Shown: positions 1 to 64,000 of the stretch, piece after piece | Position numbering within the stretch: the stretch's first letter is position 1 | Layout: every line of letters starts with the position of its first letter | NCBI GenBank assembly: GCA_029260035.1 | Contig: JAJDEA010000264.1 | Coordinates: 1-64,000, forward strand | Length of the DNA: 64,000 nucleotides | DNA from: Phycisphaerae bacterium | GTDB lineage: Bacteria > Planctomycetota > Phycisphaerae > UBA1845 | Direction of reading: 5' to 3' | Position numbers and translations under genes: made by a program | The notes under the pieces: generated by a model | What the model saw: only the letters and a program-made list of their open reading frames with translations | Databases searched by the model: none | What the model was told of the DNA's origin: nothing

Positions 1-53
1 GCTTCATAAGGCCTCCATGCCGAGTCCGAAATTGCAAGGTTTTTGCGAATCAT
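1..53 (-). CDS. possible 5' end of an unidentified gene, cut by the window edge
   Basis: An open frame reads leftward from an ATG at 53 to the window edge (17 complete codons, no stop). An AAGGA ribosome-binding-like motif lies about 8 bases upstream of that ATG, on the minus strand around 62-66. The visible peptide begins MIRKNLAISDSAWRP and is too short to identify. A second ATG at 57 in another frame stops after 17 codons and is less likely. The gene would be downstream of, and co-directional with, the glycosyltransferase gene that ends at 196. The call rests only on the ribosome-binding motif and the open frame. Confidence 0.35.
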   Translation of the reverse strand, partial: MIRKNLAISDSAWRPYE

Positions 54-195
54 CCATGACTTCCTTGCAAAGTATACCACACCAAAAACCTCAGTTCACC
101 CTGCAATCAAAGAAAAATGACGAGTTCTTCAGGGACGACTAATTGCATTGATTGGTCGCGGGTGTTGCGCCAAGCCTGCTTCTGCAAGCCGAAGG

Positions 196-1365
196 TCATT
201 CTTCAGAGAACGCGCCTCGCTTTGCTGCTCGCGATAGCTCGTGATCGATTCTCGGTATCGCCGATTCACTACCGAACCGGTCGTGGATGGATTTGCGAAG
301 TTGCGCGCAAGTCGTCTGCCGAATGGCTTCAGGCTGAGATATGAGTTCCTGAATGCGAGCAACCAATTGAGCATCGTTTTCATAGAGACATTGTTTATGA
401 AGCGAGTCCGGGATGAGTTCTGGATAGGCCAATCGATTCGGGAGTAGCGGGAAACAGCCCATAGCGATCGCTTCGGCCACGGCTATGCCAAAATTCTCCT
501 GAATAGCCGTGCTTATGACGACGTCGCAGGTGGATAAGATCGAAAGATAATCCTGACGACTCGGGACATATCCCTTATGCGTGATGTGACGGCTCAGTGC
601 CTGTTCGAGTTGTGCAAATGCTCGCGGAGCTGTGCGAAACTGTTCGCCAACCAAGACAATTTCAAATTCGAGGCCAGCTTGATCCAACTGGATCATCGCT
701 TTTAAGAATGCTTCCGGGTTCTTGTCGTATTCCCACCGATGAGGCCAGAGAATGGTCAGATGTTTTTTGGCTGTAGTTGCGTTGGTTGACGAATTGGACT
801 GCAAAGACAATGGCGGGGATACGACCATGCTCTTCGCCCGTATCTTGTCAATGACACCTCGCGGCACACAATCGGGCATTTTTCGGAGGAGCGATTCCAC
901 GCTAGCAGTGAACTCCTGCAAATGAAATTGACTATTAAACCAGATTTCGTCAGCCGCCAAGCAGGAAGTGATGTTAGTCATTCCATATTGGTAGTCACGG
1001 TCTTCTTCGATCAGCAACGGGTAAGTGAGTTGATTTTCGTGAAAATAGCAGATGATCGGCAGTGCTGCGAGTTTCGACGGCAAGAGGGCTTTTAGGTCCG
1101 CGACGCTGAGCATGTCATTGCAAAGAATCGCATCTAGCCCCCCTTCCATATCTGTTTCGTGTTGCCATGCCGTTTCGTCGTGTGCAAACCACATGGCAGC
1201 TCCCCGCATGCGCCATTTCCATTTGCGAGCCGGCATGGTTGCCAGAACAAAACGATGCGACGAGGCTGCAAAGAGCGTATCGACAAATTGTTTATGCGAC
1301 CCGCCGTAATAGGGTTCCAATATCGCAATGTTCAGCCTCTCGCCAGCTTCGGATTCGCCTGCCAT
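196..1365 (-). CDS. glycosyltransferase resembling tRNA-queuosine alpha-mannosyltransferase (DUF3524/QTMAN family)
   Basis: This 389-residue cytosolic protein has the N-terminal signature of the DUF3524 family: EPYYGGSHKQF at about residues 17-27, then RKWKWRMRGAA around 47-57, and a GT4-like C-terminal half with IQENFGIAVAEA near 295-306. In animals this family contains GTDC1/QTMAN, which adds mannose to queuosine in tRNA-Asp; bacterial members are mostly uncharacterised, so the substrate is inferred. The start follows the upstream winged-helix gene by a single base (its stop is at 1367-1369), so the two are almost certainly translated from one message. No signal peptide or membrane segment is visible. 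The family call is confident; queuosine tRNA as the acceptor is a hypothesis. Confidence 0.85.
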   Translation of the reverse strand: MAGESEAGERLNIAILEPYYGGSHKQFVDTLFAASSHRFVLATMPARKWKWRMRGAAMWFAHDETAWQHETDMEGGLDAILCNDMLSVADLKALLPSKLAALPIICYFHENQLTYPLLIEEDRDYQYGMTNITSCLAADEIWFNSQFHLQEFTASVESLLRKMPDCVPRGVIDKIRAKSMVVSPPLSLQSNSSTNATTAKKHLTILWPHRWEYDKNPEAFLKAMIQLDQAGLEFEIVLVGEQFRTAPRAFAQLEQALSRHITHKGYVPSRQDYLSILSTCDVVISTAIQENFGIAVAEAIAMGCFPLLPNRLAYPELIPDSLHKQCLYENDAQLVARIQELISQPEAIRQTTCAQLRKSIHDRFGSESAIPRIDHELSRAAKRGAFSEE

Positions 1366-1366
1366 T

Positions 1367-1921
1367 TCATTGGACCTTTTCGACAGGCCTACGCCTTGAA
1401 TCGTGAATCAACTTGTTTGCTGCGGCAGCAATCAGGATTAAATTCCGTCCGCCCCGTGTCAACTCATACAGGTCGCGCTCCTTGGGACGCAACAAGCCCG
1501 CGAGGCGCAGCTGGTTCACATGATGGTAAAGAGGCCCCGGCTTGAGCTTAGTCAGACTTTGCAGGTCGCGGTATACCGTCGGGCCGTCAAGTAGTTTCGC
1601 GAGAATCCTGGCACGCATGGGATGAGCACACGCAGCCAGAGAACTGACGGCTTCAGTGGCATTCTTTGCGACGCTTTTTGTAGTGGAGGATTGCCGAATT
1701 GGTTTCTTTGATGCGTTACCGCGAGTTTTTGGTCTTGGTCCAGCGAGTGAGATATTCAGCTCTTGGGAGCACTTATCGCTTGCATTCGTGATCGTCTCAG
1801 AGACCGAAATGGAAATTGAACAGCCTGTTTTGATAATGCGTTTTTTCTTGCTGGCGCTTTTCGGTGCTTTCGACGGTGCCCCCCCACTCTTTTTTTTCTT
1901 GGACCCTTGCGATTTTTTCAT
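1367..1921 (-). CDS. winged-helix DNA-binding protein with a basic N-terminal tail
   Basis: This 184-residue protein has a Lys/Ser-rich N-terminal half of low complexity (about residues 1-90). A winged helix-turn-helix follows at about 97-170: HPMRARILAKLLDG is helix 1/2, LYHHVNQLRLAGLL the recognition helix and following turn, and YELTRGGR the wing. This matches ArsR-like regulators. No metal-binding Cys cluster of the metal-sensing ArsR type is visible. It precedes the QTMAN-like gene by one base. A perfect 20-bp palindrome overlapping a TATAAT box sits 74 bases upstream of its start, which suggests autoregulation. The basic tail could add nonspecific DNA contact. The ligand and regulon are unknown. 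Confidence 0.75.
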   Translation of the reverse strand: MKKSQGSKKKKSGGAPSKAPKSASKKKRIIKTGCSISISVSETITNASDKCSQELNISLAGPRPKTRGNASKKPIRQSSTTKSVAKNATEAVSSLAACAHPMRARILAKLLDGPTVYRDLQSLTKLKPGPLYHHVNQLRLAGLLRPKERDLYELTRGGRNLILIAAAANKLIHDSRRRPVEKVQ

Positions 1922-1994
1922 TGGTTATTCCAACCAAGAACTCTTTTCGTGCCACAGACTGCTTCGATCAGTCATGCCGTTCAATCTTGTTGTT

Positions 1995-2014
1995 ATGTAA
2001 TACTGTTATTACAT
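1995..2014 (-). promoter_or_regulatory. perfect 20-bp palindrome (operator candidate) overlapping a TATAAT box
   Basis: ATGTAATA and TATTACAT form 8-bp perfect arms around a CTGT spacer. On the minus strand a TATAAT hexamer (plus-strand 2013-2018) overlaps the edge of the palindrome; no good -35 is seen. The site lies in an AT-rich patch (1990-2040) upstream of the winged-helix gene that starts at 1921, and the other neighbour only ends nearby (2077). Position and symmetry suit a dimeric winged-helix repressor of its own operon. The link to that protein is inference. Confidence 0.6.
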
Positions 2015-2076
2015 TATACTAAGATATTATAATAAATGTTCTTCGCTCCGCGAAACCAAGGACATCAATGCCTCAA

Positions 2077-3120
2077 TCATTTGCTGGTTGACGACATTTT
2101 GTCGATTTTTCGCCAGGCCTGCGCCAAAGAATTGGCGCCAACGACGTTAGGCCAAGGTTTGTCCGGGTTTGACTTGACCAACTTAAATAGTTCGATCTGG
2201 CGCGGTGACAGGTATATTGTAGGATCGCGGTCCTGGCCCAGCGATGCGTTGACCCTTGCCGCCTGCGCATTTGTCATTGGAACATGTGCATATGCCGACT
2301 TGGAAAGATAGTATTTCGGCTGTTTGTCTGGCCGAAATGGACCTGCCATTTGTTGGGCGCGATCCTCCAAAATCTTGCCCGCGATTTCCTGTTGATTCTT
2401 GGAGTGTGTATATACGCGATCCGCAACCTTCTTCTCCATCGCCCTTGACACTAGTTTGGCAAAATCCACTTGGTTTGGGTCGAACATGACATCAACGACT
2501 TCGGCTTTGTCAACGAACCCGGGCTTTGTTGACACCACACCAGGAATCGTGCCGAGTGCTGCTTCCCCTTCCCAGAAACAATGCATGCCAAAAGTAGCCC
2601 TTTCCAGCTTCTTCCCTTTCATGCGTTTCCCTTCGTAGACGAATGAAAGGTATACCGGTACAGGAAGGCCGGCCGCCTCAAGCGTAACAACCATGGCATG
2701 AGCGACTGATTCTTCAGTAAGGGATGTAACCGTCAGCATGGCTTTCATTTCGCCGGTTACTGGCGATATAAAACACAGGAGAGGGCCTTTAATGTGTTCG
2801 TGGTTTACAAGGTCTGGGTCATTCAGATCTGCTACCGTGGGTACGAAGAGCGTTTCCGCGGCGTCAGCAAGAAGCGGATGGCGGAAGACCTCCGCCAATA
2901 CACGGTCGACCGGCTGCGTAACGCGAAGCCTTAACTCCGGACGCCTAGCGCCGTCGGCGGCTGGAAGCTCTTGGCCCCAGCGAACAAGGCCTACCTTTAC
3001 CTCATTAGCTTGAGAACCGGTAGCAGCGTCACGAGCCTGTGCAACTTCGTATACACCGAAAGGAAGGCAGTACAGGCAGCATAGTATACAAGTTGATCGA
3101 TTCGGTCTTGTTTTCATCAT
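2077..3120 (-). CDS. exported protein with a C-terminal MsrA-like domain
   Basis: About 347 residues from ATG 3118-3120, which is preceded by AGGA. The longer frame to 3378 would overlap a divergent gene that has its own ribosome-binding site. The N-terminus looks like a signal sequence (hydrophobic CILCCLYCLPFGVY at about residues 11-24). From about residue 177 the pattern HCFWEGEAALG, then IPGVVST, then EVVDVMFDP resembles the GCFWG...PGVVS...EVV.V.FDP core of peptide methionine sulfoxide reductase A, with the catalytic-type Cys at 181. The TGHAE stretch of true MsrA is absent, and the first half (35-175) has no family I recognise. Enzymatic activity is therefore uncertain. It may repair or sense oxidised envelope proteins. 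Confidence 0.6.
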   Translation of the reverse strand: MMKTRPNRSTCILCCLYCLPFGVYEVAQARDAATGSQANEVKVGLVRWGQELPAADGARRPELRLRVTQPVDRVLAEVFRHPLLADAAETLFVPTVADLNDPDLVNHEHIKGPLLCFISPVTGEMKAMLTVTSLTEESVAHAMVVTLEAAGLPVPVYLSFVYEGKRMKGKKLERATFGMHCFWEGEAALGTIPGVVSTKPGFVDKAEVVDVMFDPNQVDFAKLVSRAMEKKVADRVYTHSKNQQEIAGKILEDRAQQMAGPFRPDKQPKYYLSKSAYAHVPMTNAQAARVNASLGQDRDPTIYLSPRQIELFKLVKSNPDKPWPNVVGANSLAQAWRKIDKMSSTSK

Positions 3121-3301
3121 ATGAAAGTATTTCCTAAGAAAAACTGAGGTACACATTCCTAGCGGCGGGCCTGCGGATATTATACGGTCGGCCTCTTGGC
3201 GTCGCTCCTGATAATACGCTGTTCCCGATACTGCGACAAGCGGTCGTTTCTCCAGAACACATTCAAGACGCATTTTGAGCGTTTGTGGCAAGGAAGACAG
3301 A

Positions 3302-3772
3302 ATGATTTCGAACGCTGAGGCAGCCACCAGCCGTTTCCTTCGTGCCGCGCTCATGCCGTTGCCTGTCGATGCGCTCATTCATGATTCTAAGGAGTTTCGA
3401 TCTTGCTTAAGTAGCCTTGAGTCTTTCGTTCCTGAAGTCTTGCTTGAACTGTACCCGGCGTGGAAGTTTGAGGGTTTGGACGGCATTTATCCCGCCGTTG
3501 CTCGAAAGACGGGAGAACGGGAGGCCGAGGTCTTGGGGATGTGCATCCTTGTCGTGGATCAAGATTGCACGCCGATTCAGGTGCGCATTCGTCACTCTAT
3601 ATTGCATGACGAAATCGAGTGGATGCAGTGCTGCCTTGGCGAGCAAGGCGATGGAAAGGGTGGAATGCGACGGTTCTCGCTCGAAGATTCGACTGGCAAG
3701 ATTCTATTCACGCTAGAACAACGTGCTTCAGCAATTAAATGGGTTTACAAAGTCGAATTCGGCGCCGGATAA
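3302..3772 (+). CDS. hypothetical cytosolic protein, family not recognised
   Basis: 156 residues starting at ATG 3302, with AAGGA at 3291-3295 giving good spacing; the possible TTG start at 3275 lacks this support. The sequence (MISNAEAATSRF... to ...KVEFGAG) has no signal peptide or membrane helix and no motif I can name. The central part reads as a compact alpha/beta domain with several Cys (CILVVDQDC, MQCCLGE). It is transcribed divergently from the MsrA-like gene; the 181 bases between the two starts should hold both promoters. Its expression is supported only by the ribosome-binding site and an intact frame. Confidence 0.65.
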   Translation: MISNAEAATSRFLRAALMPLPVDALIHDSKEFRSCLSSLESFVPEVLLELYPAWKFEGLDGIYPAVARKTGEREAEVLGMCILVVDQDCTPIQVRIRHSILHDEIEWMQCCLGEQGDGKGGMRRFSLEDSTGKILFTLEQRASAIKWVYKVEFGAG

Positions 3773-3821
3773 GCGAACTCGAAGTACCTATTGCTTTACC
3801 AGGCGATTTCGACTTGCATTT

Positions 3822-4841
3822 TTACGGCGTCACAGGTTCGTCACTGATTTGTTCGATCATTCGTAGAAGTTCCTGGTATTGGCGATCGTCTGATTCAAAA
3901 GTTGCGGGCCAATCGCCGGTTCCGTTAAAGTAGTCGAGCAGCGGCAATCCAGCCGCAAGGTCGTGCGGGAAGCCGTTGAATATTTCGCTGCCTCGCCGGA
4001 GCGCATCGCGGTCGAGTTGCTTCCGCATGGTCGTGTGCAGATCGTAGCTCGGGATATAGTGAAATCGCGGCGGTGACATGGTCAGCGATTGAATGTCATA
4101 TACGACGGTCTGACGAACCTCGCCATCCACATCTTGAAAAGGTTCCCCCTTGTACAACACGCTTTGACTCCCCTGCCTGCTGCGCGTTGAGCGTTTCTTC
4201 CAATCCGGTGGATAGGCTACATGGTCCTGCGGAAGCCGTCTGGCTTGTCCTGTTCGGGCCAAGACATCCGCTTCGTCGGATTTGTACGAGCGCGCTAGGT
4301 CAGCCTCAAACTTGAGTCTTGCCTCGTCTCGAACGTGAGCCTCTTTCTCTGAAAACGGCTCATAGTCCGGGAAATGTCGTTTCAACGCCCCATCGACATT
4401 TGGCTGGCTGGCTGAACTTTTATGCTCTGCTCGTTGTGGTTGTTTGGTTGCGCCTGCCTCCTGAAGTGCCGGAGTTTTGGCACTTTTGCGTGCCTTGGCA
4501 TCTACGAGCAACTGGAGGAACGGTTCACTCAATAGCTGTTTATTCTCAGAGTCGGGGAGCTTTTGGATCGCGCGTAGCCCTGCCCAGGCCATATCGACTG
4601 CTTGATCCACCTGGCCTTTGTCAAGATTGTCTTCTGCACTCTCAAGCGCAACTCGAATAGATGCGCGAACGATAGCAGCATCCGCGGCAGTCGCCGATGA
4701 GACATCGCCAGCTGCAATACGGGCAGGCACATGCAGGTTAGGGCTTGCACCGCTTGGTTGTGCTGACTCCTGTTTAATACGCTCCTGTGCTGCGACCGAT
4801 TGCATTCCAAGTAAGAAAGCTACCACTACGCATGTCTGCAT
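3822..4841 (-). CDS. exported protein of unknown function
   Basis: 339 residues from ATG 4839-4841, chosen because AAGGGGA precedes it and a clean signal peptide (MQTCVVVAFLLGMQSVAAQ) follows; an in-frame extension to 4940 has neither. The mature protein has a helical, Ala-rich region (about 50-110, possibly a TPR-like pair), a low-complexity linker, and a charged C-terminal half rich in Arg, Asp and Tyr (for example FHYIPSYDLHTT). No enzyme motif is recognised. It ends 49 bases from the convergent gene at 3302-3772, and its start faces the sua5 fusion gene across a 316-base divergent region. Confidence 0.7.
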   Translation of the reverse strand: MQTCVVVAFLLGMQSVAAQERIKQESAQPSGASPNLHVPARIAAGDVSSATAADAAIVRASIRVALESAEDNLDKGQVDQAVDMAWAGLRAIQKLPDSENKQLLSEPFLQLLVDAKARKSAKTPALQEAGATKQPQRAEHKSSASQPNVDGALKRHFPDYEPFSEKEAHVRDEARLKFEADLARSYKSDEADVLARTGQARRLPQDHVAYPPDWKKRSTRSRQGSQSVLYKGEPFQDVDGEVRQTVVYDIQSLTMSPPRFHYIPSYDLHTTMRKQLDRDALRRGSEIFNGFPHDLAAGLPLLDYFNGTGDWPATFESDDRQYQELLRMIEQISDEPVTP

Positions 4842-5157
4842 GACGGTTCCCCTTCCAGCCGTCGCTTGAACGGCCAGGCCCCAGATACCCGCCACTCGAA
4901 ATGGCGGCGGTGGAAATAAGACTTCTGCAACAGCGCGCACCGAACGCGCTCAGCGCCTGTGGGATTTTAGGCCCGCATAATTGTCCATTCCATACGCTCT
5001 GCACGCCAATACAAGCTCTGAATGACTGTAGCGGTCGAACCATAGCCTTTCACTATGAATTGGCTCGGAATGGTGATTCGCAATAAATGACAAAGCCTCG
5101 ATTTGTTCCCTTGACAGCCGGTTTTCTCGCAATACCGTGCTCGATCGGGAGCCTGTG
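4842..5157. other. divergent intergenic region
   Basis: This 316-base spacer lies between two divergently transcribed genes and must contain both promoters. A TTGACA hexamer is present at 5111-5116, but the bases where a -10 box should lie are a poor match. Short overlapping frames on both strands lack ribosome-binding sites and resemble nothing. No structured RNA or repeat was noticed. Confidence 0.5.
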
Positions 5158-6282
5158 ATGCCAACAGAAATCATCAAGATCGAACAACAAACGAGCCATC
5201 GAGATGCCATAGAGCGTGCGACCGAGGTGCTCCAAAACGGCGGTCTCGTCGCCTTCCCTACCGAAACAGTGTACGGCCTGGCTGCTCGCGTCGACGTCGA
5301 GGGTGCAGTTTCGCGGCTTCGCACGGTCAAAGGACGATCGGAGAATAAGGCGTTCACAGTACACTTAGGCAATCAAGAGCAAGCAGAACCTCTAATTGTC
5401 GGTCAATTCTCGCCACTAGCCAAGAGGTTTATGGCGCGAGGCTGGCCCGGCCCCCTGTCTTTGATCGTCCCGGTATCGGACGAGTTGGCGACGCCGGTGG
5501 CGAAGAAATTTGGTGACGTGGTCTGCGATTCACTGTATTATGATGGAACGGTCGGGATGCGGTGTCCGGATGATTCGGTGGCCAAGGCTTTTTTGGCTGG
5601 GATACCCGCTCCTGTTGTTGCAGCCAGTGCGAATCTTGCCGGGCAGGCACCGCCATTAACCGGAGCTGAAGTATTGGCCGCGTTGGATGGCCAGATCGAT
5701 TTGCTCCTGGATGGCGGACGAACGCGTCACAATCAAGCATCTACCATCGTGCGTGTAACGGATGATGATTATGAAGTGATTCGCACAGGTGTCTTGGATG
5801 CACGCATGGTGGAGCAATTGGCGATGTTGAGGATTCTTTTCGTGTGTACGGGCAATACATGCCGAAGTCCGATGGCTGAAGGGATCGCAAAAAAAATAGT
5901 CGCCGAACGGTTGAACTGCTCCGTGGAAGCATTGCCAAAGAAAAAAGTACTTATTTCGTCCGCAGGTACGGCGGGCGGATTTGGCTCGGCGGCGGAAAAC
6001 GCGATAACAGTGATGCGACATAGGAGTGTTGAGATTAGCGAACACCAATCCACCCATCTGACTCGAGACATCGCTCAGCAGATGGATCATATATTCGCGT
6101 TGAGCGGTGCACATCGCGACGCCGTGGTACACCTTGACCGAATGCTATCTGATCGTGTCTCGCTCCTCTTGGGCGATTCGGACGTGCAAGACCCGATCGG
6201 TGGCGGGGAGGCGACCTATGAAGAGTGCGCCAAAGTTATTGAAAAAGGTGTGCGTGCGCGCCTACAGGAGATTGACATATGA
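5158..6282 (+). CDS. fusion of Sua5/YrdC threonylcarbamoyl-AMP synthase and a low-molecular-weight protein phosphatase
   Basis: 374 residues from ATG 5158, with GGGAG 6 bases upstream. Residues 1 to about 220 form a YrdC/Sua5 domain: FPTETVYGL, KGRSENKAF and SANLAGQ are the nucleotide/threonylcarbamate-binding motifs. This enzyme makes threonylcarbamoyl-AMP for t6A37 in tRNA. From about residue 223 a complete LMW phosphatase follows, with the P-loop CTGNTCRS (Cys230) and a DPIGG general-acid loop near the end. The two domains are in one uninterrupted frame. The stop overlaps the rpiB start by 4 bases, indicating translational coupling. Whether the phosphatase half acts on Tyr, Arg or an unrelated substrate cannot be told from sequence. 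Confidence 0.92.
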   Translation: MPTEIIKIEQQTSHRDAIERATEVLQNGGLVAFPTETVYGLAARVDVEGAVSRLRTVKGRSENKAFTVHLGNQEQAEPLIVGQFSPLAKRFMARGWPGPLSLIVPVSDELATPVAKKFGDVVCDSLYYDGTVGMRCPDDSVAKAFLAGIPAPVVAASANLAGQAPPLTGAEVLAALDGQIDLLLDGGRTRHNQASTIVRVTDDDYEVIRTGVLDARMVEQLAMLRILFVCTGNTCRSPMAEGIAKKIVAERLNCSVEALPKKKVLISSAGTAGGFGSAAENAITVMRHRSVEISEHQSTHLTRDIAQQMDHIFALSGAHRDAVVHLDRMLSDRVSLLLGDSDVQDPIGGGEATYEECAKVIEKGVRARLQEIDI

Positions 6283-6734
6283 ATGTCGCGCTATCAAGTG
6301 ACCACCGTGGGTATTCAGCCAAGGAACAAGTGAAAGCTTACCTGGAGCGGGCGGGGCATGGTGTTAACGATTTCGGTTGTGATAAGTCGGAAAGCTGCGA
6401 TTACCCCGACACCGGCTTCCAAAGCGCCGTCAGCGTGGCACATGGGAAATCAGATCGCGGCATTTTGTTCTGCGGGACCGGAATTGGCATGTCTATTGTT
6501 GCAAACAAAGTCAAAGGCGTTCGGGCCGCTCTTTGTCACGACGAGTTGACCGCAGAGTTATCTCGCCGCCATAACAACTCGAACATTCTATGTCTGCCTG
6601 CTGACCTTTTGGGTGAAGAACTCATGCGCCGTGTTGTCGATGTTTGGCTTCGCACGGAATTCGAAGGCGGTAGGCATGACCGTAGGCTAGACAAGATTTC
6701 GGAATACGAATCCAACGGAAAATGTGATGCATGA
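6279..6734 (+). CDS. rpiB: ribose 5-phosphate isomerase B
   Basis: 151 residues, cytosolic. It interconverts ribose 5-phosphate and ribulose 5-phosphate in the pentose phosphate pathway. RpiB/LacAB signatures are clear: SSDHRGY at 6-12, DYPDTG near 41-46, the active-site loop FCGTGIGMS around 64-72 with its catalytic Cys, CHDELTAELSRRHNNSN around 86-102, and an FEGGRHDRR motif near the end. The length matches the family. The start codon lies inside the end of the Sua5-phosphatase gene (ATGA overlap), so expression is likely coupled. Confidence 0.95.
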   Translation: MNVALSSDHRGYSAKEQVKAYLERAGHGVNDFGCDKSESCDYPDTGFQSAVSVAHGKSDRGILFCGTGIGMSIVANKVKGVRAALCHDELTAELSRRHNNSNILCLPADLLGEELMRRVVDVWLRTEFEGGRHDRRLDKISEYESNGKCDA

Positions 6735-6893
6735 ATTCCGTTTCTTGGCAGGTATGTTACTGAACATCCCCCCAATCACATCCACGCTTATCCGAAAAAG
6801 TTTGCAACATAAGGCGAGCAGGCACGGTCAAGAAGGAGTCTCACGGGCCTGATTGCTTTGTCCAATGTTTGTTTGTCGTTTCGTTGATGAGCC

Positions 6894-7430
6894 ATGCAAA
6901 GTAAAGCAAAGACAGTTAAACAGTACCTTTCTGAATTACCTGGCGATAGACGTGAGGCGATTGAAGCGGTTCGTACTGTCATACTCAAGAGCCTTCCGAA
7001 AGGTTACGAGGAAGGCATGCAATATGGCATGATCGGGTATTATGTGCCGCATAGTATTTACCCAAACGGATACCATTGTGATCCGAAGCAACCGCTCCCG
7101 TTCGCAAGTCTGGCGTCACAGAAAAACCACATGGCGATCTATCTCATGTGCATCTACACCGACTCAGACCAGGAGGCTCGGTTTCGTGAGGCGTGGCTTA
7201 AAACAGGAAAAAAACTGGATATGGGGAAATCGTGTATACGGTTTAAGAAGCTTGAGGACGTCCCATTAGAAGTAGTGGCAGCTGCGATCAAACGAGCACC
7301 TGTCAAGAAGTACGTCAAGAACTACGAATCGGCCATCGGATCTCGCCTCAAAACCAAGACAAGTAGCCGCGCCAAGAGCACAACAAAGAAAAAGAAGACT
7401 CGCACATCCGCCAGCAAACGCCGCGACTAG
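6894..7430 (+). CDS. DUF1801 (YdhG-like) protein with a basic C-terminal tail
   Basis: 178 residues from ATG 6894. The first 145 residues match the DUF1801 fold: a helical start (TVKQYLSELPGDRREAIEAV), then MQYGMIGYYV, KNHMAIYLM, and CIRFKKLEDVPLEVV. The family's function is not established. The last 30 residues are almost entirely Lys, Ser, Thr and Arg, suggesting nucleic-acid contact. It is separated from rpiB by 159 bases and probably has its own promoter. No clear ribosome-binding site is visible, so the start is chosen by homology to the family N-terminus. Confidence 0.85.
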   Translation: MQSKAKTVKQYLSELPGDRREAIEAVRTVILKSLPKGYEEGMQYGMIGYYVPHSIYPNGYHCDPKQPLPFASLASQKNHMAIYLMCIYTDSDQEARFREAWLKTGKKLDMGKSCIRFKKLEDVPLEVVAAAIKRAPVKKYVKNYESAIGSRLKTKTSSRAKSTTKKKKTRTSASKRRD

Positions 7431-7529
7431 AGCAAGCTCTATTCTTCATCGCTATCACGTCGTGCCGTTTTCTGCTGTTCCGGTACTGGAAAAGGCGAAA
7501 AGTGATTACTGTTCTTTGAGTTGAAGTAT

Positions 7530-7709
7530 CTAGTTCAGGCCAAAGATCTCATCGACGGCGCTATCAACGGCAAAAGTCGCGACATCCACAGAGACAACGC
7601 GCACTCCTTCAGTGAGTATTTCACCGAGCCTTTCGCTATCACAACTGCTGACCTGCAACACGCAACCGCATGACAAAGCGCCGAGAGTTCTGAATATCTT
7701 TTTCTGCAT
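7530..7709 (-). CDS. 59-residue predicted lipoprotein
   Basis: Short gene from ATG 7707-7709 to TAG 7530-7532. GGAG lies 7-8 bases upstream of the start, a good ribosome-binding site. The protein begins MQKKIFRTLGALSCGCVLQ and has a lipobox-like VSSC (Cys23), then a short mature region rich in Val and Asp that ends EIFGLN. Another window gene at 32515-32694 encodes a protein of exactly the same length and plan (Cys27, ending VFGVFNLPV). It follows the porin gene on the same strand after 160 bases. Its role is unknown; it probably sits in a membrane as a small lipid-anchored protein. Confidence 0.7.
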   Translation of the reverse strand: MQKKIFRTLGALSCGCVLQVSSCDSERLGEILTEGVRVVSVDVATFAVDSAVDEIFGLN

Positions 7710-7868
7710 GGTTTTATCTCCATTCTAATCTAAAGCGTTTTCTCTTTCATCCAAGGCAGATTGAAGCCTGCCTGCCAATTCAGTGTTAGGAAACGTGAAG
7801 TTTGCGCCAAAGCCGCTATACGCCAATCGATCCCGATCCTTCTGTCAACAAAGCCGTTTGGTGTGTCG

Positions 7869-9377
7869 CTAAAATGCGATTTGGACTCTCCAAAGAAACG
7901 CGCTGATATCTCCGCCCTGTGACGCGTCGGCGAGAACGTAGTTCCACATTGTGCGAACATTGGGATTCAGATACCAGTTTAACCCTAAAGTCATGTTGCG
8001 TAGCCGACCGCCCCGAACTCCGTCGTCCCCAAGATCGAGATGGGAATACCTTGCCGCGAGCTCCCATGCGCCGATGCCACCATCATCGCGGTAGTTCTTA
8101 AGTGGACGTACTCGCCCAAACACGCCTTTCGACGTGCTGTAGGGGCGATGCTCGCCGGTAAGAAAATAGCTTGCCTGAATCGAAGCGGCACAGAATCTTG
8201 GATCGCCAACCAAACGCGATCGACCTTCAATAAATGCATGGACGTATTCACCCTGCAAGGAAAATGGGCCGTGGACCAACGCCACTTCAGTGCCAATGAA
8301 ATCGCCGTACTCCGCAGGAAACGTGCCGGTACTCACGACACGAGGGGACTGATGGACTTCGGGTCTTGCGCGGAATCGGACCACGTCGCCCGCATAGTTT
8401 CGATGGGAATACGCGACGCCCAGGTGCAGCAGTTTCTTCCCTTTGTCTTCATACCAAGGCAGTCCGGTTACACGAGCGGTAACATCGTAAGCCCGTCCAC
8501 CCGCCCCATCGCCATAGCTATCCGTTTGACGGAAAACACCAGCCGCCCATGTCATACGTTTGTCCAACAAGGTATCGTAGACCATCACGCCGGTGTTGCG
8601 ACCGGGCACGAATACATCGACCAGGCTCCGCTCCAGAAACGTAATGTAGTTACTGCTTGTAAGTTGCTCCAAGCCGAATGGCTCTTTGAATTGACCGACG
8701 CGAATATTGCCAACGTAAGGGACTTTCTTCAGGCCCAGGTAAGCATCTTTGAAGTCAGCGTCACCGCCGGCAAAGCCGTATTGGGCTTTGAATTCTAAGT
8801 CGTCGTAAATAGTCCCCGAAATGTAAACGCGCGCCCGGCGGAATTCAGTTCCATCATCGAAATCGCTGCCGAGACGCCGCTCGATATCACCGTCTTCGGC
8901 GAAGTAGGTATAGTCATTCTGAATGCGACCCCCAATCTTCAACTTGACAGAGCCGTCATTCGAAACGAATTGCAGCCCATCTTTCCAGTGAGGGCGAAGC
9001 GAATTGCTGTCATTCACCCACTTCCTGATCTTGGACCACTCCTCGGAATCCTCGGCTGGCGGACGCTCCTCTTTGATCTGCTGAACGCTCTTTTCTAACT
9101 GTTCAACACGAGCCGCCGTATCTGTCGATGGCTTCTTTCCCTCGGCAGCGTCAAGCCTCGATTCAAGCCGGTCGACTTTCTCAGCCAACTTGCGAACCAT
9201 CTCCTCAAGCTCGCGTTCTCTTGCCGAAGGTTCTTGTGCCAAGGTCGGGGCAGACGTTAGACAAACGAAACCCATAATTAGAGATGGAAGGATTCGATTC
9301 ACGCCAAGACTCCTAATTTTGATACAAGACTCGAAGGTGCGTACTTTCGTTTCACCTTTCTTGCGGACTCGGTTCAC
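7869..9377 (-). CDS. outer-membrane porin of the OprO/OprP (phosphate-selective) type
   Basis: 502 residues from a GTG at 9375-9377, preceded by AAAGGA. A signal peptide (VNRILPSLIMGFVCLTSAPTLAQ, about 26-48) leads into a coiled coil (about 52-105, heptads such as LEEMVRKLAEKVDRLESRL) and then a 16-strand-type barrel. Barrel motifs include LKIGGRIQNDY, EFRRARVYISG and IRVGQFKEPFGLEQLTSSNYITFLE in two parts, all typical of the OprO/OprP family, and the chain ends with an aromatic residue (QIAF). The coiled coil probably spans the periplasm as in planctomycete and cyanobacterial porins. Specificity for phosphate is inferred from the family only. Confidence 0.88.
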   Translation of the reverse strand: MNRVRKKGETKVRTFESCIKIRSLGVNRILPSLIMGFVCLTSAPTLAQEPSARERELEEMVRKLAEKVDRLESRLDAAEGKKPSTDTAARVEQLEKSVQQIKEERPPAEDSEEWSKIRKWVNDSNSLRPHWKDGLQFVSNDGSVKLKIGGRIQNDYTYFAEDGDIERRLGSDFDDGTEFRRARVYISGTIYDDLEFKAQYGFAGGDADFKDAYLGLKKVPYVGNIRVGQFKEPFGLEQLTSSNYITFLERSLVDVFVPGRNTGVMVYDTLLDKRMTWAAGVFRQTDSYGDGAGGRAYDVTARVTGLPWYEDKGKKLLHLGVAYSHRNYAGDVVRFRARPEVHQSPRVVSTGTFPAEYGDFIGTEVALVHGPFSLQGEYVHAFIEGRSRLVGDPRFCAASIQASYFLTGEHRPYSTSKGVFGRVRPLKNYRDDGGIGAWELAARYSHLDLGDDGVRGGRLRNMTLGLNWYLNPNVRTMWNYVLADASQGGDISAFLWRVQIAF

Positions 9378-9422
9378 GTCAGTCCTTTCGTGCGAAACGA
9401 TACCGCGTTTACGTTACGCTAA

Positions 9423-9448
9423 TGCGAAGTTTGTGTTAAGATTGTGAA
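9423..9448 (-). promoter_or_regulatory. possible Pho-box-like direct repeats upstream of the porin
   Basis: On the minus strand, TTCACA, TTAACA and TTCGCA are spaced with starts 9 and 11 bases apart (plus-strand positions 9443-9448, 9434-9439, 9423-9428), about 50-70 bases upstream of the porin start. The TT(A/C)ACA hexamer with roughly 11-base periodicity recalls Gram-positive PhoP boxes. The third repeat and the spacing are imperfect, so this is a weak call supported mainly by the identity of the downstream gene. Confidence 0.25.
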
Positions 9449-9558
9449 AAGATTTTTTTGTGCAAGATCGAATCAAGTTGATTTTGAATGGATGACGACA
9501 TCGCTCTTAGTGCGTCGAGTCAATTTCACAAGGAGGGCGCCAGCGAGCTGCAGGCAAA

Positions 9559-10023
9559 CTATTTTTTTCCGAGAGCGCGCTGACGCGCAAAGAATTCGGT
9601 GAGCAGACCGCCACACTCTTCCGCAAACAGCGGACCATCCATTTCGACCGTGTGATTAAGGCGAGAATCGGTGGGTATTTCATACAGTGACTGGCAAGCT
9701 CCCGCCTTGGGATCGAGCGCACCGAAAACCAAACGTGATATCCTCGCCTGAACGAGAGCGCCAGCGCACATCGGACACGGCTCAAGGGTGACGAAAATGT
9801 CACAGCCTTCAAGTCGCCAACTGCCAACCGAGGAGGCAGCAGCAGACAGAGCAATCATCTCGGCATGTGCTGTCGGATCTTTGAGCATTTCGCGCTGGTT
9901 ATGTCCGCGACCAATGATCCGGCCCTCGCGAACAATCACCGCACCGACTGGAACCTCGCCCTCTTCTCCAGCCGCTACCGCTTCGTTAATCGCGGCTCGC
10001 ATCCATCGTTCATCGTTGTGCAT
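9559..10023 (-). CDS. tadA: tRNA-specific adenosine-34 deaminase
   Basis: 154 residues from ATG 10021-10023 (MHNDERWM), which matches where family members begin; an in-frame ATG at 10077 would add 18 residues, and neither has an obvious ribosome-binding site. It deaminates A34 to inosine in tRNA-Arg(ACG). The zinc deaminase motifs are intact: AHAEM (His ligand and catalytic Glu) and EPCPMCAGA (two Cys ligands), with VPVGAVIV and RGHNQRE before them. The arsC gene ends about 100 bases upstream on the same strand. Confidence 0.93.
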   Translation of the reverse strand: MHNDERWMRAAINEAVAAGEEGEVPVGAVIVREGRIIGRGHNQREMLKDPTAHAEMIALSAAASSVGSWRLEGCDIFVTLEPCPMCAGALVQARISRLVFGALDPKAGACQSLYEIPTDSRLNHTVEMDGPLFAEECGGLLTEFFARQRALGKK

Positions 10024-10119
10024 GAGAATCAGGTCAATTTCCGTGGCTTGGGTTAATTTGCAACATAGGCCTTCCATGCCATATATAAGGCATAAAAACG
10101 CTGAGACTCAGCTGGTCTT

Positions 10120-10599
10120 TCATATTTCGCCAAGGAATCGAAGACGATCCGCGATCGGCTGTGCATCTTCCGACCAATCAATCGACAGCAGTCCCTTGAT
10201 TTTTTGCTCAAGCCGTTTGGCAACCCGCATCGCAAGTTCAACGCGATCCGCATCGCTACCCATATGATAGGCTGGATCGGGCATAGACCAGTGCGCCCGG
10301 ATAGGGCTGTTCTGCCAATTGGGACACACTTCGGCGGCGGCAGAATCACAAAGCGTTATGACCACATCGATCGGTACGTCCGCGAATTCATCCCAACTCT
10401 TTGATTGCTGATTGTCAAGCGGAACGCCAAGTGCTTGCATCGCTTGAATAGCCAAGGGGTGAATGAAACCCGCCGGCTGCGACCCTGCACTGAATGCTTC
10501 AATCTGCTTTGTCCCATGATGGCGAAGCAGCGCCTCAGCCATTTGTGATCGGCAGCAGTTGCCCGTACAAAGGAAAAGCAATTTCGGTCGGTTGCGCAT
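10120..10599 (-). CDS. arsC: arsenate reductase, thioredoxin-coupled LMW-phosphatase type
   Basis: 159 residues from ATG 10597-10599; a longer frame to 10704 would add residues with no family counterpart. The P-loop CTGNCCRS supplies the nucleophile Cys11, and Cys84 and Cys92 in ITLCDSAAAEVCP match the second and third redox Cys of Staphylococcus ArsC, which shuttle a disulfide to thioredoxin. The DP motif (MPDPA) is the general acid. This Cys pattern separates it from ordinary LMW phosphatases, such as the domain at 5845-6282. No arsenite pump or ArsR regulator adjoins it, so arsenic resistance is not proven by context. Confidence 0.87.
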   Translation of the reverse strand: MRNRPKLLFLCTGNCCRSQMAEALLRHHGTKQIEAFSAGSQPAGFIHPLAIQAMQALGVPLDNQQSKSWDEFADVPIDVVITLCDSAAAEVCPNWQNSPIRAHWSMPDPAYHMGSDADRVELAMRVAKRLEQKIKGLLSIDWSEDAQPIADRLRFLGEI

Positions 10600-10729
10600 A
10601 ATCGGTTTTTCGGCTGGCCGAACGAAATCAATGCAGTTCAAATCCAGTATTGAACGCAAGATCGGGAAAGCCGGGTCGGCGCGGCGGCAAGCCCCCACCG
10701 CCACAAACGCCGTCGTTCAGGTTAAGACA

Positions 10730-12661
10730 CTATCGACATTCGGTAGCCGCAAACCCTGTGCAAACGTCGTCCCACTCGCCATTACAGCACATGGGGTCAA
10801 TCGCACAAACCATACTGCAACAACTCGTGTTATTGCAGCCGGGCGTCGCGTGAACAGTATTGCAGCTCTCCGTTGAAGTCGAACATGAAGCGAAGAGTCC
10901 ACAAATCTCACCTGTATCGCTCGCACAGACATCGTCCCATTGCGTCAGGCAGCAGAACGGGTCCGATTCGCAAATGCTTTGACAGCAGGCTGAGTCATCG
11001 CAACCGGGCGTTGCTTTGCCTGTCAGGCAACTGCCGGACGTCGCCGAACAAGTCGGAAACCCATTGACGATACCGTCAGCCTTTTGCGCACATAGTCCAT
11101 CCCAGCTTGTATCACCGCAATAAGGATCAACCGCGAATACATTTGTGCATGTTGTTGCATCCTGACATCCTCTTCCTGCATGGGCGGAAAAACAATCGCC
11201 GACGCTCGAATTGCATGCGTTAAGACCACGGTCGACTTGACTTTCGCAGAAGATAGACATCGTTCCTGTCCCCTGCTCATTGTTCGTTCCTATCCCCGGC
11301 TCATCATTCGGCTGCAAACGGAATCCACCGATGCGGATCATGTACTGCTGTCCAGCAATTGCAGGGAACGTAACGCGCGACTCCGAGCCCGGTCCACAAT
11401 CGTCGTCACTACACGCGATCACTGGAGTGGAAGGACATCCGCATCCAGGGTAAACGTTGATTTTCGTGTCGTACAGACTTCCGCAAAGGCTGACCACCAC
11501 ATCATCCGTACACGTCGCGGTGTAGCAATACCAGATGTCCGAATCTGTTTGAGCGTTGCCGAAGAAATCGCAATCAGCGGGACCATCGGTCGTCGCACCG
11601 ACGTTGGAAAAGGCCGACGTGCCGTCGGTTACGTCCGTTGGCGTGCCGCATGCGTCATTGACAAGTGCACCACCCGTCGTGTTTTGGCAATTGGCGTCGC
11701 ACGTTGAACCATCAGGGGGATCGCACTCTTCTCCTGCTTCTAGGTTATTATTGCCGCAGACAGGACCAGTTGGGCCTCCGCCACCTCCTCCACCGCCGCC
11801 GCCTCCAGTGGATACGGGGCACCCGTCGCTAGTGACGGTCGTACGTATCGGCGTGCCGGGACAATTATCCGCATCGTCATTCACACCATCACCATCGGAA
11901 TCCCTTTGACTTTCTGCACAACCAGTATCATCAACCGTCTCGTCCCCATCAGGGGTACCTTCACACATGTCCTGATCGTCCGTAAAGCCATCGCCGTCGC
12001 TATCGCGCTGCGAAGGCGCACAACCGTTGGCGTCGACGTCCGCGGCACCATCCGCCGTATCGTCACATATGTCGATGTCGTCGGGAACGCCATCTTCATC
12101 GGCATCCGGCGTACCGGGTGTGCTGATCGGACAGCCGTTCTCGTCGATGTTGATATCTTCCGGCGTGCGTTCGCACTGGTCTGCGTCGTCCGTAACGCCG
12201 TCACTATCCGAATCACGTTGGCTATCTCCGCATCCATCGGAATCTACGGTCGTATCGTCAGCCGATGTGTCCGCGCACAGATCATCGTCGTCAGAGACGC
12301 CATCGTTGTCTGCATCAGGCCCACCCACAGGGCAACCATCCGCTCCGACCGTTGAGTTCGCGGGGGTATCCGCGCAGGTGTCTGCGTTATTGGGGACGCC
12401 ATCGCCATCGCTGTCGAGTTGCTCCACAGCACAGCCGTTTTCATCAACCGTTGCGCCAGCAGCCGTGTTAGCGCAGTCATCATCATCGTTGACCACGCCA
12501 TCCTCATCGGCATCAAGAGTTTGTCCGGGTGGCGGATCTGTACCGTTGCCATTCCCAGGCATCGTTCCAGGCGGGCACCCACCGATGTTGAAGAAAAAAC
12601 CTAACAGAAGAGCGCAATAAATGATCCGCTGTTTCTGATTCCACAAGAAAGAAAGTTGCAT
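10730..12661 (-). CDS. lipoprotein with thrombospondin type 3 repeats and Cys-rich WDxxC repeats
   Basis: 643 residues from ATG 12659-12661 (GGGGAGG upstream). The signal sequence ends in a lipobox-like NIGGC (Cys29). Residues about 45-290 hold eight or so Asp-rich calcium-binding TSP3 repeats of the form DSDGDGV.DD.D.C. A run of 11 Gly follows (about 293-303). Next come a DUF4215-like Cys segment (NNLEAGEECDPPDG), a beta-sandwich domain (about 340-470), and three C-terminal repeats of about 45 residues: HATPGC..., CC..VC..DP.CC...WD..CA. It is probably surface-exposed and stabilised by calcium and disulfides. The function is unknown; similar repeat proteins are typical of Phycisphaerae-like genomes. 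Confidence 0.85.
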   Translation of the reverse strand: MQLSFLWNQKQRIIYCALLLGFFFNIGGCPPGTMPGNGNGTDPPPGQTLDADEDGVVNDDDDCANTAAGATVDENGCAVEQLDSDGDGVPNNADTCADTPANSTVGADGCPVGGPDADNDGVSDDDDLCADTSADDTTVDSDGCGDSQRDSDSDGVTDDADQCERTPEDINIDENGCPISTPGTPDADEDGVPDDIDICDDTADGAADVDANGCAPSQRDSDGDGFTDDQDMCEGTPDGDETVDDTGCAESQRDSDGDGVNDDADNCPGTPIRTTVTSDGCPVSTGGGGGGGGGGGPTGPVCGNNNLEAGEECDPPDGSTCDANCQNTTGGALVNDACGTPTDVTDGTSAFSNVGATTDGPADCDFFGNAQTDSDIWYCYTATCTDDVVVSLCGSLYDTKINVYPGCGCPSTPVIACSDDDCGPGSESRVTFPAIAGQQYMIRIGGFRLQPNDEPGIGTNNEQGTGTMSIFCESQVDRGLNACNSSVGDCFSAHAGRGCQDATTCTNVFAVDPYCGDTSWDGLCAQKADGIVNGFPTCSATSGSCLTGKATPGCDDSACCQSICESDPFCCLTQWDDVCASDTGEICGLFASCSTSTESCNTVHATPGCNNTSCCSMVCAIDPMCCNGEWDDVCTGFAATECR

Positions 12662-12924
12662 TCCAGGCCCTCCCCTAAGGTGCGATGTCATATCAGAAGG
12701 TGAGCAACCACCGCCAATGCCGCGCAGCGGGTTCCCTCCTTGGCCAACTTTATGCCCAGACCATGGTTCAAAGCAAGGCCTGCGACCAATTTGGTCAACT
12801 TATCGGGCTCGAAACTCAGTATAAAATAGGGTTGAAACGGCAGGTCAATGGCCTTAGCGTATCCAACTCGCACACGGAGGTCGATCACGACATTGCAGTA
12901 TGGTCCAATAAAGGAATCTTAGCG

Positions 12925-13416
12925 ATGGCAAATGAATATCGTGTTGGCCTTGGATACGACATTCATCGTCTTGTCGAAGGGCGCAAACTCATCGTAGGCG
13001 GCATTACAATCGAACACGACAAAGGACTATTGGGCCATAGCGATGCTGATGTCGCGTTGCACGCAGTAACGGATGCACTGCTTGGCGCAGCTGGTTTGCC
13101 GGATATTGGCGATCTGTTTCCGGATACCGATCCAGCCTATGAAAACGCCGACAGTGGAAAGCTGCTTACTTCAGCCCTGGCGATGATTGCGGAGCGGGGG
13201 CTTCGACCGAACAATGTTGATATCATCATCCATGCGGAAGCCCCGAAGCTGTCGCCTTACAAGAAACAAATGGCTGCCAACATCGCCAGACTTCTTGAGC
13301 AGCCGGAAGATTACGTCAATGTGAAGGCGAAAACAAACGAAGGGCTAGGGCCTTTAGGCCATTCGGATGCCATTGCATGTTCAGCCGTGGCAACGCTGGT
13401 CTCGGCGGATGCGTAG
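12925..13416 (+). CDS. ispF: 2-C-methyl-D-erythritol 2,4-cyclodiphosphate synthase
   Basis: 163 residues from ATG 12925, with AAGGA at 12911-12915; the open frame extends upstream to 12685 but that part has no IspF similarity. It cyclises CDP-methylerythritol 2-phosphate in the MEP isoprenoid pathway. Zinc and substrate motifs are intact: GYDIHRL (Asp/His ligands), GHSDADVALHAVTDALLGA, IGDLFPDTD, and the closing KAKTNEGLGPLGHSDAIAC. Length is typical. cysS follows 110 bases downstream, so the two may share a transcript. Confidence 0.96.
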   Translation: MANEYRVGLGYDIHRLVEGRKLIVGGITIEHDKGLLGHSDADVALHAVTDALLGAAGLPDIGDLFPDTDPAYENADSGKLLTSALAMIAERGLRPNNVDIIIHAEAPKLSPYKKQMAANIARLLEQPEDYVNVKAKTNEGLGPLGHSDAIACSAVATLVSADA

Positions 13417-13525
13417 ACCTTATTGTGTGGAACCAGGAATCGGGCTTGGATACGAAGAAATAGCGAACAGGAAATCGTGCCAAAGAAACGGCAGTATTTG
13501 ATAAGTCAACAAAGGAACGTCGTAC

Positions 13526-15055
13526 ATGAGTCTTTCGATCTATAACACGCTATCAAGAAAAAAAGAGCCCTTTGAGCCGGTTACACCTGGTAAGATTGGA
13601 ATATACCTGTGTGGGCCCACCGTCTACAAACCAAGCCATGTCGGGCATGCGGTTGGCCCAATCATCTTCGATGCCATCAAACGCTATCTTGTATATCTTG
13701 GCTACGAAGTCACCTGGGTCGTGAATATTACGGACGTGGACGACAAGTTAATTATTGAAGCCGCCAATCAGAACACTTCGACCTTTGAACTGGCGGAGCG
13801 AATTACGAAGGACTACCTCGATGCGATGGCGCTGTTGCATGTGGATGGTATCGATCTTATGCCCAAGGCCTCTGAGCATATGCAGGACATCGTATCCATT
13901 ATTGAGAGGCTAGCGAAGAAGGACATTGCTTATGAATCTGACGGCGATGTTTATTTTGACGTTTCAAAAGACGAAGGCTATGGCAAACTATCGAATCGCC
14001 GCATCGAGGACCAGGAAGGTCAGCGCGATCTAAAGAGTGGAGACAAGCGTAACCCCGGCGACTTTGCATTGTGGAAGGCTGCCAAGCCGGACGAGCCGGA
14101 TGAAGTCAAGTTCGACTCGCCCTGGGGGCAAGGTCGGCCCGGCTGGCACATCGAGTGTTCCGCCATGGCCATGCGCTACCTGGGTGACACTTTTGACATT
14201 CACGGCGGTGGATTGGACCTTGTCTTCCCCCATCACGAAAACGAAATTGCGCAATCCGAGTGCTGCACGGGCAAACCTTTTGCGAATTACTGGATGCACA
14301 ACGGGCTTACTCGTTTCAACACGAAGAAGATAGCCAAATCCGACGCTGATCCCGAGATGCAAAAAGCGTTGATCCGCATGACGCTTCACAATTTGCTCGT
14401 GGAACATTCCCCCGAACTCATCCGTTTCCTCATTTTGAGTACGCAATACCGAAGCCCTATCGAATACTCGGATGCAGAGCTGGCGAGCAAACGCAAAGGC
14501 ATTGACACATTCTACCGGCTGTTTGAGCGTGTGGAGCGATTGTGTGGTTCGTCGCCTTATGGAGCCGCTGGGCAAATCGGGAATCCGCCGCTCAATGACA
14601 AGAAATGGGCAGGGCCGGCGTTGGAATCCGATGACCTGCGCAAAGCCTGTGACGATCAACTCGATGCATTCACGCAAGCCATGAACGAGGACTTCAACAC
14701 GGGCGTAGCCATTGCGGGTTTGTTTGAACTCGCCGGTACAATCAATCGAACGATTGAACAAGGCAAGCTGGAGTCAGCAGGGTCAGAAGAAGATAAGCAA
14801 TGTGTCCTGACGGCGGCGGGTCGGCTCATCTGCATCTCCCGCCTGCTTGGCTTATTCCTCGATCCGATTGAAAAGAAATCGGCTGGCGACGATGGCGTCG
14901 CGGATAAAGCGATGGACGTGCTCATCAAGATTCGCCAGCATCTGCGTAAAGAAAAAAAGGACTTCGAGACGGCAGACATGATTCGCGATCTGCTGGCTGA
15001 TAGTAAGATCACGCTCGAAGATCGCGCAGATGGCACATTGTGGCGAGCGGAATAG
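13526..15055 (+). CDS. cysS: cysteinyl-tRNA synthetase
   Basis: 509 residues from ATG 13526 with AAGGA upstream. A class I synthetase that charges tRNA-Cys. The zinc ligand Cys29 lies in LCGPTVY, the HIGH box is HVGH (38-41), and the remaining zinc ligands occur in HIECSAMA and FPHHENE. The KMSKS loop is degenerate: KIAKS. An extra segment of about 15 residues after it (DPEMQKALIRMTLHN) is not in the Escherichia coli enzyme. The C-terminal DALR-like helical domain is present. Everything else is canonical, so the enzyme should be active. Confidence 0.95.
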   Translation: MSLSIYNTLSRKKEPFEPVTPGKIGIYLCGPTVYKPSHVGHAVGPIIFDAIKRYLVYLGYEVTWVVNITDVDDKLIIEAANQNTSTFELAERITKDYLDAMALLHVDGIDLMPKASEHMQDIVSIIERLAKKDIAYESDGDVYFDVSKDEGYGKLSNRRIEDQEGQRDLKSGDKRNPGDFALWKAAKPDEPDEVKFDSPWGQGRPGWHIECSAMAMRYLGDTFDIHGGGLDLVFPHHENEIAQSECCTGKPFANYWMHNGLTRFNTKKIAKSDADPEMQKALIRMTLHNLLVEHSPELIRFLILSTQYRSPIEYSDAELASKRKGIDTFYRLFERVERLCGSSPYGAAGQIGNPPLNDKKWAGPALESDDLRKACDDQLDAFTQAMNEDFNTGVAIAGLFELAGTINRTIEQGKLESAGSEEDKQCVLTAAGRLICISRLLGLFLDPIEKKSAGDDGVADKAMDVLIKIRQHLRKEKKDFETADMIRDLLADSKITLEDRADGTLWRAE

Positions 15056-15185
15056 CTTATTCCTTCTGAGAACGGCTTGTCGTACCACACTACGATTTGA
15101 CATTTCGTCAAAGAATCAGCATATTCTGGATGTGGGTTCTTCAAATCACGCAACTCGATATGGCGATTAGTCAGAGGCTATTCGG

Positions 15186-15929
15186 ATGGGCAAAGTGCTA
15201 TCACTTCTATATGGCGTCTTCGCATACCTTGTTTTCTTCCTAACATTTCTCTATGCCATCGGATTTACCGAAGGAATGGTCGTGCCAAAATCGATCAACA
15301 CGGTTTATGATGGCATTACGTCACCACTTGGCCAGTCTATTCTCATCAACGTACTGTTGCTTGGAGCTTTCGGAATTCAGCACAGTATTATGGCGCGCCC
15401 CGCTTTCAAGAAGTGGTGGACGAAGATCATTCCCGAGCCGGTCGAGCGAAGTACTTTTGTCCTGGTCGGGAGCCTCCTGCTCGGGCTTATGATGTGGCAG
15501 TGGCGACCAATTCAAGACACATTTTGGAAGGTTGAACATGATCTGGTTTGCGCGGCGCTTCGAACGATTTCTTTGCTAGGCTGGGCAATGGTTCTCTATA
15601 GCTCATTCTTGATCGATCATTTCGAGCTCTTCGGATTGAAGCAAGTCTACTTGCATTGGACCGGGAAAACATCTTCGCATCCTCCGTTCATCGTCCGCTC
15701 GTTGTATCGCTATGTGCGACATCCCCTCATGCTTGGGTTCATGATCGCGTTCTGGGCGACGCCGGACATGACGTACGGCCATTTGTTGTTTTGTTGCGTA
15801 ACAACAGCTTATGTGCTGGTCGCGTTGCAACTTGAAGAGCGTGATTTGGTTGCGGTCATTGGCAAGGACTATGAAAGCTACTGCAAACGAACCCCCATGC
15901 TCATTCCGCTCCCAACCAAGGGCAATTGA
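15186..15929 (+). CDS. membrane methyltransferase of the MddA/NnrU type
   Basis: 247 residues with about six hydrophobic segments (around 8-28, 48-66, 86-104, 124-146, 175-192 and 200-215). The motifs QHSIMARPAFKKWW, DHFELFGLKQVY, YRYVRHPLMLGF and LEERDLVAVIGKDYE match methanethiol S-methyltransferase (MddA), which makes dimethyl sulfide using S-adenosylmethionine, and more distantly the isoprenylcysteine carboxyl methyltransferase fold. The RHP and EE motifs that bind the cofactor are intact. It follows cysS by 130 bases on the same strand. The family is clear, but the substrate is inferred. Confidence 0.8.
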   Translation: MGKVLSLLYGVFAYLVFFLTFLYAIGFTEGMVVPKSINTVYDGITSPLGQSILINVLLLGAFGIQHSIMARPAFKKWWTKIIPEPVERSTFVLVGSLLLGLMMWQWRPIQDTFWKVEHDLVCAALRTISLLGWAMVLYSSFLIDHFELFGLKQVYLHWTGKTSSHPPFIVRSLYRYVRHPLMLGFMIAFWATPDMTYGHLLFCCVTTAYVLVALQLEERDLVAVIGKDYESYCKRTPMLIPLPTKGN

Positions 15930-16033
15930 AGCAAGTTCTATTTCGAAACTATAAGCCTCCTCCCGATTACGAAGAAGTTGAGGTTGCAAGCCGTTGAGTG
16001 TCGTGACGTACGCGAGGCTGTATACTGGCCACC

Positions 16034-17104
16034 ATGATCGAGCTCAGCCAAACAACCGCAGACCACAAGACAAGCATCTTTGAATACACAATGGAATCGC
16101 TCGGCGAGTTCATCAAGTCGCTGGGCGAGCCGACCTATCGTGTAAAGCAAGTCTTCGAATGGGTATACGGCCGAGGTGTCAATTCGTTTGACGACATGAC
16201 CAACTTATCCAAAGCGCTTCGCGACAAGTTAAGCGAGAGACTTACCATCTACGAGTCGCTCATCATACGCGAACTGCAAGCGAAAGATGGAACAATCAAG
16301 CTATTGCTGCAATGGAGGGATGGAGCTACTTCCGAGTGCGTTTTGATTCCCGATGAGGCGCGTCAGACTGCCTGCATCTCGACGCAAGTTGGATGCCCGG
16401 TTGGTTGTGTTTTTTGCGCGAGCGGACTCGACGGCTTGCAAAGACAGTTGTCCGGCGGACAAATCATCGAACAAGCTATGCGAATCCGGCAATGTTGCGA
16501 CACGGACCAAAGGCTGTCCAATGTCGTATTCATGGGGCTTGGCGAACCGCTTGCTAATTATGATGCCACAGTGCAGGCAGTCAGAACAATCAATGCCCCT
16601 TGGGGGCTAGGTATTGGTGCTCGGAAAATCACAGTTAGCACTGTGGGACTGCCGTCGCAGATCAAGAAATTGGCAGCGGAGCAGATACAAATAACGCTTG
16701 CGTTGTCGCTGCACGCGCCGACGGATGAACTACGCGAGCAGATTATCCCTTGGGCAAAACGAGTGAGCATTCAAGAACTCATCGAAGCTTGCACCCAATA
16801 TTTCGAGAAAACGGGAAGAGAAATAACGCTGGAGTATATTCTCCTCGGCGGAGTCAACGATGATCAAGAGTGCGCCCGTTCCCTGATCGGTGTTTACCGT
16901 CGCATCCGCTGCAATGTCAATCTGATTGCATTCAATCCCGTCGACGGATTGCCTTATCGCCGACCTAATAGCGATACGGTGTCGGCGTTCCAAAACACAT
17001 TGCAGGACGCGGGAGTCAACGTACACGTTCGTCGCAGTAGAGGGCAGGATATCGACGCGGCATGTGGACAATTACGTCGACGAGAGGGGGCGACGACAGG
17101 CTAG
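16034..17104 (+). CDS. rlmN: dual-specificity 23S rRNA/tRNA adenine C2-methyltransferase
   Basis: 356 residues from ATG 16034. A radical SAM enzyme that methylates A2503 of 23S rRNA and A37 of some tRNAs. The cluster motif C121-x3-C125-x2-C128 (GCPVGCVFC) binds the 4Fe-4S centre, VFMGLGEPLANY and KITVSTVGL are family signatures, and Cys344 in DIDAACGQL is the second catalytic Cys that carries the methyl intermediate. Length is typical. It ends about 50 bases from the convergent ATPase gene, and no terminator is obvious between them. Confidence 0.95.
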   Translation: MIELSQTTADHKTSIFEYTMESLGEFIKSLGEPTYRVKQVFEWVYGRGVNSFDDMTNLSKALRDKLSERLTIYESLIIRELQAKDGTIKLLLQWRDGATSECVLIPDEARQTACISTQVGCPVGCVFCASGLDGLQRQLSGGQIIEQAMRIRQCCDTDQRLSNVVFMGLGEPLANYDATVQAVRTINAPWGLGIGARKITVSTVGLPSQIKKLAAEQIQITLALSLHAPTDELREQIIPWAKRVSIQELIEACTQYFEKTGREITLEYILLGGVNDDQECARSLIGVYRRIRCNVNLIAFNPVDGLPYRRPNSDTVSAFQNTLQDAGVNVHVRRSRGQDIDAACGQLRRREGATTG

Positions 17105-17152
17105 TAATTCAAAACGGTGGATCGTGTGAAGCTATTATGGAACGAGGCTTTT

Positions 17153-18337
17153 CTATGCTTTTGAAAGAAGCCGCCCTAACAGGCCTTTTTGAGGTTGTTT
17201 GTCCGTACTAATGGCTGCGTCACCAATGATGTTGCGCGCCATCCTGCAAATCGCCTTACGGACGGCGTTGTTTCGTTCTGATGAGGCAATAGGCTTTCCA
17301 AAATCAAGCGAACGCGCGACATACTGGTAGTCACTGGGAATCGTAGCAAATACAGGCTTTTTGATCGTATCTTCCAGGTCATTCGCTGTTACCCGCCCAC
17401 CGCTGGAATCGCCACGATTCACGATTATCTCGATGCGTTCCTCGGGAACACCTGCTTCAACAATAGACTCAAAGATGCGTTTCGCATTACGAACGCTCGG
17501 CACCAACAATTGGCAAACTATGAAGAACGTGTCCGCCTGTTCAATGGCTGCGAACGTCACCTGATCCAAACGATTTGGGAAATCAACCACAACGTGCTCG
17601 TGAGAGGATGTCAAAATGGAAATTGCATGGCTGACGACCTCCGGAGTAATCTGAAGAGACTGTTCGATTTGCTGAGGGCGAGTCAAAACCGATACATCTT
17701 GAGGTAATTCCATCATTACACTCTCAAGCACGGCCTCATCGAATTGCCCTCCTGTAGCCGCGAGATCGAAGAATGTGTATTCGGAATCGGTGTCAAACAG
17801 GAGCGCCAGATCGCCGAACTGAAGATCCAAATCCACAAGCGCGCATCTTTTCTTGGTAAGTTGTGCAATTTCCAAGGCGAGGTTACATGCAATGGATGTC
17901 GTGCCCACACCGCCATTCGCACCGAAAACGCATATGCACTTACCTGCAGAACTGTTCAGCAGTTTCTTGCTGGCTACACTGCTGACGGCCGTCCCCAAAT
18001 CGTCCGGGTCGATCGGCTTGCATACGAATTGATCGCAACCTGCACGAATGGGCGCCAAAATTTCGTCGGGTTTGGTATGACTGCTGATGGCAATCATCGC
18101 AATATCAGAGAACCGACTAGCCACGTTTTCGATGACTGGGATAACTGCAGCCGCATCCGGATCAAGATGGAAAAAAACCAGGTTGATGGAGGCTTCATTG
18201 AGCGCATTGGCAAGCTCTTCCTCTGTCGTCGTTTCGGCGATCATCCTGACGAAATTGAGGCTGGCAATCTGTTGCCTCAGTTCTTCAGAGGCTTCAGGAT
18301 CGGGATTATACAAACAAGCTTGAATTACGTTGCTCAT
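17153..18337 (-). CDS. CpaE/TadZ-like ATPase with an N-terminal pseudo-receiver domain
   Basis: 394 residues from ATG 18335-18337; a GTG 27 bases upstream is possible. Residues 1 to about 125 have the alternating strands and helices of a response-regulator fold, but the phosphoacceptor region reads NLVFFHLDP without a clean Asp site. From about 130 a MinD/ParA-type ATPase follows: ANGGVGTTS replaces the signature lysine of the deviant Walker A motif with Asn, VDLDLQFGDLALLFD matches the CpaE signature, and VVVDFPN is the Walker B region. CpaE/TadZ proteins place Flp/Tad pilus machinery at the pole. No other pilus gene is nearby, so it is an orphan here and its partner is unknown. Confidence 0.85.
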   Translation of the reverse strand: MSNVIQACLYNPDPEASEELRQQIASLNFVRMIAETTTEEELANALNEASINLVFFHLDPDAAAVIPVIENVASRFSDIAMIAISSHTKPDEILAPIRAGCDQFVCKPIDPDDLGTAVSSVASKKLLNSSAGKCICVFGANGGVGTTSIACNLALEIAQLTKKRCALVDLDLQFGDLALLFDTDSEYTFFDLAATGGQFDEAVLESVMMELPQDVSVLTRPQQIEQSLQITPEVVSHAISILTSSHEHVVVDFPNRLDQVTFAAIEQADTFFIVCQLLVPSVRNAKRIFESIVEAGVPEERIEIIVNRGDSSGGRVTANDLEDTIKKPVFATIPSDYQYVARSLDFGKPIASSERNNAVRKAICRMARNIIGDAAISTDKQPQKGLLGRLLSKA

Positions 18338-18505
18338 GGGCGTCTCTATATGAACTCTCTGCACTTTCTGAACACATGCGCTTCGATGAAGTTATCGACT
18401 TGAGCCAAGCAAGAGTTTCCTAAAGCGCTCAGGATCTGCGCCAATTCGTGATGGGTCCAAGACGCAACACTCAACCATGTAGGAACAGAACGCTAATTAT
18501 TGGTC

Positions 18506-18521
18506 CAGCTGAATTCAGCTG
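18506..18521. promoter_or_regulatory. perfect 16-bp palindrome in a divergent promoter region
   Basis: CAGCTGAATTCAGCTG is its own reverse complement. It lies 169 bases from the ATPase start (18337) and 115 bases from the hydrolase start (18636), in the 298-base divergent spacer. No other symmetric element was noticed there. It may be an operator for either gene; chance occurrence of a PvuII-EcoRI-PvuII-like string is possible. Confidence 0.35.
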
Positions 18522-18635
18522 TTAAGGTGCCGACGTCACAACCGCCTTTGGATGGAACGGTGAGCATTTTGCTACTTCGTTCACAGGCTATAATGCGTGA
18601 GAAAAGCTAGGCTGAATGCAACCGCAGGAGAGATA

Positions 18636-19457
18636 GTGCAAACTGGCTCAAGACGTACTCAGGCTGTCAAACATCTCGTGCTTCCGAATGGAGTTACCAT
18701 TCGACGGGTAGGCTCCGATAACCCGAAGATCGTGGTCTTGCCGGGGATAAACGATGCGCTTCCCAAAATGGCCAATCAGGATCGCTATGCGGCTTGGTTC
18801 TGCCAACAGTTCGCCCGCGATTATTCGGTCTATTTCCTCGGCCGAAAGCAGAACCTCCCTTTGGGGTATACCGTTCGCGACATGGCATCCGATTGCGCGC
18901 AAGCAATTGAAAGCGAAATAGGTAAAGCGCATGTTCTTGGCATCTCGATGGGAGGCTTGATCGCTCAGGAGCTGGCACTTGCCTATTCGGAAATTGTTGA
19001 CAAACTCATAATTGCTCTCGCGGGTTGCCGCATGGAGCCAGAAACGGAGCCAACGTTTCGGCGTTGGATCGAACTTGCCAGAGAACGGAATTGGCGAGAA
19101 CTATACCTCAACCTCGTTGAAAAAACCTACGGGTCATCTCGGCGTGCCGTCTACCAAGCCATGATGCCGAACATGGAAGCCGAGTTTGCCCAAGCGCCGG
19201 ACAAACCCAATGACTTTATTGTGTCCGTCGAGGCATGTATCGCCTTCAATTCGATAGGTCGAGCGGAAAACATCAGCCAACCAACGCTCATCGTCGGGGG
19301 CATGGACGATGTCGTCATGCCGGAGCGCGGGCTTCAATCTCTCGCAAACGCGATTCCAGGGTCGCGTATCCACATGTTCGATGATAGCGGGCATGGCGCA
19401 ATCGAAGAACGCAAGGCCGAATTCGACGAGATCGTTTTGGATTTCCTAAGGGAATAA
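18636..19457 (+). CDS. alpha/beta hydrolase
   Basis: 273 residues from GTG 18636, chosen because AGGAG ends 5 bases before it; a GTG at 18597 would add 13 residues without a ribosome-binding site. The nucleophile elbow GISMGG, a PTLIVGGMDDVVMP acid loop and the DSGHGAIEE histidine give a full Ser-Asp-His triad of the alpha/beta hydrolase fold. No signal peptide is visible, so it is cytosolic. The substrate is unknown; the cap region has no diagnostic motif. A hairpin that reads as a terminator on the opposite strand lies 58 bases downstream. Confidence 0.85.
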   Translation: MQTGSRRTQAVKHLVLPNGVTIRRVGSDNPKIVVLPGINDALPKMANQDRYAAWFCQQFARDYSVYFLGRKQNLPLGYTVRDMASDCAQAIESEIGKAHVLGISMGGLIAQELALAYSEIVDKLIIALAGCRMEPETEPTFRRWIELARERNWRELYLNLVEKTYGSSRRAVYQAMMPNMEAEFAQAPDKPNDFIVSVEACIAFNSIGRAENISQPTLIVGGMDDVVMPERGLQSLANAIPGSRIHMFDDSGHGAIEERKAEFDEIVLDFLRE

Positions 19458-19505
19458 TCGGAAACAGAGAGGGAGGAGTAGCCTGGAAGTCATCACCCTG
19501 CACGC

Positions 19506-19554
19506 TAAAAAAAAACGAGCGAAAGCCCCCGTGTGTATGAGGTGCTTTCGCTCG
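19506..19554 (-). terminator. intrinsic terminator for the Cys/Lys-rich small gene
   Basis: CGAGCGAAAGC (19516-19526) and GCTTTCGCTCG (19544-19554) form an 11-bp perfect stem around a 17-base loop. On the minus strand the stem is followed by a run of about nine T (plus-strand A tract at about 19507-19515), the classical layout. It lies 64 bases downstream of the minus-strand gene ending at 19618 and may also slow the convergent hydrolase transcript. Confidence 0.85.
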
Positions 19555-19617
19555 AATAATTTCGCTACACGAACACACTGCGATCAAGAAAACCGTCGCG
19601 CAACAGTCAGTTTTACG

Positions 19618-19857
19618 CTATGCTTTTTTCCCGCAAGGCTTCTTGCAGTTTGAGCCACACTTTTTCTTGGCGCCTTTGGCTTGCTTGCAGCAAGCTTTCT
19701 TGCAGTTAGCACCGCACTTGCTTGCCCCCTTGCTGCATTTCTTTGTTGTCGGGCAACGCGAACATTGCGAACAACCGAGATTGACAGTTGAGAAAGCGAC
19801 CAAACAGATAGCCGCAACAAAAACCTTCGCGTACTTACTAAGCAGACTCGTTTGCAT
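19618..19857 (-). CDS. small exported Cys/Lys-rich protein, possibly metal-binding
   Basis: 79 residues from ATG 19855-19857 with AAAGGA about 8 bases upstream (an ATG at 19863 is too close to it). The N-terminus is a signal sequence (KYAKVFVAAICLVAFSTVNLG) followed by Cys29; LGC resembles a lipobox but the -3 residue is Asn. The 51-residue mature part has 11 Cys, many Lys and almost no acidic residues, in patterns CSQCSRC, GANCKKACC and GSNCKKPCG. This suggests metal binding or disulfide-rich packing, and the basic charge suggests a polyanion partner. A strong terminator follows. I do not recognise a named family. Confidence 0.75.
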   Translation of the reverse strand: MQTSLLSKYAKVFVAAICLVAFSTVNLGCSQCSRCPTTKKCSKGASKCGANCKKACCKQAKGAKKKCGSNCKKPCGKKA

Positions 19858-20002
19858 TGCCATTTTCCTTTGTTTATGTTTCCCGTCTCACCAACTCGCC
19901 GCTCGCGAGCATTATCGCAGAGCCACCCTAGCAGATCGGGGGTTCCTATTAAAGACGTCACATTCAGGATGTTGTCGTCGTGTTACAAAAGGCTCACAGC
20001 CA

Positions 20003-21067
20003 TTAGGCGCTCGTAAGGATGTTTAGAATGTCCCCATCGTGGACAACGTACGTCTTCCCCTCTTTTCGGACCCTGCCAGCTGATTTCGCACCTTTCATAT
20101 CCCCGTGCGCCACAAGATCATCATAGGATACAGTTTCAGCTCGGATGAAACCTTTCGCAATGTCAGTGTGGATCTTTGAGGCCGCTCCCACTGCGGTCGT
20201 CCCCTCTGCGATGGGCCAGGCGCGAACCTCGTCCGTACCAACCGTTAGGAATGAAATCAGCCCGGCTGCCTGGTAGCAAGCCTGAATCAGCCTGTCTCGC
20301 GCGGGCGTATCTATCCCCAACTCTTCGAGGAATGCTGGCCTGTCCTCCGGATCAAGTTGCGCAACTTCGGACTCCAGCGATCCGCAAATCGCAACGGTCT
20401 CTTTCACATGCTTGAATTTCCAATCTGTAGAATCCGCATCCTGACCGTCAGCTAGATTCAAAACACAAAGGATCGGCTTCTCCGTCAGGAACGCGAAGCT
20501 TGACACCTGTTTCCGCTCGTCATCGGTTCGGACAACCGCAGACAGCGGCTCTGACGCTTCCAACGCTTCACGGCAGCGCGCCAGCAATTCCATTTCTTTC
20601 TTTTCCGCATCGTGCGTTTTAGTCGGCTTTTTGAGAGCCGATTCCAACCTTTCGCAACGTGTAGTCACGGCGTCCAGGTCAGCGAAGATCAACTCCTCCC
20701 ACATCGTCTGAAAGTCGCTCCCGGGGTCGGCTTTGCTATCCGTCGGCGACTGCGACGGATCCTCGAACATCCGCACGACAACAACCAGGAGATCAGCCTG
20801 TCGGATGGAGGGCAGGAATCGGCGCCACTCCTGCTGCCCCTTTGCGTCACTCAGCAAGCACCCTGGGATGTCTACCAACTCCATCGTTGCTTCGATGGTT
20901 TTTTTGGGTTTGTATACCGAGGTAAGATGCGTGAGTCGCGGGTCGGGAACACGCACTGTCGCAGCGCGCGGCTCGGGTGGAGCGAAGGAATCGACGAGGG
21001 TTCCGGTAGCAGCCGTGAAGAGCGTGGACTTCCCAGCCTGCGGAAGTCCGATGATAGCCGCCTTCAT
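20003..21067 (-). CDS. ychF: YchF-type Obg-like ATPase
   Basis: 354 residues. YchF proteins are Obg-family P-loop ATPases that associate with ribosomes. Motifs: G1 is GLPQAGKST at 7-15, G3 is VDIPGCL near 65-71, the G4 position reads NLADGQ where the family has an NxxE that gives ATP preference, and a C-terminal TGS domain contains SYDDLVAHG and RVRKEGKTYVVHDGDIL. The usual GLPNVGKST is altered to QA. Its ATG overlaps the stop of the GreA-like gene by four bases, so the two are co-translated. Nucleotide preference is not certain given the altered G4. Confidence 0.92.
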   Translation of the reverse strand: MKAAIIGLPQAGKSTLFTAATGTLVDSFAPPEPRAATVRVPDPRLTHLTSVYKPKKTIEATMELVDIPGCLLSDAKGQQEWRRFLPSIRQADLLVVVVRMFEDPSQSPTDSKADPGSDFQTMWEELIFADLDAVTTRCERLESALKKPTKTHDAEKKEMELLARCREALEASEPLSAVVRTDDERKQVSSFAFLTEKPILCVLNLADGQDADSTDWKFKHVKETVAICGSLESEVAQLDPEDRPAFLEELGIDTPARDRLIQACYQAAGLISFLTVGTDEVRAWPIAEGTTAVGAASKIHTDIAKGFIRAETVSYDDLVAHGDMKGAKSAGRVRKEGKTYVVHDGDILNILTSA

Positions 21068-23337
21068 ACCCCGCTTTCCCTTCCCTGAGCTGATTTTTCC
21101 AGCGTCGCCGAGGCCTCTGATTCGCTAGCGGAATCGACGCCCTCGATCGCATTTGAAAGTTCGACGAGTTCAAAAGTGCCCTTGGCCCAACTCACATCAA
21201 AGTCGAAAGACTCGCCAATTCGCATTCCCATCAGTGATTGCGCGAGAGGCGCCTTGTAATTCAGCCAGGAATCTTCAGTGCCAGCTTCCCATGGACCGGC
21301 AAAAGACAGTGGGAATGTGTTGCCGTCCGTTTCATGTTTGAAAACAGCCCGCGAACCAACACCAAGATGGTCAGTCGGGACATCCTCGGCAGTGAGAACC
21401 TTAGCCATGGCCATCTCTTTATTCATTTGTCCGAGCCTGGCACGCAGAAGATCGCGTTCTTCTAGAGCAAATTTGTACTCCGAATTCTCGCTCAGGTCGC
21501 CGCGTTCCGCCGCCTCACCGATTGCTCGCGCGTTTTCCTTCATTTTTACATTCACATGGTGCTCAACTTCCGCGTGCTTCTTGCGCATCCCCTCGTCGGT
21601 GACGTACAGAATTTCCGTCCGTTCCCACTTGTCCTGCACCTTCTTCTGGTCCATAGTCGGGAACCGTTCGGCGATAATGCCAAGCATGTCTTCACGCGCG
21701 GCTCGGCCCAGCCCTTCACACCGCAAGAGTTGCCCCTTCAATGCCACAGCCATACCAATCTCAATGTCTTCAACGCACTGCCGAAACCGATCAAACTTCT
21801 TCGCGGGCAAAACAGCACGCACTCGTGTTGTTATTTCTCGCTCGAGCGATTTGCTTATCGTGTCACTTCTGCGACTCTCCTCAACTGTCCGCAGAATCTT
21901 CATAACTAACGTAACGGGCGTAACCCCAGGTATTTCCTTTATGATATCTGGCCCGTTCCATAACCAAAGAAGTGCGCCGAAATGCTCGGTTGGGTCTATG
22001 AAAACACGCTGTACGGCTGACTCAAACTGATCGAACTCGATTCCCGCCTTCGTTAGCCGAGATGCGAACACATCGCAGGATGAGGTTGATGCGGCAGGCA
22101 AAAGATTCAAGAGCGCACTGGTCCACTCGTCTGGCCTGGAGCGAGCGAGGCATTCACAGGCTCCTTCTATGAGCTTTGCGTCTTCTGCTTGCTTAAAGAC
22201 CTGATCGAGCTTTTCGCATTTGGTAAACCACTCCGTCGCTTCGTCCCAAGGAGCATCAAGCCCCCCAAGCTCGCAGACGCGTAGGCTAATGAGCCAAAGC
22301 AAGCCCGCCCGAACGGCGCCTTCTTTGGACAACTCGACCGCCCTGCCATAATACCGCTGATAGCACTCACCCATCAAGTCTTCTGACGGTTCACTTTTTC
22401 TTAGTCGGCCATCGCGAACATGTTTTTCCAAAGCAGCATGCGACAGCAAGGGATCATTTATGGTACGGAACTCGTTGAGAAAATTGTCGTCGTGCGTCGC
22501 GTCTGAATCGACAATCGTAATGACATAAGGCGCTCGTCCTTCGATAGTCATGTCCGACGTCTTTTTGATTGCTGCGCGAGCTTTCGTCCACCATTTCTTC
22601 CATTCGTCCACAGCCATCAGGTCCGGAACAAGCATTGCCTCGAGATCCGTACTCTCGATCGTGCCACCTTTTTCTCGGCATAAATCCATCACAATCGTTG
22701 CAGGGGCCTTCGCCAAAGTAGTCCGCAACTGGTCCATCGCAAAATGGCGCAAGACTCGGAATTCATTGGCCAATGCAGGCTGATATTCATCAGCAAGAAG
22801 CACGGCACCGAGAGATATCGAGCCGTTGCCTGTCTCCAGCGTATACTCCCATGCCGCGCGATCGACCGCTTCGATGCGAGCCGCTTTATCTTCGTCTCGC
22901 CCCCCGAGATAATCGCCTTCGTTAATTTGCAAACATACGTTAAGTGTGCGCAGAGCACGGCGCACCGGTCGACCTCCTTCGATGCCAGCCTCCGCCAACA
23001 GCTCTTCCAGCCCTTCCGCACCCTCATAGGCCTGTTTGTACAGATTGCAGACCTGCTTGCGCAATTCGTCGCTCTTACCCACCGCCTGCAAAAAAGGACC
23101 AGCGACCGTCAGCGCTTCTTTTGGAGTACATCGGCTCAACAAAGATTCGATGCATGCCCATGCGAGCGTCTCGGCCAGCGCAATGTTGCCTTGCTTCTTA
23201 AGTTCCGCCAAGGCCACGTCGTACTTGATGAACTTCTCCAGCGGGCGGTCTGATGATTCGACCATCCGCATCCACTCTTCCTCGGTCGTGCGCGCGTTCC
23301 CGGCTTGGATCAACTGGACGAATGATTCGGGCTGCAT
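21064..23337 (-). CDS. 757-residue GreA-like transcript-cleavage factor with a long helical N-terminal extension
   Basis: Standard GreA is about 158 residues; here the GreA part occupies only about residues 575-725. The coiled-coil tip GDLSENSEY carries the two acidic residues (Asp614, Glu617) that reach into RNA polymerase's secondary channel to trigger cleavage of backtracked RNA. An FKBP-like Gre C-terminal domain follows (VGSRAVFKHETDG, KAPLAQSLMGMRIGE). Residues 1 to about 560 are helical, TPR-like and without named motifs; the last 35 are acidic and disordered. Chlamydiae have a comparable long GreA-like protein, so this may be a PVC trait. ychF overlaps its 3' end by four bases. Start ATG 23337 has GAGGGA nearby. 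Confidence 0.85.
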   Translation of the reverse strand: MQPESFVQLIQAGNARTTEEEWMRMVESSDRPLEKFIKYDVALAELKKQGNIALAETLAWACIESLLSRCTPKEALTVAGPFLQAVGKSDELRKQVCNLYKQAYEGAEGLEELLAEAGIEGGRPVRRALRTLNVCLQINEGDYLGGRDEDKAARIEAVDRAAWEYTLETGNGSISLGAVLLADEYQPALANEFRVLRHFAMDQLRTTLAKAPATIVMDLCREKGGTIESTDLEAMLVPDLMAVDEWKKWWTKARAAIKKTSDMTIEGRAPYVITIVDSDATHDDNFLNEFRTINDPLLSHAALEKHVRDGRLRKSEPSEDLMGECYQRYYGRAVELSKEGAVRAGLLWLISLRVCELGGLDAPWDEATEWFTKCEKLDQVFKQAEDAKLIEGACECLARSRPDEWTSALLNLLPAASTSSCDVFASRLTKAGIEFDQFESAVQRVFIDPTEHFGALLWLWNGPDIIKEIPGVTPVTLVMKILRTVEESRRSDTISKSLEREITTRVRAVLPAKKFDRFRQCVEDIEIGMAVALKGQLLRCEGLGRAAREDMLGIIAERFPTMDQKKVQDKWERTEILYVTDEGMRKKHAEVEHHVNVKMKENARAIGEAAERGDLSENSEYKFALEERDLLRARLGQMNKEMAMAKVLTAEDVPTDHLGVGSRAVFKHETDGNTFPLSFAGPWEAGTEDSWLNYKAPLAQSLMGMRIGESFDFDVSWAKGTFELVELSNAIEGVDSASESEASATLEKSAQGRESGV

Positions 23338-23519
23338 ATTGTCAGTTCCCTCTCTCTAAAAATCACCTTGAGTTAAGAGCCCTGCAGTATCGCACGTCTG
23401 AACCGGGGTGTCGAGGCGGGATCGACAGAAAGCGACAGTTTCTACTTTCTACTCTCAACTTCGTGACTGTCCGGACATAGTGCAAGGAGGGCGATGGAGC
23501 TTTTAGCGGCCAGGTAGGG

Positions 23520-24647
23520 CTAAGCTGGCGCCGCTGCCGTGGATCGGCCAGCAAGGGGTGCAGACTTCCCGGAAAATGGGAATTGCGCAGTATTTGCCTG
23601 TCGGGATTGCCACATGGCAAGATAGCTTTCCGCAGTCTTATGCCAATCAAGCGTGCAGGCAAATCGATATGCTTGCTCGACAAGATAATCTCGTCCCTTG
23701 GTATTCTCAATGAAGTGCAAAACCTGCCGAGCTAGCTCGCTTCCGCCGCCAACCCGCACCAAAAATGGGCTGAACGCCTCGGTTCCGACATAATCGTATT
23801 TGAGTGGGTCCACATATGCTGCAAAAACGAGCCGACGGCGGGCCATAGCCTCTTGAATCGCCATCCTGCCGTCGATAAACGCGAATCCGTAATCTTCGAT
23901 TCGATCCTGTGCGTTGGGGACCCTTCCCATCAGCCTGATTGGCAGTTTATATCTCGCGATAGTCGATTCCAGCTCTGCCCTGAGTGATCCGTCTCCGAAA
24001 ACATCCATGCGAAAAGGCATACTGTGTTCTTCCTTGAGGCGACGCACAGCATCGACATAGATTCGTATTCCCGTATCAGGCTCCAGCCTGCCAATGTAGA
24101 TGGCCGAATCGGGCGGAGGCGCCGTCACAGCAGTGATATCTTCCGCCCTTGGATTTAGCCCTTGCAGAGGACACAAGTCCGGCTTGACGCCAAGCCATTT
24201 TTCAATGAACTCGCCATCGTGAGCGACCGCGGCTACATGACGACAAGATCGAACGGCTCTTTTCTTATCATCTTGTGGGACTGGAAATTGGCACTTCATC
24301 CCATGCCTGATGAGAAAGATTTTTCGTCGCGGAACCATTGGGCCGAGCATCCGCCGAAAATATTCGAGCATATGCGTGTTGCTGATGTTTACGATATCCG
24401 CGCTTCGGAAGATCGATACATGACGCCATAGCCAAACTCGGCAACGCAGCGGGCTACGGTGGGCAGGGAACCGATAGAGTTCAACATTTTCGCGAAACTC
24501 GTGTTCTGGTAAGCCCTCCTCGTGCGCACCGGCGATGACAATCGAATGATGGCCCTTCGTTGCAAGCGCGTTGGAAAGCTCGTGGACGTATTTCTCCACG
24601 CCGCCAACGCTAGGCCAATATCGATGAACGAAGAAGAGAATCTTCAA
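23520..24647 (-). CDS. GT4-family glycosyltransferase
   Basis: 375 residues from a TTG at 24645-24647, three codon-lengths at most after the stop of the preceding methyltransferase gene, with GAGG about 10 bases upstream. The N-terminus FFVHRYWPSVGGVEKYVHEL is the GT4 donor/acceptor-fold start in shortened form (VGGVEKYV), followed by AIYIGRLEPDTGI and FGDGSLRAELE of the nucleotide-sugar domain. The usual ExxxxxxxE site reads GRMAIQEAMA. Last gene of the minus-strand polysaccharide cluster. Sugar and linkage are unknown. Confidence 0.85.
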   Translation of the reverse strand: MKILFFVHRYWPSVGGVEKYVHELSNALATKGHHSIVIAGAHEEGLPEHEFRENVELYRFPAHRSPLRCRVWLWRHVSIFRSADIVNISNTHMLEYFRRMLGPMVPRRKIFLIRHGMKCQFPVPQDDKKRAVRSCRHVAAVAHDGEFIEKWLGVKPDLCPLQGLNPRAEDITAVTAPPPDSAIYIGRLEPDTGIRIYVDAVRRLKEEHSMPFRMDVFGDGSLRAELESTIARYKLPIRLMGRVPNAQDRIEDYGFAFIDGRMAIQEAMARRRLVFAAYVDPLKYDYVGTEAFSPFLVRVGGGSELARQVLHFIENTKGRDYLVEQAYRFACTLDWHKTAESYLAMWQSRQANTAQFPFSGKSAPLAGRSTAAAPA

Positions 24648-24649
24648 CT

Positions 24650-25474
24650 TTAGAGAACCTCAAGTGCAGCACTCTGTTCAGGCAACCCAACAATGGCGCG
24701 GGGTTTTGAAATAGGCCGATCTGCAACTTTCGTACCCGCAAATACGTTCGGGACGACAAGTCCCGGCTCAGTTACGACGCGTGCATCGGATACCACTTCC
24801 GTGTCAACAAATCTTGCGACATCTGCCATCGAGTAGTCATGAAAAACGATAAGCCCGCCCGGAGCAACATGAGGCAACCAATCTCTGTAATCGCAACGGA
24901 CGCCTTCATAGGAATGGTCGGCATCAATCAGTAACATACGGATCGGTTGTCCATCATAGGTTTTGGCGACATCGCTTGTGAAACCTATCCGCGTATCCAC
25001 CAAATCATCGACGCCAGCTCGCTCTATTTGTGCATGAAATGCTTCGAGCGTCGTATTGCCGAATTGCTTTAATGAGGGATACGTCGTACCCCCCTCTTTC
25101 GTACCTTCAAACGTGTCTACCGCGTGGACCTGTCCACTGCCGTGGACCCGGCATGCGGTAGCCAAATAACATGTGGTCAGACCGACCCACGACCCCAGTT
25201 CCACGACATCCCCACGGACAGGCCAGCTTGCTGCGAGGCGATAGATGGCCAGCAGTTGGTCAGGTGGCATCATCCCATCGCCAGAGGACCAATGAATGCG
25301 GTGCCAAAGATCCATCAGCTCAAGAGTCGAATCATGAGGCAAATCCAGCGCGTCGATTGGGGTTTTGAATTCTCGCAGAAGGCCTATTCTGCGCAGCGCG
25401 CGAACATATGCGTGAGCCAACGCATGGCCGGTTCGTGTTTTGCATAATTTGTAATATGCCTTAGCTAGGCCCAT
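24650..25474 (-). CDS. class I SAM-dependent methyltransferase (Methyltransf_24/TylF-like)
   Basis: 274 residues. The Rossmann motif is VVELGSWVGLTTCYLA, followed by VHAVDTFEG and the metal/substrate-binding signature LLIDADHSYEGVRCDY, then PHVAPGGLIVFHDY, all typical of TylF/macrocin-type O-methyltransferases. It lies between another methyltransferase (13 bases upstream) and the final glycosyltransferase (2 bases downstream), so it belongs to the glycan operon and probably O-methylates a sugar of the exported polymer. The exact acceptor is inference. Confidence 0.85.
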   Translation of the reverse strand: MGLAKAYYKLCKTRTGHALAHAYVRALRRIGLLREFKTPIDALDLPHDSTLELMDLWHRIHWSSGDGMMPPDQLLAIYRLAASWPVRGDVVELGSWVGLTTCYLATACRVHGSGQVHAVDTFEGTKEGGTTYPSLKQFGNTTLEAFHAQIERAGVDDLVDTRIGFTSDVAKTYDGQPIRMLLIDADHSYEGVRCDYRDWLPHVAPGGLIVFHDYSMADVARFVDTEVVSDARVVTEPGLVVPNVFAGTKVADRPISKPRAIVGLPEQSAALEVL

Positions 25475-25486
25475 TTTGAGATTCCG

Positions 25487-26293
25487 TTAGCGCGATTCGC
25501 CCGGCAGGTTATCGTCGCCACGCCAGCCAAAAAGCAGAAGATTCAGGCCCATGATGCGATCTATGGTAGAGCGTTTGTGTGCCCAATCGACATCCAGCCG
25601 GCATATTGGTTTAACAAGATGCCCCCCTACTGACTGCCAAAATCCGAAACACTCCAGCTCGCATCGCGAGAAGCCTGCTTTTCTTGCACGACGTGCCAGC
25701 TCCGGTTTGCTGAATGGACGCTCAAATCCGTAAGGCCACCAGCCACGCGCTTCGAGGTATGATTTCCAAAGTCGATAGGGCAGACAGCAAGCGTGTGGAA
25801 CACTAACCAATGCCATGCCGCCAGGACGGAGTACGTCCAGGTGCGAACGAATCGCATGCGTTCTTTCATGAGCGATGAAATGCTCGACCACGCCAAGTGA
25901 AATGACAACGTCATATTGCCCGCGAAGACCGCTTAGCGTCCCCAGCATATCTGCCTGCTCGAACTCTGCGTGCATGCCAAGACGGTCAAAGCGCTGCGAT
26001 GCTTCCCCCAATGCAACCGGACTTCGATCAAGAAGCGTAACGTCCGCGCCCCTTTGCGCAAGGAGCGCAGATATATCGCCACGCCCCGAACCCAATTCAA
26101 TCGTTCGCAACCCAGCCAAACTGCCGAACGTCGATTTAATTCTCGTTGTGAGCGCGTGCCAGCGAGGTCCGGCCAACTCGCGTTTCAGCAAAGCATCATC
26201 CTTGGCGTCGCTCGGCCTAGTTCGCCAAAGTCGATCCCAAACTTCACCCGAAGGCGAAACCGAAGTTGGAGCTGGAGGACTCAGTACAGTCAT
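25487..26293 (-). CDS. class I SAM-dependent methyltransferase
   Basis: 268 residues. Motif I is IELGSGRGD, followed by VTLLDRSP and the post-motif VVISLGVVEHF, giving a Methyltransf_11/25-type fold; the region around 160-210 (PYRLWKSYLEARGWWPYGFERPF in two parts) resembles methyltransferases found beside glycosyltransferases. It may act on a lipid or sugar in the surface-glycan pathway. A 182-base gap separates it from the upstream glycosyltransferase gene, so an internal promoter is possible. Confidence 0.82.
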   Translation of the reverse strand: MTVLSPPAPTSVSPSGEVWDRLWRTRPSDAKDDALLKRELAGPRWHALTTRIKSTFGSLAGLRTIELGSGRGDISALLAQRGADVTLLDRSPVALGEASQRFDRLGMHAEFEQADMLGTLSGLRGQYDVVISLGVVEHFIAHERTHAIRSHLDVLRPGGMALVSVPHACCLPYRLWKSYLEARGWWPYGFERPFSKPELARRARKAGFSRCELECFGFWQSVGGHLVKPICRLDVDWAHKRSTIDRIMGLNLLLFGWRGDDNLPGESR

Positions 26294-26475
26294 CTTTCAG
26301 CCGGGTTCCTTATTGAACAAGAAGTAGGTTCCTCTTGCGCCATCTGTACACCGCCGGCGCTCGACCACTCCTTCGTGACCTGGGCTGGCGCAGACATGCA
26401 GGTTTATCGGTAGTAGCGTGGCTCGACTAGAGCAGGCTCTTCAGGGCAGAAGCTCCAAGACACGCTTTTGCAGGC

Positions 26476-27951
26476 TTACCACGATCGCTTGATCCCAATT
26501 AGCGAGCACTCAAAAACCTCTTCACGGACGATTGGAGGCGATACGCAATTATCAAGTAAATCAGCTAACTGCTTCGTCGTGTTAAGCCTTGTGTATTTAT
26601 CGATGCGATGCGCCCGGCGGTGGTGAATATCTTCTCCATTTCTCCACGCACTATGCAGTCGACACAAAGCCCTTTCGATCTGCCCAGCGTCAAACAATGT
26701 TGTTATTCCCGCCTCGCATTTCTCTACTATGGTCGCGCATTCGCTTTCCGGCATTGAAACACAAAGGATGTCCATGCCAGATCCAAGGCACTCATAGAGC
26801 TTGCCGGGGACTGTTGTCTCGCCGTTCGTCCCATGAGGCCCACAAACCAACAGCGCACTCGCGGACTGCATTGCCTCGATCGCTTCAGCATGAGACTTAT
26901 AGCCTTCGTTACAATAAGGTATGTCTCGTTCAATCAACTGCTGAAGCACGTCATTTGAGGCATGCCCCGTAATGCGAAAAACAAACTCTTTCTGCTGGCC
27001 ATTCAGCCTGCAAGCGAAACGAGCGATTCCTTCAAAAAGCTCGGGCTTTGTTACCCATCGATCCAGCCTTCCAATATATCCGAGAACGAATTTGTCGTTA
27101 CGATTCCTGTTCGGTGCTTGCTGCAAGTGAGCAAAATCCGTTGGGTCGAACCCGTTCGGTATTGTGTGAAACTTGCTCGCCGACGACGGGATGCGAGAAG
27201 CCAGTATTTTCGTCTGCGAAGGCGTCACGCCGACGACCCTGTCAGCCGAGCGGAGGATTTCTGTTTCGAGTTCACGGCTCTTCGCACGCCAAACTGCCGA
27301 TTTTTCCTGATAGCGATAGTCGTCTGTCCATAAGTCACGAAAATCGGCAACCCAAGGTAATCCTGTTCGCTTCTTGAGAAGCAATCCCATCAGGTGATTC
27401 GATGCAGGGCTGAATGTCGAATAAATGGCATCAATGCCTTCCATTTCAATCAATTCGACAAGCGGCGGGATGCTATCGTGTGCCCATTTGGAAAACTCAT
27501 CAGGAAAGCCACGCTGCGAGCCAGGAGATACCCACATCATGTATCGTCCAAAACCATTCCACGCGCGCGCAGCCAATGAGCGAAGTTTTGGACTCGTCGC
27601 ATTCGCCGTTGAGTGCTTGAGGGAAAGGCTTTCACGCCGACCCCGATGGACATCGACGCTCGATGGCAAGTCATGCAGCATCGTTTCATCTTCGGGCAGG
27701 CCGACATATTGCTCGACGGTCCAAACGATTGGCCGCCAGCCTAGCTTGGGAAGGTATTTTGCAAATTTGACTGATCGCTGAACGCCCGCACCACCCGCGG
27801 GCGGGAATGCTGCCGCAATCATCAATACTTTGCGATCGTGCTGGCGAGATGCCGATGAGACGGCACGGTTCGTGTTTTCGTGAGCGGTAGTCAAATGGTT
27901 TGATCCACGATTGATCCGAGGTCCCGATATAAGAGAAGGGAAACCCCGCAA
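26476..27951 (-). CDS. glycosyltransferase (GT4-like, FPPAGGAGVQR type)
   Basis: Up to 491 residues; the outermost start is a TTG at 27949-27951, and the conserved domain begins only at VLMIAAAFPPAGGAGVQR (about residue 42), so the first 30-40 residues may not be translated. Domain features: DAIYSTFSPASNHLMG and PWVADFRDLWTDDYRY are typical of this GT subgroup, then HTIPNGFDP and LGYIGRLD in the second Rossmann domain. The usual E-x7-E is replaced by GETTVPGKLYE. It sits inside the polysaccharide export cluster; substrate unknown. Confidence 0.82.
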   Translation of the reverse strand: MRGFPSLISGPRINRGSNHLTTAHENTNRAVSSASRQHDRKVLMIAAAFPPAGGAGVQRSVKFAKYLPKLGWRPIVWTVEQYVGLPEDETMLHDLPSSVDVHRGRRESLSLKHSTANATSPKLRSLAARAWNGFGRYMMWVSPGSQRGFPDEFSKWAHDSIPPLVELIEMEGIDAIYSTFSPASNHLMGLLLKKRTGLPWVADFRDLWTDDYRYQEKSAVWRAKSRELETEILRSADRVVGVTPSQTKILASRIPSSASKFHTIPNGFDPTDFAHLQQAPNRNRNDKFVLGYIGRLDRWVTKPELFEGIARFACRLNGQQKEFVFRITGHASNDVLQQLIERDIPYCNEGYKSHAEAIEAMQSASALLVCGPHGTNGETTVPGKLYECLGSGMDILCVSMPESECATIVEKCEAGITTLFDAGQIERALCRLHSAWRNGEDIHHRRAHRIDKYTRLNTTKQLADLLDNCVSPPIVREEVFECSLIGIKRSW

Positions 27952-28001
27952 TGAGTTATCGGCACCTGCGCGGTTGCTCTTTCACTGTCATGCGGTTGTT
28001 T

Positions 28002-29099
28002 TCAGGCCATGACACAGCATTTGTCGAGCGCCGCAGTGTAGGTTGACATCCACTTGTCGAGAATGGTGTCCCATTCGTACTGGCGCCGCACCATCTCCCG
28101 CCCTGCGTTGCCCATTGCCACTCGCCTTTTCCCATCCTGTAAAAGCTGAATGATCGCGTCGGCCAATTGCTCAGGCGCTTTGGATGGCACAAGCAGGCCT
28201 GTTTCGTCGTGCCTTACCGTGTCGGACAATCCACCTACGTCGCTCGCCACAACCGGCACGCGCATCGCCGAGGATTCCAAAGCAGCCGCCCCGAAACTTT
28301 CACAGACAGACGGAATGACGGTCAAATCCCACATTGACAGGTAGTTTGGCATATTCCCATACGGCTGTCGTCGGATCCATTTGACGTGGTTTTCGACTTC
28401 GTACAAGCCTGACAGCCGTTTGCAGTCAACAAGTTGCGGGCCATCCCCGATCATATGGAAACGAACATTCGGCACTTCTTCGACGACCGTCGGCATCGCC
28501 CGCATCAGATAGGTCGGCCCATAAACCGGGCGAAACCCCTTGAAAAACCCTACGCGCTGGACGTCATCTTGCCTGGAGGTCGCCCGATCGCCAGGATCAA
28601 AGAGAGACGTATCCACGCCGAGAGGCAACAGGTCGATGCTTTCCTCATCGATCGACGCGAATCGAGCCACTTCTGCTGCGAACTTCGCCCCCCAAACCGC
28701 CACCGTTTTGGCACTTTGCAGCAGATCGATACGCGACATCGTAAGCGCTTGGCTTGGACACTCTTCTCCAGGGGGCGGTACGATATCCGAACCCCACGGC
28801 GTAGCAATAACGCAACCCGCCTCTAGCTGATCCGGAGTAAAACCCCAATCATGAAGAAAATGAATATGCACCACATCAAACTTCTTCAAGAACCCATCGA
28901 GATAGTGCCGCCAACGCGACGTCCATCGACGGGGGTTCTTTAGGCTTGGCTTTGGAATGCAAAACCGCTCGACGGTCGCGCCGGGGAGCTGCGCGGATTT
29001 GTGGCTTACGACATGCACCTCTGCTTGACGCTCGACAAGGCCGGGCACGATCCGCTGCAAGTGTACTGAACTAGCGTCACCGAATATGCAGATTTTCAT
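28002..29099 (-). CDS. GT4-family glycosyltransferase
   Basis: 365 residues from ATG 29097-29099, overlapping the end of the ABC ATPase gene by 23 bases. It begins MKICIFGDASSVHLQRIV, has a WGSDIV loop, LPLGVDTSLF, VGFFKGFRPVYG and the C-terminal donor-site motif PSVCESFGAAALESSAMRVPVVASD, a standard GT4 E-x7-E site, followed by GLSDTV and GLLVPS. It most likely adds a sugar to the exported polysaccharide. The overlap indicates tight co-expression with the transporter. Confidence 0.88.
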   Translation of the reverse strand: MKICIFGDASSVHLQRIVPGLVERQAEVHVVSHKSAQLPGATVERFCIPKPSLKNPRRWTSRWRHYLDGFLKKFDVVHIHFLHDWGFTPDQLEAGCVIATPWGSDIVPPPGEECPSQALTMSRIDLLQSAKTVAVWGAKFAAEVARFASIDEESIDLLPLGVDTSLFDPGDRATSRQDDVQRVGFFKGFRPVYGPTYLMRAMPTVVEEVPNVRFHMIGDGPQLVDCKRLSGLYEVENHVKWIRRQPYGNMPNYLSMWDLTVIPSVCESFGAAALESSAMRVPVVASDVGGLSDTVRHDETGLLVPSKAPEQLADAIIQLLQDGKRRVAMGNAGREMVRRQYEWDTILDKWMSTYTAALDKCCVMA

Positions 29100-30390
29100 T
29101 GGTAGTTCGCGAGCCTCCCCTCTCGGCGACTGGAAAGACCGACTCTACCGATTGAGATTTTTCATTGAGCACGCTTTCGCATCGCCATTCATGTTCGACG
29201 CAGAGCGCCCCCGTTGCCAAACCTTTGTCATCCACAACCAGCGGGAAACGGAACGGCGTGTCGAGAAGACTTATGCCGAGGGCGGCATCCCACATTCTGA
29301 CATTCCAGAAGTACTGACCGCCAGCAACCGGTAGGTTCGCTATGTCAAGCTCCACTCGGTGTACGCCTTTACCAACATCAAACAGCATTTCGTCACGTCC
29401 CGAATTGATGCTGACCAGATTTTCGCTGACCGATGCCCGCATGTTAAGCTCAACGACCAACTGTTTGATCGGCTTTTTCAATTCAAATGTGAGCTTCGCG
29501 CGGACAGGCTCCATCGATCGAGTCCATACAACATCACACCCATCCGCATCGACGAATTGCAGGTCGCGCAGAGCGACAGCTGAATCAGTTGGGTCGCCAT
29601 CAAGAGCGAGATCCGCTGGACGATTTGCGTAGGCTTGAGACATAGCCGTGAGATATCGTCCCACCGCTTCGCGCGATGGCCCTTGAAAAACCGAGCGCCC
29701 TTGATCGAGAACAACAGCGTTTGGACAAATGGACTGCATTTGATCGAGATTATGCGTCACAAAGATGAGTGTTGTACCGCCTCGAATCAGCTGCTTCATC
29801 CGATCCATACAGCGCAGCCGAAACACCGCATCACCTACTGACAGAACTTCGTCAACAATAAGCACGTCGGGGTCAACATGCGAGGCAATACTAAAACCAA
29901 GTCTCGCGTACATTCCAGAGCTGTATCGTTTCACCGGCGTATCCAGGAACCGATCAAGTCCTGCAAATGCGACAATTGCGTCCAGTTTTTGTCGAATCTC
30001 CCCACGCGACATGCCGAGTATCGCGCCATTGAGGAAGATATTTTCGCGACCGGTTAAGTCGCCGTGAAAACCCGCACCCACTTCAATAAGCGCTGCAAGA
30101 CGCCCGTTGATTGAAACATTGCCGCCATCCGGGCGGAGGATGCCAGCCAGGAGTTTGAGCACGGTGCTTTTTCCAGCTCCGTTTGGGCCTATGATTCCGA
30201 GCGCATCTCCACGATTGATTGAAAAATCCACATCCCGCACAGCCCAGAATGTCTCACTCCTTTTGACGTTGGCTTTCGCGCCAAGGAGTCCCCTCAGACC
30301 CCGCGCAATCAAATCGCCAAGCGTTCCGTTGGCCTCTCCAAGACGAAAACGCTTGGAAACATGGTCGCATCGCACAACCGATTCGCTCAT
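29077..30390 (-). CDS. wzt: ABC transporter ATP-binding subunit for polysaccharide export with a Wzt-like C-terminal domain
   Basis: 437 residues from ATG 30388-30390, overlapping the permease stop by one base (the frame runs on to 30519 but that extension lies inside the permease gene). Walker A is GPNGAGKST, the signature reads YSSGMYARL, Walker B is VLIVDEVLSVGD, and the H-loop is FVTHN, all typical of the KpsT/Wzt subgroup. Residues about 255-400 form a beta-rich C-terminal domain as in Wzt, which recognises the modified end of the polymer in O-antigen export. That suggests a chain-terminating modification, possibly made by a clustered methyltransferase. Confidence 0.9.
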   Translation of the reverse strand: MSESVVRCDHVSKRFRLGEANGTLGDLIARGLRGLLGAKANVKRSETFWAVRDVDFSINRGDALGIIGPNGAGKSTVLKLLAGILRPDGGNVSINGRLAALIEVGAGFHGDLTGRENIFLNGAILGMSRGEIRQKLDAIVAFAGLDRFLDTPVKRYSSGMYARLGFSIASHVDPDVLIVDEVLSVGDAVFRLRCMDRMKQLIRGGTTLIFVTHNLDQMQSICPNAVVLDQGRSVFQGPSREAVGRYLTAMSQAYANRPADLALDGDPTDSAVALRDLQFVDADGCDVVWTRSMEPVRAKLTFELKKPIKQLVVELNMRASVSENLVSINSGRDEMLFDVGKGVHRVELDIANLPVAGGQYFWNVRMWDAALGISLLDTPFRFPLVVDDKGLATGALCVEHEWRCESVLNEKSQSVESVFPVAERGGSRTTNENLHIR

Positions 30391-31226
30391 CAAATACACT
30401 CCGCAAAACGGTGAGACGCACGACGAAAGCAGATCCATCCAAAGACCAATGACAGCAGCGCGAACGCTGTGGCATAGAGAAACGGTCCAGACTCTGGTAG
30501 CCGACCGAACAAAATACAATCGCGGTAGGCACTTATGATCGGAACAAGCGGATTCAACGATACAAGGGATGCGAGCAACGAGCCGTCACCTGGAACCGGT
30601 ACGACAACGGCGGAGACGAACATCAGCAATTGCACGCTGACTCCCGTGATTTGTTTGACGTCACGGTAAAATAAATTGGCCATAGCCAAGCCCATGCCGA
30701 CGCCAACCATAAGAGCGAGTTGTACAAGTAGGATGATCGGCACGAAAAGAATCGCTGACGACGGTGTAAAGCTCCAGTCGCTCGACCGATGAAAGTAGAA
30801 CACCAATCCAACAAGTACCGTCATCGCAATCAGATAGTCAACAAATGCGCTCGCGATGGAGGAAAGCGGAAAAACTTCACGTGGAAAATAGACTTTCGTA
30901 ACGAGGTTTCGATTGGCAACCAGCGAATTCACACATGCCGTCAACCCCATGCTGAACAATGTCCAGGGGACGATTCCGGTGTATGCATACAATGCGTACG
31001 GAATGTCGAGCTGCAAGACGGAGCGTGCGTCGATAGCTCTTGTAAACACAAACGTGAAAATGAGCATCATCGACATCGGCAGTAGAATTGCCCAAGCGAT
31101 GCCAAGCAGAGACTGCTTGTAGCGAATTCGAATATCCCGCCATGCCAAACTCATCAGCAATTGGCGAAAACGGTACAACTCGACGAAGACACCTTGGTTA
31201 GCCAGCACGCGCACTGATAGCCCCAT
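30390..31226 (-). CDS. wzm: ABC-2 type permease for polysaccharide export
   Basis: 278 residues with six predicted membrane helices. The cytoplasmic start LAWRDIRIRYKQSLLGIAWAI matches Wzm/KpsM/TagG proteins, as do YTGIVPWTLF, KVYFPREVFPLSSI and LNPLVPIISAYRDCILFG. It pairs with the ATPase gene that begins at its stop codon. Together they should export an undecaprenyl-linked glycan across the inner membrane. No clear ribosome-binding site precedes ATG 31224-31226, so the exact start could be a few residues inside. Confidence 0.9.
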   Translation of the reverse strand: MGLSVRVLANQGVFVELYRFRQLLMSLAWRDIRIRYKQSLLGIAWAILLPMSMMLIFTFVFTRAIDARSVLQLDIPYALYAYTGIVPWTLFSMGLTACVNSLVANRNLVTKVYFPREVFPLSSIASAFVDYLIAMTVLVGLVFYFHRSSDWSFTPSSAILFVPIILLVQLALMVGVGMGLAMANLFYRDVKQITGVSVQLLMFVSAVVVPVPGDGSLLASLVSLNPLVPIISAYRDCILFGRLPESGPFLYATAFALLSLVFGWICFRRASHRFAECI

Positions 31227-31338
31227 AAAATGAGTAGATTGCCATGTTTTTCAAAGGTTTATCGGTCGGCGAGTGAAGCCGCTTTGCTTGTTGCGCAGAG
31301 TCCGGTAACAGACGCGGCTGATTTGCTGGCAGGTCTGT

Positions 31339-32349
31339 TTATGACAGTGATTCGGGGCGGAGCTGGCGAGTCATTAAAGAAGTGATCGCGTCTTGCGGCG
31401 TAGCTCCCTCAAAAAGCACCGACGCCACCGCTTCGACTATTGGCATCTCTATTTGATGTCGATTGGCTAGAGTCAATACGCCTTTCGTTGTGGGAATTCC
31501 TTCCACCACCGAATCCGTCGATGCGATGACCTCGTCAACCGGAACGCCTCGGCCAATGGCTTCGCCTGCAGTACGGTTACGACCAATTCTCGACACACAT
31601 GTAGTGAATAGATCACCGACACCGGCTAATCCACGGAAGGTCTCTACATTGGCCCCCATCGCGACGCCGAGCCTGCTGATCTCGACCAACCCGCGCGTCA
31701 GCAAAGAAGCTTTCGCATTATCGCCCGCGTTAATGCCATCACTGATCCCCGCAGCCAGAGCAATAACGTTCTTGACGGCTCCGGCAATTTCGACCCCCGC
31801 CAGGTCCGAACTTGTGTAAACGCGCAAACATGGCGAACTGAAACGCCTCTGCACCATCTCCGCAACGGAAACATCCCGGGAAGCCGCGACCAACCCCGTC
31901 GGCTTCTCCGCTGCAACTTCCGAAGCAATGCACGGCCCAGAAAGGCACGCCGTAACGGCGCTAGCTACGCAATCTTCAATGATCTGTGTCGATGTCAGAA
32001 GGGTGTCAAGTTCAATACCCTTGGCTACGCTAACTATCGGTACGTCTCGGGGGACATAGGGTTTCAGGGTGTTCCACACTGAACGGATATGCTGGCAAGG
32101 TACGGCGGAAACGATGATCGAAGCATCCCCGAAAGCTCTCTTCGGGTCGCTTTCTATACGAATGGATTTGGGGAACGTGGTTCCCGGCAGGTATTTCGCA
32201 TTCTCCCCGGCAGCTCGGATTTCCTCAACGCGATCCTTTGATCGACCCCACAGCACAACCTGCTCACCATGTCGAGCCAATGTCACGGCGCATAAGGCGC
32301 CCATAGCACCTGTTCCTACAACGGAGGCAGATGTTAATGGCTCGGACAC
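31339..32349 (-). CDS. gpsA: NAD(P)-dependent glycerol-3-phosphate dehydrogenase
   Basis: About 336 residues if started at GTG 32347-32349, which has GGGA 7 bases upstream; another GTG at 32364 is possible. It reduces dihydroxyacetone phosphate to glycerol 3-phosphate for phospholipid synthesis. The dinucleotide motif is VVGTGAMGA, followed by SVAKGIE, LSGPCIASE, the catalytic-Lys region EIAGAVKNVIALAAG, and LAGVGDLFTTC with GRNRTAGEAIGRG, all diagnostic. It is 113 bases upstream of wzm on the same strand; sharing a transcript with the glycan cluster is possible but not shown. Confidence 0.95.
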   Translation of the reverse strand: MSEPLTSASVVGTGAMGALCAVTLARHGEQVVLWGRSKDRVEEIRAAGENAKYLPGTTFPKSIRIESDPKRAFGDASIIVSAVPCQHIRSVWNTLKPYVPRDVPIVSVAKGIELDTLLTSTQIIEDCVASAVTACLSGPCIASEVAAEKPTGLVAASRDVSVAEMVQRRFSSPCLRVYTSSDLAGVEIAGAVKNVIALAAGISDGINAGDNAKASLLTRGLVEISRLGVAMGANVETFRGLAGVGDLFTTCVSRIGRNRTAGEAIGRGVPVDEVIASTDSVVEGIPTTKGVLTLANRHQIEMPIVEAVASVLFEGATPQDAITSLMTRQLRPESLS

Positions 32350-32514
32350 GAGAAAATCCCGCACTTATGAAGGTTCGAATGATCGGCGCGTTACGACATG
32401 CTCAGCCCTGAAACGGCTAACTGTCTTAACATTTCGTTTATAGTGAAACCGCTGCTAGGAAACGATACCCGTAAAAGCGCGGATCGCAGTCGCCACGGTA
32501 GAGCAGGGTTTGCT

Positions 32515-32694
32515 TTAGACCGGCAGGTTGAAAACACCGAAAACCAAATCGGTCACTATAGAATTCAACACGGAAGATACCAAGCCGTTGACCAGGGTAG
32601 CACTATCGAAATTGCACCCAGCCGCTTGGAAAAGAACCCCAGCCGATAACAGCGGAGCCACCTTACGAAAACCACTTCTTACTTTGTTGACCAT
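32515..32694 (-). CDS. 59-residue predicted lipoprotein (second of two in the window)
   Basis: From ATG 32692-32694, with GGAG about 9 bases upstream; a longer in-frame start at 32709 is less well placed. The protein begins MVNKVRSGFRKVAPLLSAG and has FQAAGC (Cys27) as a lipobox-like site. It continues with a hydrophobic, Val/Leu-rich mature part (LVNGLVSSVLNSIVTDLVFG) that could be an amphipathic or membrane-associated helix. Its length (59) and plan match the gene at 7530-7709. It lies between the SH3 gene's 3' end and gpsA on the same strand. Unknown role. Confidence 0.7.
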   Translation of the reverse strand: MVNKVRSGFRKVAPLLSAGVLFQAAGCNFDSATLVNGLVSSVLNSIVTDLVFGVFNLPV

Positions 32695-32774
32695 TTTTAC
32701 GCACTCCAAAATGAGAGCCCCGGTTGCTACTGCTGAAAATTAATGCCACATTTGCGGCAGTCTAAGCAGTGCCT

Positions 32775-34067
32775 CTAAGCGCCTTCGATTTCCTTCTCTC
32801 CGGGCTGTTGCAACAAGACCAACTCGTTGGCGATGAAAACAGGCATCGCATTCACGCCACCTTTTTGCAGTCGCTTTGACGCCGCCCGGATTCCAACATA
32901 GCGCCCAAGAAACTTCTCAACTTCAATACTCGCACTCTGTGACATTTCAACATAAGCAATCGTGCGGGCCTGCGCCCCACCTTTGTCAACAAGACGGAAC
33001 CTGCGGGGAGTGGATCCGGGTGGATACAGAGCGCTTTCACGCAGCTCGCCCTGTGCATCAAGACCCGCAGGCTCCGGCGGAGCCGTAGCATGCAGCTTGC
33101 TACGAGCATCCAGATACTGTCGTCTTTTGGCGTCAGCCTGTTCGCCGAGAGCGCGAAGCTTTAGGACCGTTTCGCGGACGTCCAACATCTCACGAAGTTG
33201 GCCGATTCGTGCCTGTGCGTAACTTCGAGCAAACACATCTCCGTCCTGTTCCGCAATTTTTTGCAAGCGACCGAGTGAAACATCCATGTCTCGTTCGAGC
33301 AGCGGTTTTTGTAATTGAACATCCAGAAGGTCTTCGATTGCATCAAGCTCTCTGACCTGGTCGGTACGAACCGCCCGACCGAATCGCGCCTCCCACTTTG
33401 AACCAACGGATTCGCCACCCGCCTCAGCGCGGGAATCAACCGTTGTTTCAAGGGGCTTATCTTTCGAATCTTCTTCTTTACTCGTTTCCGAACCGCTTTC
33501 AGTTCCTGAAGAGGGCATCCCCGTCGCAACTGCTGGCGCATCGTCGTCAGCATCGGCCAAGGCGACAAACTGCTTGTTCACCCACAGCGTCACGCCCGCA
33601 GGCGGTGCAATCCGCAAGAAACCATCCGGATTCTTACCGAGGATGGTCACGGAATCTCCTTTGGCGAGCTTGGTTTGAACCGTGTACTTGCTATTGTTCA
33701 ACTGTGACCCAGCGCGAACACGGACATTCGATCCATTAACCACCCCTACTTGGCCATCGCCACGATCTACATAATCACCAGAAATGAGACTGAAGACTCC
33801 CTTTGGGGGAATGACTTCAAACCATTCGCTCTCTTCTCCGACAATCTGCAACTGCTCGCCGGCAGAGAGCTTGGTAACCGTATAGTGATTCGTACTCGGG
33901 CCGCTGCGAACGTAGACATCATTTGCGATAATCTCACCAACGCGTCCAACTTGTTCAGACGAATTGGATTGCGCGAATACTATCGAACCAATCGCGCAAA
34001 CGAATACTCCAGTTTGTAGCCAATTGATTGAACTTCTTGCTTTTTGGTGATCGTGTGAAGCGGACAT
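32775..34067 (-). CDS. exported protein with two bacterial SH3 domains
   Basis: 430 residues from ATG 34065-34067 (AAGGGAAGG upstream). A signal peptide (about 14-33, TGVFVCAIGSIVFAQ) precedes two SH3b domains, about 40-92 (NDVYVRSGPSTNHYTVTKL) and 98-160 (SNVRVRAGSQLNNSKYTVQ). A linker rich in acidic and Ser residues follows (170-215), then a helical coiled-coil region (about 230-330) and a small beta region ending in VFIANELVLLQ. Such SH3 modules bind cell-wall peptides or mediate protein contacts in the periplasm. No enzymatic domain is visible. Overall function unknown. Confidence 0.82.
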   Translation of the reverse strand: MSASHDHQKARSSINWLQTGVFVCAIGSIVFAQSNSSEQVGRVGEIIANDVYVRSGPSTNHYTVTKLSAGEQLQIVGEESEWFEVIPPKGVFSLISGDYVDRGDGQVGVVNGSNVRVRAGSQLNNSKYTVQTKLAKGDSVTILGKNPDGFLRIAPPAGVTLWVNKQFVALADADDDAPAVATGMPSSGTESGSETSKEEDSKDKPLETTVDSRAEAGGESVGSKWEARFGRAVRTDQVRELDAIEDLLDVQLQKPLLERDMDVSLGRLQKIAEQDGDVFARSYAQARIGQLREMLDVRETVLKLRALGEQADAKRRQYLDARSKLHATAPPEPAGLDAQGELRESALYPPGSTPRRFRLVDKGGAQARTIAYVEMSQSASIEVEKFLGRYVGIRAASKRLQKGGVNAMPVFIANELVLLQQPGEKEIEGA

Positions 34068-34207
34068 GATTGCCTTCCCTTGGATTGTGAAGTAGTAATC
34101 TTTCACAGGAACCGAGCCTATATTGAGCGTATCGAGCCAATCGCAACCTGTCAATCTCACGCGTCGCGGTTCACACATTTTTGCGCGCTGATATACTGTC
34201 TCGCATT

Positions 34208-35644
34208 ATGATCCAGGCAGGTCTACCAAAAACAGGGAGAGCAGTCCTTGAGCCGTTGGCACTGTCCCCGTCGGTCAGTCAAGCCATTGTGAGATTCGCG
34301 AAATCGAAGAACCCCGCGATTCTCGAAAGTTCTCTTGCGACACATAGTTACGGTCGTTATTGCGTTCTCGCAGCCGACCCAATTGACAGTTTTTTCACAG
34401 CCAATAGCGACACTACTTGCGCTATCGAATCACTAGCTGAAAAGTGCGCAACATATCCAACAGTCGATGCGAGAGACAAGCAAATTCCATTTTGCGGAGG
34501 ATGGATTGGTTTCTTGACATACGAGGCTGGATTGTCAATTGAGAAGATTGATTCCAGAAAACCGGCCGACCTGCCCTACCCGCTGGCTCAATTCTTTCTT
34601 TATGACTGTGCCGCGATTTTCGATCATACTGAAAAACAATGGTTGGCATTAGCCGTCGAATGGCCCGCTTCGTTGGGCATTCGTCGACCAAGTGTCAAAT
34701 CGAGACTCGCCAGCGTGCAAGCCATGCTTGAACAAGCTGCCGAGACCCCGGCGCCAGAACAGAAAGAACCAACCGTTCCGACGGCCCTGATTCCCAACAT
34801 GACACAATCCAGGTACTTCGCCAAGGTAGCGCGAGCGAAACAACACATCGAAGCGGGAGACATCTATCAGGTTAATCTCACACAACGTTTTTCCGGCGAA
34901 ACAGAATTGACGCCAGCGGACCTGTATCTACGTCTGCGCGAGACGTCGCCTTCACCCTACGCAGCGTTCCTTCACTGGGATAATATAGCCGTGATTAGCT
35001 CTTCGCCGGAGTTGTTCCTCAAGCTGCGTCAAAATCATGTCATCACACGCCCTATCAAAGGAACCCGCCCCCGTGGAGGCGACGCCATCATGGATCGGGC
35101 ATTACGTGATGAACTCGCCCGAAGCGAAAAGGACCGGGCGGAACTGAACATGATTATAGACCTGCTCCGCAATGATCTCGGTAAAGTCTGCAAATACGAC
35201 ACCGTACGCGTATCGGAGGCTGGCGAGCTGGAAGAACACCCTACCGTCTTCCACCGAGTCGCAACCATCACCGGTCAACTGTCACCCGGGAAAAACTGGG
35301 CGGACTTGCTCCTGGCTGCATTTCCCGGCGGCTCCATCACCGGCGCACCGAAGATTCGTGCCATGCAAATCGTAGAAGAACTCGAATCGACGCCGCGAGG
35401 TGTTTATTGTGGATCGATAGGCGTAATCGGATTGGATGGATCGCTCGATCTCAACATCGCGATCCGAACGATCGTTCAACAAGGAAATGCCGTTCACTGC
35501 CATGCAGGCGGCGCGATCGTAGCCGACAGCACGGCTGAGCAGGAATACGAAGAATGTTTGGCCAAGGTACAAGGAATGCTGCGCGCCCTCTCTGGCGGCA
35601 TAGAGACTACGCACAGCACCAACGAAAGGGTGGCTCTCTGTTGA
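34208..35644 (+). CDS. pabB: aminodeoxychorismate synthase component I
   Basis: 478 residues from ATG 34208; no convincing ribosome-binding site is seen, and an upstream TTG at 34181 is possible. It aminates chorismate in p-aminobenzoate synthesis. Catalytic-core motifs are intact: GDIYQVNLTQRF, the PIKGTRPRG loop, LIDLLRNDLG and GGSITGAPKIRAM. The Lys in PIKGT is the PabB-specific residue (anthranilate synthase has PIAGT), which supports pabB rather than trpE. The pabC gene overlaps its stop. A pabA glutaminase is not in the window. Confidence 0.92.
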   Translation: MIQAGLPKTGRAVLEPLALSPSVSQAIVRFAKSKNPAILESSLATHSYGRYCVLAADPIDSFFTANSDTTCAIESLAEKCATYPTVDARDKQIPFCGGWIGFLTYEAGLSIEKIDSRKPADLPYPLAQFFLYDCAAIFDHTEKQWLALAVEWPASLGIRRPSVKSRLASVQAMLEQAAETPAPEQKEPTVPTALIPNMTQSRYFAKVARAKQHIEAGDIYQVNLTQRFSGETELTPADLYLRLRETSPSPYAAFLHWDNIAVISSSPELFLKLRQNHVITRPIKGTRPRGGDAIMDRALRDELARSEKDRAELNMIIDLLRNDLGKVCKYDTVRVSEAGELEEHPTVFHRVATITGQLSPGKNWADLLLAAFPGGSITGAPKIRAMQIVEELESTPRGVYCGSIGVIGLDGSLDLNIAIRTIVQQGNAVHCHAGGAIVADSTAEQEYEECLAKVQGMLRALSGGIETTHSTNERVALC

Positions 35645-36501
35645 CATCATCCGTTCACTTCAATGGACATTTCATGCAGGAATGTGATGCAAGTATCCGT
35701 GTTTCAGACGGCGGATGGCTGCACGGCGCGGGACTCTTTGAAACCATGCGGGCGGAAAACGGACGGGTTTTTCGACTTGCCCGCCATCTCGCCAGGCTTC
35801 GGGCATCAGCCGAGAAACTGCTCACACCAATATCACTCGACGATCTCCCGACCGACGAAATCTTGCAGGAATTGATGAAGCGAAACGAATTGACCAGCGC
35901 CCGAATCCGACTGTCTGTAACTTCAGGTCCAATGCTTGACAATCCGGACGCGAATGCGAGCCAGCTTACCGTTTGTGCAACCGCTACCAAGTTGTCGCCA
36001 CCGGACTCGAGAGTCTACGCAAATGGCGTCACCGTCAAGCTGTGCGACTACCGCATATCAACATCGGACCCGTTGGCTGGCCACAAGACGACATGCTACT
36101 TGCCCCGACTGCTCGGACTTCGGCTTGCACAGCAAGCCAGCTGCATGGAGGCGATTTGGTTTACAACACAAAAGCATCTGGCGGAAGGATGCATCAGTAA
36201 TATATTCATAATTTCTGGCGAAACGCTAAAGACCCCTCCACTTTCGACGCCCGTTTTACCAGGCGTTGCGCGTAGCACGGTCTTGGAGTTGGCTGGCGCC
36301 GCGGGTCTGGCTCCGGAGGAAACGGTTCTTGGTATAGACGATCTTCTTGATGCCGACGAGGTGTTCCTAACCAATTCCATCATGCAGGTGCTGCCAGTTA
36401 TCAGCATAGAAAAACACACCGTTCGTGATGGGCAGGTCGGGCCATTTAGCAAGAAACTACTGCAAGAGTATCGGGAATTGCTCAAAACGGAGTGTGCATA
36501 A
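35641..36501 (+). CDS. pabC: aminodeoxychorismate lyase, class IV PLP enzyme
   Basis: 286 residues from TTG 35641, overlapping the pabB stop (TTGA). The upstream TTG is preferred to ATG 35674 because residues VHFNGHFM align with the normal N-terminal strand of class IV aminotransferases. It splits aminodeoxychorismate into p-aminobenzoate and pyruvate. The PLP lysine lies in LAGHKTTCYLPRLLG, and WLHGAGLFETMR, EGCISNIFII and PGVARSTVLELA are further family motifs. The branched-chain aminotransferase alternative is less likely given the pabB neighbour. Confidence 0.88.
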   Translation: MTSSVHFNGHFMQECDASIRVSDGGWLHGAGLFETMRAENGRVFRLARHLARLRASAEKLLTPISLDDLPTDEILQELMKRNELTSARIRLSVTSGPMLDNPDANASQLTVCATATKLSPPDSRVYANGVTVKLCDYRISTSDPLAGHKTTCYLPRLLGLRLAQQASCMEAIWFTTQKHLAEGCISNIFIISGETLKTPPLSTPVLPGVARSTVLELAGAAGLAPEETVLGIDDLLDADEVFLTNSIMQVLPVISIEKHTVRDGQVGPFSKKLLQEYRELLKTECA

Positions 36502-36503
36502 AC

Positions 36504-37637
36504 ATGAGCAAGAAAACCTCACCGCGTAAAGTTTGTATCAAAGACGTTTGCCGGGCCTTTGAAAACATCGCGCCGCTCTCGCTCGCCCAGGATTGGGATA
36601 ACGTCGGGCTGCTGGCAGGCGACGAAGCCGCGACTGTTCGGCGAGTGATGCACTGCATCGACCTTACACACGCGGTCGTGGATGAAGCAATTCGGAAGAA
36701 GATTGACTTTCTTCATGCGTACCATCCGCCGTTGTTCAAACCCGTAGGGTCTCTGCGAAAATCGAGCGATGGAACCGACGGCATTGTATTTCGTTGCGTG
36801 CGAAAAGGGATAGCCATCTACTCTACGCACACAGCACTCGATGCGGCTGAAGGCGGAACGAATGACGTCATAGCATCGCTGTGCGGAATTCGCGAAACGC
36901 AGCCATTGGAATACATCGACGAGCACTCAGCCAATATGTTCAAACTGGTCGTATTTGTGCCAGAAGAAAAAACCGAGGAAGTCGCGGGCGCGATGTTTTC
37001 CGCTGGTGCAGGCCATATCGGCCATTACAGCAATTGCAGCTATCGCACTTTCGGCCAAGGGTCATTCTTCGGCGATCCATCTACGAAGCCCGCAGTGGGG
37101 AAGAAAGGGAAAATGGAAATGGTAGACGAAGTCCGGCTCGAAACGATCGTCTCCTCCAAAGACCTGCCCCAAACCGTCACTGCAATGCTCAGCATGCACC
37201 CTTACGACGAACCAGCCTACGACATTTATGCCCTTCAAAAGCGCCCTGTTCGTGGCATTGGTAGAATCGGAGATCTTCAACGTTCTTCATCGCTTACACA
37301 ATTCGCGCGAAAGCTGGCCCGTGCCACACAATCGAAGAACGTTCAAATCGTCGGTGATCAAGCTCAGGAAATCAATCGCGCGATTATCGTAGTCGGTGCG
37401 GCGGGCAGCCTGCCGTTTCGTATTCCTTTGACGAAAAACGACGTCATCGTGACAGGTGAGATTCGACATCACGACGCTCTTAGCATACGACGAAAGGGTT
37501 GCTGCGCCGTAGCACTAAGCCATTGGTCAAGCGAGCGCCCAGCCTTGCAGCCAATAAGCGAACGACTTCATAATATGCTGCCTGCCATTCAAGTCGAGAT
37601 CAGTACTGCGGACTGTGATCCACTCGAACGCTTGTAA
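36504..37637 (+). CDS. Nif3-family dinuclear metal centre protein
   Basis: 377 residues from ATG 36504, 2 bases after the pabC stop. The family signatures are DWDNVGLLAGD, the metal loop YHPPLFKP, HTALDAAEGGTND, and the C-terminal GEIRHHDAL with a His/Glu metal ligand. A central insertion domain (about residues 130-235) gives the longer, PII-like-insert form of the family. Nif3 homologues have been annotated as GTP cyclohydrolase I type 2, which would suit its place next to folate genes pabB and pabC, but that activity is not established generally. Confidence 0.88.
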   Translation: MSKKTSPRKVCIKDVCRAFENIAPLSLAQDWDNVGLLAGDEAATVRRVMHCIDLTHAVVDEAIRKKIDFLHAYHPPLFKPVGSLRKSSDGTDGIVFRCVRKGIAIYSTHTALDAAEGGTNDVIASLCGIRETQPLEYIDEHSANMFKLVVFVPEEKTEEVAGAMFSAGAGHIGHYSNCSYRTFGQGSFFGDPSTKPAVGKKGKMEMVDEVRLETIVSSKDLPQTVTAMLSMHPYDEPAYDIYALQKRPVRGIGRIGDLQRSSSLTQFARKLARATQSKNVQIVGDQAQEINRAIIVVGAAGSLPFRIPLTKNDVIVTGEIRHHDALSIRRKGCCAVALSHWSSERPALQPISERLHNMLPAIQVEISTADCDPLERL

Positions 37638-38158
37638 TTTCCCTTGCGTGGGGTTGACCCCAATTCACACACAGTGTACCGATTCGACGCGCATTCCTCC
37701 GTGCCAGACGTCCGACCTTTCTCTCTCCTGACAGTCACTCACTTATGGGGATAGGGATTCCCCCCGTCTCGAAACAAACCTAGAAGAAAGCATGGTCCAA
37801 TATGTCATACATCTTGCACAGAAAATTTCCAAGGCAAACCACACAGAAGCTGAATGGGATTTCGCCCGAGCCTATGCGGAAAACCCCGACGACACCTTTG
37901 CAATAAGAACGTGTCTACCCGCTCGATTACTCATGGCATTCCCTTAGATTAGCCGTTCAGGTTCTCGCGCTCGCGATTGACCATGCAAAGACGACTTAAA
38001 ACGTCTTTCAAGAGTTGCCAATGGCACCAGTCGATGAGTCGAAATGAAAGGCTCTGAACCGAGCAAATAAGTTGCCACATAGGTCGGCAAAGTGACATGC
38101 AATACTTGTTTCAAAGAACGACGCGCCGCCTGTTCGTACTGACGTAAGGTGAACCATT
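37638..38158. other. 521-base intergenic region upstream of the hybrid kinase
   Basis: The region follows nif3 and precedes the hybrid histidine kinase. It contains one short open frame on the plus strand (37792-37947, listed separately) and several short GC-rich palindromes such as GGGGTTGACCCC at 37650-37661 that lack a proper loop. The kinase promoter should be in the last 150 bases; I see no convincing -35/-10 pair. Nothing else is recognised. Confidence 0.4.
37792..37947 (+). CDS. possible 51-residue open frame or gene remnant
   Basis: From ATG 37792 to TAG 37945-37947, encoding a peptide that begins MVQYVIHLAQKISKANHTE and ends LLMAFP. It has no signal peptide, and the only upstream help is a weak AGAAG. 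The composition looks protein-like (amphipathic helical start) but matches no family I know. It might be a small gene or the degraded remnant of a larger one. Low confidence. Confidence 0.25.
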   Translation: MVQYVIHLAQKISKANHTEAEWDFARAYAENPDDTFAIRTCLPARLLMAFP

Positions 38159-39802
38159 ATGGCTAAGATACTTGTTGTCGATGACGTTATGTACAATGTC
38201 AAGCTTCTTGCATACAACTTGGCCGATGACGGATACGAAGTTTTGACCGCCAATAGTGGCCAACAGGCGCTCGCCATTGCCAAGTCTGATTGCCCCGACG
38301 TTGTCCTCCTCGACATCATGATGCCAGAAATGGATGGCATCGAAGTGTGCAAGCGAATGCAGCAGGATCCTGAACTTCGAGTGATCCCTGTCATTATGGT
38401 GTCTGCGCTGGATCAAGAAGAAAACATAATTGCCGGGCTTGACGCCGGAGCCTGTGACTATGTCAAGAAACCTTTCCTTTGGCCAATCGTTGCTGCTCGT
38501 GTACGGTCTGCAGTTCGAATCAAGACGGACCATGATCGAATCGAAGAGATGAATCACCGTTTGGAGCAAGCTCGATTGGAAGCCGAGAACGTTTCAGCAG
38601 CGAAAACAGAGTTTCTCGCAAATATGAGTCACGAAATCCGGACGCCCATGACAGCAATTATGGGGTTCGCAGAAAACCTGCTTGACGACGAGCTAACAAC
38701 TGATGAGCGAGATGATGCTGTAGAAACCATCCATCGCAACGGACAGGTGCTGCTGGAAATCATTAATGACATTCTCGACCTGGCCAAGATCGAAGCACGA
38801 AAACTGACCATCGAAAAAATTCGCTGTTCACCAACAGAAATTATCGCCCGTTTGATTTCGCTCATGCAGGTTCGCGCAGATGAGAAAGAAATCGCATTGA
38901 GCGTCCAGTACTCGGGCGCCATTCCGCAGTCCATCGAAACAGACCCAACGCGTTTGCAGCAAATCCTGCTCAATCTGATAGGCAACGCACTCAAGTTTAC
39001 TGATGCTGGCTCGGTTCGATTGGAAATAAGTTTGGTTGATTCTATGAACGGCCGCGATACTGAGCCGGTGCTGCAATTTGATGTGCATGACACGGGCGTC
39101 GGCATGAGAGCGGAAAAAACAAAGAATCTATTCCAACAGTTTTCGCAGGAGGACAGCTCGACGACAAGACGGTTTGGCGGGTCAGGGTTAGGCCTGGTCA
39201 TTAGCAAACGTCTTGCTGGCATGCTAGGCGGCGACGTTGAACTCGTAACAACCCAACTTGGCCAAGGATCGCATTTTCGTGCCACCGTTTTGACAGGGGA
39301 TATTGAGGATATCGACATGCTCGATGATCCTGATGCGGCGACCGCTATACCGGCTTCGAGGCGGACACATTCAAAGCCAAAACTCAACTTTCCAGTCCGT
39401 ATCCTTCTTGTCGAAGACGGTGCAGACAACCAACGACTCATTTCGCACATTCTCAAGATATCCGACGGGCTTGTCACTACCGCAGACAACGGAAAGCTGG
39501 GGGTGGATATTCTGCTGGAAAGCGAGAAAAACGGCGAACCCTTTGATGTCGTGCTGATGGATATGCAAATGCCCGTGATGGACGGCTACCAAGCAGTAAG
39601 GTTTCTTCGTGCAAGGGGGTTCAAGAAACCCATCATCGCCTTGACCGCACACGCAATGGTTGGTGACCGCGACAAGTGTCTTGATGTTGGGTGCGACGAA
39701 TATGTCACAAAACCGGTGAATCGACATTTACTCATAGAGACTGTTAACCACCTCGTTGAGTCTCCTTCATCGAAGCCTGTGCTGGCAGAATCCGGGGCAT
39801 AG
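38159..39802 (+). CDS. soluble hybrid histidine kinase (REC-HisKA-HATPase-REC)
   Basis: 547 residues with no membrane segment. An N-terminal receiver domain (1-120; phosphoacceptor Asp52 in LLDIMMPEMDG, Lys103/104 in YVKKP) is followed by a short coiled coil. Then come HisKA (His158 in ANMSHEIRTPMTAIMG), HATPase_c (NLIGNALKFTDAG, DTGVGM, FGGSGLGLVISKRLAGMLGG), and a C-terminal receiver (about 415-535; Asp468 in VLMDMQMPVMDG). With receivers at both ends it can act as a relay hub taking phosphate from another kinase. No output regulator is adjacent. Start ATG 38159; AAGG lies about 10 bases upstream. Confidence 0.92.
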   Translation: MAKILVVDDVMYNVKLLAYNLADDGYEVLTANSGQQALAIAKSDCPDVVLLDIMMPEMDGIEVCKRMQQDPELRVIPVIMVSALDQEENIIAGLDAGACDYVKKPFLWPIVAARVRSAVRIKTDHDRIEEMNHRLEQARLEAENVSAAKTEFLANMSHEIRTPMTAIMGFAENLLDDELTTDERDDAVETIHRNGQVLLEIINDILDLAKIEARKLTIEKIRCSPTEIIARLISLMQVRADEKEIALSVQYSGAIPQSIETDPTRLQQILLNLIGNALKFTDAGSVRLEISLVDSMNGRDTEPVLQFDVHDTGVGMRAEKTKNLFQQFSQEDSSTTRRFGGSGLGLVISKRLAGMLGGDVELVTTQLGQGSHFRATVLTGDIEDIDMLDDPDAATAIPASRRTHSKPKLNFPVRILLVEDGADNQRLISHILKISDGLVTTADNGKLGVDILLESEKNGEPFDVVLMDMQMPVMDGYQAVRFLRARGFKKPIIALTAHAMVGDRDKCLDVGCDEYVTKPVNRHLLIETVNHLVESPSSKPVLAESGA

Positions 39803-39859
39803 TTCCACTGTAACGGCACAAACAACAGACCTACACTATCCCAGAAGACTCTCTGCCAA

Positions 39860-42800
39860 TCACGGGATCATATCTGCCTCCAAAGGCGGCGCCGAACACG
39901 CTCCCTGCCCCTGTGGCCCCGGCGAGTTGGGCACATTAAACGGATAGAATTCTCGACCCGACCCAACTGCAAAAGCATTGACCGCACGCAGCACGTCGTT
40001 GCCATTTGCAACGCGGTCAGGAATCTCCGCATTGATATCAACCCATGACAAATGCGGGGCCGATACGTCATCGAATCCTCGCAGAATCGCAACGATATCA
40101 AACCCGTTCATAATCAAATTTGGGGGTGTCCATGCGTTGGGAGGAGTTCTCGGGATCGTTGTTGAATCACCCGCAATAGTGAACGCGCCAACAATATCCG
40201 CCCACCATCGACCGTTCGTCGGAATCGCCGCCGTTTGGACGTTTAATGATGGACTGAAAGTGATGCCGTCAATCGTAGAACGCACGCTATACCTCTCACC
40301 TGGCATTATCATACAGCCTCCAACGTGTACAACGGGCAGTGTCGCGAATGCAAACAGTGGCGGCGTCGAGTCGGAAACAAGATAAGTCAACCCAAGCCCA
40401 GAAATCGAACCCGGCGACGTGCCGTCAGTTCGAGGCGTGCTGATGAACCAACTCTCGCCACTGTCTTCATGTGTAACTTGATAACCAAAGAGCAAGTTGA
40501 TCGTGTTGACATCGGCATTGGCAGGCACGAAACTGATATATCGATTTTTCGTCGCGCCGTGCGGATAATCTGTAGCCGGAAGTGGCGGGACGATCATCCC
40601 GTCGCATGCATCGCCAATGCCATCGTTGTCGGAATCTTCCTGTCCGGGGTTCGAAACCGTCGGGCAGTTGTCACAAGGCGTCCCCCAGCCATCACCGTCT
40701 GGATCGCCGAATCCCTCATCAGATACGCCATCGCAGTTGTTGTCGATCCCATCGCAGATTTCTTCACAGGTGGTTCCATCGCCTTGGTAGGTTCCTCCTG
40801 AATCAATACACGCTGTCTGAGAAACGGGATTGCTGCACCCCGCGATGCCGCTTGCATCGCAGCATGCCCCACTCCCCGTGCAAAGAGGCGGGACGCTCGT
40901 TGGATCAGCCGGGTTGCTACAGCCATCAATCTCGTCTCGATCCAGAAATCCATCGAGATCGCGGTCTATGCCGATTCGAGTTTCCGTGCCCAGCGGAACC
41001 ACCGTATACGTCAACTCACTTCCCGGCGTCGCCAACGCCCGGAGTTCCACAGCCGTAAATGTCTCACTGAATCGATCCGACTGAAAAAGCCCGCCTCCAA
41101 CGTAAGCGTAACCGCGCTGCTCGCTGGCTTGCACGCCTTTCACAACGAGTCCGACCGCGCCCGCGTCAGCCAATCCGATCATGTCCGCGATAAGCTGAAG
41201 TCGCCCAGGTGGCGCGATCGCCTCATCGACAAGCGTAATCTGAATTCCAACAGCCGCTTGCGTGTCTTTGCTCATAGGACCGAGCAATTCACCCGGATTT
41301 TGAGGCGTGCCTAGCGGAAGGTCCGAACCCGAAAACGCGAGCATAAACGCCACCAGGTCGGCGATATCCTGATCTGAGGTTACAGAAAAAACCGGCTCCC
41401 CCACAAAGCGGGCAATCGAGTCGATCGAGCCATCGTGGAAATAACCAAAGCCTGCAAGATTACTTAGTTGCGTCGTTTCAAAGCCAACCTTGTCGTATAG
41501 GTTACGCAAATGGGGCGTCTTCATGCTGACATTTGTTGAGCCGTCTAACCCAATGACGGAGTGATGCAATTCGCCGTTTGGCCCTACCGGAAAAGGTACA
41601 AACTGGCCTCCGACAAAAACCAGATTGGATCCGATACCTGTAGGCAGCGTATGACACGCCACACAATTCACGCCGTCCAAACCAGCCAGCCGGTATAGGT
41701 CCAATCCCCGAAGCGCATCGCCCGGTCCCAAGGGCAACCCCGGCGGTGCGAATCGGCCGATCGTGAAGTGCCCAGGCAAAGGCAAATTAGCCGGAAGCGC
41801 GTTGTCAAATTCGCGGAACGGATTGGGTGGAAAGGTAATCGTTGCGAGGAAATCCTCAAACTGCTGCATTTCCACGGGGGTCAGATTGATGTCATCTCCT
41901 AGAAGCCCCAGGAAAGCGCCGTTGAATTCCTCGATACCGTTTCGATCGCCCCGCCAATGGTGTGGCTCTTTGCCAATGATGTCTTGAAGCGTCTGCGTCG
42001 TCATTGGCCCCTTCATAGGATGCCAGTTCTGACAATTCCCCAACAAACCGTTGCTGCAGTTTTGATTAAATGTCTTCACGTCTCCCGCCGGATTACCCAA
42101 ATCCCAAGCCAAGCGGTCAAAACGAGCGTCGATGTGGCACGAACCGCATGACGTATGCCCCAAGCCTGAATTCTTCCGCGTGTCATACAAGTGTTTTCGG
42201 CCCAGTTTGATCGCAGGAGGCGACGGGTCAAAGAAAGGAACGCGTAGCGTTTCCGATTCCGTGATCGCATCCACAACGGAAATGCTCCCGTCGAATTTGT
42301 TCACGACGTACAACTGCTGCCTCGCCTCATCGAGAACAATCCCCGTCGGCCCCTCACCCACTTCAATCGTCGGCTGAAGACCGGCGGGAGCACCCGCTGC
42401 ATCAATGACAACAAGATTGTTGGATCCCATACCTGTAATATAGGCGCGGGTGCCAGCCGTATTCCAAACGATTCCGCGAGGATCGCCCAGTGATTGATCA
42501 CGGCCTGCTTGTGGAATCGTCGGAGTCAGGTAGGTCAGGTGTGGATTCAGGTCAATCACCGCCACGGTTCCCAACGTCACGGGATCGACACCGCCAATGT
42601 TGACTCGAATGAATCGCCCGTTGAGAACCGGCTCAAATCTGATTTCATTCGTAGCCTCTGTGCCTACGACGGTTATGATTCCGTTGGTCGGGTGGACGCT
42701 TATCGCCATACACGCATTCATAAGACCCGACGCGTACGTTACTGCGAGCGTCGTAGTATCAATTACAGCTACATCGTGGTCGGGCAAATCCCAGCCGGGC

Positions 42801-43633
42801 TGCCTGCCCGACTCTACTGCGTTAGCGCCGCTGACTAAATCTGTCCAGTTACCGCTATTATCATCCAACCACTGATCGGCGCTGTCTTTCCTGACAATCA
42901 TGCCGACGGCTGGAGGCGATGGATTGCCGGGTTTCATCGGCGGCGTAAAAACCAGGCCGTCGTTGGGCGGAGGATTGACACCTCCATAAGGCCCAAGTGG
43001 ACTATTCACAACATTGGGTGGGAAACCGTTGTTTATTGTGCTTCCACCGCCGAGGATGGTGGTCTTATTACCAGACTCGAAAATAGCCACATACACCTGA
43101 CTGCCATCCGCGCTGACCGCCATGGCACGCGGATCCTCGCCCTCGATCGGAATGGTGGTCGGCAGCACAGCTGGACTATCCGGATCAAAGACCATTACTG
43201 CATTGGCTTGCGAGCACGAGACGAACGCGCGCCGAGGCGTTCCTGCAAACGCAACGTCAGTCGGCTCGTCTAGTGTCCTCAATGTCCGGACGACATTCAT
43301 GGCGCCGAGATCGACAATGCTAACGCTGTCGGAAATATGGTTCACAACCCATACGGTGGAATCGTCCAGCGCGCGAACGGAAACCGGATCCAAGCCGACA
43401 GGCACGCTGCCTGCCAAACTCGGCGTCCCCGATGAGATGTCGAAAACTTCGAGACGGTTATCAGCGGTATTCACAACCAGCAACTTCGCGCCGTCCGGCG
43501 TCATATCGACGGGGCTGACGTGTGGGCTTTCCCAGTTTACAAAACTCGGTTGAGCGTAAGCAAGATTAGGTAATGCTGAAACGATTGCGCCGAAGAAAAA
43601 ACAAAGGCTTGTACGATGGATAGCGCTCTTCAT
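39860..43633 (-). CDS. 1,257-residue secreted protein: beta-propeller, dihaem cytochrome c, TSP3 repeat and dockerin-like C-terminus
   Basis: Signal peptide 1-27 (ending AYAQ); GGAG precedes ATG 43633. Residues about 30-470 form a YVTN-type beta-propeller (DNRLEVFDISSG, DSVSIVDLG, FDGSISVVDAI). Residues 480-800 form a MauG/cytochrome c peroxidase-like region with two haem sites, C496-GS-C-H500 and C657-VA-C-H661, and the loop SMKTPHLRNLYDK. A beta-sandwich follows, then a Cys-rich stretch with CDGIDNNCDGVSDE and a TSP3 motif (about 960-1035), then a discoidin-like part. The C-terminus resembles a planctomycete type I dockerin-like pair (NLIMNGFDIVAILRGFDD, VANGNDVLRAVNAF). Probably an exported redox protein; substrate unknown. 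Confidence 0.85.
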   Translation of the reverse strand: MKSAIHRTSLCFFFGAIVSALPNLAYAQPSFVNWESPHVSPVDMTPDGAKLLVVNTADNRLEVFDISSGTPSLAGSVPVGLDPVSVRALDDSTVWVVNHISDSVSIVDLGAMNVVRTLRTLDEPTDVAFAGTPRRAFVSCSQANAVMVFDPDSPAVLPTTIPIEGEDPRAMAVSADGSQVYVAIFESGNKTTILGGGSTINNGFPPNVVNSPLGPYGGVNPPPNDGLVFTPPMKPGNPSPPAVGMIVRKDSADQWLDDNSGNWTDLVSGANAVESGRQPGWDLPDHDVAVIDTTTLAVTYASGLMNACMAISVHPTNGIITVVGTEATNEIRFEPVLNGRFIRVNIGGVDPVTLGTVAVIDLNPHLTYLTPTIPQAGRDQSLGDPRGIVWNTAGTRAYITGMGSNNLVVIDAAGAPAGLQPTIEVGEGPTGIVLDEARQQLYVVNKFDGSISVVDAITESETLRVPFFDPSPPAIKLGRKHLYDTRKNSGLGHTSCGSCHIDARFDRLAWDLGNPAGDVKTFNQNCSNGLLGNCQNWHPMKGPMTTQTLQDIIGKEPHHWRGDRNGIEEFNGAFLGLLGDDINLTPVEMQQFEDFLATITFPPNPFREFDNALPANLPLPGHFTIGRFAPPGLPLGPGDALRGLDLYRLAGLDGVNCVACHTLPTGIGSNLVFVGGQFVPFPVGPNGELHHSVIGLDGSTNVSMKTPHLRNLYDKVGFETTQLSNLAGFGYFHDGSIDSIARFVGEPVFSVTSDQDIADLVAFMLAFSGSDLPLGTPQNPGELLGPMSKDTQAAVGIQITLVDEAIAPPGRLQLIADMIGLADAGAVGLVVKGVQASEQRGYAYVGGGLFQSDRFSETFTAVELRALATPGSELTYTVVPLGTETRIGIDRDLDGFLDRDEIDGCSNPADPTSVPPLCTGSGACCDASGIAGCSNPVSQTACIDSGGTYQGDGTTCEEICDGIDNNCDGVSDEGFGDPDGDGWGTPCDNCPTVSNPGQEDSDNDGIGDACDGMIVPPLPATDYPHGATKNRYISFVPANADVNTINLLFGYQVTHEDSGESWFISTPRTDGTSPGSISGLGLTYLVSDSTPPLFAFATLPVVHVGGCMIMPGERYSVRSTIDGITFSPSLNVQTAAIPTNGRWWADIVGAFTIAGDSTTIPRTPPNAWTPPNLIMNGFDIVAILRGFDDVSAPHLSWVDINAEIPDRVANGNDVLRAVNAFAVGSGREFYPFNVPNSPGPQGQGACSAPPLEADMIP

Positions 43634-44077
43634 TCCTTAAACTCCTTAGCTAAATAACTCGCCTTCCGGCTAAGCTTCACGGCCCCGGCTGCGCTAATGA
43701 CGCTTCATAGTGATGCTTCGAAAGTTTCGCCCGAATCTATTGGCCAAACGAGATCATGCTCGTTCTATTGCCGCGGTTTGATTATATGAGATCACGATAT
43801 GTAATTCGCTTAAGGCAACCTAATTTTTTTGGACATTAGAAAGCGCTATCATTAGAGCGATGAACAGGACGGCATCTCACTGGCACCTTCGCCCATCGGG
43901 AGCGCGAGAATCGCAGCTTCTCGATTTACGATCCAAGCAACCGAAGAGCCGTCCGACGAGGTTTCTTGTGGGTAATGCGGAAGGCTTGACATCACTGCAT
44001 GCGAGGCGTCAAGCCTTCAGGTGCCGCAACCTTCAATGGGAAAGGAAAAACTTTTGGCGTTGTAGAAGGTAGGTCAA

Positions 44078-44122
44078 AAAAAGAAAATCCCATCCGGCTC
44101 GCGTTACGAACCAGATGGGATT
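44078..44122 (-). terminator. minus-strand intrinsic terminator (downstream of a tandem pair)
   Basis: AATCCCATC (44086-44094) pairs with GATGGGATT (44114-44122), a 9-bp stem with a 19-base loop. On the minus strand it is followed by TTTTCTTTTTTT, read from the plus-strand A-rich tract just before 44086. No annotated minus-strand gene ends within 800 bases upstream. Confidence 0.7.
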
Positions 44123-44146
44123 ATCCCTCGTGAAAGATGAGAATCT

Positions 44147-44169
44147 AAAAAAATGAGTGAGCGTCACTC
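44147..44169 (-). terminator. minus-strand intrinsic terminator (upstream of a tandem pair)
   Basis: GAGTGA (44155-44160) and TCACTC (44164-44169) form a 6-bp hairpin with a GCG loop, followed on the minus strand by A then seven T (plus-strand A tract 44147-44153). It lies 33 bases before the second hairpin in the direction of transcription, a tandem arrangement that would give strong termination. Confidence 0.6.
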
Positions 44170-44931
44170 GCCCGATTGACCGCCACGGAAGCGGAACGGG
44201 AAGACATCAAATCCCCAAGGCCAAGTCGATCTTCTCTACAATATCGTCAGGCAGTTTGCAGTTGATTCCCTCGCCGACAACATCGAGAACAGATCTCACC
44301 AAAATTCCCCAAAAACCAAATGACGCTCACCCATTGATACCTTCTGCAGCCTTCAGTGTCCCCAAAAAGACTCCATCGGTACCAAACCGCTTCCGCCGGC
44401 CAAAATGAGGATTGGCAACTATACAACGCGCCAGCCCTTCGGACCCGCAGATATCTTGCATCGCCAGCCCCCATTAGCAGGCGACCGCAAGCAAAAGACG
44501 AAATACAGACCATCCGCTCTTATAAAAAATGTACAAAGAGAGCGAATCTTCGATGTCGGACAGTGAATAAGGGCGCAATGAGAAGAGGTAGGTCTAATAG
44601 ACCAAGCGCGCGACGGCTTGCACCGCTCACTTCGAGCGCGTGCGATGACTGGCGTTGTCAAATTGGGAATGTGGCTATGAGCAAAGAGGATAGCAGAAGG
44701 GATTAATGATCAAACTTCAAATATAATAACTACAAATATGTATGGTATTAAATCCCGCTCATCAAACCGCCTATTCCGTCACCTTACACTTCTGTCGTAA
44801 ACCACTCTACCGCACTCATCCGATAAAGTCAAGAAAATAATGTAATCAAATGTCGTCCATACGAAAAACGTGCAATCAAACTCATCATTACCCGTATACG
44901 TTGCCTGCATAACCCCCCGGCAAACTGCTCC

Positions 44932-45399
44932 CTACCGGCGACTCTTGATGCTTCGGTCTACAGAAAAACGAGTCGAGCCTAAGCTATCACGAAACGTCGA
45001 TTCCGACGGATATTCAAGCGTTTTCACCTGCCTCGAGGAGGTCGCAGCTGGGAGCGCCGGCGTTCCCCCGGCTCTCGCTATCAGAAGGCCCTGCAGTAAC
45101 ACAATGGCCTGATTGAACTGCTCAAATACAATATCAATCGAATCGGCAAGGAGAAGCGACCCGATCGACGATTGGGGGGTTTCGGTAATCTCGCCGGGCC
45201 GACCGCCGGATTGCGACAAACGAAAAGTACCGTCGGATACCAGGTTTCCCGGCGATCGCTCGCCAATCGCCGCAACCGTCACATTATCCAAAGGGTCTTG
45301 ACCGTCGATTAGCGTCTGCGAAAACGCCGTTGAACTGAATACGAAAGTCGCAAATGCTACTGCACCGAGCCAACAACCCCTGCACGATCGTTCGTTCAT
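44932..45399 (-). CDS. small exported protein of unknown function
   Basis: 155 residues from ATG 45397-45399 with GGAGG upstream; the in-frame start at 45435 lies before the ribosome-binding site. A signal peptide (NERSCRGCWLGAVAFATFVFSSTAFSQ, in two parts) is followed by a short hydrophilic region and a helix (DSIDIVFEQFNQAIVLLQ). Near the C-terminus the peptide RAGGTPALPA is encoded by a palindromic repeat (45052-45076), so the last 40 residues may be acquired or read-through sequence. No family is recognised. It is convergent with nothing; gyrA ends about 200 bases away on the same strand. Confidence 0.6.
   Translation of the reverse strand: MNERSCRGCWLGAVAFATFVFSSTAFSQTLIDGQDPLDNVTVAAIGERSPGNLVSDGTFRLSQSGGRPGEITETPQSSIGSLLLADSIDIVFEQFNQAIVLLQGLLIARAGGTPALPAATSSRQVKTLEYPSESTFRDSLGSTRFSVDRSIKSRR
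45052..45076. repeat. REP-like palindromic element inside a coding region
   Basis: GAGCGCCGG (45052-45060) and CCGGCTCTC (45068-45076) form an imperfect stem with one mismatch around a 7-base loop. In the overlapping gene it encodes RAGGTPALPA. That peptide is a common translation of dispersed GC-rich palindromes in several bacterial genomes, which is recalled knowledge. Only one copy was noticed in this window. Confidence 0.5.
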
Positions 45400-45607
45400 T
45401 GCGAGGCCTCCACCAAAGGAACCTGTCGTCGTCACCAGCGTTTTCTACACAGTGTCGGCACGCCAGGGTGCGGTCAAATCAATGATTCGTCAGCTTGAGA
45501 TTCATCGGCATAAATCAGATTTCCGAACCACCCTTAAGCCTCACGAGCCGATAACGGGCTATTAAATCGCATCCGCGAGCGTGGCCGTTCATTACTACTT
45601 ACGAGAT

Positions 45608-48202
45608 TCATTCCGCCTGGCCCGCATCGTCAGATTCTGAATCACTTGATTGCTCGTCGACACCTTGACTGCTGCCATTCGTTTCACCGTTTTCGCTTGC
45701 CACCTTTTCGACGGCAACAAGTCGATCGCCCTCCTTGAGGCGGATCAGCCGAACTCCCTGAGTCGCGCGGCCGATTTCGCGCACAGCGGATAGGTCTGTC
45801 CGAAGCATCATTCCGTCCTGCGTAATCATCATCAGATCATCATCGTCAACAACCGCCTGAATGCCGATGACACGCCCGTTACGCTCCGTCGTCTTGATAT
45901 TGATAACGCCCTTACCGCCCCGCTTGGTCTTTCGGTATTCTTCGATGCTGGTTCGTTTGCCATAACCGTTTTCGCAAACAGTCAAGACTGACGACCCCGG
46001 ATCGATCGCGACCATCGAAACCACAGAATCCTCATCAGCAAGCGACATCCCTCGGACACCTCGAGCACTGCGTCCCATCGCGCGAACATCTTCTTCTGCG
46101 AAACGGATAGCCATACCATTCGTGGAGCCGAGGACGATCTCATTGGCCCCCGTGGTTCGTGCGACATTGATAAGCTCGTCATCTTCGTCCAACGTGATGG
46201 CTATGATGCCGTTCGCGCGTGGCCTGCTATAAGCTGCGATCGGCGTCTTCTTGACCGTCCCCTTCGCTGTTGCGAAAAAGACGAACGACTCTTCGAACTC
46301 CTTGACTGCGAGCACAGCCCGATGCTTTTCGCCCTCCTGCATATTCAAAAGATTGGCAATCGATCGTCCGCGCGATGTCCGGCTGAGCGCCGGCAAGTCA
46401 AACACACGCGTCCAGTACACTCGTCCGCAATTCGTGAAGAAGAGAAGATAATCGTGCGTTGATACCGCGAAGACATATTCCAGGAAATCGCCTTCTTTCG
46501 TGCTTCCTCCTCGAACCCCCTTGCCGCCACGCCCCTGCGTTCTATATGAGTCAATATCGGTACGCTTAACGTACCCTTCATGTGAAATCGTAACGACAAC
46601 CGGCTCGTCGGGGATTAGCTCTTCAATGCTGAAGTCGCCAATGGCTTCCACAATTTCGGTCCGACGTTTGCCGGAAAATTTATCCTTGATACCTGTTAGG
46701 TCATCCCGAATGATGCCAAGAACAAGGCGTTCGTCGCGAAGAATCTCCTCGTATCCGTTGATCTCATCAACCAGTTTTGCGTATTCCTGCGCCAGTTTTT
46801 CAGACTCAAGGCCCGTCAGCTTTTGCAACTGCATCGACAGAATGGCCTGCGCCTGCACGGCGGTTAGATGGTGTTCGCCAGACGAGAATCGTTCGACAAA
46901 CGATTCTGGGAGAATCGCTGCAAGTGTCGCAGTTTCCACCAGCTTGAGCGACCGTGCCAATAAATTGGCTTTGGCTGTCGGCGGATCAGGCGATTTCTTG
47001 ATAGTTTCGATGATTTCGTCAATATCCCCAAGGGCAAGGAGAAGCCCTTCAAGGATGTGCGCCCTCTGCTTGGCTCGACGCAACAGGAACGAAGTTCTTC
47101 TCCGAATAACCTCTTTTCGGTGGTCGATGAACAGTTCCAGCATATTCTTGATGGTCAACGTGCGAGGCTGTTTGCCTACAAGCGCGATATTCATGATGTG
47201 GTAATTGTTCTGGAGCGGCGTGTACTGATAAAGCTGGTTCATGATGACGTCTTCGTTCGCATCACGTTTCAAGTCCACTTCAATTCGCACGTTGTGCTTT
47301 CGGTCGGATGCGTCATTGATCGCCGAAACGTCTTTAATTTGCCCTGATTTGACAGCCTGCGCGATTTTCTCCGTTACCGAACTCCGGAGTACGCCGTAGG
47401 GGATTTCGGTGATAACAATCGTTTTCTTGCTTCCCCTCCCCTCTTCGACGTGACACAAACCTCGAAGGGTAATACTCCCCCTGCCGGTTGTGTAAGCGTC
47501 AACAATCCCGCGCCTACCGCAAATCTGTCCGCCGGTCGGAAAATCAGGCCCAGGAAGAACCTTCATGATTTCCGCAGTGGAAATACCTGGATTGTCAAGA
47601 TATGCCAGCAGGACGTCGCAAACTTCGCCGACATTGTGCGGAGGCATATTCGTCGCCATGCCAACCGCAATCCCAGTTGCCCCGTTGACCAACAGGTTTG
47701 GAAACTTGGCGGGCAGCACCGTCGGCTCAGTTCGTGAGTTGTCATAATTCGGAATAAAATCAACAGTGTCATATTCCAAATCATCGAGCAACAGCGTTGC
47801 CGCACCGGTCATGCGCGCTTCCGTGTATCGCATGGCTGCCGGCGGGTCGCCATCTATCGAACCGAAGTTGCCCTGCCCATCAATGAGAGGTTGACGCATA
47901 TTCCAGTCTTGTGCGAGCCGAACGAGTGTCGGATAAATCACGGCATCGCCATGCGGGTGGTAATTGCCGCTGGTGTCACCACTGATCTTGGAACATTTCT
48001 TGGTCTGCGCGCGGGGGCCAAGATTCAGGTCGTTCATAGCTACGAGGATGCGCCGCTGCGATGGTTTCAAGCCGTCTCGAAGATCGGGAAGCGCACGAGA
48101 CATGATCACGCTCATCGAGTAAGTCAGGTACGAATCCTGCATTTCCTCGATCAACGGCTGATTTACAATCCGTTCCGAAGAAGGTTCCACTACATCCGCC
48201 AT
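45608..48202 (-). CDS. gyrA: DNA gyrase subunit A
   Basis: 864 residues. The DNA-cleaving Tyr126 lies in AAMRYTEARM. Breakage-reunion core motifs include SYLTYSMSVIMSRALPDLRDG, split by SMSV, and DGQGNFGSIDGD. The GyrA box appears as QGRGGKGV in the C-terminal pinwheel, which marks gyrase rather than topoisomerase IV. In the quinolone region HPHGDAVIYP, Ala87 and Pro91 replace the Ser83 and Asp87 of the Escherichia coli enzyme. A Glu/Asp/Ser-rich tail ends the protein. gyrB is not in the window. Start ATG 48202 is supported by GGATGG-type purines upstream. Confidence 0.97.
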   Translation of the reverse strand: MADVVEPSSERIVNQPLIEEMQDSYLTYSMSVIMSRALPDLRDGLKPSQRRILVAMNDLNLGPRAQTKKCSKISGDTSGNYHPHGDAVIYPTLVRLAQDWNMRQPLIDGQGNFGSIDGDPPAAMRYTEARMTGAATLLLDDLEYDTVDFIPNYDNSRTEPTVLPAKFPNLLVNGATGIAVGMATNMPPHNVGEVCDVLLAYLDNPGISTAEIMKVLPGPDFPTGGQICGRRGIVDAYTTGRGSITLRGLCHVEEGRGSKKTIVITEIPYGVLRSSVTEKIAQAVKSGQIKDVSAINDASDRKHNVRIEVDLKRDANEDVIMNQLYQYTPLQNNYHIMNIALVGKQPRTLTIKNMLELFIDHRKEVIRRRTSFLLRRAKQRAHILEGLLLALGDIDEIIETIKKSPDPPTAKANLLARSLKLVETATLAAILPESFVERFSSGEHHLTAVQAQAILSMQLQKLTGLESEKLAQEYAKLVDEINGYEEILRDERLVLGIIRDDLTGIKDKFSGKRRTEIVEAIGDFSIEELIPDEPVVVTISHEGYVKRTDIDSYRTQGRGGKGVRGGSTKEGDFLEYVFAVSTHDYLLFFTNCGRVYWTRVFDLPALSRTSRGRSIANLLNMQEGEKHRAVLAVKEFEESFVFFATAKGTVKKTPIAAYSRPRANGIIAITLDEDDELINVARTTGANEIVLGSTNGMAIRFAEEDVRAMGRSARGVRGMSLADEDSVVSMVAIDPGSSVLTVCENGYGKRTSIEEYRKTKRGGKGVINIKTTERNGRVIGIQAVVDDDDLMMITQDGMMLRTDLSAVREIGRATQGVRLIRLKEGDRLVAVEKVASENGETNGSSQGVDEQSSDSESDDAGQAE

Positions 48203-48422
48203 GAGCGATCCATCCTTTGTTCAAACACTGCTGGTAAGGGCATTTCCTATAGAAGCAGCCATTGTACTCGCCCGTCGCTTTCGGACAACGTCTAAGAAGC
48301 TCTGTGTGAAATCTTTATCGTAGGAGTCCAGCTCGCTACTAGGCAAACCGCCGCAGAAACGAGTAACATGCCGCGATAGCGCCAATGCTTCCACCGCACG
48401 ATTCCCTGGCCGGAGATATGAT

Positions 48423-49643
48423 TTGCCGAACAAAAAAACGACCGTTGAACCTGTTCTTGTTCAAAAGCAAGCCGAGATTGATTTGCTCGTAAAGACGTGC
48501 CACGCGGAGAAGGCGTTTGCCTTCGATACGGAATTCGTCATGGAAGATTGCTTCGAGGCTGATCTCTGCCTGCTTCAGGTCGCCACAAAAAACGCCGTAT
48601 ACTTGATTGACCCGTTCCTCGATTTAGATCTTGCGCCGATGTGGGAACTGGTGGCCAACCCGGAGGTTCAAGCCGTTCTTCATGCGGGACAGGAAGACCT
48701 CGCAGTCAGCGTTCGTGCCAGCGGGAAACTACCGAAAAACGTGTTTGATATTCAAATCGCAGCCGGTCTCGCCGGGTACGATTACCCTATGAGTTTGCAG
48801 CGCCTCGTACAGGCGGTTCGCCATGTCCGACTCCACAAAGCTAAAACCCTGACTGATTGGCGAAAGCGTCCGCTTTCAGCCGAGCAAATTCAATACGCCG
48901 CAGAAGACGTTTCGCATTTGCTCAGCATTAGCGATCATTTGGAAGGGAGACTTCGCAAGCTGAACAGGCTGGAGTGGTCCCGCGAAGAATTTGGCCGTTT
49001 TGAAATCGAGGCTACTTACAAGAAACAGGACGTCGACAAGATACTGCGAATCAAGGGAGCCGGATCGCTCAAGGGTCAGCAACTAGCGATTTTGAAAAAG
49101 TTGTTTGCATGGCGTGATGAATTGGCACAACGTCTGAATCGGCCAGCACGAGTCGTGGTGAAGGACTACTTGCTTGTTGAGATCGCAAAACACAACATGG
49201 CTGAGTATGAAGAAATCTGCGACTTACGAGGCATAAACATAGCGAGCAAGGACATCCGTTCGCTTTGCGAAGTTGTCCGAGACGCTCTGACAATCCCGAA
49301 GTCGGAATGGCCCATTCCCAAGAAAATTAAACCCGAAGTCTCCGGACAGGCGGCCCTTGTGGCGCTGGCTACTGCTGTGATTAGGAGCTATTGCGGTAGG
49401 CACGATTTGGCCTACGCCGCAGTTGCATCGCAAAAATCCATCACCGAACTTGTTCGATATTGCACGAAGAATAACGCCAAACCGAACGAAGAGGTGAATT
49501 TGTTAACTGGGTGGCGCGGCGAAACCGTCGGTAAAGTTGTCGCCGCAGTGCTCCAGGGAAAACGACATGTGAGTGTCGAAAGGATCAACAGCGAGTTCGG
49601 CATTTGCGTCTCACCCGCAGATGACGAGCGAGGAACCGCATAG
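48423..49643 (+). CDS. rnd: ribonuclease D
   Basis: 406 residues from TTG 48423, with GGAG at 48412-48415 (7 bases spacing). A 3'-5' exoribonuclease that trims tRNA precursors. DEDD motifs are clear: FDTEFVMED (Asp/Glu), LHAGQEDL (Asp), and YAAEDVSHL, where the usual Tyr is present. An HRDC-type domain follows (LKGQQLAILKKLFAWRDELA). The last 90 residues hold a second HRDC-like segment. It is divergent from gyrA, with 220 bases between the starts. Confidence 0.92.
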   Translation: MPNKKTTVEPVLVQKQAEIDLLVKTCHAEKAFAFDTEFVMEDCFEADLCLLQVATKNAVYLIDPFLDLDLAPMWELVANPEVQAVLHAGQEDLAVSVRASGKLPKNVFDIQIAAGLAGYDYPMSLQRLVQAVRHVRLHKAKTLTDWRKRPLSAEQIQYAAEDVSHLLSISDHLEGRLRKLNRLEWSREEFGRFEIEATYKKQDVDKILRIKGAGSLKGQQLAILKKLFAWRDELAQRLNRPARVVVKDYLLVEIAKHNMAEYEEICDLRGINIASKDIRSLCEVVRDALTIPKSEWPIPKKIKPEVSGQAALVALATAVIRSYCGRHDLAYAAVASQKSITELVRYCTKNNAKPNEEVNLLTGWRGETVGKVVAAVLQGKRHVSVERINSEFGICVSPADDERGTA

Positions 49644-49704
49644 CGTCCTATCTCTTGGGGGCCTTTCGCTAGACATAGCTTGAGCAAACCACGATCGCAA
49701 GAAA

Positions 49705-51633
49705 TCAATGTGTGGGCGATTTTCTAGACGGTCTATGTTGGTCGCGTTTCGGAGTCTGGTAAGTGACAACAGTCGTACTTCGCCAGGCCTTTCCATCGAA
49801 AGTGGTTTTCGACGCCGTGGAACGGTAGAAGTCTATCTTTTTCAGGGCTGGAGCCAACTTGCCACTAAGCGCAAAAATTCGTTGTATCGAGGCCAGCAGT
49901 TTCTTCGCCTCCTCGTTCTTGCCCTTGCCACTAATATCCACTCCACGTTGTGCCGCCATCAGACCCGTCGCCCCACCAATACTCAAAGCCACAGCCCCCT
50001 GGCTTAATTCATCGCCAAAGTTAGTCCGGTCGGCAAAGGACAAAGAGTAGACAGGTCCTTCCGGAAGAAGGCCTTCGGACAAGAATCGTTTTGCCTTAAA
50101 AAATGATGGTGCTCTGCCTTCGGAAACAGCCAGGCATTTCTGAACAGAATCAGGACATGAACCTACAATCAACCATTCCCCCGAAACGCCGACAACCGGC
50201 CGACATAAAAACGCCAGCATCGGATGTGTCAATTCTCGGAACCCCTCCATGCCACCGCAACGATCTCGCACAAGGAGCATTTGGCCGTGCTCACGCAACG
50301 ACGCTCCAGCGATATCGATCGCCGCATTCACCTTCTTTGCCGCAAGCACAGGGTCTTTCACATGCAGGAAGACCACCCAGGAATCTGATGGGAGTGCAGC
50401 ATTCTCAGAGGGAGGAAGGGAAACCGTAACGACTTCGCCACTTAGCCAATCAAAGATGTCCCTCTGCGGATCAAAATCCACTTTGGCTAACCAGGCGTGC
50501 CACTTCGCGATGGCGCCCGCCCCGCCGGGGATATCATCGCGTACAAGGCTCGTAATGAACTCATAAAGTCTATCGACATTGAGCATACTGCTTGCATAAA
50601 ACCCAGTTGCGTCTTCCGGGATGATTCGATGCACATCAGACATTGATCGGCGATCTGAGAAGATCCGTGCTACCGCGCTACGTTCTTTTCCACGTTGAAT
50701 TCGCGTGATCCCCTCCGTCGTTTGACGCCGATCCTTCGTCACTGTCGTCATAACGGAATAGTCAATGATATCCAGCTTGCCGAAAACACGGGCAAAAATA
50801 TCGGCAACGGCGGCACCTTCTTTTCCTTTTCGAGATAGCTCGCTGCGCAAAGCTGAGTTGATGTTCCCCAAGAGTCCGCGAACATCGGCGAAGAAGAGGA
50901 AATCCTCGGGTGCAGGCAATTCAGCTACAGCCTTACGAAATCGAGGCTGCCTGGTCAATGGCACTGATTCCGAACGGCCTGCCAATAGCGCTACAACCTC
51001 GGCGCCCATCTTCTCGCCAAAAACAAACCCGAATACCGGACCACGGCGAAGAAGCGCAAGTCGCGAGAACTCCCCACGAGAAGATAAAGGATCACCTATA
51101 ACAAGCCAAAGCAAATCAACATCGCCAACTTTCTTTGGCACAAGAGTCACTTTGTCGCTGTACTTTGCCAATTCACTAAATATGGCCCGCAAACCTGTCC
51201 AGTTACTTTCGAGCGTCGCAGAAGCAGGCCTTAAAAGGACAACATATTCAGGCATCGATTTGCCAGCTGCGATTCGCTCGGCAAGGGCAAGCTCCTTGGC
51301 AATCAAGTCTCGCCACGCAACGCCTTCAAAAAGACCGGCCAGTTTGGCGAGATCGGCTCTGCCTGAATCCCCTTCTTCCTCAGGAAGAAATGTCGAGACG
51401 AGCGATACAGCCTCGCGGCTGAGGTTCAGCCTTTCGACTTCTTCAAAAACCTTCCCCCACTCCTTCTCAAGCCAGGCGTTTTCCGGGTTTTCTACAAAAC
51501 TGGTGTAGAGCCAACAGTTCCCAGGTATATATCGGCCCAGGGAAAACTGCTGAGGCAAATCGCCCGCAAGCGCCAAGGACGTAGCCATAAACACTGGCAG
51601 GACACACCAATTTTGCAGTCGCTTGGACAACAC
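49705..51633 (-). CDS. large exported protein of unknown function
   Basis: 642 residues from GTG 51631-51633 (GGAG 7 bases upstream). A signal peptide (NWCVLPVFMATSLALAGD) precedes a mature protein with mixed strands and helices. Segments such as PEYVVLLRPASATL, VGDVDLLWLVIGDP, EDFLFFADVRGLLGNINSAL, DATGFYASSMLNVDRLYEF and FLHVKDPVLAAKKVNAAI recall DUF3352-type periplasmic proteins, in which a repeated 'FADVRGL..' core occurs. No catalytic motif is visible. It is convergent with rnd. Function is unknown; the DUF3352 likeness is weak. Confidence 0.75.
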   Translation of the reverse strand: MLSKRLQNWCVLPVFMATSLALAGDLPQQFSLGRYIPGNCWLYTSFVENPENAWLEKEWGKVFEEVERLNLSREAVSLVSTFLPEEEGDSGRADLAKLAGLFEGVAWRDLIAKELALAERIAAGKSMPEYVVLLRPASATLESNWTGLRAIFSELAKYSDKVTLVPKKVGDVDLLWLVIGDPLSSRGEFSRLALLRRGPVFGFVFGEKMGAEVVALLAGRSESVPLTRQPRFRKAVAELPAPEDFLFFADVRGLLGNINSALRSELSRKGKEGAAVADIFARVFGKLDIIDYSVMTTVTKDRRQTTEGITRIQRGKERSAVARIFSDRRSMSDVHRIIPEDATGFYASSMLNVDRLYEFITSLVRDDIPGGAGAIAKWHAWLAKVDFDPQRDIFDWLSGEVVTVSLPPSENAALPSDSWVVFLHVKDPVLAAKKVNAAIDIAGASLREHGQMLLVRDRCGGMEGFRELTHPMLAFLCRPVVGVSGEWLIVGSCPDSVQKCLAVSEGRAPSFFKAKRFLSEGLLPEGPVYSLSFADRTNFGDELSQGAVALSIGGATGLMAAQRGVDISGKGKNEEAKKLLASIQRIFALSGKLAPALKKIDFYRSTASKTTFDGKAWRSTTVVTYQTPKRDQHRPSRKSPTH

Positions 51634-51901
51634 ACTCGATCTCCAACGGAATCAAAAACTTCGATCTGGGCTACCGAACTGACATTAAGGCCAAGCCGTC
51701 CGCCAATCAAGAAAGGATCTGTGCAACATCAACGAACAGGCTCTCCGTACCCTCCAAATCCAGCATAGTGGTCCCGTCGGCCCAAAACCAGCTTTTCTAT
51801 GTCAATTGTTGTCCATTCTTGTGCTCTTGCACGGTCGGCTGCTGTGAATTTCAAAGGGGCAAACGGGGATCGAGCTCGAATCGCTGCCGCTGAGGCCAGT
51901 T

Positions 51902-52348
51902 CTACCGCAGGTCTTTCTCGAAGATCACGACATTGTTGCCCGTAGGCGTGTCGTAGCGGACGCCAACCATGTCGTACCCCTCCGAGATAGCCACATGCAG
52001 CATCGGCCTGTGCTGATTCTGGCATTCAAATCGCAGAATTGAGTAATCGTGGTCTTTTGCCCACGCGGATTGAGCGCGGATCAATTGCGTTGCAATACTC
52101 ATTCGCCTTGCATCCGGTACAACACCGCAAATCCAGCTGAAGAAGGTCGAAGGCATCATCTCGAAGCCGATGATGAAGCCGACATGCTGCTCTTCCACGA
52201 CAGCCACCATTGAGCAGACGTTGTGTCGACCTTGGAACCGCCGACGGAAGAATTCCTCATCCTGGCGCGGACTCATCACCTGGTTGTATAAATCGGTAAT
52301 TAGTTCAGTCTCGGTCGGCCCGACGGGTATTATCTGTGCATTGGCCAT
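51902..52348 (-). CDS. GNAT-family N-acetyltransferase
   Basis: 148 residues from ATG 52348, with GGGAG about 9 bases upstream. The acetyl-CoA-binding motif A reads WICGVVPDARRMSIATQLI: a strand, then R-R-x-S-I-A in place of the common RGxGxG/A. The end, GYDMVGVRYDTPTGNNVVIFEK, forms the final strands. Length and fold order fit the GNAT superfamily. The substrate is unknown (amino group of a small molecule or protein). It lies between two unrelated minus-strand genes. Confidence 0.8.
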   Translation of the reverse strand: MANAQIIPVGPTETELITDLYNQVMSPRQDEEFFRRRFQGRHNVCSMVAVVEEQHVGFIIGFEMMPSTFFSWICGVVPDARRMSIATQLIRAQSAWAKDHDYSILRFECQNQHRPMLHVAISEGYDMVGVRYDTPTGNNVVIFEKDLR

Positions 52349-52552
52349 GGCTTAGACTCCCGGATTCTCCCCTTCGATAACATCGTACAACACCTGAGCA
52401 CGAATGCGAACTTGTTTGAGGCAGATTCTCACTCTCAATTGAAGTGTTGGCTTTGGGCTTCCGTCTCGGAGGGGGGCGCATCCGCAAGGCTTGCTTCTAT
52501 TGGGATAGGGCGATATTACGTCATTGCCCCATTCGGCTCGGAGGGCAGCCTG

Positions 52553-52774
52553 TTACATCGGCGTCTTGATTCCGCAGGCGCGCGTCACGCACCAGGCTCG
52601 TTTTGCTTCGTACAGTTGAAACAAGCCCGCAAGAACAGCGACACCCGTAACGATCCAGCGAATAGAGGCTGTCGCGGGCCAATCGAATAGCCAAATCCCG
52701 CCGCCGAAGGCGATCGTGAGAACACCGCTAATCGCCCGCGCGATTCGGCCCTTTCGATCAATGTTGGGTTTCAC
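52553..52774 (-). CDS. DUF2892 (YgaP-like) small membrane protein
   Basis: 73 residues from GTG 52772-52774, chosen because AAGGAG lies about 9 bases upstream (a GTG at 52783 abuts it). The sequence KPNIDRKGRIARAISGVL is the DUF2892 start, and two hydrophobic helices follow (SGVLTIAFGGGIWLF and WIVTGVAVLAGLFQLY). A short tail holds two Cys (RAWCVTRACGI), typical of the family. The function of the domain is not known; in rhodanese YgaP it anchors the enzyme to the membrane. Confidence 0.82.
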   Translation of the reverse strand: MKPNIDRKGRIARAISGVLTIAFGGGIWLFDWPATASIRWIVTGVAVLAGLFQLYEAKRAWCVTRACGIKTPM

Positions 52775-53141
52775 GGCTTGCACTCCTTAACTGATGACTC
52801 AAATGATACCCCAATCGAAGCGATTCATTCAAGACGCCGCCCTATCTACTTCTTCCCCCAACGCCCTTCCCTTTCAGTGAGGTTGTTTCCACTATATTAT
52901 CTGCCAGAACGCTACTTCGACATTCACGTCAGGATTTGGCGCCCTCGCTGTTGCCGACGCCAATTTCTTCGATTCAGAGTAACATGTGGCGTTGCTGCTC
53001 CGACGAATCAAACCCATGATCTGATTGAGGAGTTCGACGCCATCAATACGGCTTTGTATAGTGGGCTGGAATTCGTATTGCGTTTGGTTTCGCCAAAACA
53101 GTGCCATAGACGCTTGTGATTCGATTCTCTTTTTCAACGCA
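52775..53141. other. divergent intergenic region
   Basis: 367 bases between the DUF2892 gene (minus) and the HEAT-repeat gene (plus). The plus-strand frame extends upstream to 53025 and another short one spans 52778-53119, but neither has a ribosome-binding site or recognisable protein sequence. The sequence is moderately AT-rich around 52885-52920. No repeat, hairpin or clear promoter hexamers were identified. Confidence 0.4.
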
Positions 53142-54356
53142 ATGACAGTGGAAACAATGATTCCTATCTTGGTCATGCTATTAGGATTGGTCGGCGGCTT
53201 GCAGGGTAAACCCCTCCCGCCTATTCAAGAGCCGGATTGGGAAGCCTGGAAGGCACCTAACGACCCCACTACGAAATCCCAGATAACCAAAGCGTGGCAG
53301 GTGCTCGATGCGCACCGACCAGACCAGGATTACGTTAACAGAGAAGAACTACGCCGTGCAAAAGAGAAGGTCAACAAGAGTTATGCAATCCTAGACGCCC
53401 ATCCCATAGCCGCCTGTGAGGTCGGTGTTGAGATGTTGCAAGATACCGACGACGATTGGCTACGCTTGATGATTGCGAGCTTCGTCTCTGATGTGGCTGG
53501 CGAAAAAGGGAAGCCGTTGCTTCGTTGGGCCATGGCGTCATCGAAATCTGTGGACGACGTTTTCGAACCGGCTTTTGAAACAGCATATTGGCTAGCCGAC
53601 AAACATCGCTCCGAGTTCCTCCCCGCAATGTTTCTTATGCTTCGGGCCCGCGAGGGCAGCGTATTCCTCGCACCTCACTCTTGGTATATACCTACTCATG
53701 ACTGCATGTTCTATGTCTTTGGTCGGTATGGGCGCGATGTGATACCGTACCTCTACCCCATGTTGAGAGATGACGATCCTTACGTTCGCCGAAACGCAGC
53801 CTTTGTACTCGGATATTTCATGGACAAGAATGCCTTGCCTACGCTATTAAAAATGCTGGATGCCAATGATGTCGGTTCAGGAGGGGCCGCATTTGCGTTA
53901 GGGCAACTCGGCTATCTGGATACTGCACCGCGCATCGCTCGATTGCTTAAGAATCTTGATAGTCGTACACGGTTTTGGAGCGCTTATGCACTCTATGAGC
54001 TTGGCTCTAAGGCGGTTTTACCCGAATTAGAAGATGCGCTAAAGCTCGAAAAGGTCGTCGATACACGCAAGGAAATTGAAGTGGCTATCAAGCACTTACG
54101 CGCGAAGAACGCGCGACAAACCCCAAACGCCAAGAAGCTAACAAGGCAGCAACTACAAAAGGCCCTTAGGAACGCTATTGATGAAAATGGTCTAGGTGGT
54201 GACGTTGAAGGGATCGCAGCTTCGGCAGGCTGTGAAGATCTGGCTGTCCTTGAGGACCTTCGGTTGGAATGTATGAAGGTATTTTCCGATCAGGGCAACA
54301 AGTGGTTTCGAAGTTGGTCGGATGCGATCAAGACAGTTCGACGCCGATGTAATTAG
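53142..54356 (+). CDS. exported HEAT-repeat protein
   Basis: 404 residues if started at ATG 53142; an ATG at 53157 is nearly as good and has GGAAA upstream. The N-terminus is hydrophobic (IPILVMLLGLVGGLQG), a likely signal peptide. The middle part (about 195-320) contains HEAT-type helix pairs: VIPYLYPMLRDDDPYVRRNAAFVLG, ALPTLLKMLDAND, AFALGQLGYLDTAPRIARLL and RFWSAYALYELGSKAVLPELEDAL in shortened quotation. Such repeats bind proteins. C-terminal residues 340-404 are helical and basic. Function unknown; the downstream thioredoxin-NHL gene follows after 68 bases and may share a transcript. Confidence 0.78.
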   Translation: MTVETMIPILVMLLGLVGGLQGKPLPPIQEPDWEAWKAPNDPTTKSQITKAWQVLDAHRPDQDYVNREELRRAKEKVNKSYAILDAHPIAACEVGVEMLQDTDDDWLRLMIASFVSDVAGEKGKPLLRWAMASSKSVDDVFEPAFETAYWLADKHRSEFLPAMFLMLRAREGSVFLAPHSWYIPTHDCMFYVFGRYGRDVIPYLYPMLRDDDPYVRRNAAFVLGYFMDKNALPTLLKMLDANDVGSGGAAFALGQLGYLDTAPRIARLLKNLDSRTRFWSAYALYELGSKAVLPELEDALKLEKVVDTRKEIEVAIKHLRAKNARQTPNAKKLTRQQLQKALRNAIDENGLGGDVEGIAASAGCEDLAVLEDLRLECMKVFSDQGNKWFRSWSDAIKTVRRRCN

Positions 54357-54424
54357 ACACCATTACTCAAAAGTGAATCAAAACTATCAACAGCATAGCG
54401 GTCTTTTAAGGGAGCAATGAGAAT

Positions 54425-56344
54425 ATGGCAGGCGACGTTCGCGCACCTGAATTGAATAGCCGTCTTGGCTGGCTTAATACTGATAGGCCGTTGCTCTTTG
54501 CGGGCGAACTCCAAGGCCAAGTAACGGTCCTGGATTTTTGGACCTATTGCTGCATCAATTGCATGCACATCCTGCCCGACCTTGCTTACCTTGAGGAAAA
54601 ATATCGCGACGAGCCGGTAGCCTTTGTGGGAGTTCACAGTGCAAAGTTTGCCAATGAAGCTTCGTGTGAAACGATTCGCGCCGCGATCTTGCGTTACGAA
54701 ATCCAGCATCCGGTCATCATCGACGAGAACATGAAAATCTGGCAGAGCTACGCCGTACGCAGTTGGCCGACACTCGTTGTTGTCGATTCTACCGGGCGTG
54801 TTGTTGGCTCTATCGGTGGAGAGGGCAGCCGGGATGCTATTGACGAAATGATCAGCCAAGCTCTTGAAAACGGCAGATCCGCCAAGACTTTGGCCATTGG
54901 GCCGTTGACAGTGCGCAAGGAATCAAGTGTTCGCGCAGCATCGGGACTCGCCTTTCCCGGCAAGATTCTGGCAGACGCAGATGGAAGACGCCTCTTCATC
55001 GCTGACTCCAACCACAACCGAATCGTCGTGGCAGGTTGGCCCGACGAGAAAGGACGAAGTGAGGCGATCCATGTCATCGGTGAAGGCTCTGTGGGCCGAA
55101 TGGATGGCACCGCAGCCGAGGCGACATTCCATCACCCGCAAGGCCTTGCGCTGAAAAATGGGACACTCTACGTGGCCGATACCGAAAACCACCTGATTCG
55201 ATCGATTGATCTTGAATCTCTCGAAGTGGCGACTGTCGTTGGCACCGGCGAAATGAGTAACGATCGGGCTGGCGGCGCGATGGGTCCCGGGCAAGGTCTC
55301 AATTCGCCATGGGACTTGGCCATTGAAGGGTCGACGCTTTACGTTGCGATGGCTGGCACACACCAAATATGGCGTATCGATCTTCCCGTCGGATTTGCTC
55401 GCGCATTCGCAGGCTCCGGGCGTGAAAACATCGTCGATGGGCCGACAGAATCCGCCGCACTCGCTCAGCCGTCAGGAATTTGCATAGTTGGCGACAAGAT
55501 TTACTTTGCGGATAGCGAAGTGAGCGCTGTGCGTGGCATCGATATGTCATCAGAAAAGGTATTTACGGTCATCGGCGAAGGGCTTTTCTCATTTGGCGAC
55601 GTTGATGGCGAGCACCCGAAAGCAAAGTTGCAGCATCCTCTAGGCATCGACGCCTATGGGACTTCGCTCATTATCGCGGACACATACAACCATAAGATCA
55701 AGCTCGTCGAGCCTGGTTCGCGATCGGTTCGCACGCTCTTCGGAACAGGCGAACCTGGTGCTTCGGCTGATAACGGAGAGGTCGCGTTCTTTGAGCCGGG
55801 TGGATTGTCCGTGGCGGGAGATGAAATCTTTGTCGCTGACACGAACAATCATCGCATCGTTCGACTGAACCTCACCACGCGGGCCTGGGACGAGATTGCA
55901 CTAAAGGGACTTTCTGATGATGCCAATGTCTTGACGCCCGAAGTGAACGCGATCCAGGCAGATAAAACGTCCATCAAATCCGATGCGGACATAGAATTGC
56001 TAATAGACGTGCGTCTTCCCGCGGACTCGCATTTGAGCGATGAAGCACCATGGTCGATTCAAGTCGACTCATCGAATTGTTTGTTGGCACAGCACACGGG
56101 CAAAGCCGACCATTTCCCCTTATGTGTCACCATTCCTGCATCTGACGTAACCGCAAGCGCGGATGACTGGCTTGTTACCGTCAGTTTCGCTTATTGCACG
56201 GAAACCGAAACCGCCTTGTGCGTTCCGGTGCAACTGTCCTGGCGCTTACCGATTTCCTACGATGGGGTGGCGGATAGAATCCATTTGGCAACAAAGATCG
56301 ACAAACACGCGATGGATGCTGGTCAAGCTTCTCAGAATGAGTAG
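54425..56344 (+). CDS. thioredoxin-NHL repeat protein (NHLRC2-like)
   Basis: 639 residues without a signal peptide. Residues 1-150 form a thioredoxin fold with FWTYCCINCMHI, where the CINC pair replaces CxxC of classical thioredoxin (Cys41 and Cys44 approximately). Residues about 165-480 form an NHL six-bladed propeller with repeated ADSNHNRIVV, ADTENHLIRSI, ADTYNHKIKLV and ADTNNHRIVRL. Residues 500-625 form a beta-sandwich resembling the DsbD N-terminal-like domain. This order matches eukaryotic NHLRC2 and bacterial homologues, whose activity is not settled. The start ATG 54425 has GGGAG upstream. Confidence 0.9.
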   Translation: MAGDVRAPELNSRLGWLNTDRPLLFAGELQGQVTVLDFWTYCCINCMHILPDLAYLEEKYRDEPVAFVGVHSAKFANEASCETIRAAILRYEIQHPVIIDENMKIWQSYAVRSWPTLVVVDSTGRVVGSIGGEGSRDAIDEMISQALENGRSAKTLAIGPLTVRKESSVRAASGLAFPGKILADADGRRLFIADSNHNRIVVAGWPDEKGRSEAIHVIGEGSVGRMDGTAAEATFHHPQGLALKNGTLYVADTENHLIRSIDLESLEVATVVGTGEMSNDRAGGAMGPGQGLNSPWDLAIEGSTLYVAMAGTHQIWRIDLPVGFARAFAGSGRENIVDGPTESAALAQPSGICIVGDKIYFADSEVSAVRGIDMSSEKVFTVIGEGLFSFGDVDGEHPKAKLQHPLGIDAYGTSLIIADTYNHKIKLVEPGSRSVRTLFGTGEPGASADNGEVAFFEPGGLSVAGDEIFVADTNNHRIVRLNLTTRAWDEIALKGLSDDANVLTPEVNAIQADKTSIKSDADIELLIDVRLPADSHLSDEAPWSIQVDSSNCLLAQHTGKADHFPLCVTIPASDVTASADDWLVTVSFAYCTETETALCVPVQLSWRLPISYDGVADRIHLATKIDKHAMDAGQASQNE

Positions 56345-56702
56345 TTGAAGACGCCTGGATTGTGCCAGAAACCCCGAATGACTAATTCCAAGCCCACCCA
56401 AGAAGAGAATTGCGCGATTGTCGTTTTTTGTATAGTTGGTGTCTTATCAATTCCGCATGGAAGGCGACGACCAGTGGAAAGTGGCCGAATAAGCTGATCA
56501 AATCAACATCGTGACACTATTGAAAATCGCCAACCACTGGCAGATTCTTTCAAGGCCGACGCCAGCCGAATCGGATTTGCGATCGAACTCGAACGGCATT
56601 ACAGTTAAGATTGAAAACAAGTGCGAGTGTGGGCGAGCGACCACCGCTTGCGGCTAAACGAAGGAGTCTCTTCGTTCATTCAACTTTCGGAAAGGCCAAG
56701 CC
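56345..56702. other. intergenic region upstream of the M16 peptidase
   Basis: 358 bases. A weak hairpin CGATTGTCG precedes a T6 run at about 56421-56430 and could be a poor terminator for the NHLRC2-like gene, but the stem is only 3 bp. No open frame with a ribosome-binding site was found. The M16 promoter must be here; no strong -35/-10 pair was recognised. Confidence 0.35.
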
Positions 56703-59555
56703 ATGAGACGGAAAAGAATACTGTGTGTGAAAATAGCGGCGCTGTTAGTAGTCGGCTTACTGCCTGCGCAATTGCTTGCCAAGCCATTACCAGCTGACGG
56801 ACGGATCGAAACGGGCGTCCTCAAGAATGGCGTGAAGTGGATGTATCGGAGCCATGATAATCCACCCGAAAAAATGGCGATCATGATTCATGTTGACACT
56901 GGATCGCTAAACGAGACCGAAGCCCAGCGAGGCTTGGCACATTTTATCGAGCACATGTGCTTTAATGGCAGTGAGAACTTCGCACCGGGTGAGTTGATCC
57001 CTTACTTCGAAAGTATCGGGATGGAGTTCGGTGGAGACGTCAATGCGTTCACAAGTTTCGATCAAACGGCCTACATGCTTTTCCTGCCGGACACGACCGA
57101 CGCACAAATCGACAAAGGGCTTATGGTTATGAGCGACTACGCTTTTCGCGTTTCGTTCCTGGAAGAAGAAATCGACAAAGAGCGTGGCGTGGTATTGGAA
57201 GAATCGCGGAGCGGCAAGAATACTTTTCAGCGCATTCGCGACAAGCTTTGGCCTCAACTATACGAAGGATCACGATTCGCAAAGCGGCTTCCAATCGGCC
57301 TCGACCACATTCTCGAGACAGCTACCCGCAAGGATTTTGTCGATTACTACAACGCGTGGTATCGCCCGGAAAATATCACCGTGATAATCGTGGGCGATCG
57401 GCCGATGAATGGGATCGACGCGATGATTGGCAAGTGGTTCGGTTCAGAGAAACCCAAGACGGCCGCCGAGACGCAAAAGACAGCCGAGTTTAAGCCTTTT
57501 GGAAAACAGCGTGCCATTGTTGTGACAGATTCCGAAATGCCAATGTGCCGAGTCCAGATGACGAACCTAAAGCCAGGAAGACAGCCAACGGTCACTACAG
57601 ATCAGTGGCGGCAGGAGTTGGTCGAGCATATCGGCTCCTGGATGATTGGGCGGCGACATGATATTCGCGTTGACTCCGGCGAGGCGAGCTACCGTGGGGC
57701 TGGCGCCAGTGTCTCAGATTTTTTCAATGATGCTTTGCTCGTCTCCAGCAGAGCCAGCGGAGAGCCTGACGACTGGGACAAGATGCTCGAAGAAATAGTG
57801 CTTGAAGTTAAAAGGGCTCGCGAATTCGGTTTTGCACAGCGAGAGCTGGACCTCGCCAAGAAGGAATTGGTCGCCGACGCGGAAAGAGCTGTAAAAACAG
57901 AGCCAACTAGAGCAGCGCGAAGCATGGTTATGGAGATGATCTTTACGACCAACAACAAAGAACCGGTCATGTCCGCGCAACAAGAGCTTGATCTGTACGA
58001 GGAGTTCTTAAATACGATCTCGCTTTCGGAGGTAAACGAGACATTTGCGAATCATTTTGCACCCGGCACCTTTGCATACGTTGTCACATCGGCAGATAAG
58101 GAAGATGTCGAAGTACCTACAAGTGACGAAGTGTTAGCAGCCGCGCGAGCAGCGTGGGCACGAAAGGTGATGCCGCTTGAGCAGGCTGATTCTCCAACTG
58201 AGTTACTTGCCGCACTGCCAAACCCCGGAACCATTGTCGAAAAGGAAACCGACGAAGAACTGGGCGTTACTCATGCCTGGCTATCCAATGGTGTTCGAGT
58301 TCACCATCGCTTCATGGACTACAAGAAAGATTCCGTCATGGTCACCGTCAGCCTGGCTGGCGGCAGCATTGAAGAAACAGAAGCCAATATGGGAATCACA
58401 CAGGTCGCTTCACTTGCGATCAGTAGCCCTGCCACAAGCAGGTTATCTTCGACGGCTGTGCGCGACATCATGACGGGAAAGAACATCAATGTTCGAGGCG
58501 GAGGCGGTGACGACACGTTTTCCTTGTCAGTGACGGGTTCTCCAAACGATCTTGAAACAGGGCTTCAACTGGTCCATGCGCTTTTGACGGATGGCATCAT
58601 CGAGGAGTCTGCATTCAAGAACTTCAAACTTCAAATGCTGCAACAAATTGAAATGCTGGGAAAAATGCCTCGCTTCCGCGGCATGATTGCGATGTCGGAG
58701 TTGCTCAGCGGTAATGATCCTCGGCGCCGGTTCCCCACGAAGGAAGTCATTGAAAAAGCAACTCTCGATGCGGGGCAGGCGTGGTTTGATCGCCTTCGCA
58801 AGACGGCTCCGATCGAGGTTTCGGTTGTCGGTGAAATCAAACGTGATGCGGCCTTTGCACTTGTTAGCCGATACATCGGGTCACTCTCCAAGCGAAGCCG
58901 GACCGCCGACCATCTGGATAAACTGCGGACCTTTGCTCGGCCAACAGGCCCGCTCGCCAAACACTTGAAGGTCGACACGGTTACACCACAGGCGATGGCG
59001 CTCGCGGGCTTTGTCGGGGCGGACGGAGGCTCGGTGAATGAAAGGCGGGCACTTCAAGCAGCTTCCAATATCTTAAGCAGCAAGCTCATTAAACGAATCC
59101 GTGAGGATTTGGGGATCGTCTATTCGATTCGCGCACGCAATGCCGCCAATTGGGCATTTAAGGACGCCAGTCGATTCATGGCAGCGGCTCCCTGCGACCC
59201 AGAAAATGCGGACAAAGTCGTCGAAGAAGTCCATAAGATGTTGAAGGAGTTCGCAGCGAACGGCCCTACTGCCGAGGAATTGGAGAATGCCAAGAAGCAG
59301 ATCGACAATAATCTTGAGACGGACATGCGCGAGCCACGCTTCTGGTCACGAATCCTGCGTAACTTCGATCTGCACGATCGGAGTCTTGATGAGCCAAGAA
59401 CGGCGCGAGCTGCGTATGCGGGTTTGTCAGCCAAGAAGATTCAAAACGTGTTCCGAAAGTTCTATGATCCCACACGACAGTTCAGTGTCACGGCAGTGCC
59501 CGTGAAGGAAGAAAAGTCCAAAGACATGAAGAAAAAAGCGGCTCCTGTCTCTTAG
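56703..59555 (+). CDS. M16-family zinc metallopeptidase, two-domain, exported
   Basis: 950 residues from ATG 56703, with GGAAAGG upstream. A signal peptide (KIAALLVVGLLPAQLLA) is followed by an N-terminal M16 domain carrying the inverted zinc motif H80-F-I-E83-H84 and a downstream Glu in EEEIDKERGVVLEE. Residues about 530-930 form a second M16 half without the zinc site, containing the arginine/tyrosine-type strand RIREDLGIVYSIRAR. The arrangement (about 950 residues, one chain) is that of pitrilysin/PqqL-like peptidases, which degrade peptides in a clam-like chamber. It should act outside the cytoplasm. A hairpin terminator follows. Confidence 0.92.
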   Translation: MRRKRILCVKIAALLVVGLLPAQLLAKPLPADGRIETGVLKNGVKWMYRSHDNPPEKMAIMIHVDTGSLNETEAQRGLAHFIEHMCFNGSENFAPGELIPYFESIGMEFGGDVNAFTSFDQTAYMLFLPDTTDAQIDKGLMVMSDYAFRVSFLEEEIDKERGVVLEESRSGKNTFQRIRDKLWPQLYEGSRFAKRLPIGLDHILETATRKDFVDYYNAWYRPENITVIIVGDRPMNGIDAMIGKWFGSEKPKTAAETQKTAEFKPFGKQRAIVVTDSEMPMCRVQMTNLKPGRQPTVTTDQWRQELVEHIGSWMIGRRHDIRVDSGEASYRGAGASVSDFFNDALLVSSRASGEPDDWDKMLEEIVLEVKRAREFGFAQRELDLAKKELVADAERAVKTEPTRAARSMVMEMIFTTNNKEPVMSAQQELDLYEEFLNTISLSEVNETFANHFAPGTFAYVVTSADKEDVEVPTSDEVLAAARAAWARKVMPLEQADSPTELLAALPNPGTIVEKETDEELGVTHAWLSNGVRVHHRFMDYKKDSVMVTVSLAGGSIEETEANMGITQVASLAISSPATSRLSSTAVRDIMTGKNINVRGGGGDDTFSLSVTGSPNDLETGLQLVHALLTDGIIEESAFKNFKLQMLQQIEMLGKMPRFRGMIAMSELLSGNDPRRRFPTKEVIEKATLDAGQAWFDRLRKTAPIEVSVVGEIKRDAAFALVSRYIGSLSKRSRTADHLDKLRTFARPTGPLAKHLKVDTVTPQAMALAGFVGADGGSVNERRALQAASNILSSKLIKRIREDLGIVYSIRARNAANWAFKDASRFMAAAPCDPENADKVVEEVHKMLKEFAANGPTAEELENAKKQIDNNLETDMREPRFWSRILRNFDLHDRSLDEPRTARAAYAGLSAKKIQNVFRKFYDPTRQFSVTAVPVKEEKSKDMKKKAAPVS

Positions 59556-59592
59556 TAGAAAACTTGCGAGAGACGATCACGCTTTCAATATT

Positions 59593-59637
59593 GCCTCGCC
59601 CTTCCACCGACAATGGATGGGCGGGGCTTTTCTTATT
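59593..59637 (+). terminator. intrinsic terminator after the M16 gene, sharing its core with another
   Basis: GCCTCGCCC (59593-59601) pairs with GGGCGGGGC (59619-59627), with an inner CCA/TGG pair and a 7-base loop. The stem is followed by TTTTCTTATT. Bases 59597-59621 are identical to 63141-63165 (25 of 25), the hairpin after the CRTAC1-like gene. Confidence 0.85.
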
Positions 59638-59745
59638 CAGAAACATAGTCATGTCCGCCTGGTAGACTTTTTTCGTAATAAACAGGTAGCACATCAATTT
59701 CAGAGGAACTATACTAGATGATCGAAGTTTGTTGAGATTGTTGCC

Positions 59746-61287
59746 ATGAGTCGCTTGCCAGCGAAGAAAAAACACAATCAGCCTCAGGCAGACAATCGCA
59801 AGTCGTCATCCGCGAAGATCACTGGTGCAAGATTGGTGTTCGTTGGAGGTGTGATTGTTCTTGGTTTCGGAACTTGGCGGTCTCAGTTTAAGGCTCCGCC
59901 AATCGATACCCCATCTCGATCGGTAAAAGCTGACAAGTCGCAAGTCTCTCCAGAATCAACAATTGCCCCCGATCCGCCTCGACCCGCCCGCATGATCGAC
60001 ATTGACCCATTGCTGTCCAGCGCCATTCACGAGCGCCTCGATCGTGTCACTAAAAACCGCAATGATCCTGAGGCTTGGGGAAAACTGGGAGTCCTTTACG
60101 AAGCCAATGGCTATCGCAACCTGGCTCTTAGATGTTACGCGAAGGCATTCGATCTGGATCGGACTCGCCCCCGCTGGCGATTTCATTGGGGAATGCGAAA
60201 GAAGGAATCCGGGGATTTCCCCGAAGCCAACAGAGCTTTTCAAGATGTTCTTGCGTTGCAACCAAATCACGCACCGACTTTTGAACAAATCGGCAAAATA
60301 GCGATGGATCAGTTGGCTTACGATCGCGCAGAGATCGCCTGTAAGAAAGTAATCGAACTGAGGCCTAACGAAGCAGGCTCATACGTCGGACTTGCGAAAG
60401 TATTTTATGAGACTGGTCAATACGAAAAGACGTTGCGCCTTCTGGATCGAGCGATTCAGCTCGACGCGCAATTGCAAATCGCACGCTTTCTGCGAGGCCA
60501 AACCTACCGGGCACTTGGCCGAGTCGAGGAAGCGGCTGTAGAGTTGCGACGAGGGGCTGGCTCAGATCCTGTTCATATCAAGAATTCCTGGCAGACAGAG
60601 GTTGCCGCTTCACAGGTGAGTGGGCAGCTCATCCTCGCACGAGCTGGAGTCTATATCGACGAGGGGCTGGTCGAATCCGGAATCCAGCTACTTGAAGAGC
60701 TGAAAGTTCAGATTCCCGAAGACCTGGAGGTCGACTTGATGCTCGCTTGGGCCTACCTAAAGACGAATCAACCGAATGAAGCGAAGCGAGTCCTAACCAA
60801 TCTGATTAGCAGCGGCAAGGATGACCTACGGGCTAGAATACATTTGTCCACGACCTTCTTCAGATTGAATGAACCGATGTTAGCACTTAAAGAAGCGCGC
60901 AACGCTGTAGAACTTGCCCCGGACAACGCTCGAACTTATCTGCATTTGGGTTATATACTGGGCTTGCTCGGTCGTTTAGAAGAATCGCTCGAAGCTTATC
61001 TGCATTCATACGAGCTTGACCCGTCTTACCCGGATGTTTATTTATCCATTGGTCGATCGCTCGTGAATCTAAAGCGGGTCGAAGAGGCAATTCCGTACTA
61101 TGATGGCGCTATTCAATTATCCCCTAAGCGATGGCACCCGATGTTCACTTTGGGAGTGTTGTATGCGCAATTGGGGCGAAACGAAGAGGCCATAAGACAA
61201 CTGGAAAAGGCGATCGCGCTTAAGCCGGGGCATCCCCAAATTCAAAAAGCCCTCAATAGCATCCGATCAGCATCGGGGAAACAGTAA
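59746..61287 (+). CDS. membrane-anchored TPR-repeat protein
   Basis: 513 residues from ATG 59746. A short basic N-terminus and one transmembrane helix (about 28-44, ARLVFVGGVIVLGFGTW) are followed by a Pro-rich linker and about ten TPR motifs from residue 100 to 505, such as AWGKLGVLYEANGYRNLAL, SYVGLAKVFYETGQYEKTL and AIPYYDGAIQLSP. The chain ends in the same repeat pattern (IRQLEKAIALKPGHP). TPRs recruit proteins. The CRTAC1-like gene follows after 79 bases. This pairing of a TPR protein with an FG-GAP/UnbV protein is frequent in planctomycetes and acidobacteria, which suggests a joint extracellular assembly. Confidence 0.88.
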   Translation: MSRLPAKKKHNQPQADNRKSSSAKITGARLVFVGGVIVLGFGTWRSQFKAPPIDTPSRSVKADKSQVSPESTIAPDPPRPARMIDIDPLLSSAIHERLDRVTKNRNDPEAWGKLGVLYEANGYRNLALRCYAKAFDLDRTRPRWRFHWGMRKKESGDFPEANRAFQDVLALQPNHAPTFEQIGKIAMDQLAYDRAEIACKKVIELRPNEAGSYVGLAKVFYETGQYEKTLRLLDRAIQLDAQLQIARFLRGQTYRALGRVEEAAVELRRGAGSDPVHIKNSWQTEVAASQVSGQLILARAGVYIDEGLVESGIQLLEELKVQIPEDLEVDLMLAWAYLKTNQPNEAKRVLTNLISSGKDDLRARIHLSTTFFRLNEPMLALKEARNAVELAPDNARTYLHLGYILGLLGRLEESLEAYLHSYELDPSYPDVYLSIGRSLVNLKRVEEAIPYYDGAIQLSPKRWHPMFTLGVLYAQLGRNEEAIRQLEKAIALKPGHPQIQKALNSIRSASGKQ

Positions 61288-61366
61288 GCTCAGTCCACCT
61301 CGACAATTGGTAATGAGAGCAATGCGACTTTTCCATCGCTTATGGTTCTGATAAAACGTTACGAAC

Positions 61367-63103
61367 ATGAGCAACGAACACATGAACGATAAGCTTTCAA
61401 AACCTGAAAATTCCCGGTTCTTGTTGTGGGTGTTTGGCTCTTTGGCTGGCGCGCTTGGGCTTGTGCTTGTTTTTCTTCCACAGTCAGGTGAGTCCAAATC
61501 GAAGAGCGAAATGTCTTCCGACGTATCGTTGTACAACTGGTTTGTCGAAGTTGCCTCAGAACGAGGTGTTGACTTTCATCATGAATCGGGAAGTGGAGAA
61601 AAAAGATATATGCCGGAGATAATGTCGGGAGGTGTCTGCCTGCTGGATTATGACCAAGATGGGTATCTCGACGTCTATTTTACTCAAGGCGGAAGTCTAA
61701 CGAAGAGGACTGTCGATACTCCGGGAAACCGGATGTTCCACAACCTGGGCAACGGACACTTCGAAGATACGACAGAACTCTTGCAGGTGGGGGACACTCG
61801 GTATGGAATGGGGTGTGCTGTAGGTGATTACAACAATGACGGAAGACCTGATCTCTATGTGACAAACGCCGGTCAGAATACGCTCTACGAAAACACAAGT
61901 TCACCGGATAGGCCAGGATTCCGTGAAGTCACAAATCAGGCAGGCGTTGGGCATCCCGGGTTCGGCTCTAGTGCGGCATTTGTAGACTACAACCGTGACG
62001 GCTTGCTGGATCTCTTCGTCGTAAACTATGTACTTTGGTCGCCGCAACGGGAGTTCGTATGCACTGGGCCTAGAGGGCAGCTGGACTATTGCACTCCGAA
62101 TGCGTACAGGGCGCCCGCTCCTGATGTTCTGTACAAGAACAACGGTGATGGCACATTTTCTGACGTGACGGCGTCTTCAAAAATTTCTACGGCATTTGGA
62201 AACGGGCTGGGAATAGCCTGTGCTGATTTCGACGGCGATAGTTGGGTGGACGTCGTGGTCGCAAACGACCTGCAAGCAAATCAGCTATGGATTAACCAGC
62301 ATGATGGCACTTTTCAAGATCAGGCTATGGAGCGAGGAACCGCTTTTGATGGCCATGGTGTCGCAGAATCGGGAATGGGCGTTGATCTTCAGGATGTCGA
62401 TAACGACGGCGATATCGATTTGCTGATGACTCATTTCGAGGGGCAAACCAATACGCTTTATCTCTACGAAGACTCGTTCTTCCATGATCGGACAATTCGT
62501 ATGGGCCTTGGATCCAGCAGGCCTCATACGGGGTTTGGAACGGCTATTATGGACTTCAACAACGATGCTCTGTTGGATATTTATGTTGCGGACGGACGCG
62601 TGACACTTCCACTGGGCGACCCAATGTATGACGACCCTTACGCTGAAGAGAATCAACTGTTCAAAGGCCTGACAACGGGTGGATTCGAAGAAGTACTGCC
62701 AGTTGGTGGGGTCGACATGGACCAGCATCATTCAAGCCGGGGGGCTGCCGTTGGCGATTTCGACAACGACGGGGACGTCGATATTTTCGTTTCAAATCGG
62801 GATAGCCCCGCGTATCTTCTGGATAATCGGTCAGCGGATGGAAGCCATTGGATAGGCTTTCGCATACTGAATGAATACAAATCAGACGCAATCGGAGCCA
62901 AAGTTGAAATCGAGTTTGATGGACTAACGCGATTCAAGGACGTTCGAACGGCACACAGCTATTGCTCTTCCAGCGATCCGCGCGTCCACTTCGGATTGGG
63001 TTCGGTAGATCGTATCGAACGAGTTACCGTAACCTGGGCCAACGGTAAATCCAAAACCTTCGGCCCTTACGACACTGATCAATACATCACTCTCAGGCAA
63101 TGA
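61367..63103 (+). CDS. CRTAC1-type protein with FG-GAP/VCBS repeats and an ASPIC/UnbV domain
   Basis: 578 residues from ATG 61367 (an ATG at 61382 is also possible). An N-terminal anchor helix (LLWVFGSLAGALGLVLVFL) is followed by an integrin-like propeller of FG-GAP repeats rich in calcium-binding DxDxDG loops: LDYDQDGYLDVYF, GDYNNDGRPDLYV, VDYNRDGLLDLFV, QDVDNDGDIDLLM, GDFDNDGDVDIFV. The C-terminal 90 residues form the ASPIC/UnbV domain (RVHFGLGSVDRIERVTVTW). The protein is probably exposed outside the cytoplasm and calcium-dependent. Its partner may be the preceding TPR protein. Function in bacteria is unproven. Confidence 0.9.
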   Translation: MSNEHMNDKLSKPENSRFLLWVFGSLAGALGLVLVFLPQSGESKSKSEMSSDVSLYNWFVEVASERGVDFHHESGSGEKRYMPEIMSGGVCLLDYDQDGYLDVYFTQGGSLTKRTVDTPGNRMFHNLGNGHFEDTTELLQVGDTRYGMGCAVGDYNNDGRPDLYVTNAGQNTLYENTSSPDRPGFREVTNQAGVGHPGFGSSAAFVDYNRDGLLDLFVVNYVLWSPQREFVCTGPRGQLDYCTPNAYRAPAPDVLYKNNGDGTFSDVTASSKISTAFGNGLGIACADFDGDSWVDVVVANDLQANQLWINQHDGTFQDQAMERGTAFDGHGVAESGMGVDLQDVDNDGDIDLLMTHFEGQTNTLYLYEDSFFHDRTIRMGLGSSRPHTGFGTAIMDFNNDALLDIYVADGRVTLPLGDPMYDDPYAEENQLFKGLTTGGFEEVLPVGGVDMDQHHSSRGAAVGDFDNDGDVDIFVSNRDSPAYLLDNRSADGSHWIGFRILNEYKSDAIGAKVEIEFDGLTRFKDVRTAHSYCSSSDPRVHFGLGSVDRIERVTVTWANGKSKTFGPYDTDQYITLRQ

Positions 63104-63136
63104 GCTTGCAAGAATCAATCGCGTCCTAAATAACCG

Positions 63137-63171
63137 GCCCCGCCCTTCCACCGACAATGGATGGGAGAGGC
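63137..63171 (+). terminator. hairpin terminator after the CRTAC1-like gene, near-copy of 59593-59637
   Basis: GCCCCGCCC and GGGAGAGGC flank the same CCA..TGG inner stem and 7-base loop as the first copy; two mismatches weaken the outer stem. The T run is short (CTTTCCC), so termination may be weaker. The 25-base core 63141-63165 is identical to 59597-59621. Confidence 0.7.
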
Positions 63172-63521
63172 TTTCCCTGATTCCGCGCAGGTGTCGCCAC
63201 GGACATCCTTGGCATGACCGACAGTCGTATTACGTCTGACACAATCTCGCAATCCCCTAAACTGTTCACAGTCCTATGCCGAGTGGCGTTCACCTGCCAC
63301 GCGCCCAGCCCAGATGTTTCTATATTTTCAATTTGCATTTATCGGCCTTACCTTGTATACTTGCAGTGAGAATAATTTGTATGGAACGGCTACGCTTTGG
63401 GGGTACATGCGGATCGAATCAATATATAACTATTATTTGGCAACCGATCCAGGCACGAAAGCCATCCTTTATTATTCCCTTTTGACCCCCTTCGCACCTT
63501 AACAACCCGTCCCACTGACCG

Positions 63522-63541
63522 ACTTGACCAGTGCGTCAAGT
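63522..63541. promoter_or_regulatory. 20-bp inverted repeat upstream of the surface protein
   Basis: ACTTGAC and GTCAAGT, 7-bp perfect arms with a 6-base spacer, about 84 bases upstream of ATG 63625. It could be a regulator binding site or a small hairpin; no T run follows. TTGAC within it might act as a -35 hexamer. Confidence 0.35.
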
Positions 63542-63624
63542 TCCCGGCATGTGTTGCGCGCATCAAACGCCAGCAACACGTCATGGGGGCAATCCGCGCT
63601 CACTCCAAACGAAAAGGGGATGCT

Positions 63625-64000
63625 ATGCTAAAGGGAAATGTGAAAACACGACTCGTACTCTGGATTTGCTCGCCAGCCTTGGCTTTATGTTGTCTTGCGG
63701 GCATTTCGCGAGGGCAAGATGTAGCAGTGCCTGCAATGATGCCGTCTGCCGTGGCGACGGGAGCCGCAAGCGCCGAAAACGTTATCTATGTTGATGGGAA
63801 CGCTGCCGGGCCGACACACGACGGGTCGAGTTGGTGCAGCGCGTTCACGGACTTACAAGACGGCCTTGACCGCGCCGCCGACCTCGCGACTGCCACGGAA
63901 ATCCGCATAGCCAAAGGAGTTTATGTGCCGGGTCGAGGTTCGGAAGACCGCAATTCGACGTTCCAACTAACCAGCAACCTATCCCTAGTGGGCGGGTTCG
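63625..64000 (+). CDS. N-terminal fragment of a large exported surface protein (beta-helix type), cut by the window edge
   Basis: 125 codons are visible from ATG 63625, with AAGGGGA upstream; a GTG at 63640 is a weaker alternative. A signal peptide (TRLVLWICSPALALCCLAGISRG) is followed by the block YVDGNAAGPTHDGSSW, then AFTDLQDGLDRA, and IRIAKGVYVPG. This arrangement is the N-terminus of right-handed beta-helix/polymorphic outer-membrane-like proteins abundant in Phycisphaerae-type planctomycetes, in which the frame normally runs for 500 residues or more. No stop occurs before the window end. Function is unknown; probably surface-exposed. Confidence 0.8.
   Translation, partial: MLKGNVKTRLVLWICSPALALCCLAGISRGQDVAVPAMMPSAVATGAASAENVIYVDGNAAGPTHDGSSWCSAFTDLQDGLDRAADLATATEIRIAKGVYVPGRGSEDRNSTFQLTSNLSLVGGF

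Follow-up and report, generated by a model that had tools for sequence, protein, structure and literature searches.

The Cys/Lys-rich gene and its surroundings

The window (the whole stretch of 64,000 nt that was analyzed) comes from a 4.9-Mb draft genome, and it contains on its minus strand a gene (19618..19857) encoding a predicted lipoprotein of 79 amino acid residues that is rich in Cys and Lys. The stop codon lies at 19618-19620, and two ATG codons, at 19863 and 19857, were candidates for the start. If translation began at the in-frame ATG further upstream, at 19863, the protein would have 81 residues (two extra), while the start at 19857, which is also the coordinate in an earlier note on this DNA, gave the best fit in the homolog alignments. 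The full protein consists of MQTSLLSKYAKVFVAAICLVAFSTVNLG followed by a mature chain of 51 residues starting with CSQCSRC. As shown by the open reading frame, the homolog alignments and the dN/dS values, the gene is real and conserved: dN/dS was 0.09-0.15 between pairs of homologs, which indicates purifying selection on the gene in the relatives. The small Cys-rich reading frame, for which the earlier note gave no strand, was thus borne out as a conserved coding gene on the minus strand.

The ychF gene (20003..21067, minus strand), assigned by a TIGR00092 match above the cut-off, is located upstream of the Cys gene on the same strand, and 145 bp separate its end from the Cys gene. Next to it, a protein of 757 residues with a C-terminal GreA/GreB domain (Pfam PF03449 and PF01272) is encoded at 21064..23337, also on the minus strand. 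Five genomes belonging to three genera (g1, g8 and g16) share the order GreA-like–ychF–Cys gene, and the other Cys-gene loci had unrelated neighbors. The 757-residue protein, which has a large N-terminal region, adjoins ychF in those five genomes.

On the other side of the gene, a Rho-independent terminator was found in the sequence (19507..19554, minus strand), with an 11-bp stem (19516-19526/19544-19554), a 17-nt loop and a T-run. The earlier description of a strong terminator that isolates the gene holds for the terminator itself, but the isolation is qualified by ychF, which lies so close upstream on the same strand; the high expression proposed with it is unsupported, because a terminator is uninformative on the level of expression. 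No sigma-70-like promoter was found at the window gene and no conserved regulatory motif upstream, where the intergenic alignment of the five genomes contained scattered conserved positions only.

Signal sequence and predicted lipid anchor

The first 28 residues (19774..19857, minus strand) were deduced to form a signal sequence, based on the sequence itself, on homolog conservation and on a relaxed lipobox; they end in ...STVNLG ahead of Cys29. When 21 homologs were aligned, the position of Cys29 was invariant and the preceding Gly near-invariant. The strict PROSITE-type lipoprotein pattern is broken in the window protein by Asn at position -3, and the relaxed pattern was passed; the strict pattern was satisfied by 15 related loci. 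In the lipobox-like LGC proposed earlier, the G-C pair and the invariance of the Cys were therefore confirmed, but the residue at -3 departs from the strict form. A signal sequence and a lipobox before an invariant Cys, as in bacterial lipoproteins, were found, in the window protein through the relaxed pattern only, and the window protein is probably exported and lipid-anchored.

Mature chain and Cys units

The mature chain of 51 residues (19621..19773, minus strand) contains 11 Cys and 15 Lys, one Arg and no Asp or Glu, which gives a net charge of about +16 (counted from Cys29 in the 79-residue numbering). This composition count agrees with the basic chain described in the earlier note, and the three motifs listed there (CSQCSRC, GANCKKACC and GSNCKKPCG) were all located in the sequence. 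CSQCSRC (19753..19773, minus strand) is N-terminal and includes the Cys predicted to be lipidated. The first Cys unit, CGANCKKACC (19687..19716, minus strand), contains the conserved columns C48, C52, C56 and C57, and in the second, CGSNCKKPCG (19630..19659, minus strand), Gly replaces the last Cys of the CC that is usual in the homolog alignments. When the identical residues were shuffled, two copies of C-x3-C-x-K-x-C were rare, occurring in only 603 of 100,000 shuffles.

In the homologs, the conserved unit was K-C-x3-C-x-K-[PA]-C-C-K, present in one to five copies per protein after the lipobox. The search for homologs with conserved Cys spacing that had been called for was run, and it was the Cys spacing that proved to be conserved, with the Cys positions among the best-conserved columns of the alignment. 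The metal-binding idea thus withstood that half of the refutation named in the earlier note which concerned the Cys pattern. Since the unit itself holds four Cys, the parity of the Cys count is uninformative on disulfides. An AlphaFold model built on an alignment of six rows had a pLDDT of 48.5 and no confident fold; this value fits a chain that would fold on metal, and it fits the shallowness of the alignment equally well.

Distribution of the family

According to the profile search (E 0.001), 21 of the 51 genomes in the same taxonomic family contained the Cys family, with G013 as a doubtful case, and so did a further five genomes of the order. When the search was widened to the whole class, family f8 contributed members and family f21 a single genome (G380), and among 392 genomes sampled from the phylum the Cys family was not found outside the window. 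Two scans of genome collections yielded no match and seven named loci, respectively. The carriers among the relatives were recorded as Phycisphaerales or Phycisphaerae. One locus (L063, JANQQE010000011.1), titled Alphaproteobacteria, holds a Phycisphaerales-type gene in conserved Phycisphaerales synteny, and this bin is probably mislabeled. About half of the same-family genomes lacked the Cys family, and nearly all of these had CusA/CzcA pumps; with its patchy occurrence beside near-universal pumps, the family would be accessory to metal efflux, not core.

Links to metal-handling domains and operons

Homologs with Cys units carried a C-terminal YHS domain in three genomes (G039, G045 and G380). 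The YHS domain of G380 scored over the Pfam cut-off; those of G039 and G045 matched the G380 domain when only two sequences were compared with phmmer (9e-10 and 2e-9, respectively) and did not reach the Pfam YHS model. In G380, about 36 bp separate the start of the Cys/YHS gene from the preceding CusB gene, whose product contains HMBD and YHS domains. Downstream lies the gene of a CusA/CzcA pump that scored over the TIGR00914 cut-off, and the gene of an outer-membrane efflux protein is located upstream, all on one strand. The operon (L092:5503-12913) reads CusC–CusB–(Cys/YHS lipoprotein)–CusA. The YHS domain of this lipoprotein closely resembles the C-terminal YHS domain of the adjoining CusB, which suggests a duplication. 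Elsewhere in family f21 (L136-L146), small exported YHS lipoproteins without Cys units were observed near CusB-YHS proteins in several genomes. In genus g16 (L097, L105 and L106), the lipobox is followed by the sequence CP[LFY]SGQKS, which looks like the beginning of the YHS domain in G039 and G045 and is possibly a remnant.

A second kind of fusion was found in Flavobacteriales, where an exported HMA protein (PF00403 over the Pfam cut-off) carries three Cys units. Its Cys unit was 59% identical to the window protein over 32 aa and 33% identical to the G380 protein over 55 residues. The exported HMA proteins of Flavobacteriales (L117-L126) share a GMTCxxGC motif, and their tails vary, holding between zero and three Cys units. 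When the HMA fusion was used as the query in a plasmid search, only P-type ATPases and one unannotated archaeal match were obtained. With its 10 residues, the unit is so short that it could have originated repeatedly, which weakens the link from the fusions to the window gene.

The window protein itself contains no HMA or YHS domain by Pfam. In the host genome, at least two CusA/CzcA pumps scored over the cut-off, and an HMA-containing sequence was found as well. Around 27 Cys loci, no heavy-metal gene was recognized except at G380, among the 25 commonest of 65 Pfam families. By itself, a single efflux operon in a set of 27 loci could be due to chance; the operon and the YHS and HMA fusions taken jointly are hard to explain without a role in metal handling.

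Proposed function and alternative explanations

Judging from these sequence comparisons, the protein is probably a Sec-exported, lipid-anchored protein whose Cys/Lys tail binds soft metals, most likely Cu(I), as a buffer of the envelope. The signal sequence and lipid anchor would lead to export via Sec and hold the protein at the membrane, most likely facing the periplasm. The clustered Cys would form metal-thiolate clusters, most likely with Cu(I) and possibly with Ag(I), Zn(II) or Cd(II), the Lys residues would balance the negative thiolate charge, and the mature tail, unfolded without metal, would fold around it. Such a membrane-tethered buffer may lower the free periplasmic metal and could hand it over to CusCBA/CzcA efflux pumps, which are encoded elsewhere in the host genome; the number of units (one to five) would set the metal capacity. 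The metallothionein-like metal binder of the earlier note gains from the conserved Cys spacing, the HMA/YHS fusions and the one CusCBA context, although no known metallothionein family was matched. A broader and more tentative proposal, which we consider possible but would not yet favor, is that C-x3-C-x-K-x-C-C-K is a transferable metal-thiolate cassette, a solo envelope lipoprotein in Phycisphaerales and an add-on to HMA/YHS proteins elsewhere, that would buffer Cu(I)-like metal destined for efflux of the CusCBA type.

Several observations weigh against metal buffering: the fusions occur in relatives and are absent from the window gene, the same-family genomes without the Cys family have pumps nearly throughout, and a heavy-metal neighbor was recognized only at G380. 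Moreover, the host genome encodes two VKOR-domain proteins, so envelope thiols could be oxidized to disulfides. These two proteins, together with the small size, the many Cys and the lipoprotein signal, are what a structural envelope lipoprotein would share, one in which disulfides within or between molecules stabilize the outer membrane as for OmcA of Chlamydia. We regard this main alternative as unlikely, given that HMA/YHS fusions and a CusCBA operon context are unexpected for a structural protein, that the unit number varies and about half of the related genomes lack the gene, and that no large Cys-rich partner gene was seen among the neighbors. Less likely again is an envelope-anchored thiol redox buffer or oxidant scavenger tied to a stress that is handled with ychF. 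NCBIfam labels YchF a redox-regulated ATPase and the position after ychF is kept in five genomes, but this linkage is limited to genera g1, g8 and g16, the neighbors elsewhere are unrelated, and the HMA/YHS fusions would be left unexplained.

The two remaining explanations have very little probability. In a bufferin-like RiPP, the Cys would be modified by an MNIO enzyme for copper binding; the window protein is likewise Cys-rich and predicted to be exported, and about 16% of Buf2 are predicted lipoproteins (PMC12452194). However, PF05114 (MNIO) was not found in the host genome, which is about 95% complete, and this argues against a bufferin, as do the presence of MNIO in only five of 51 family genomes and the lack of a bufferin-family match. 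A secreted, cationic, Cys-rich antimicrobial peptide of the defensin type is just as improbable: the strongly positive mature chain and its many Cys would suit it, whereas the predicted lipid anchoring, the variable unit number and the metal-domain fusions would not, and no immunity or processing genes were recognized nearby.

Characterized bacterial metallothioneins are mainly cytosolic. Bacterial metallothioneins have also been described as rare (PMC7558416). If the metal-buffer reading is true, a lipid-anchored, modular metallothionein would mean that metal is buffered at one more level, the cell envelope, in a phylum (Planctomycetota) whose metal biology has been little studied, and the Cys unit could be used as a signature in searches for unnamed metal-binding tails of exported HMA/YHS proteins. 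No paper on such a Cys-unit family was found in the literature search, which covered few subscription journals.

Comparison with known systems

The window protein had no match in Pfam (E 1), one match in NCBIfam (an unrelated family, far below the cut-off) and no family match in the PDB, and it is therefore not a member of the profiled metallothionein or Csp families. Membership of Metallothio_Pro (SmtA type) was rejected, as the profile match was absent.

OmcA is a small Cys-rich lipoprotein of Chlamydia, which belongs to the same superphylum as Planctomycetota, and it has a cross-linking role. For chlamydiae, PMC1403754 treats OmcA and a small cysteine-rich lipoprotein. The likeness to OmcA is one of small size, Cys richness and lipoprotein signal, and no Cys-rich partner gene was seen next to the window gene. 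With 11 Cys in 51 residues, the window protein has the small chain and high Cys content of a metallothionein. The bacterial metallothioneins (SmtA/BmtA and MymT) are likewise small and Cys-rich, with no confident fold predicted without metal; in contrast to them, the window protein is predicted to be exported with a lipobox, and its tandem C-x3-C-x3-CC arrangement of Cys differs. In Flavobacteriales and in Cus operons, the Cys unit recurs in some exported HMA/YHS proteins, where it forms a tail or a linker, whereas the window protein consists of a signal sequence and a Cys tail only, with no folded metal domain.

Two further groups resemble the window protein in being Cys-rich metal binders. 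The bufferins (Buf1/DUF2282 and Buf2), which are MNIO-modified RiPPs, are exported Cys-rich copper binders, some of them predicted lipoproteins (PMC12452194). They differ from the window protein, which has no DUF2282 match and in whose host genome no MNIO gene was found. The Csp proteins are Cys-rich metal stores and in this respect are like the window protein. Csp1 of methanotrophs is an exported copper storage protein, and Csp3 is cytosolic. Csps are four-helix bundles (PMC7558416), whereas the window chain is shorter, has Gly and Pro in its units and has no Pfam match. Since the bufferins (PMC12452194) and Csp1 are already exported Cys-rich binders, an exported metallothionein would be less unusual than the earlier note had stated.
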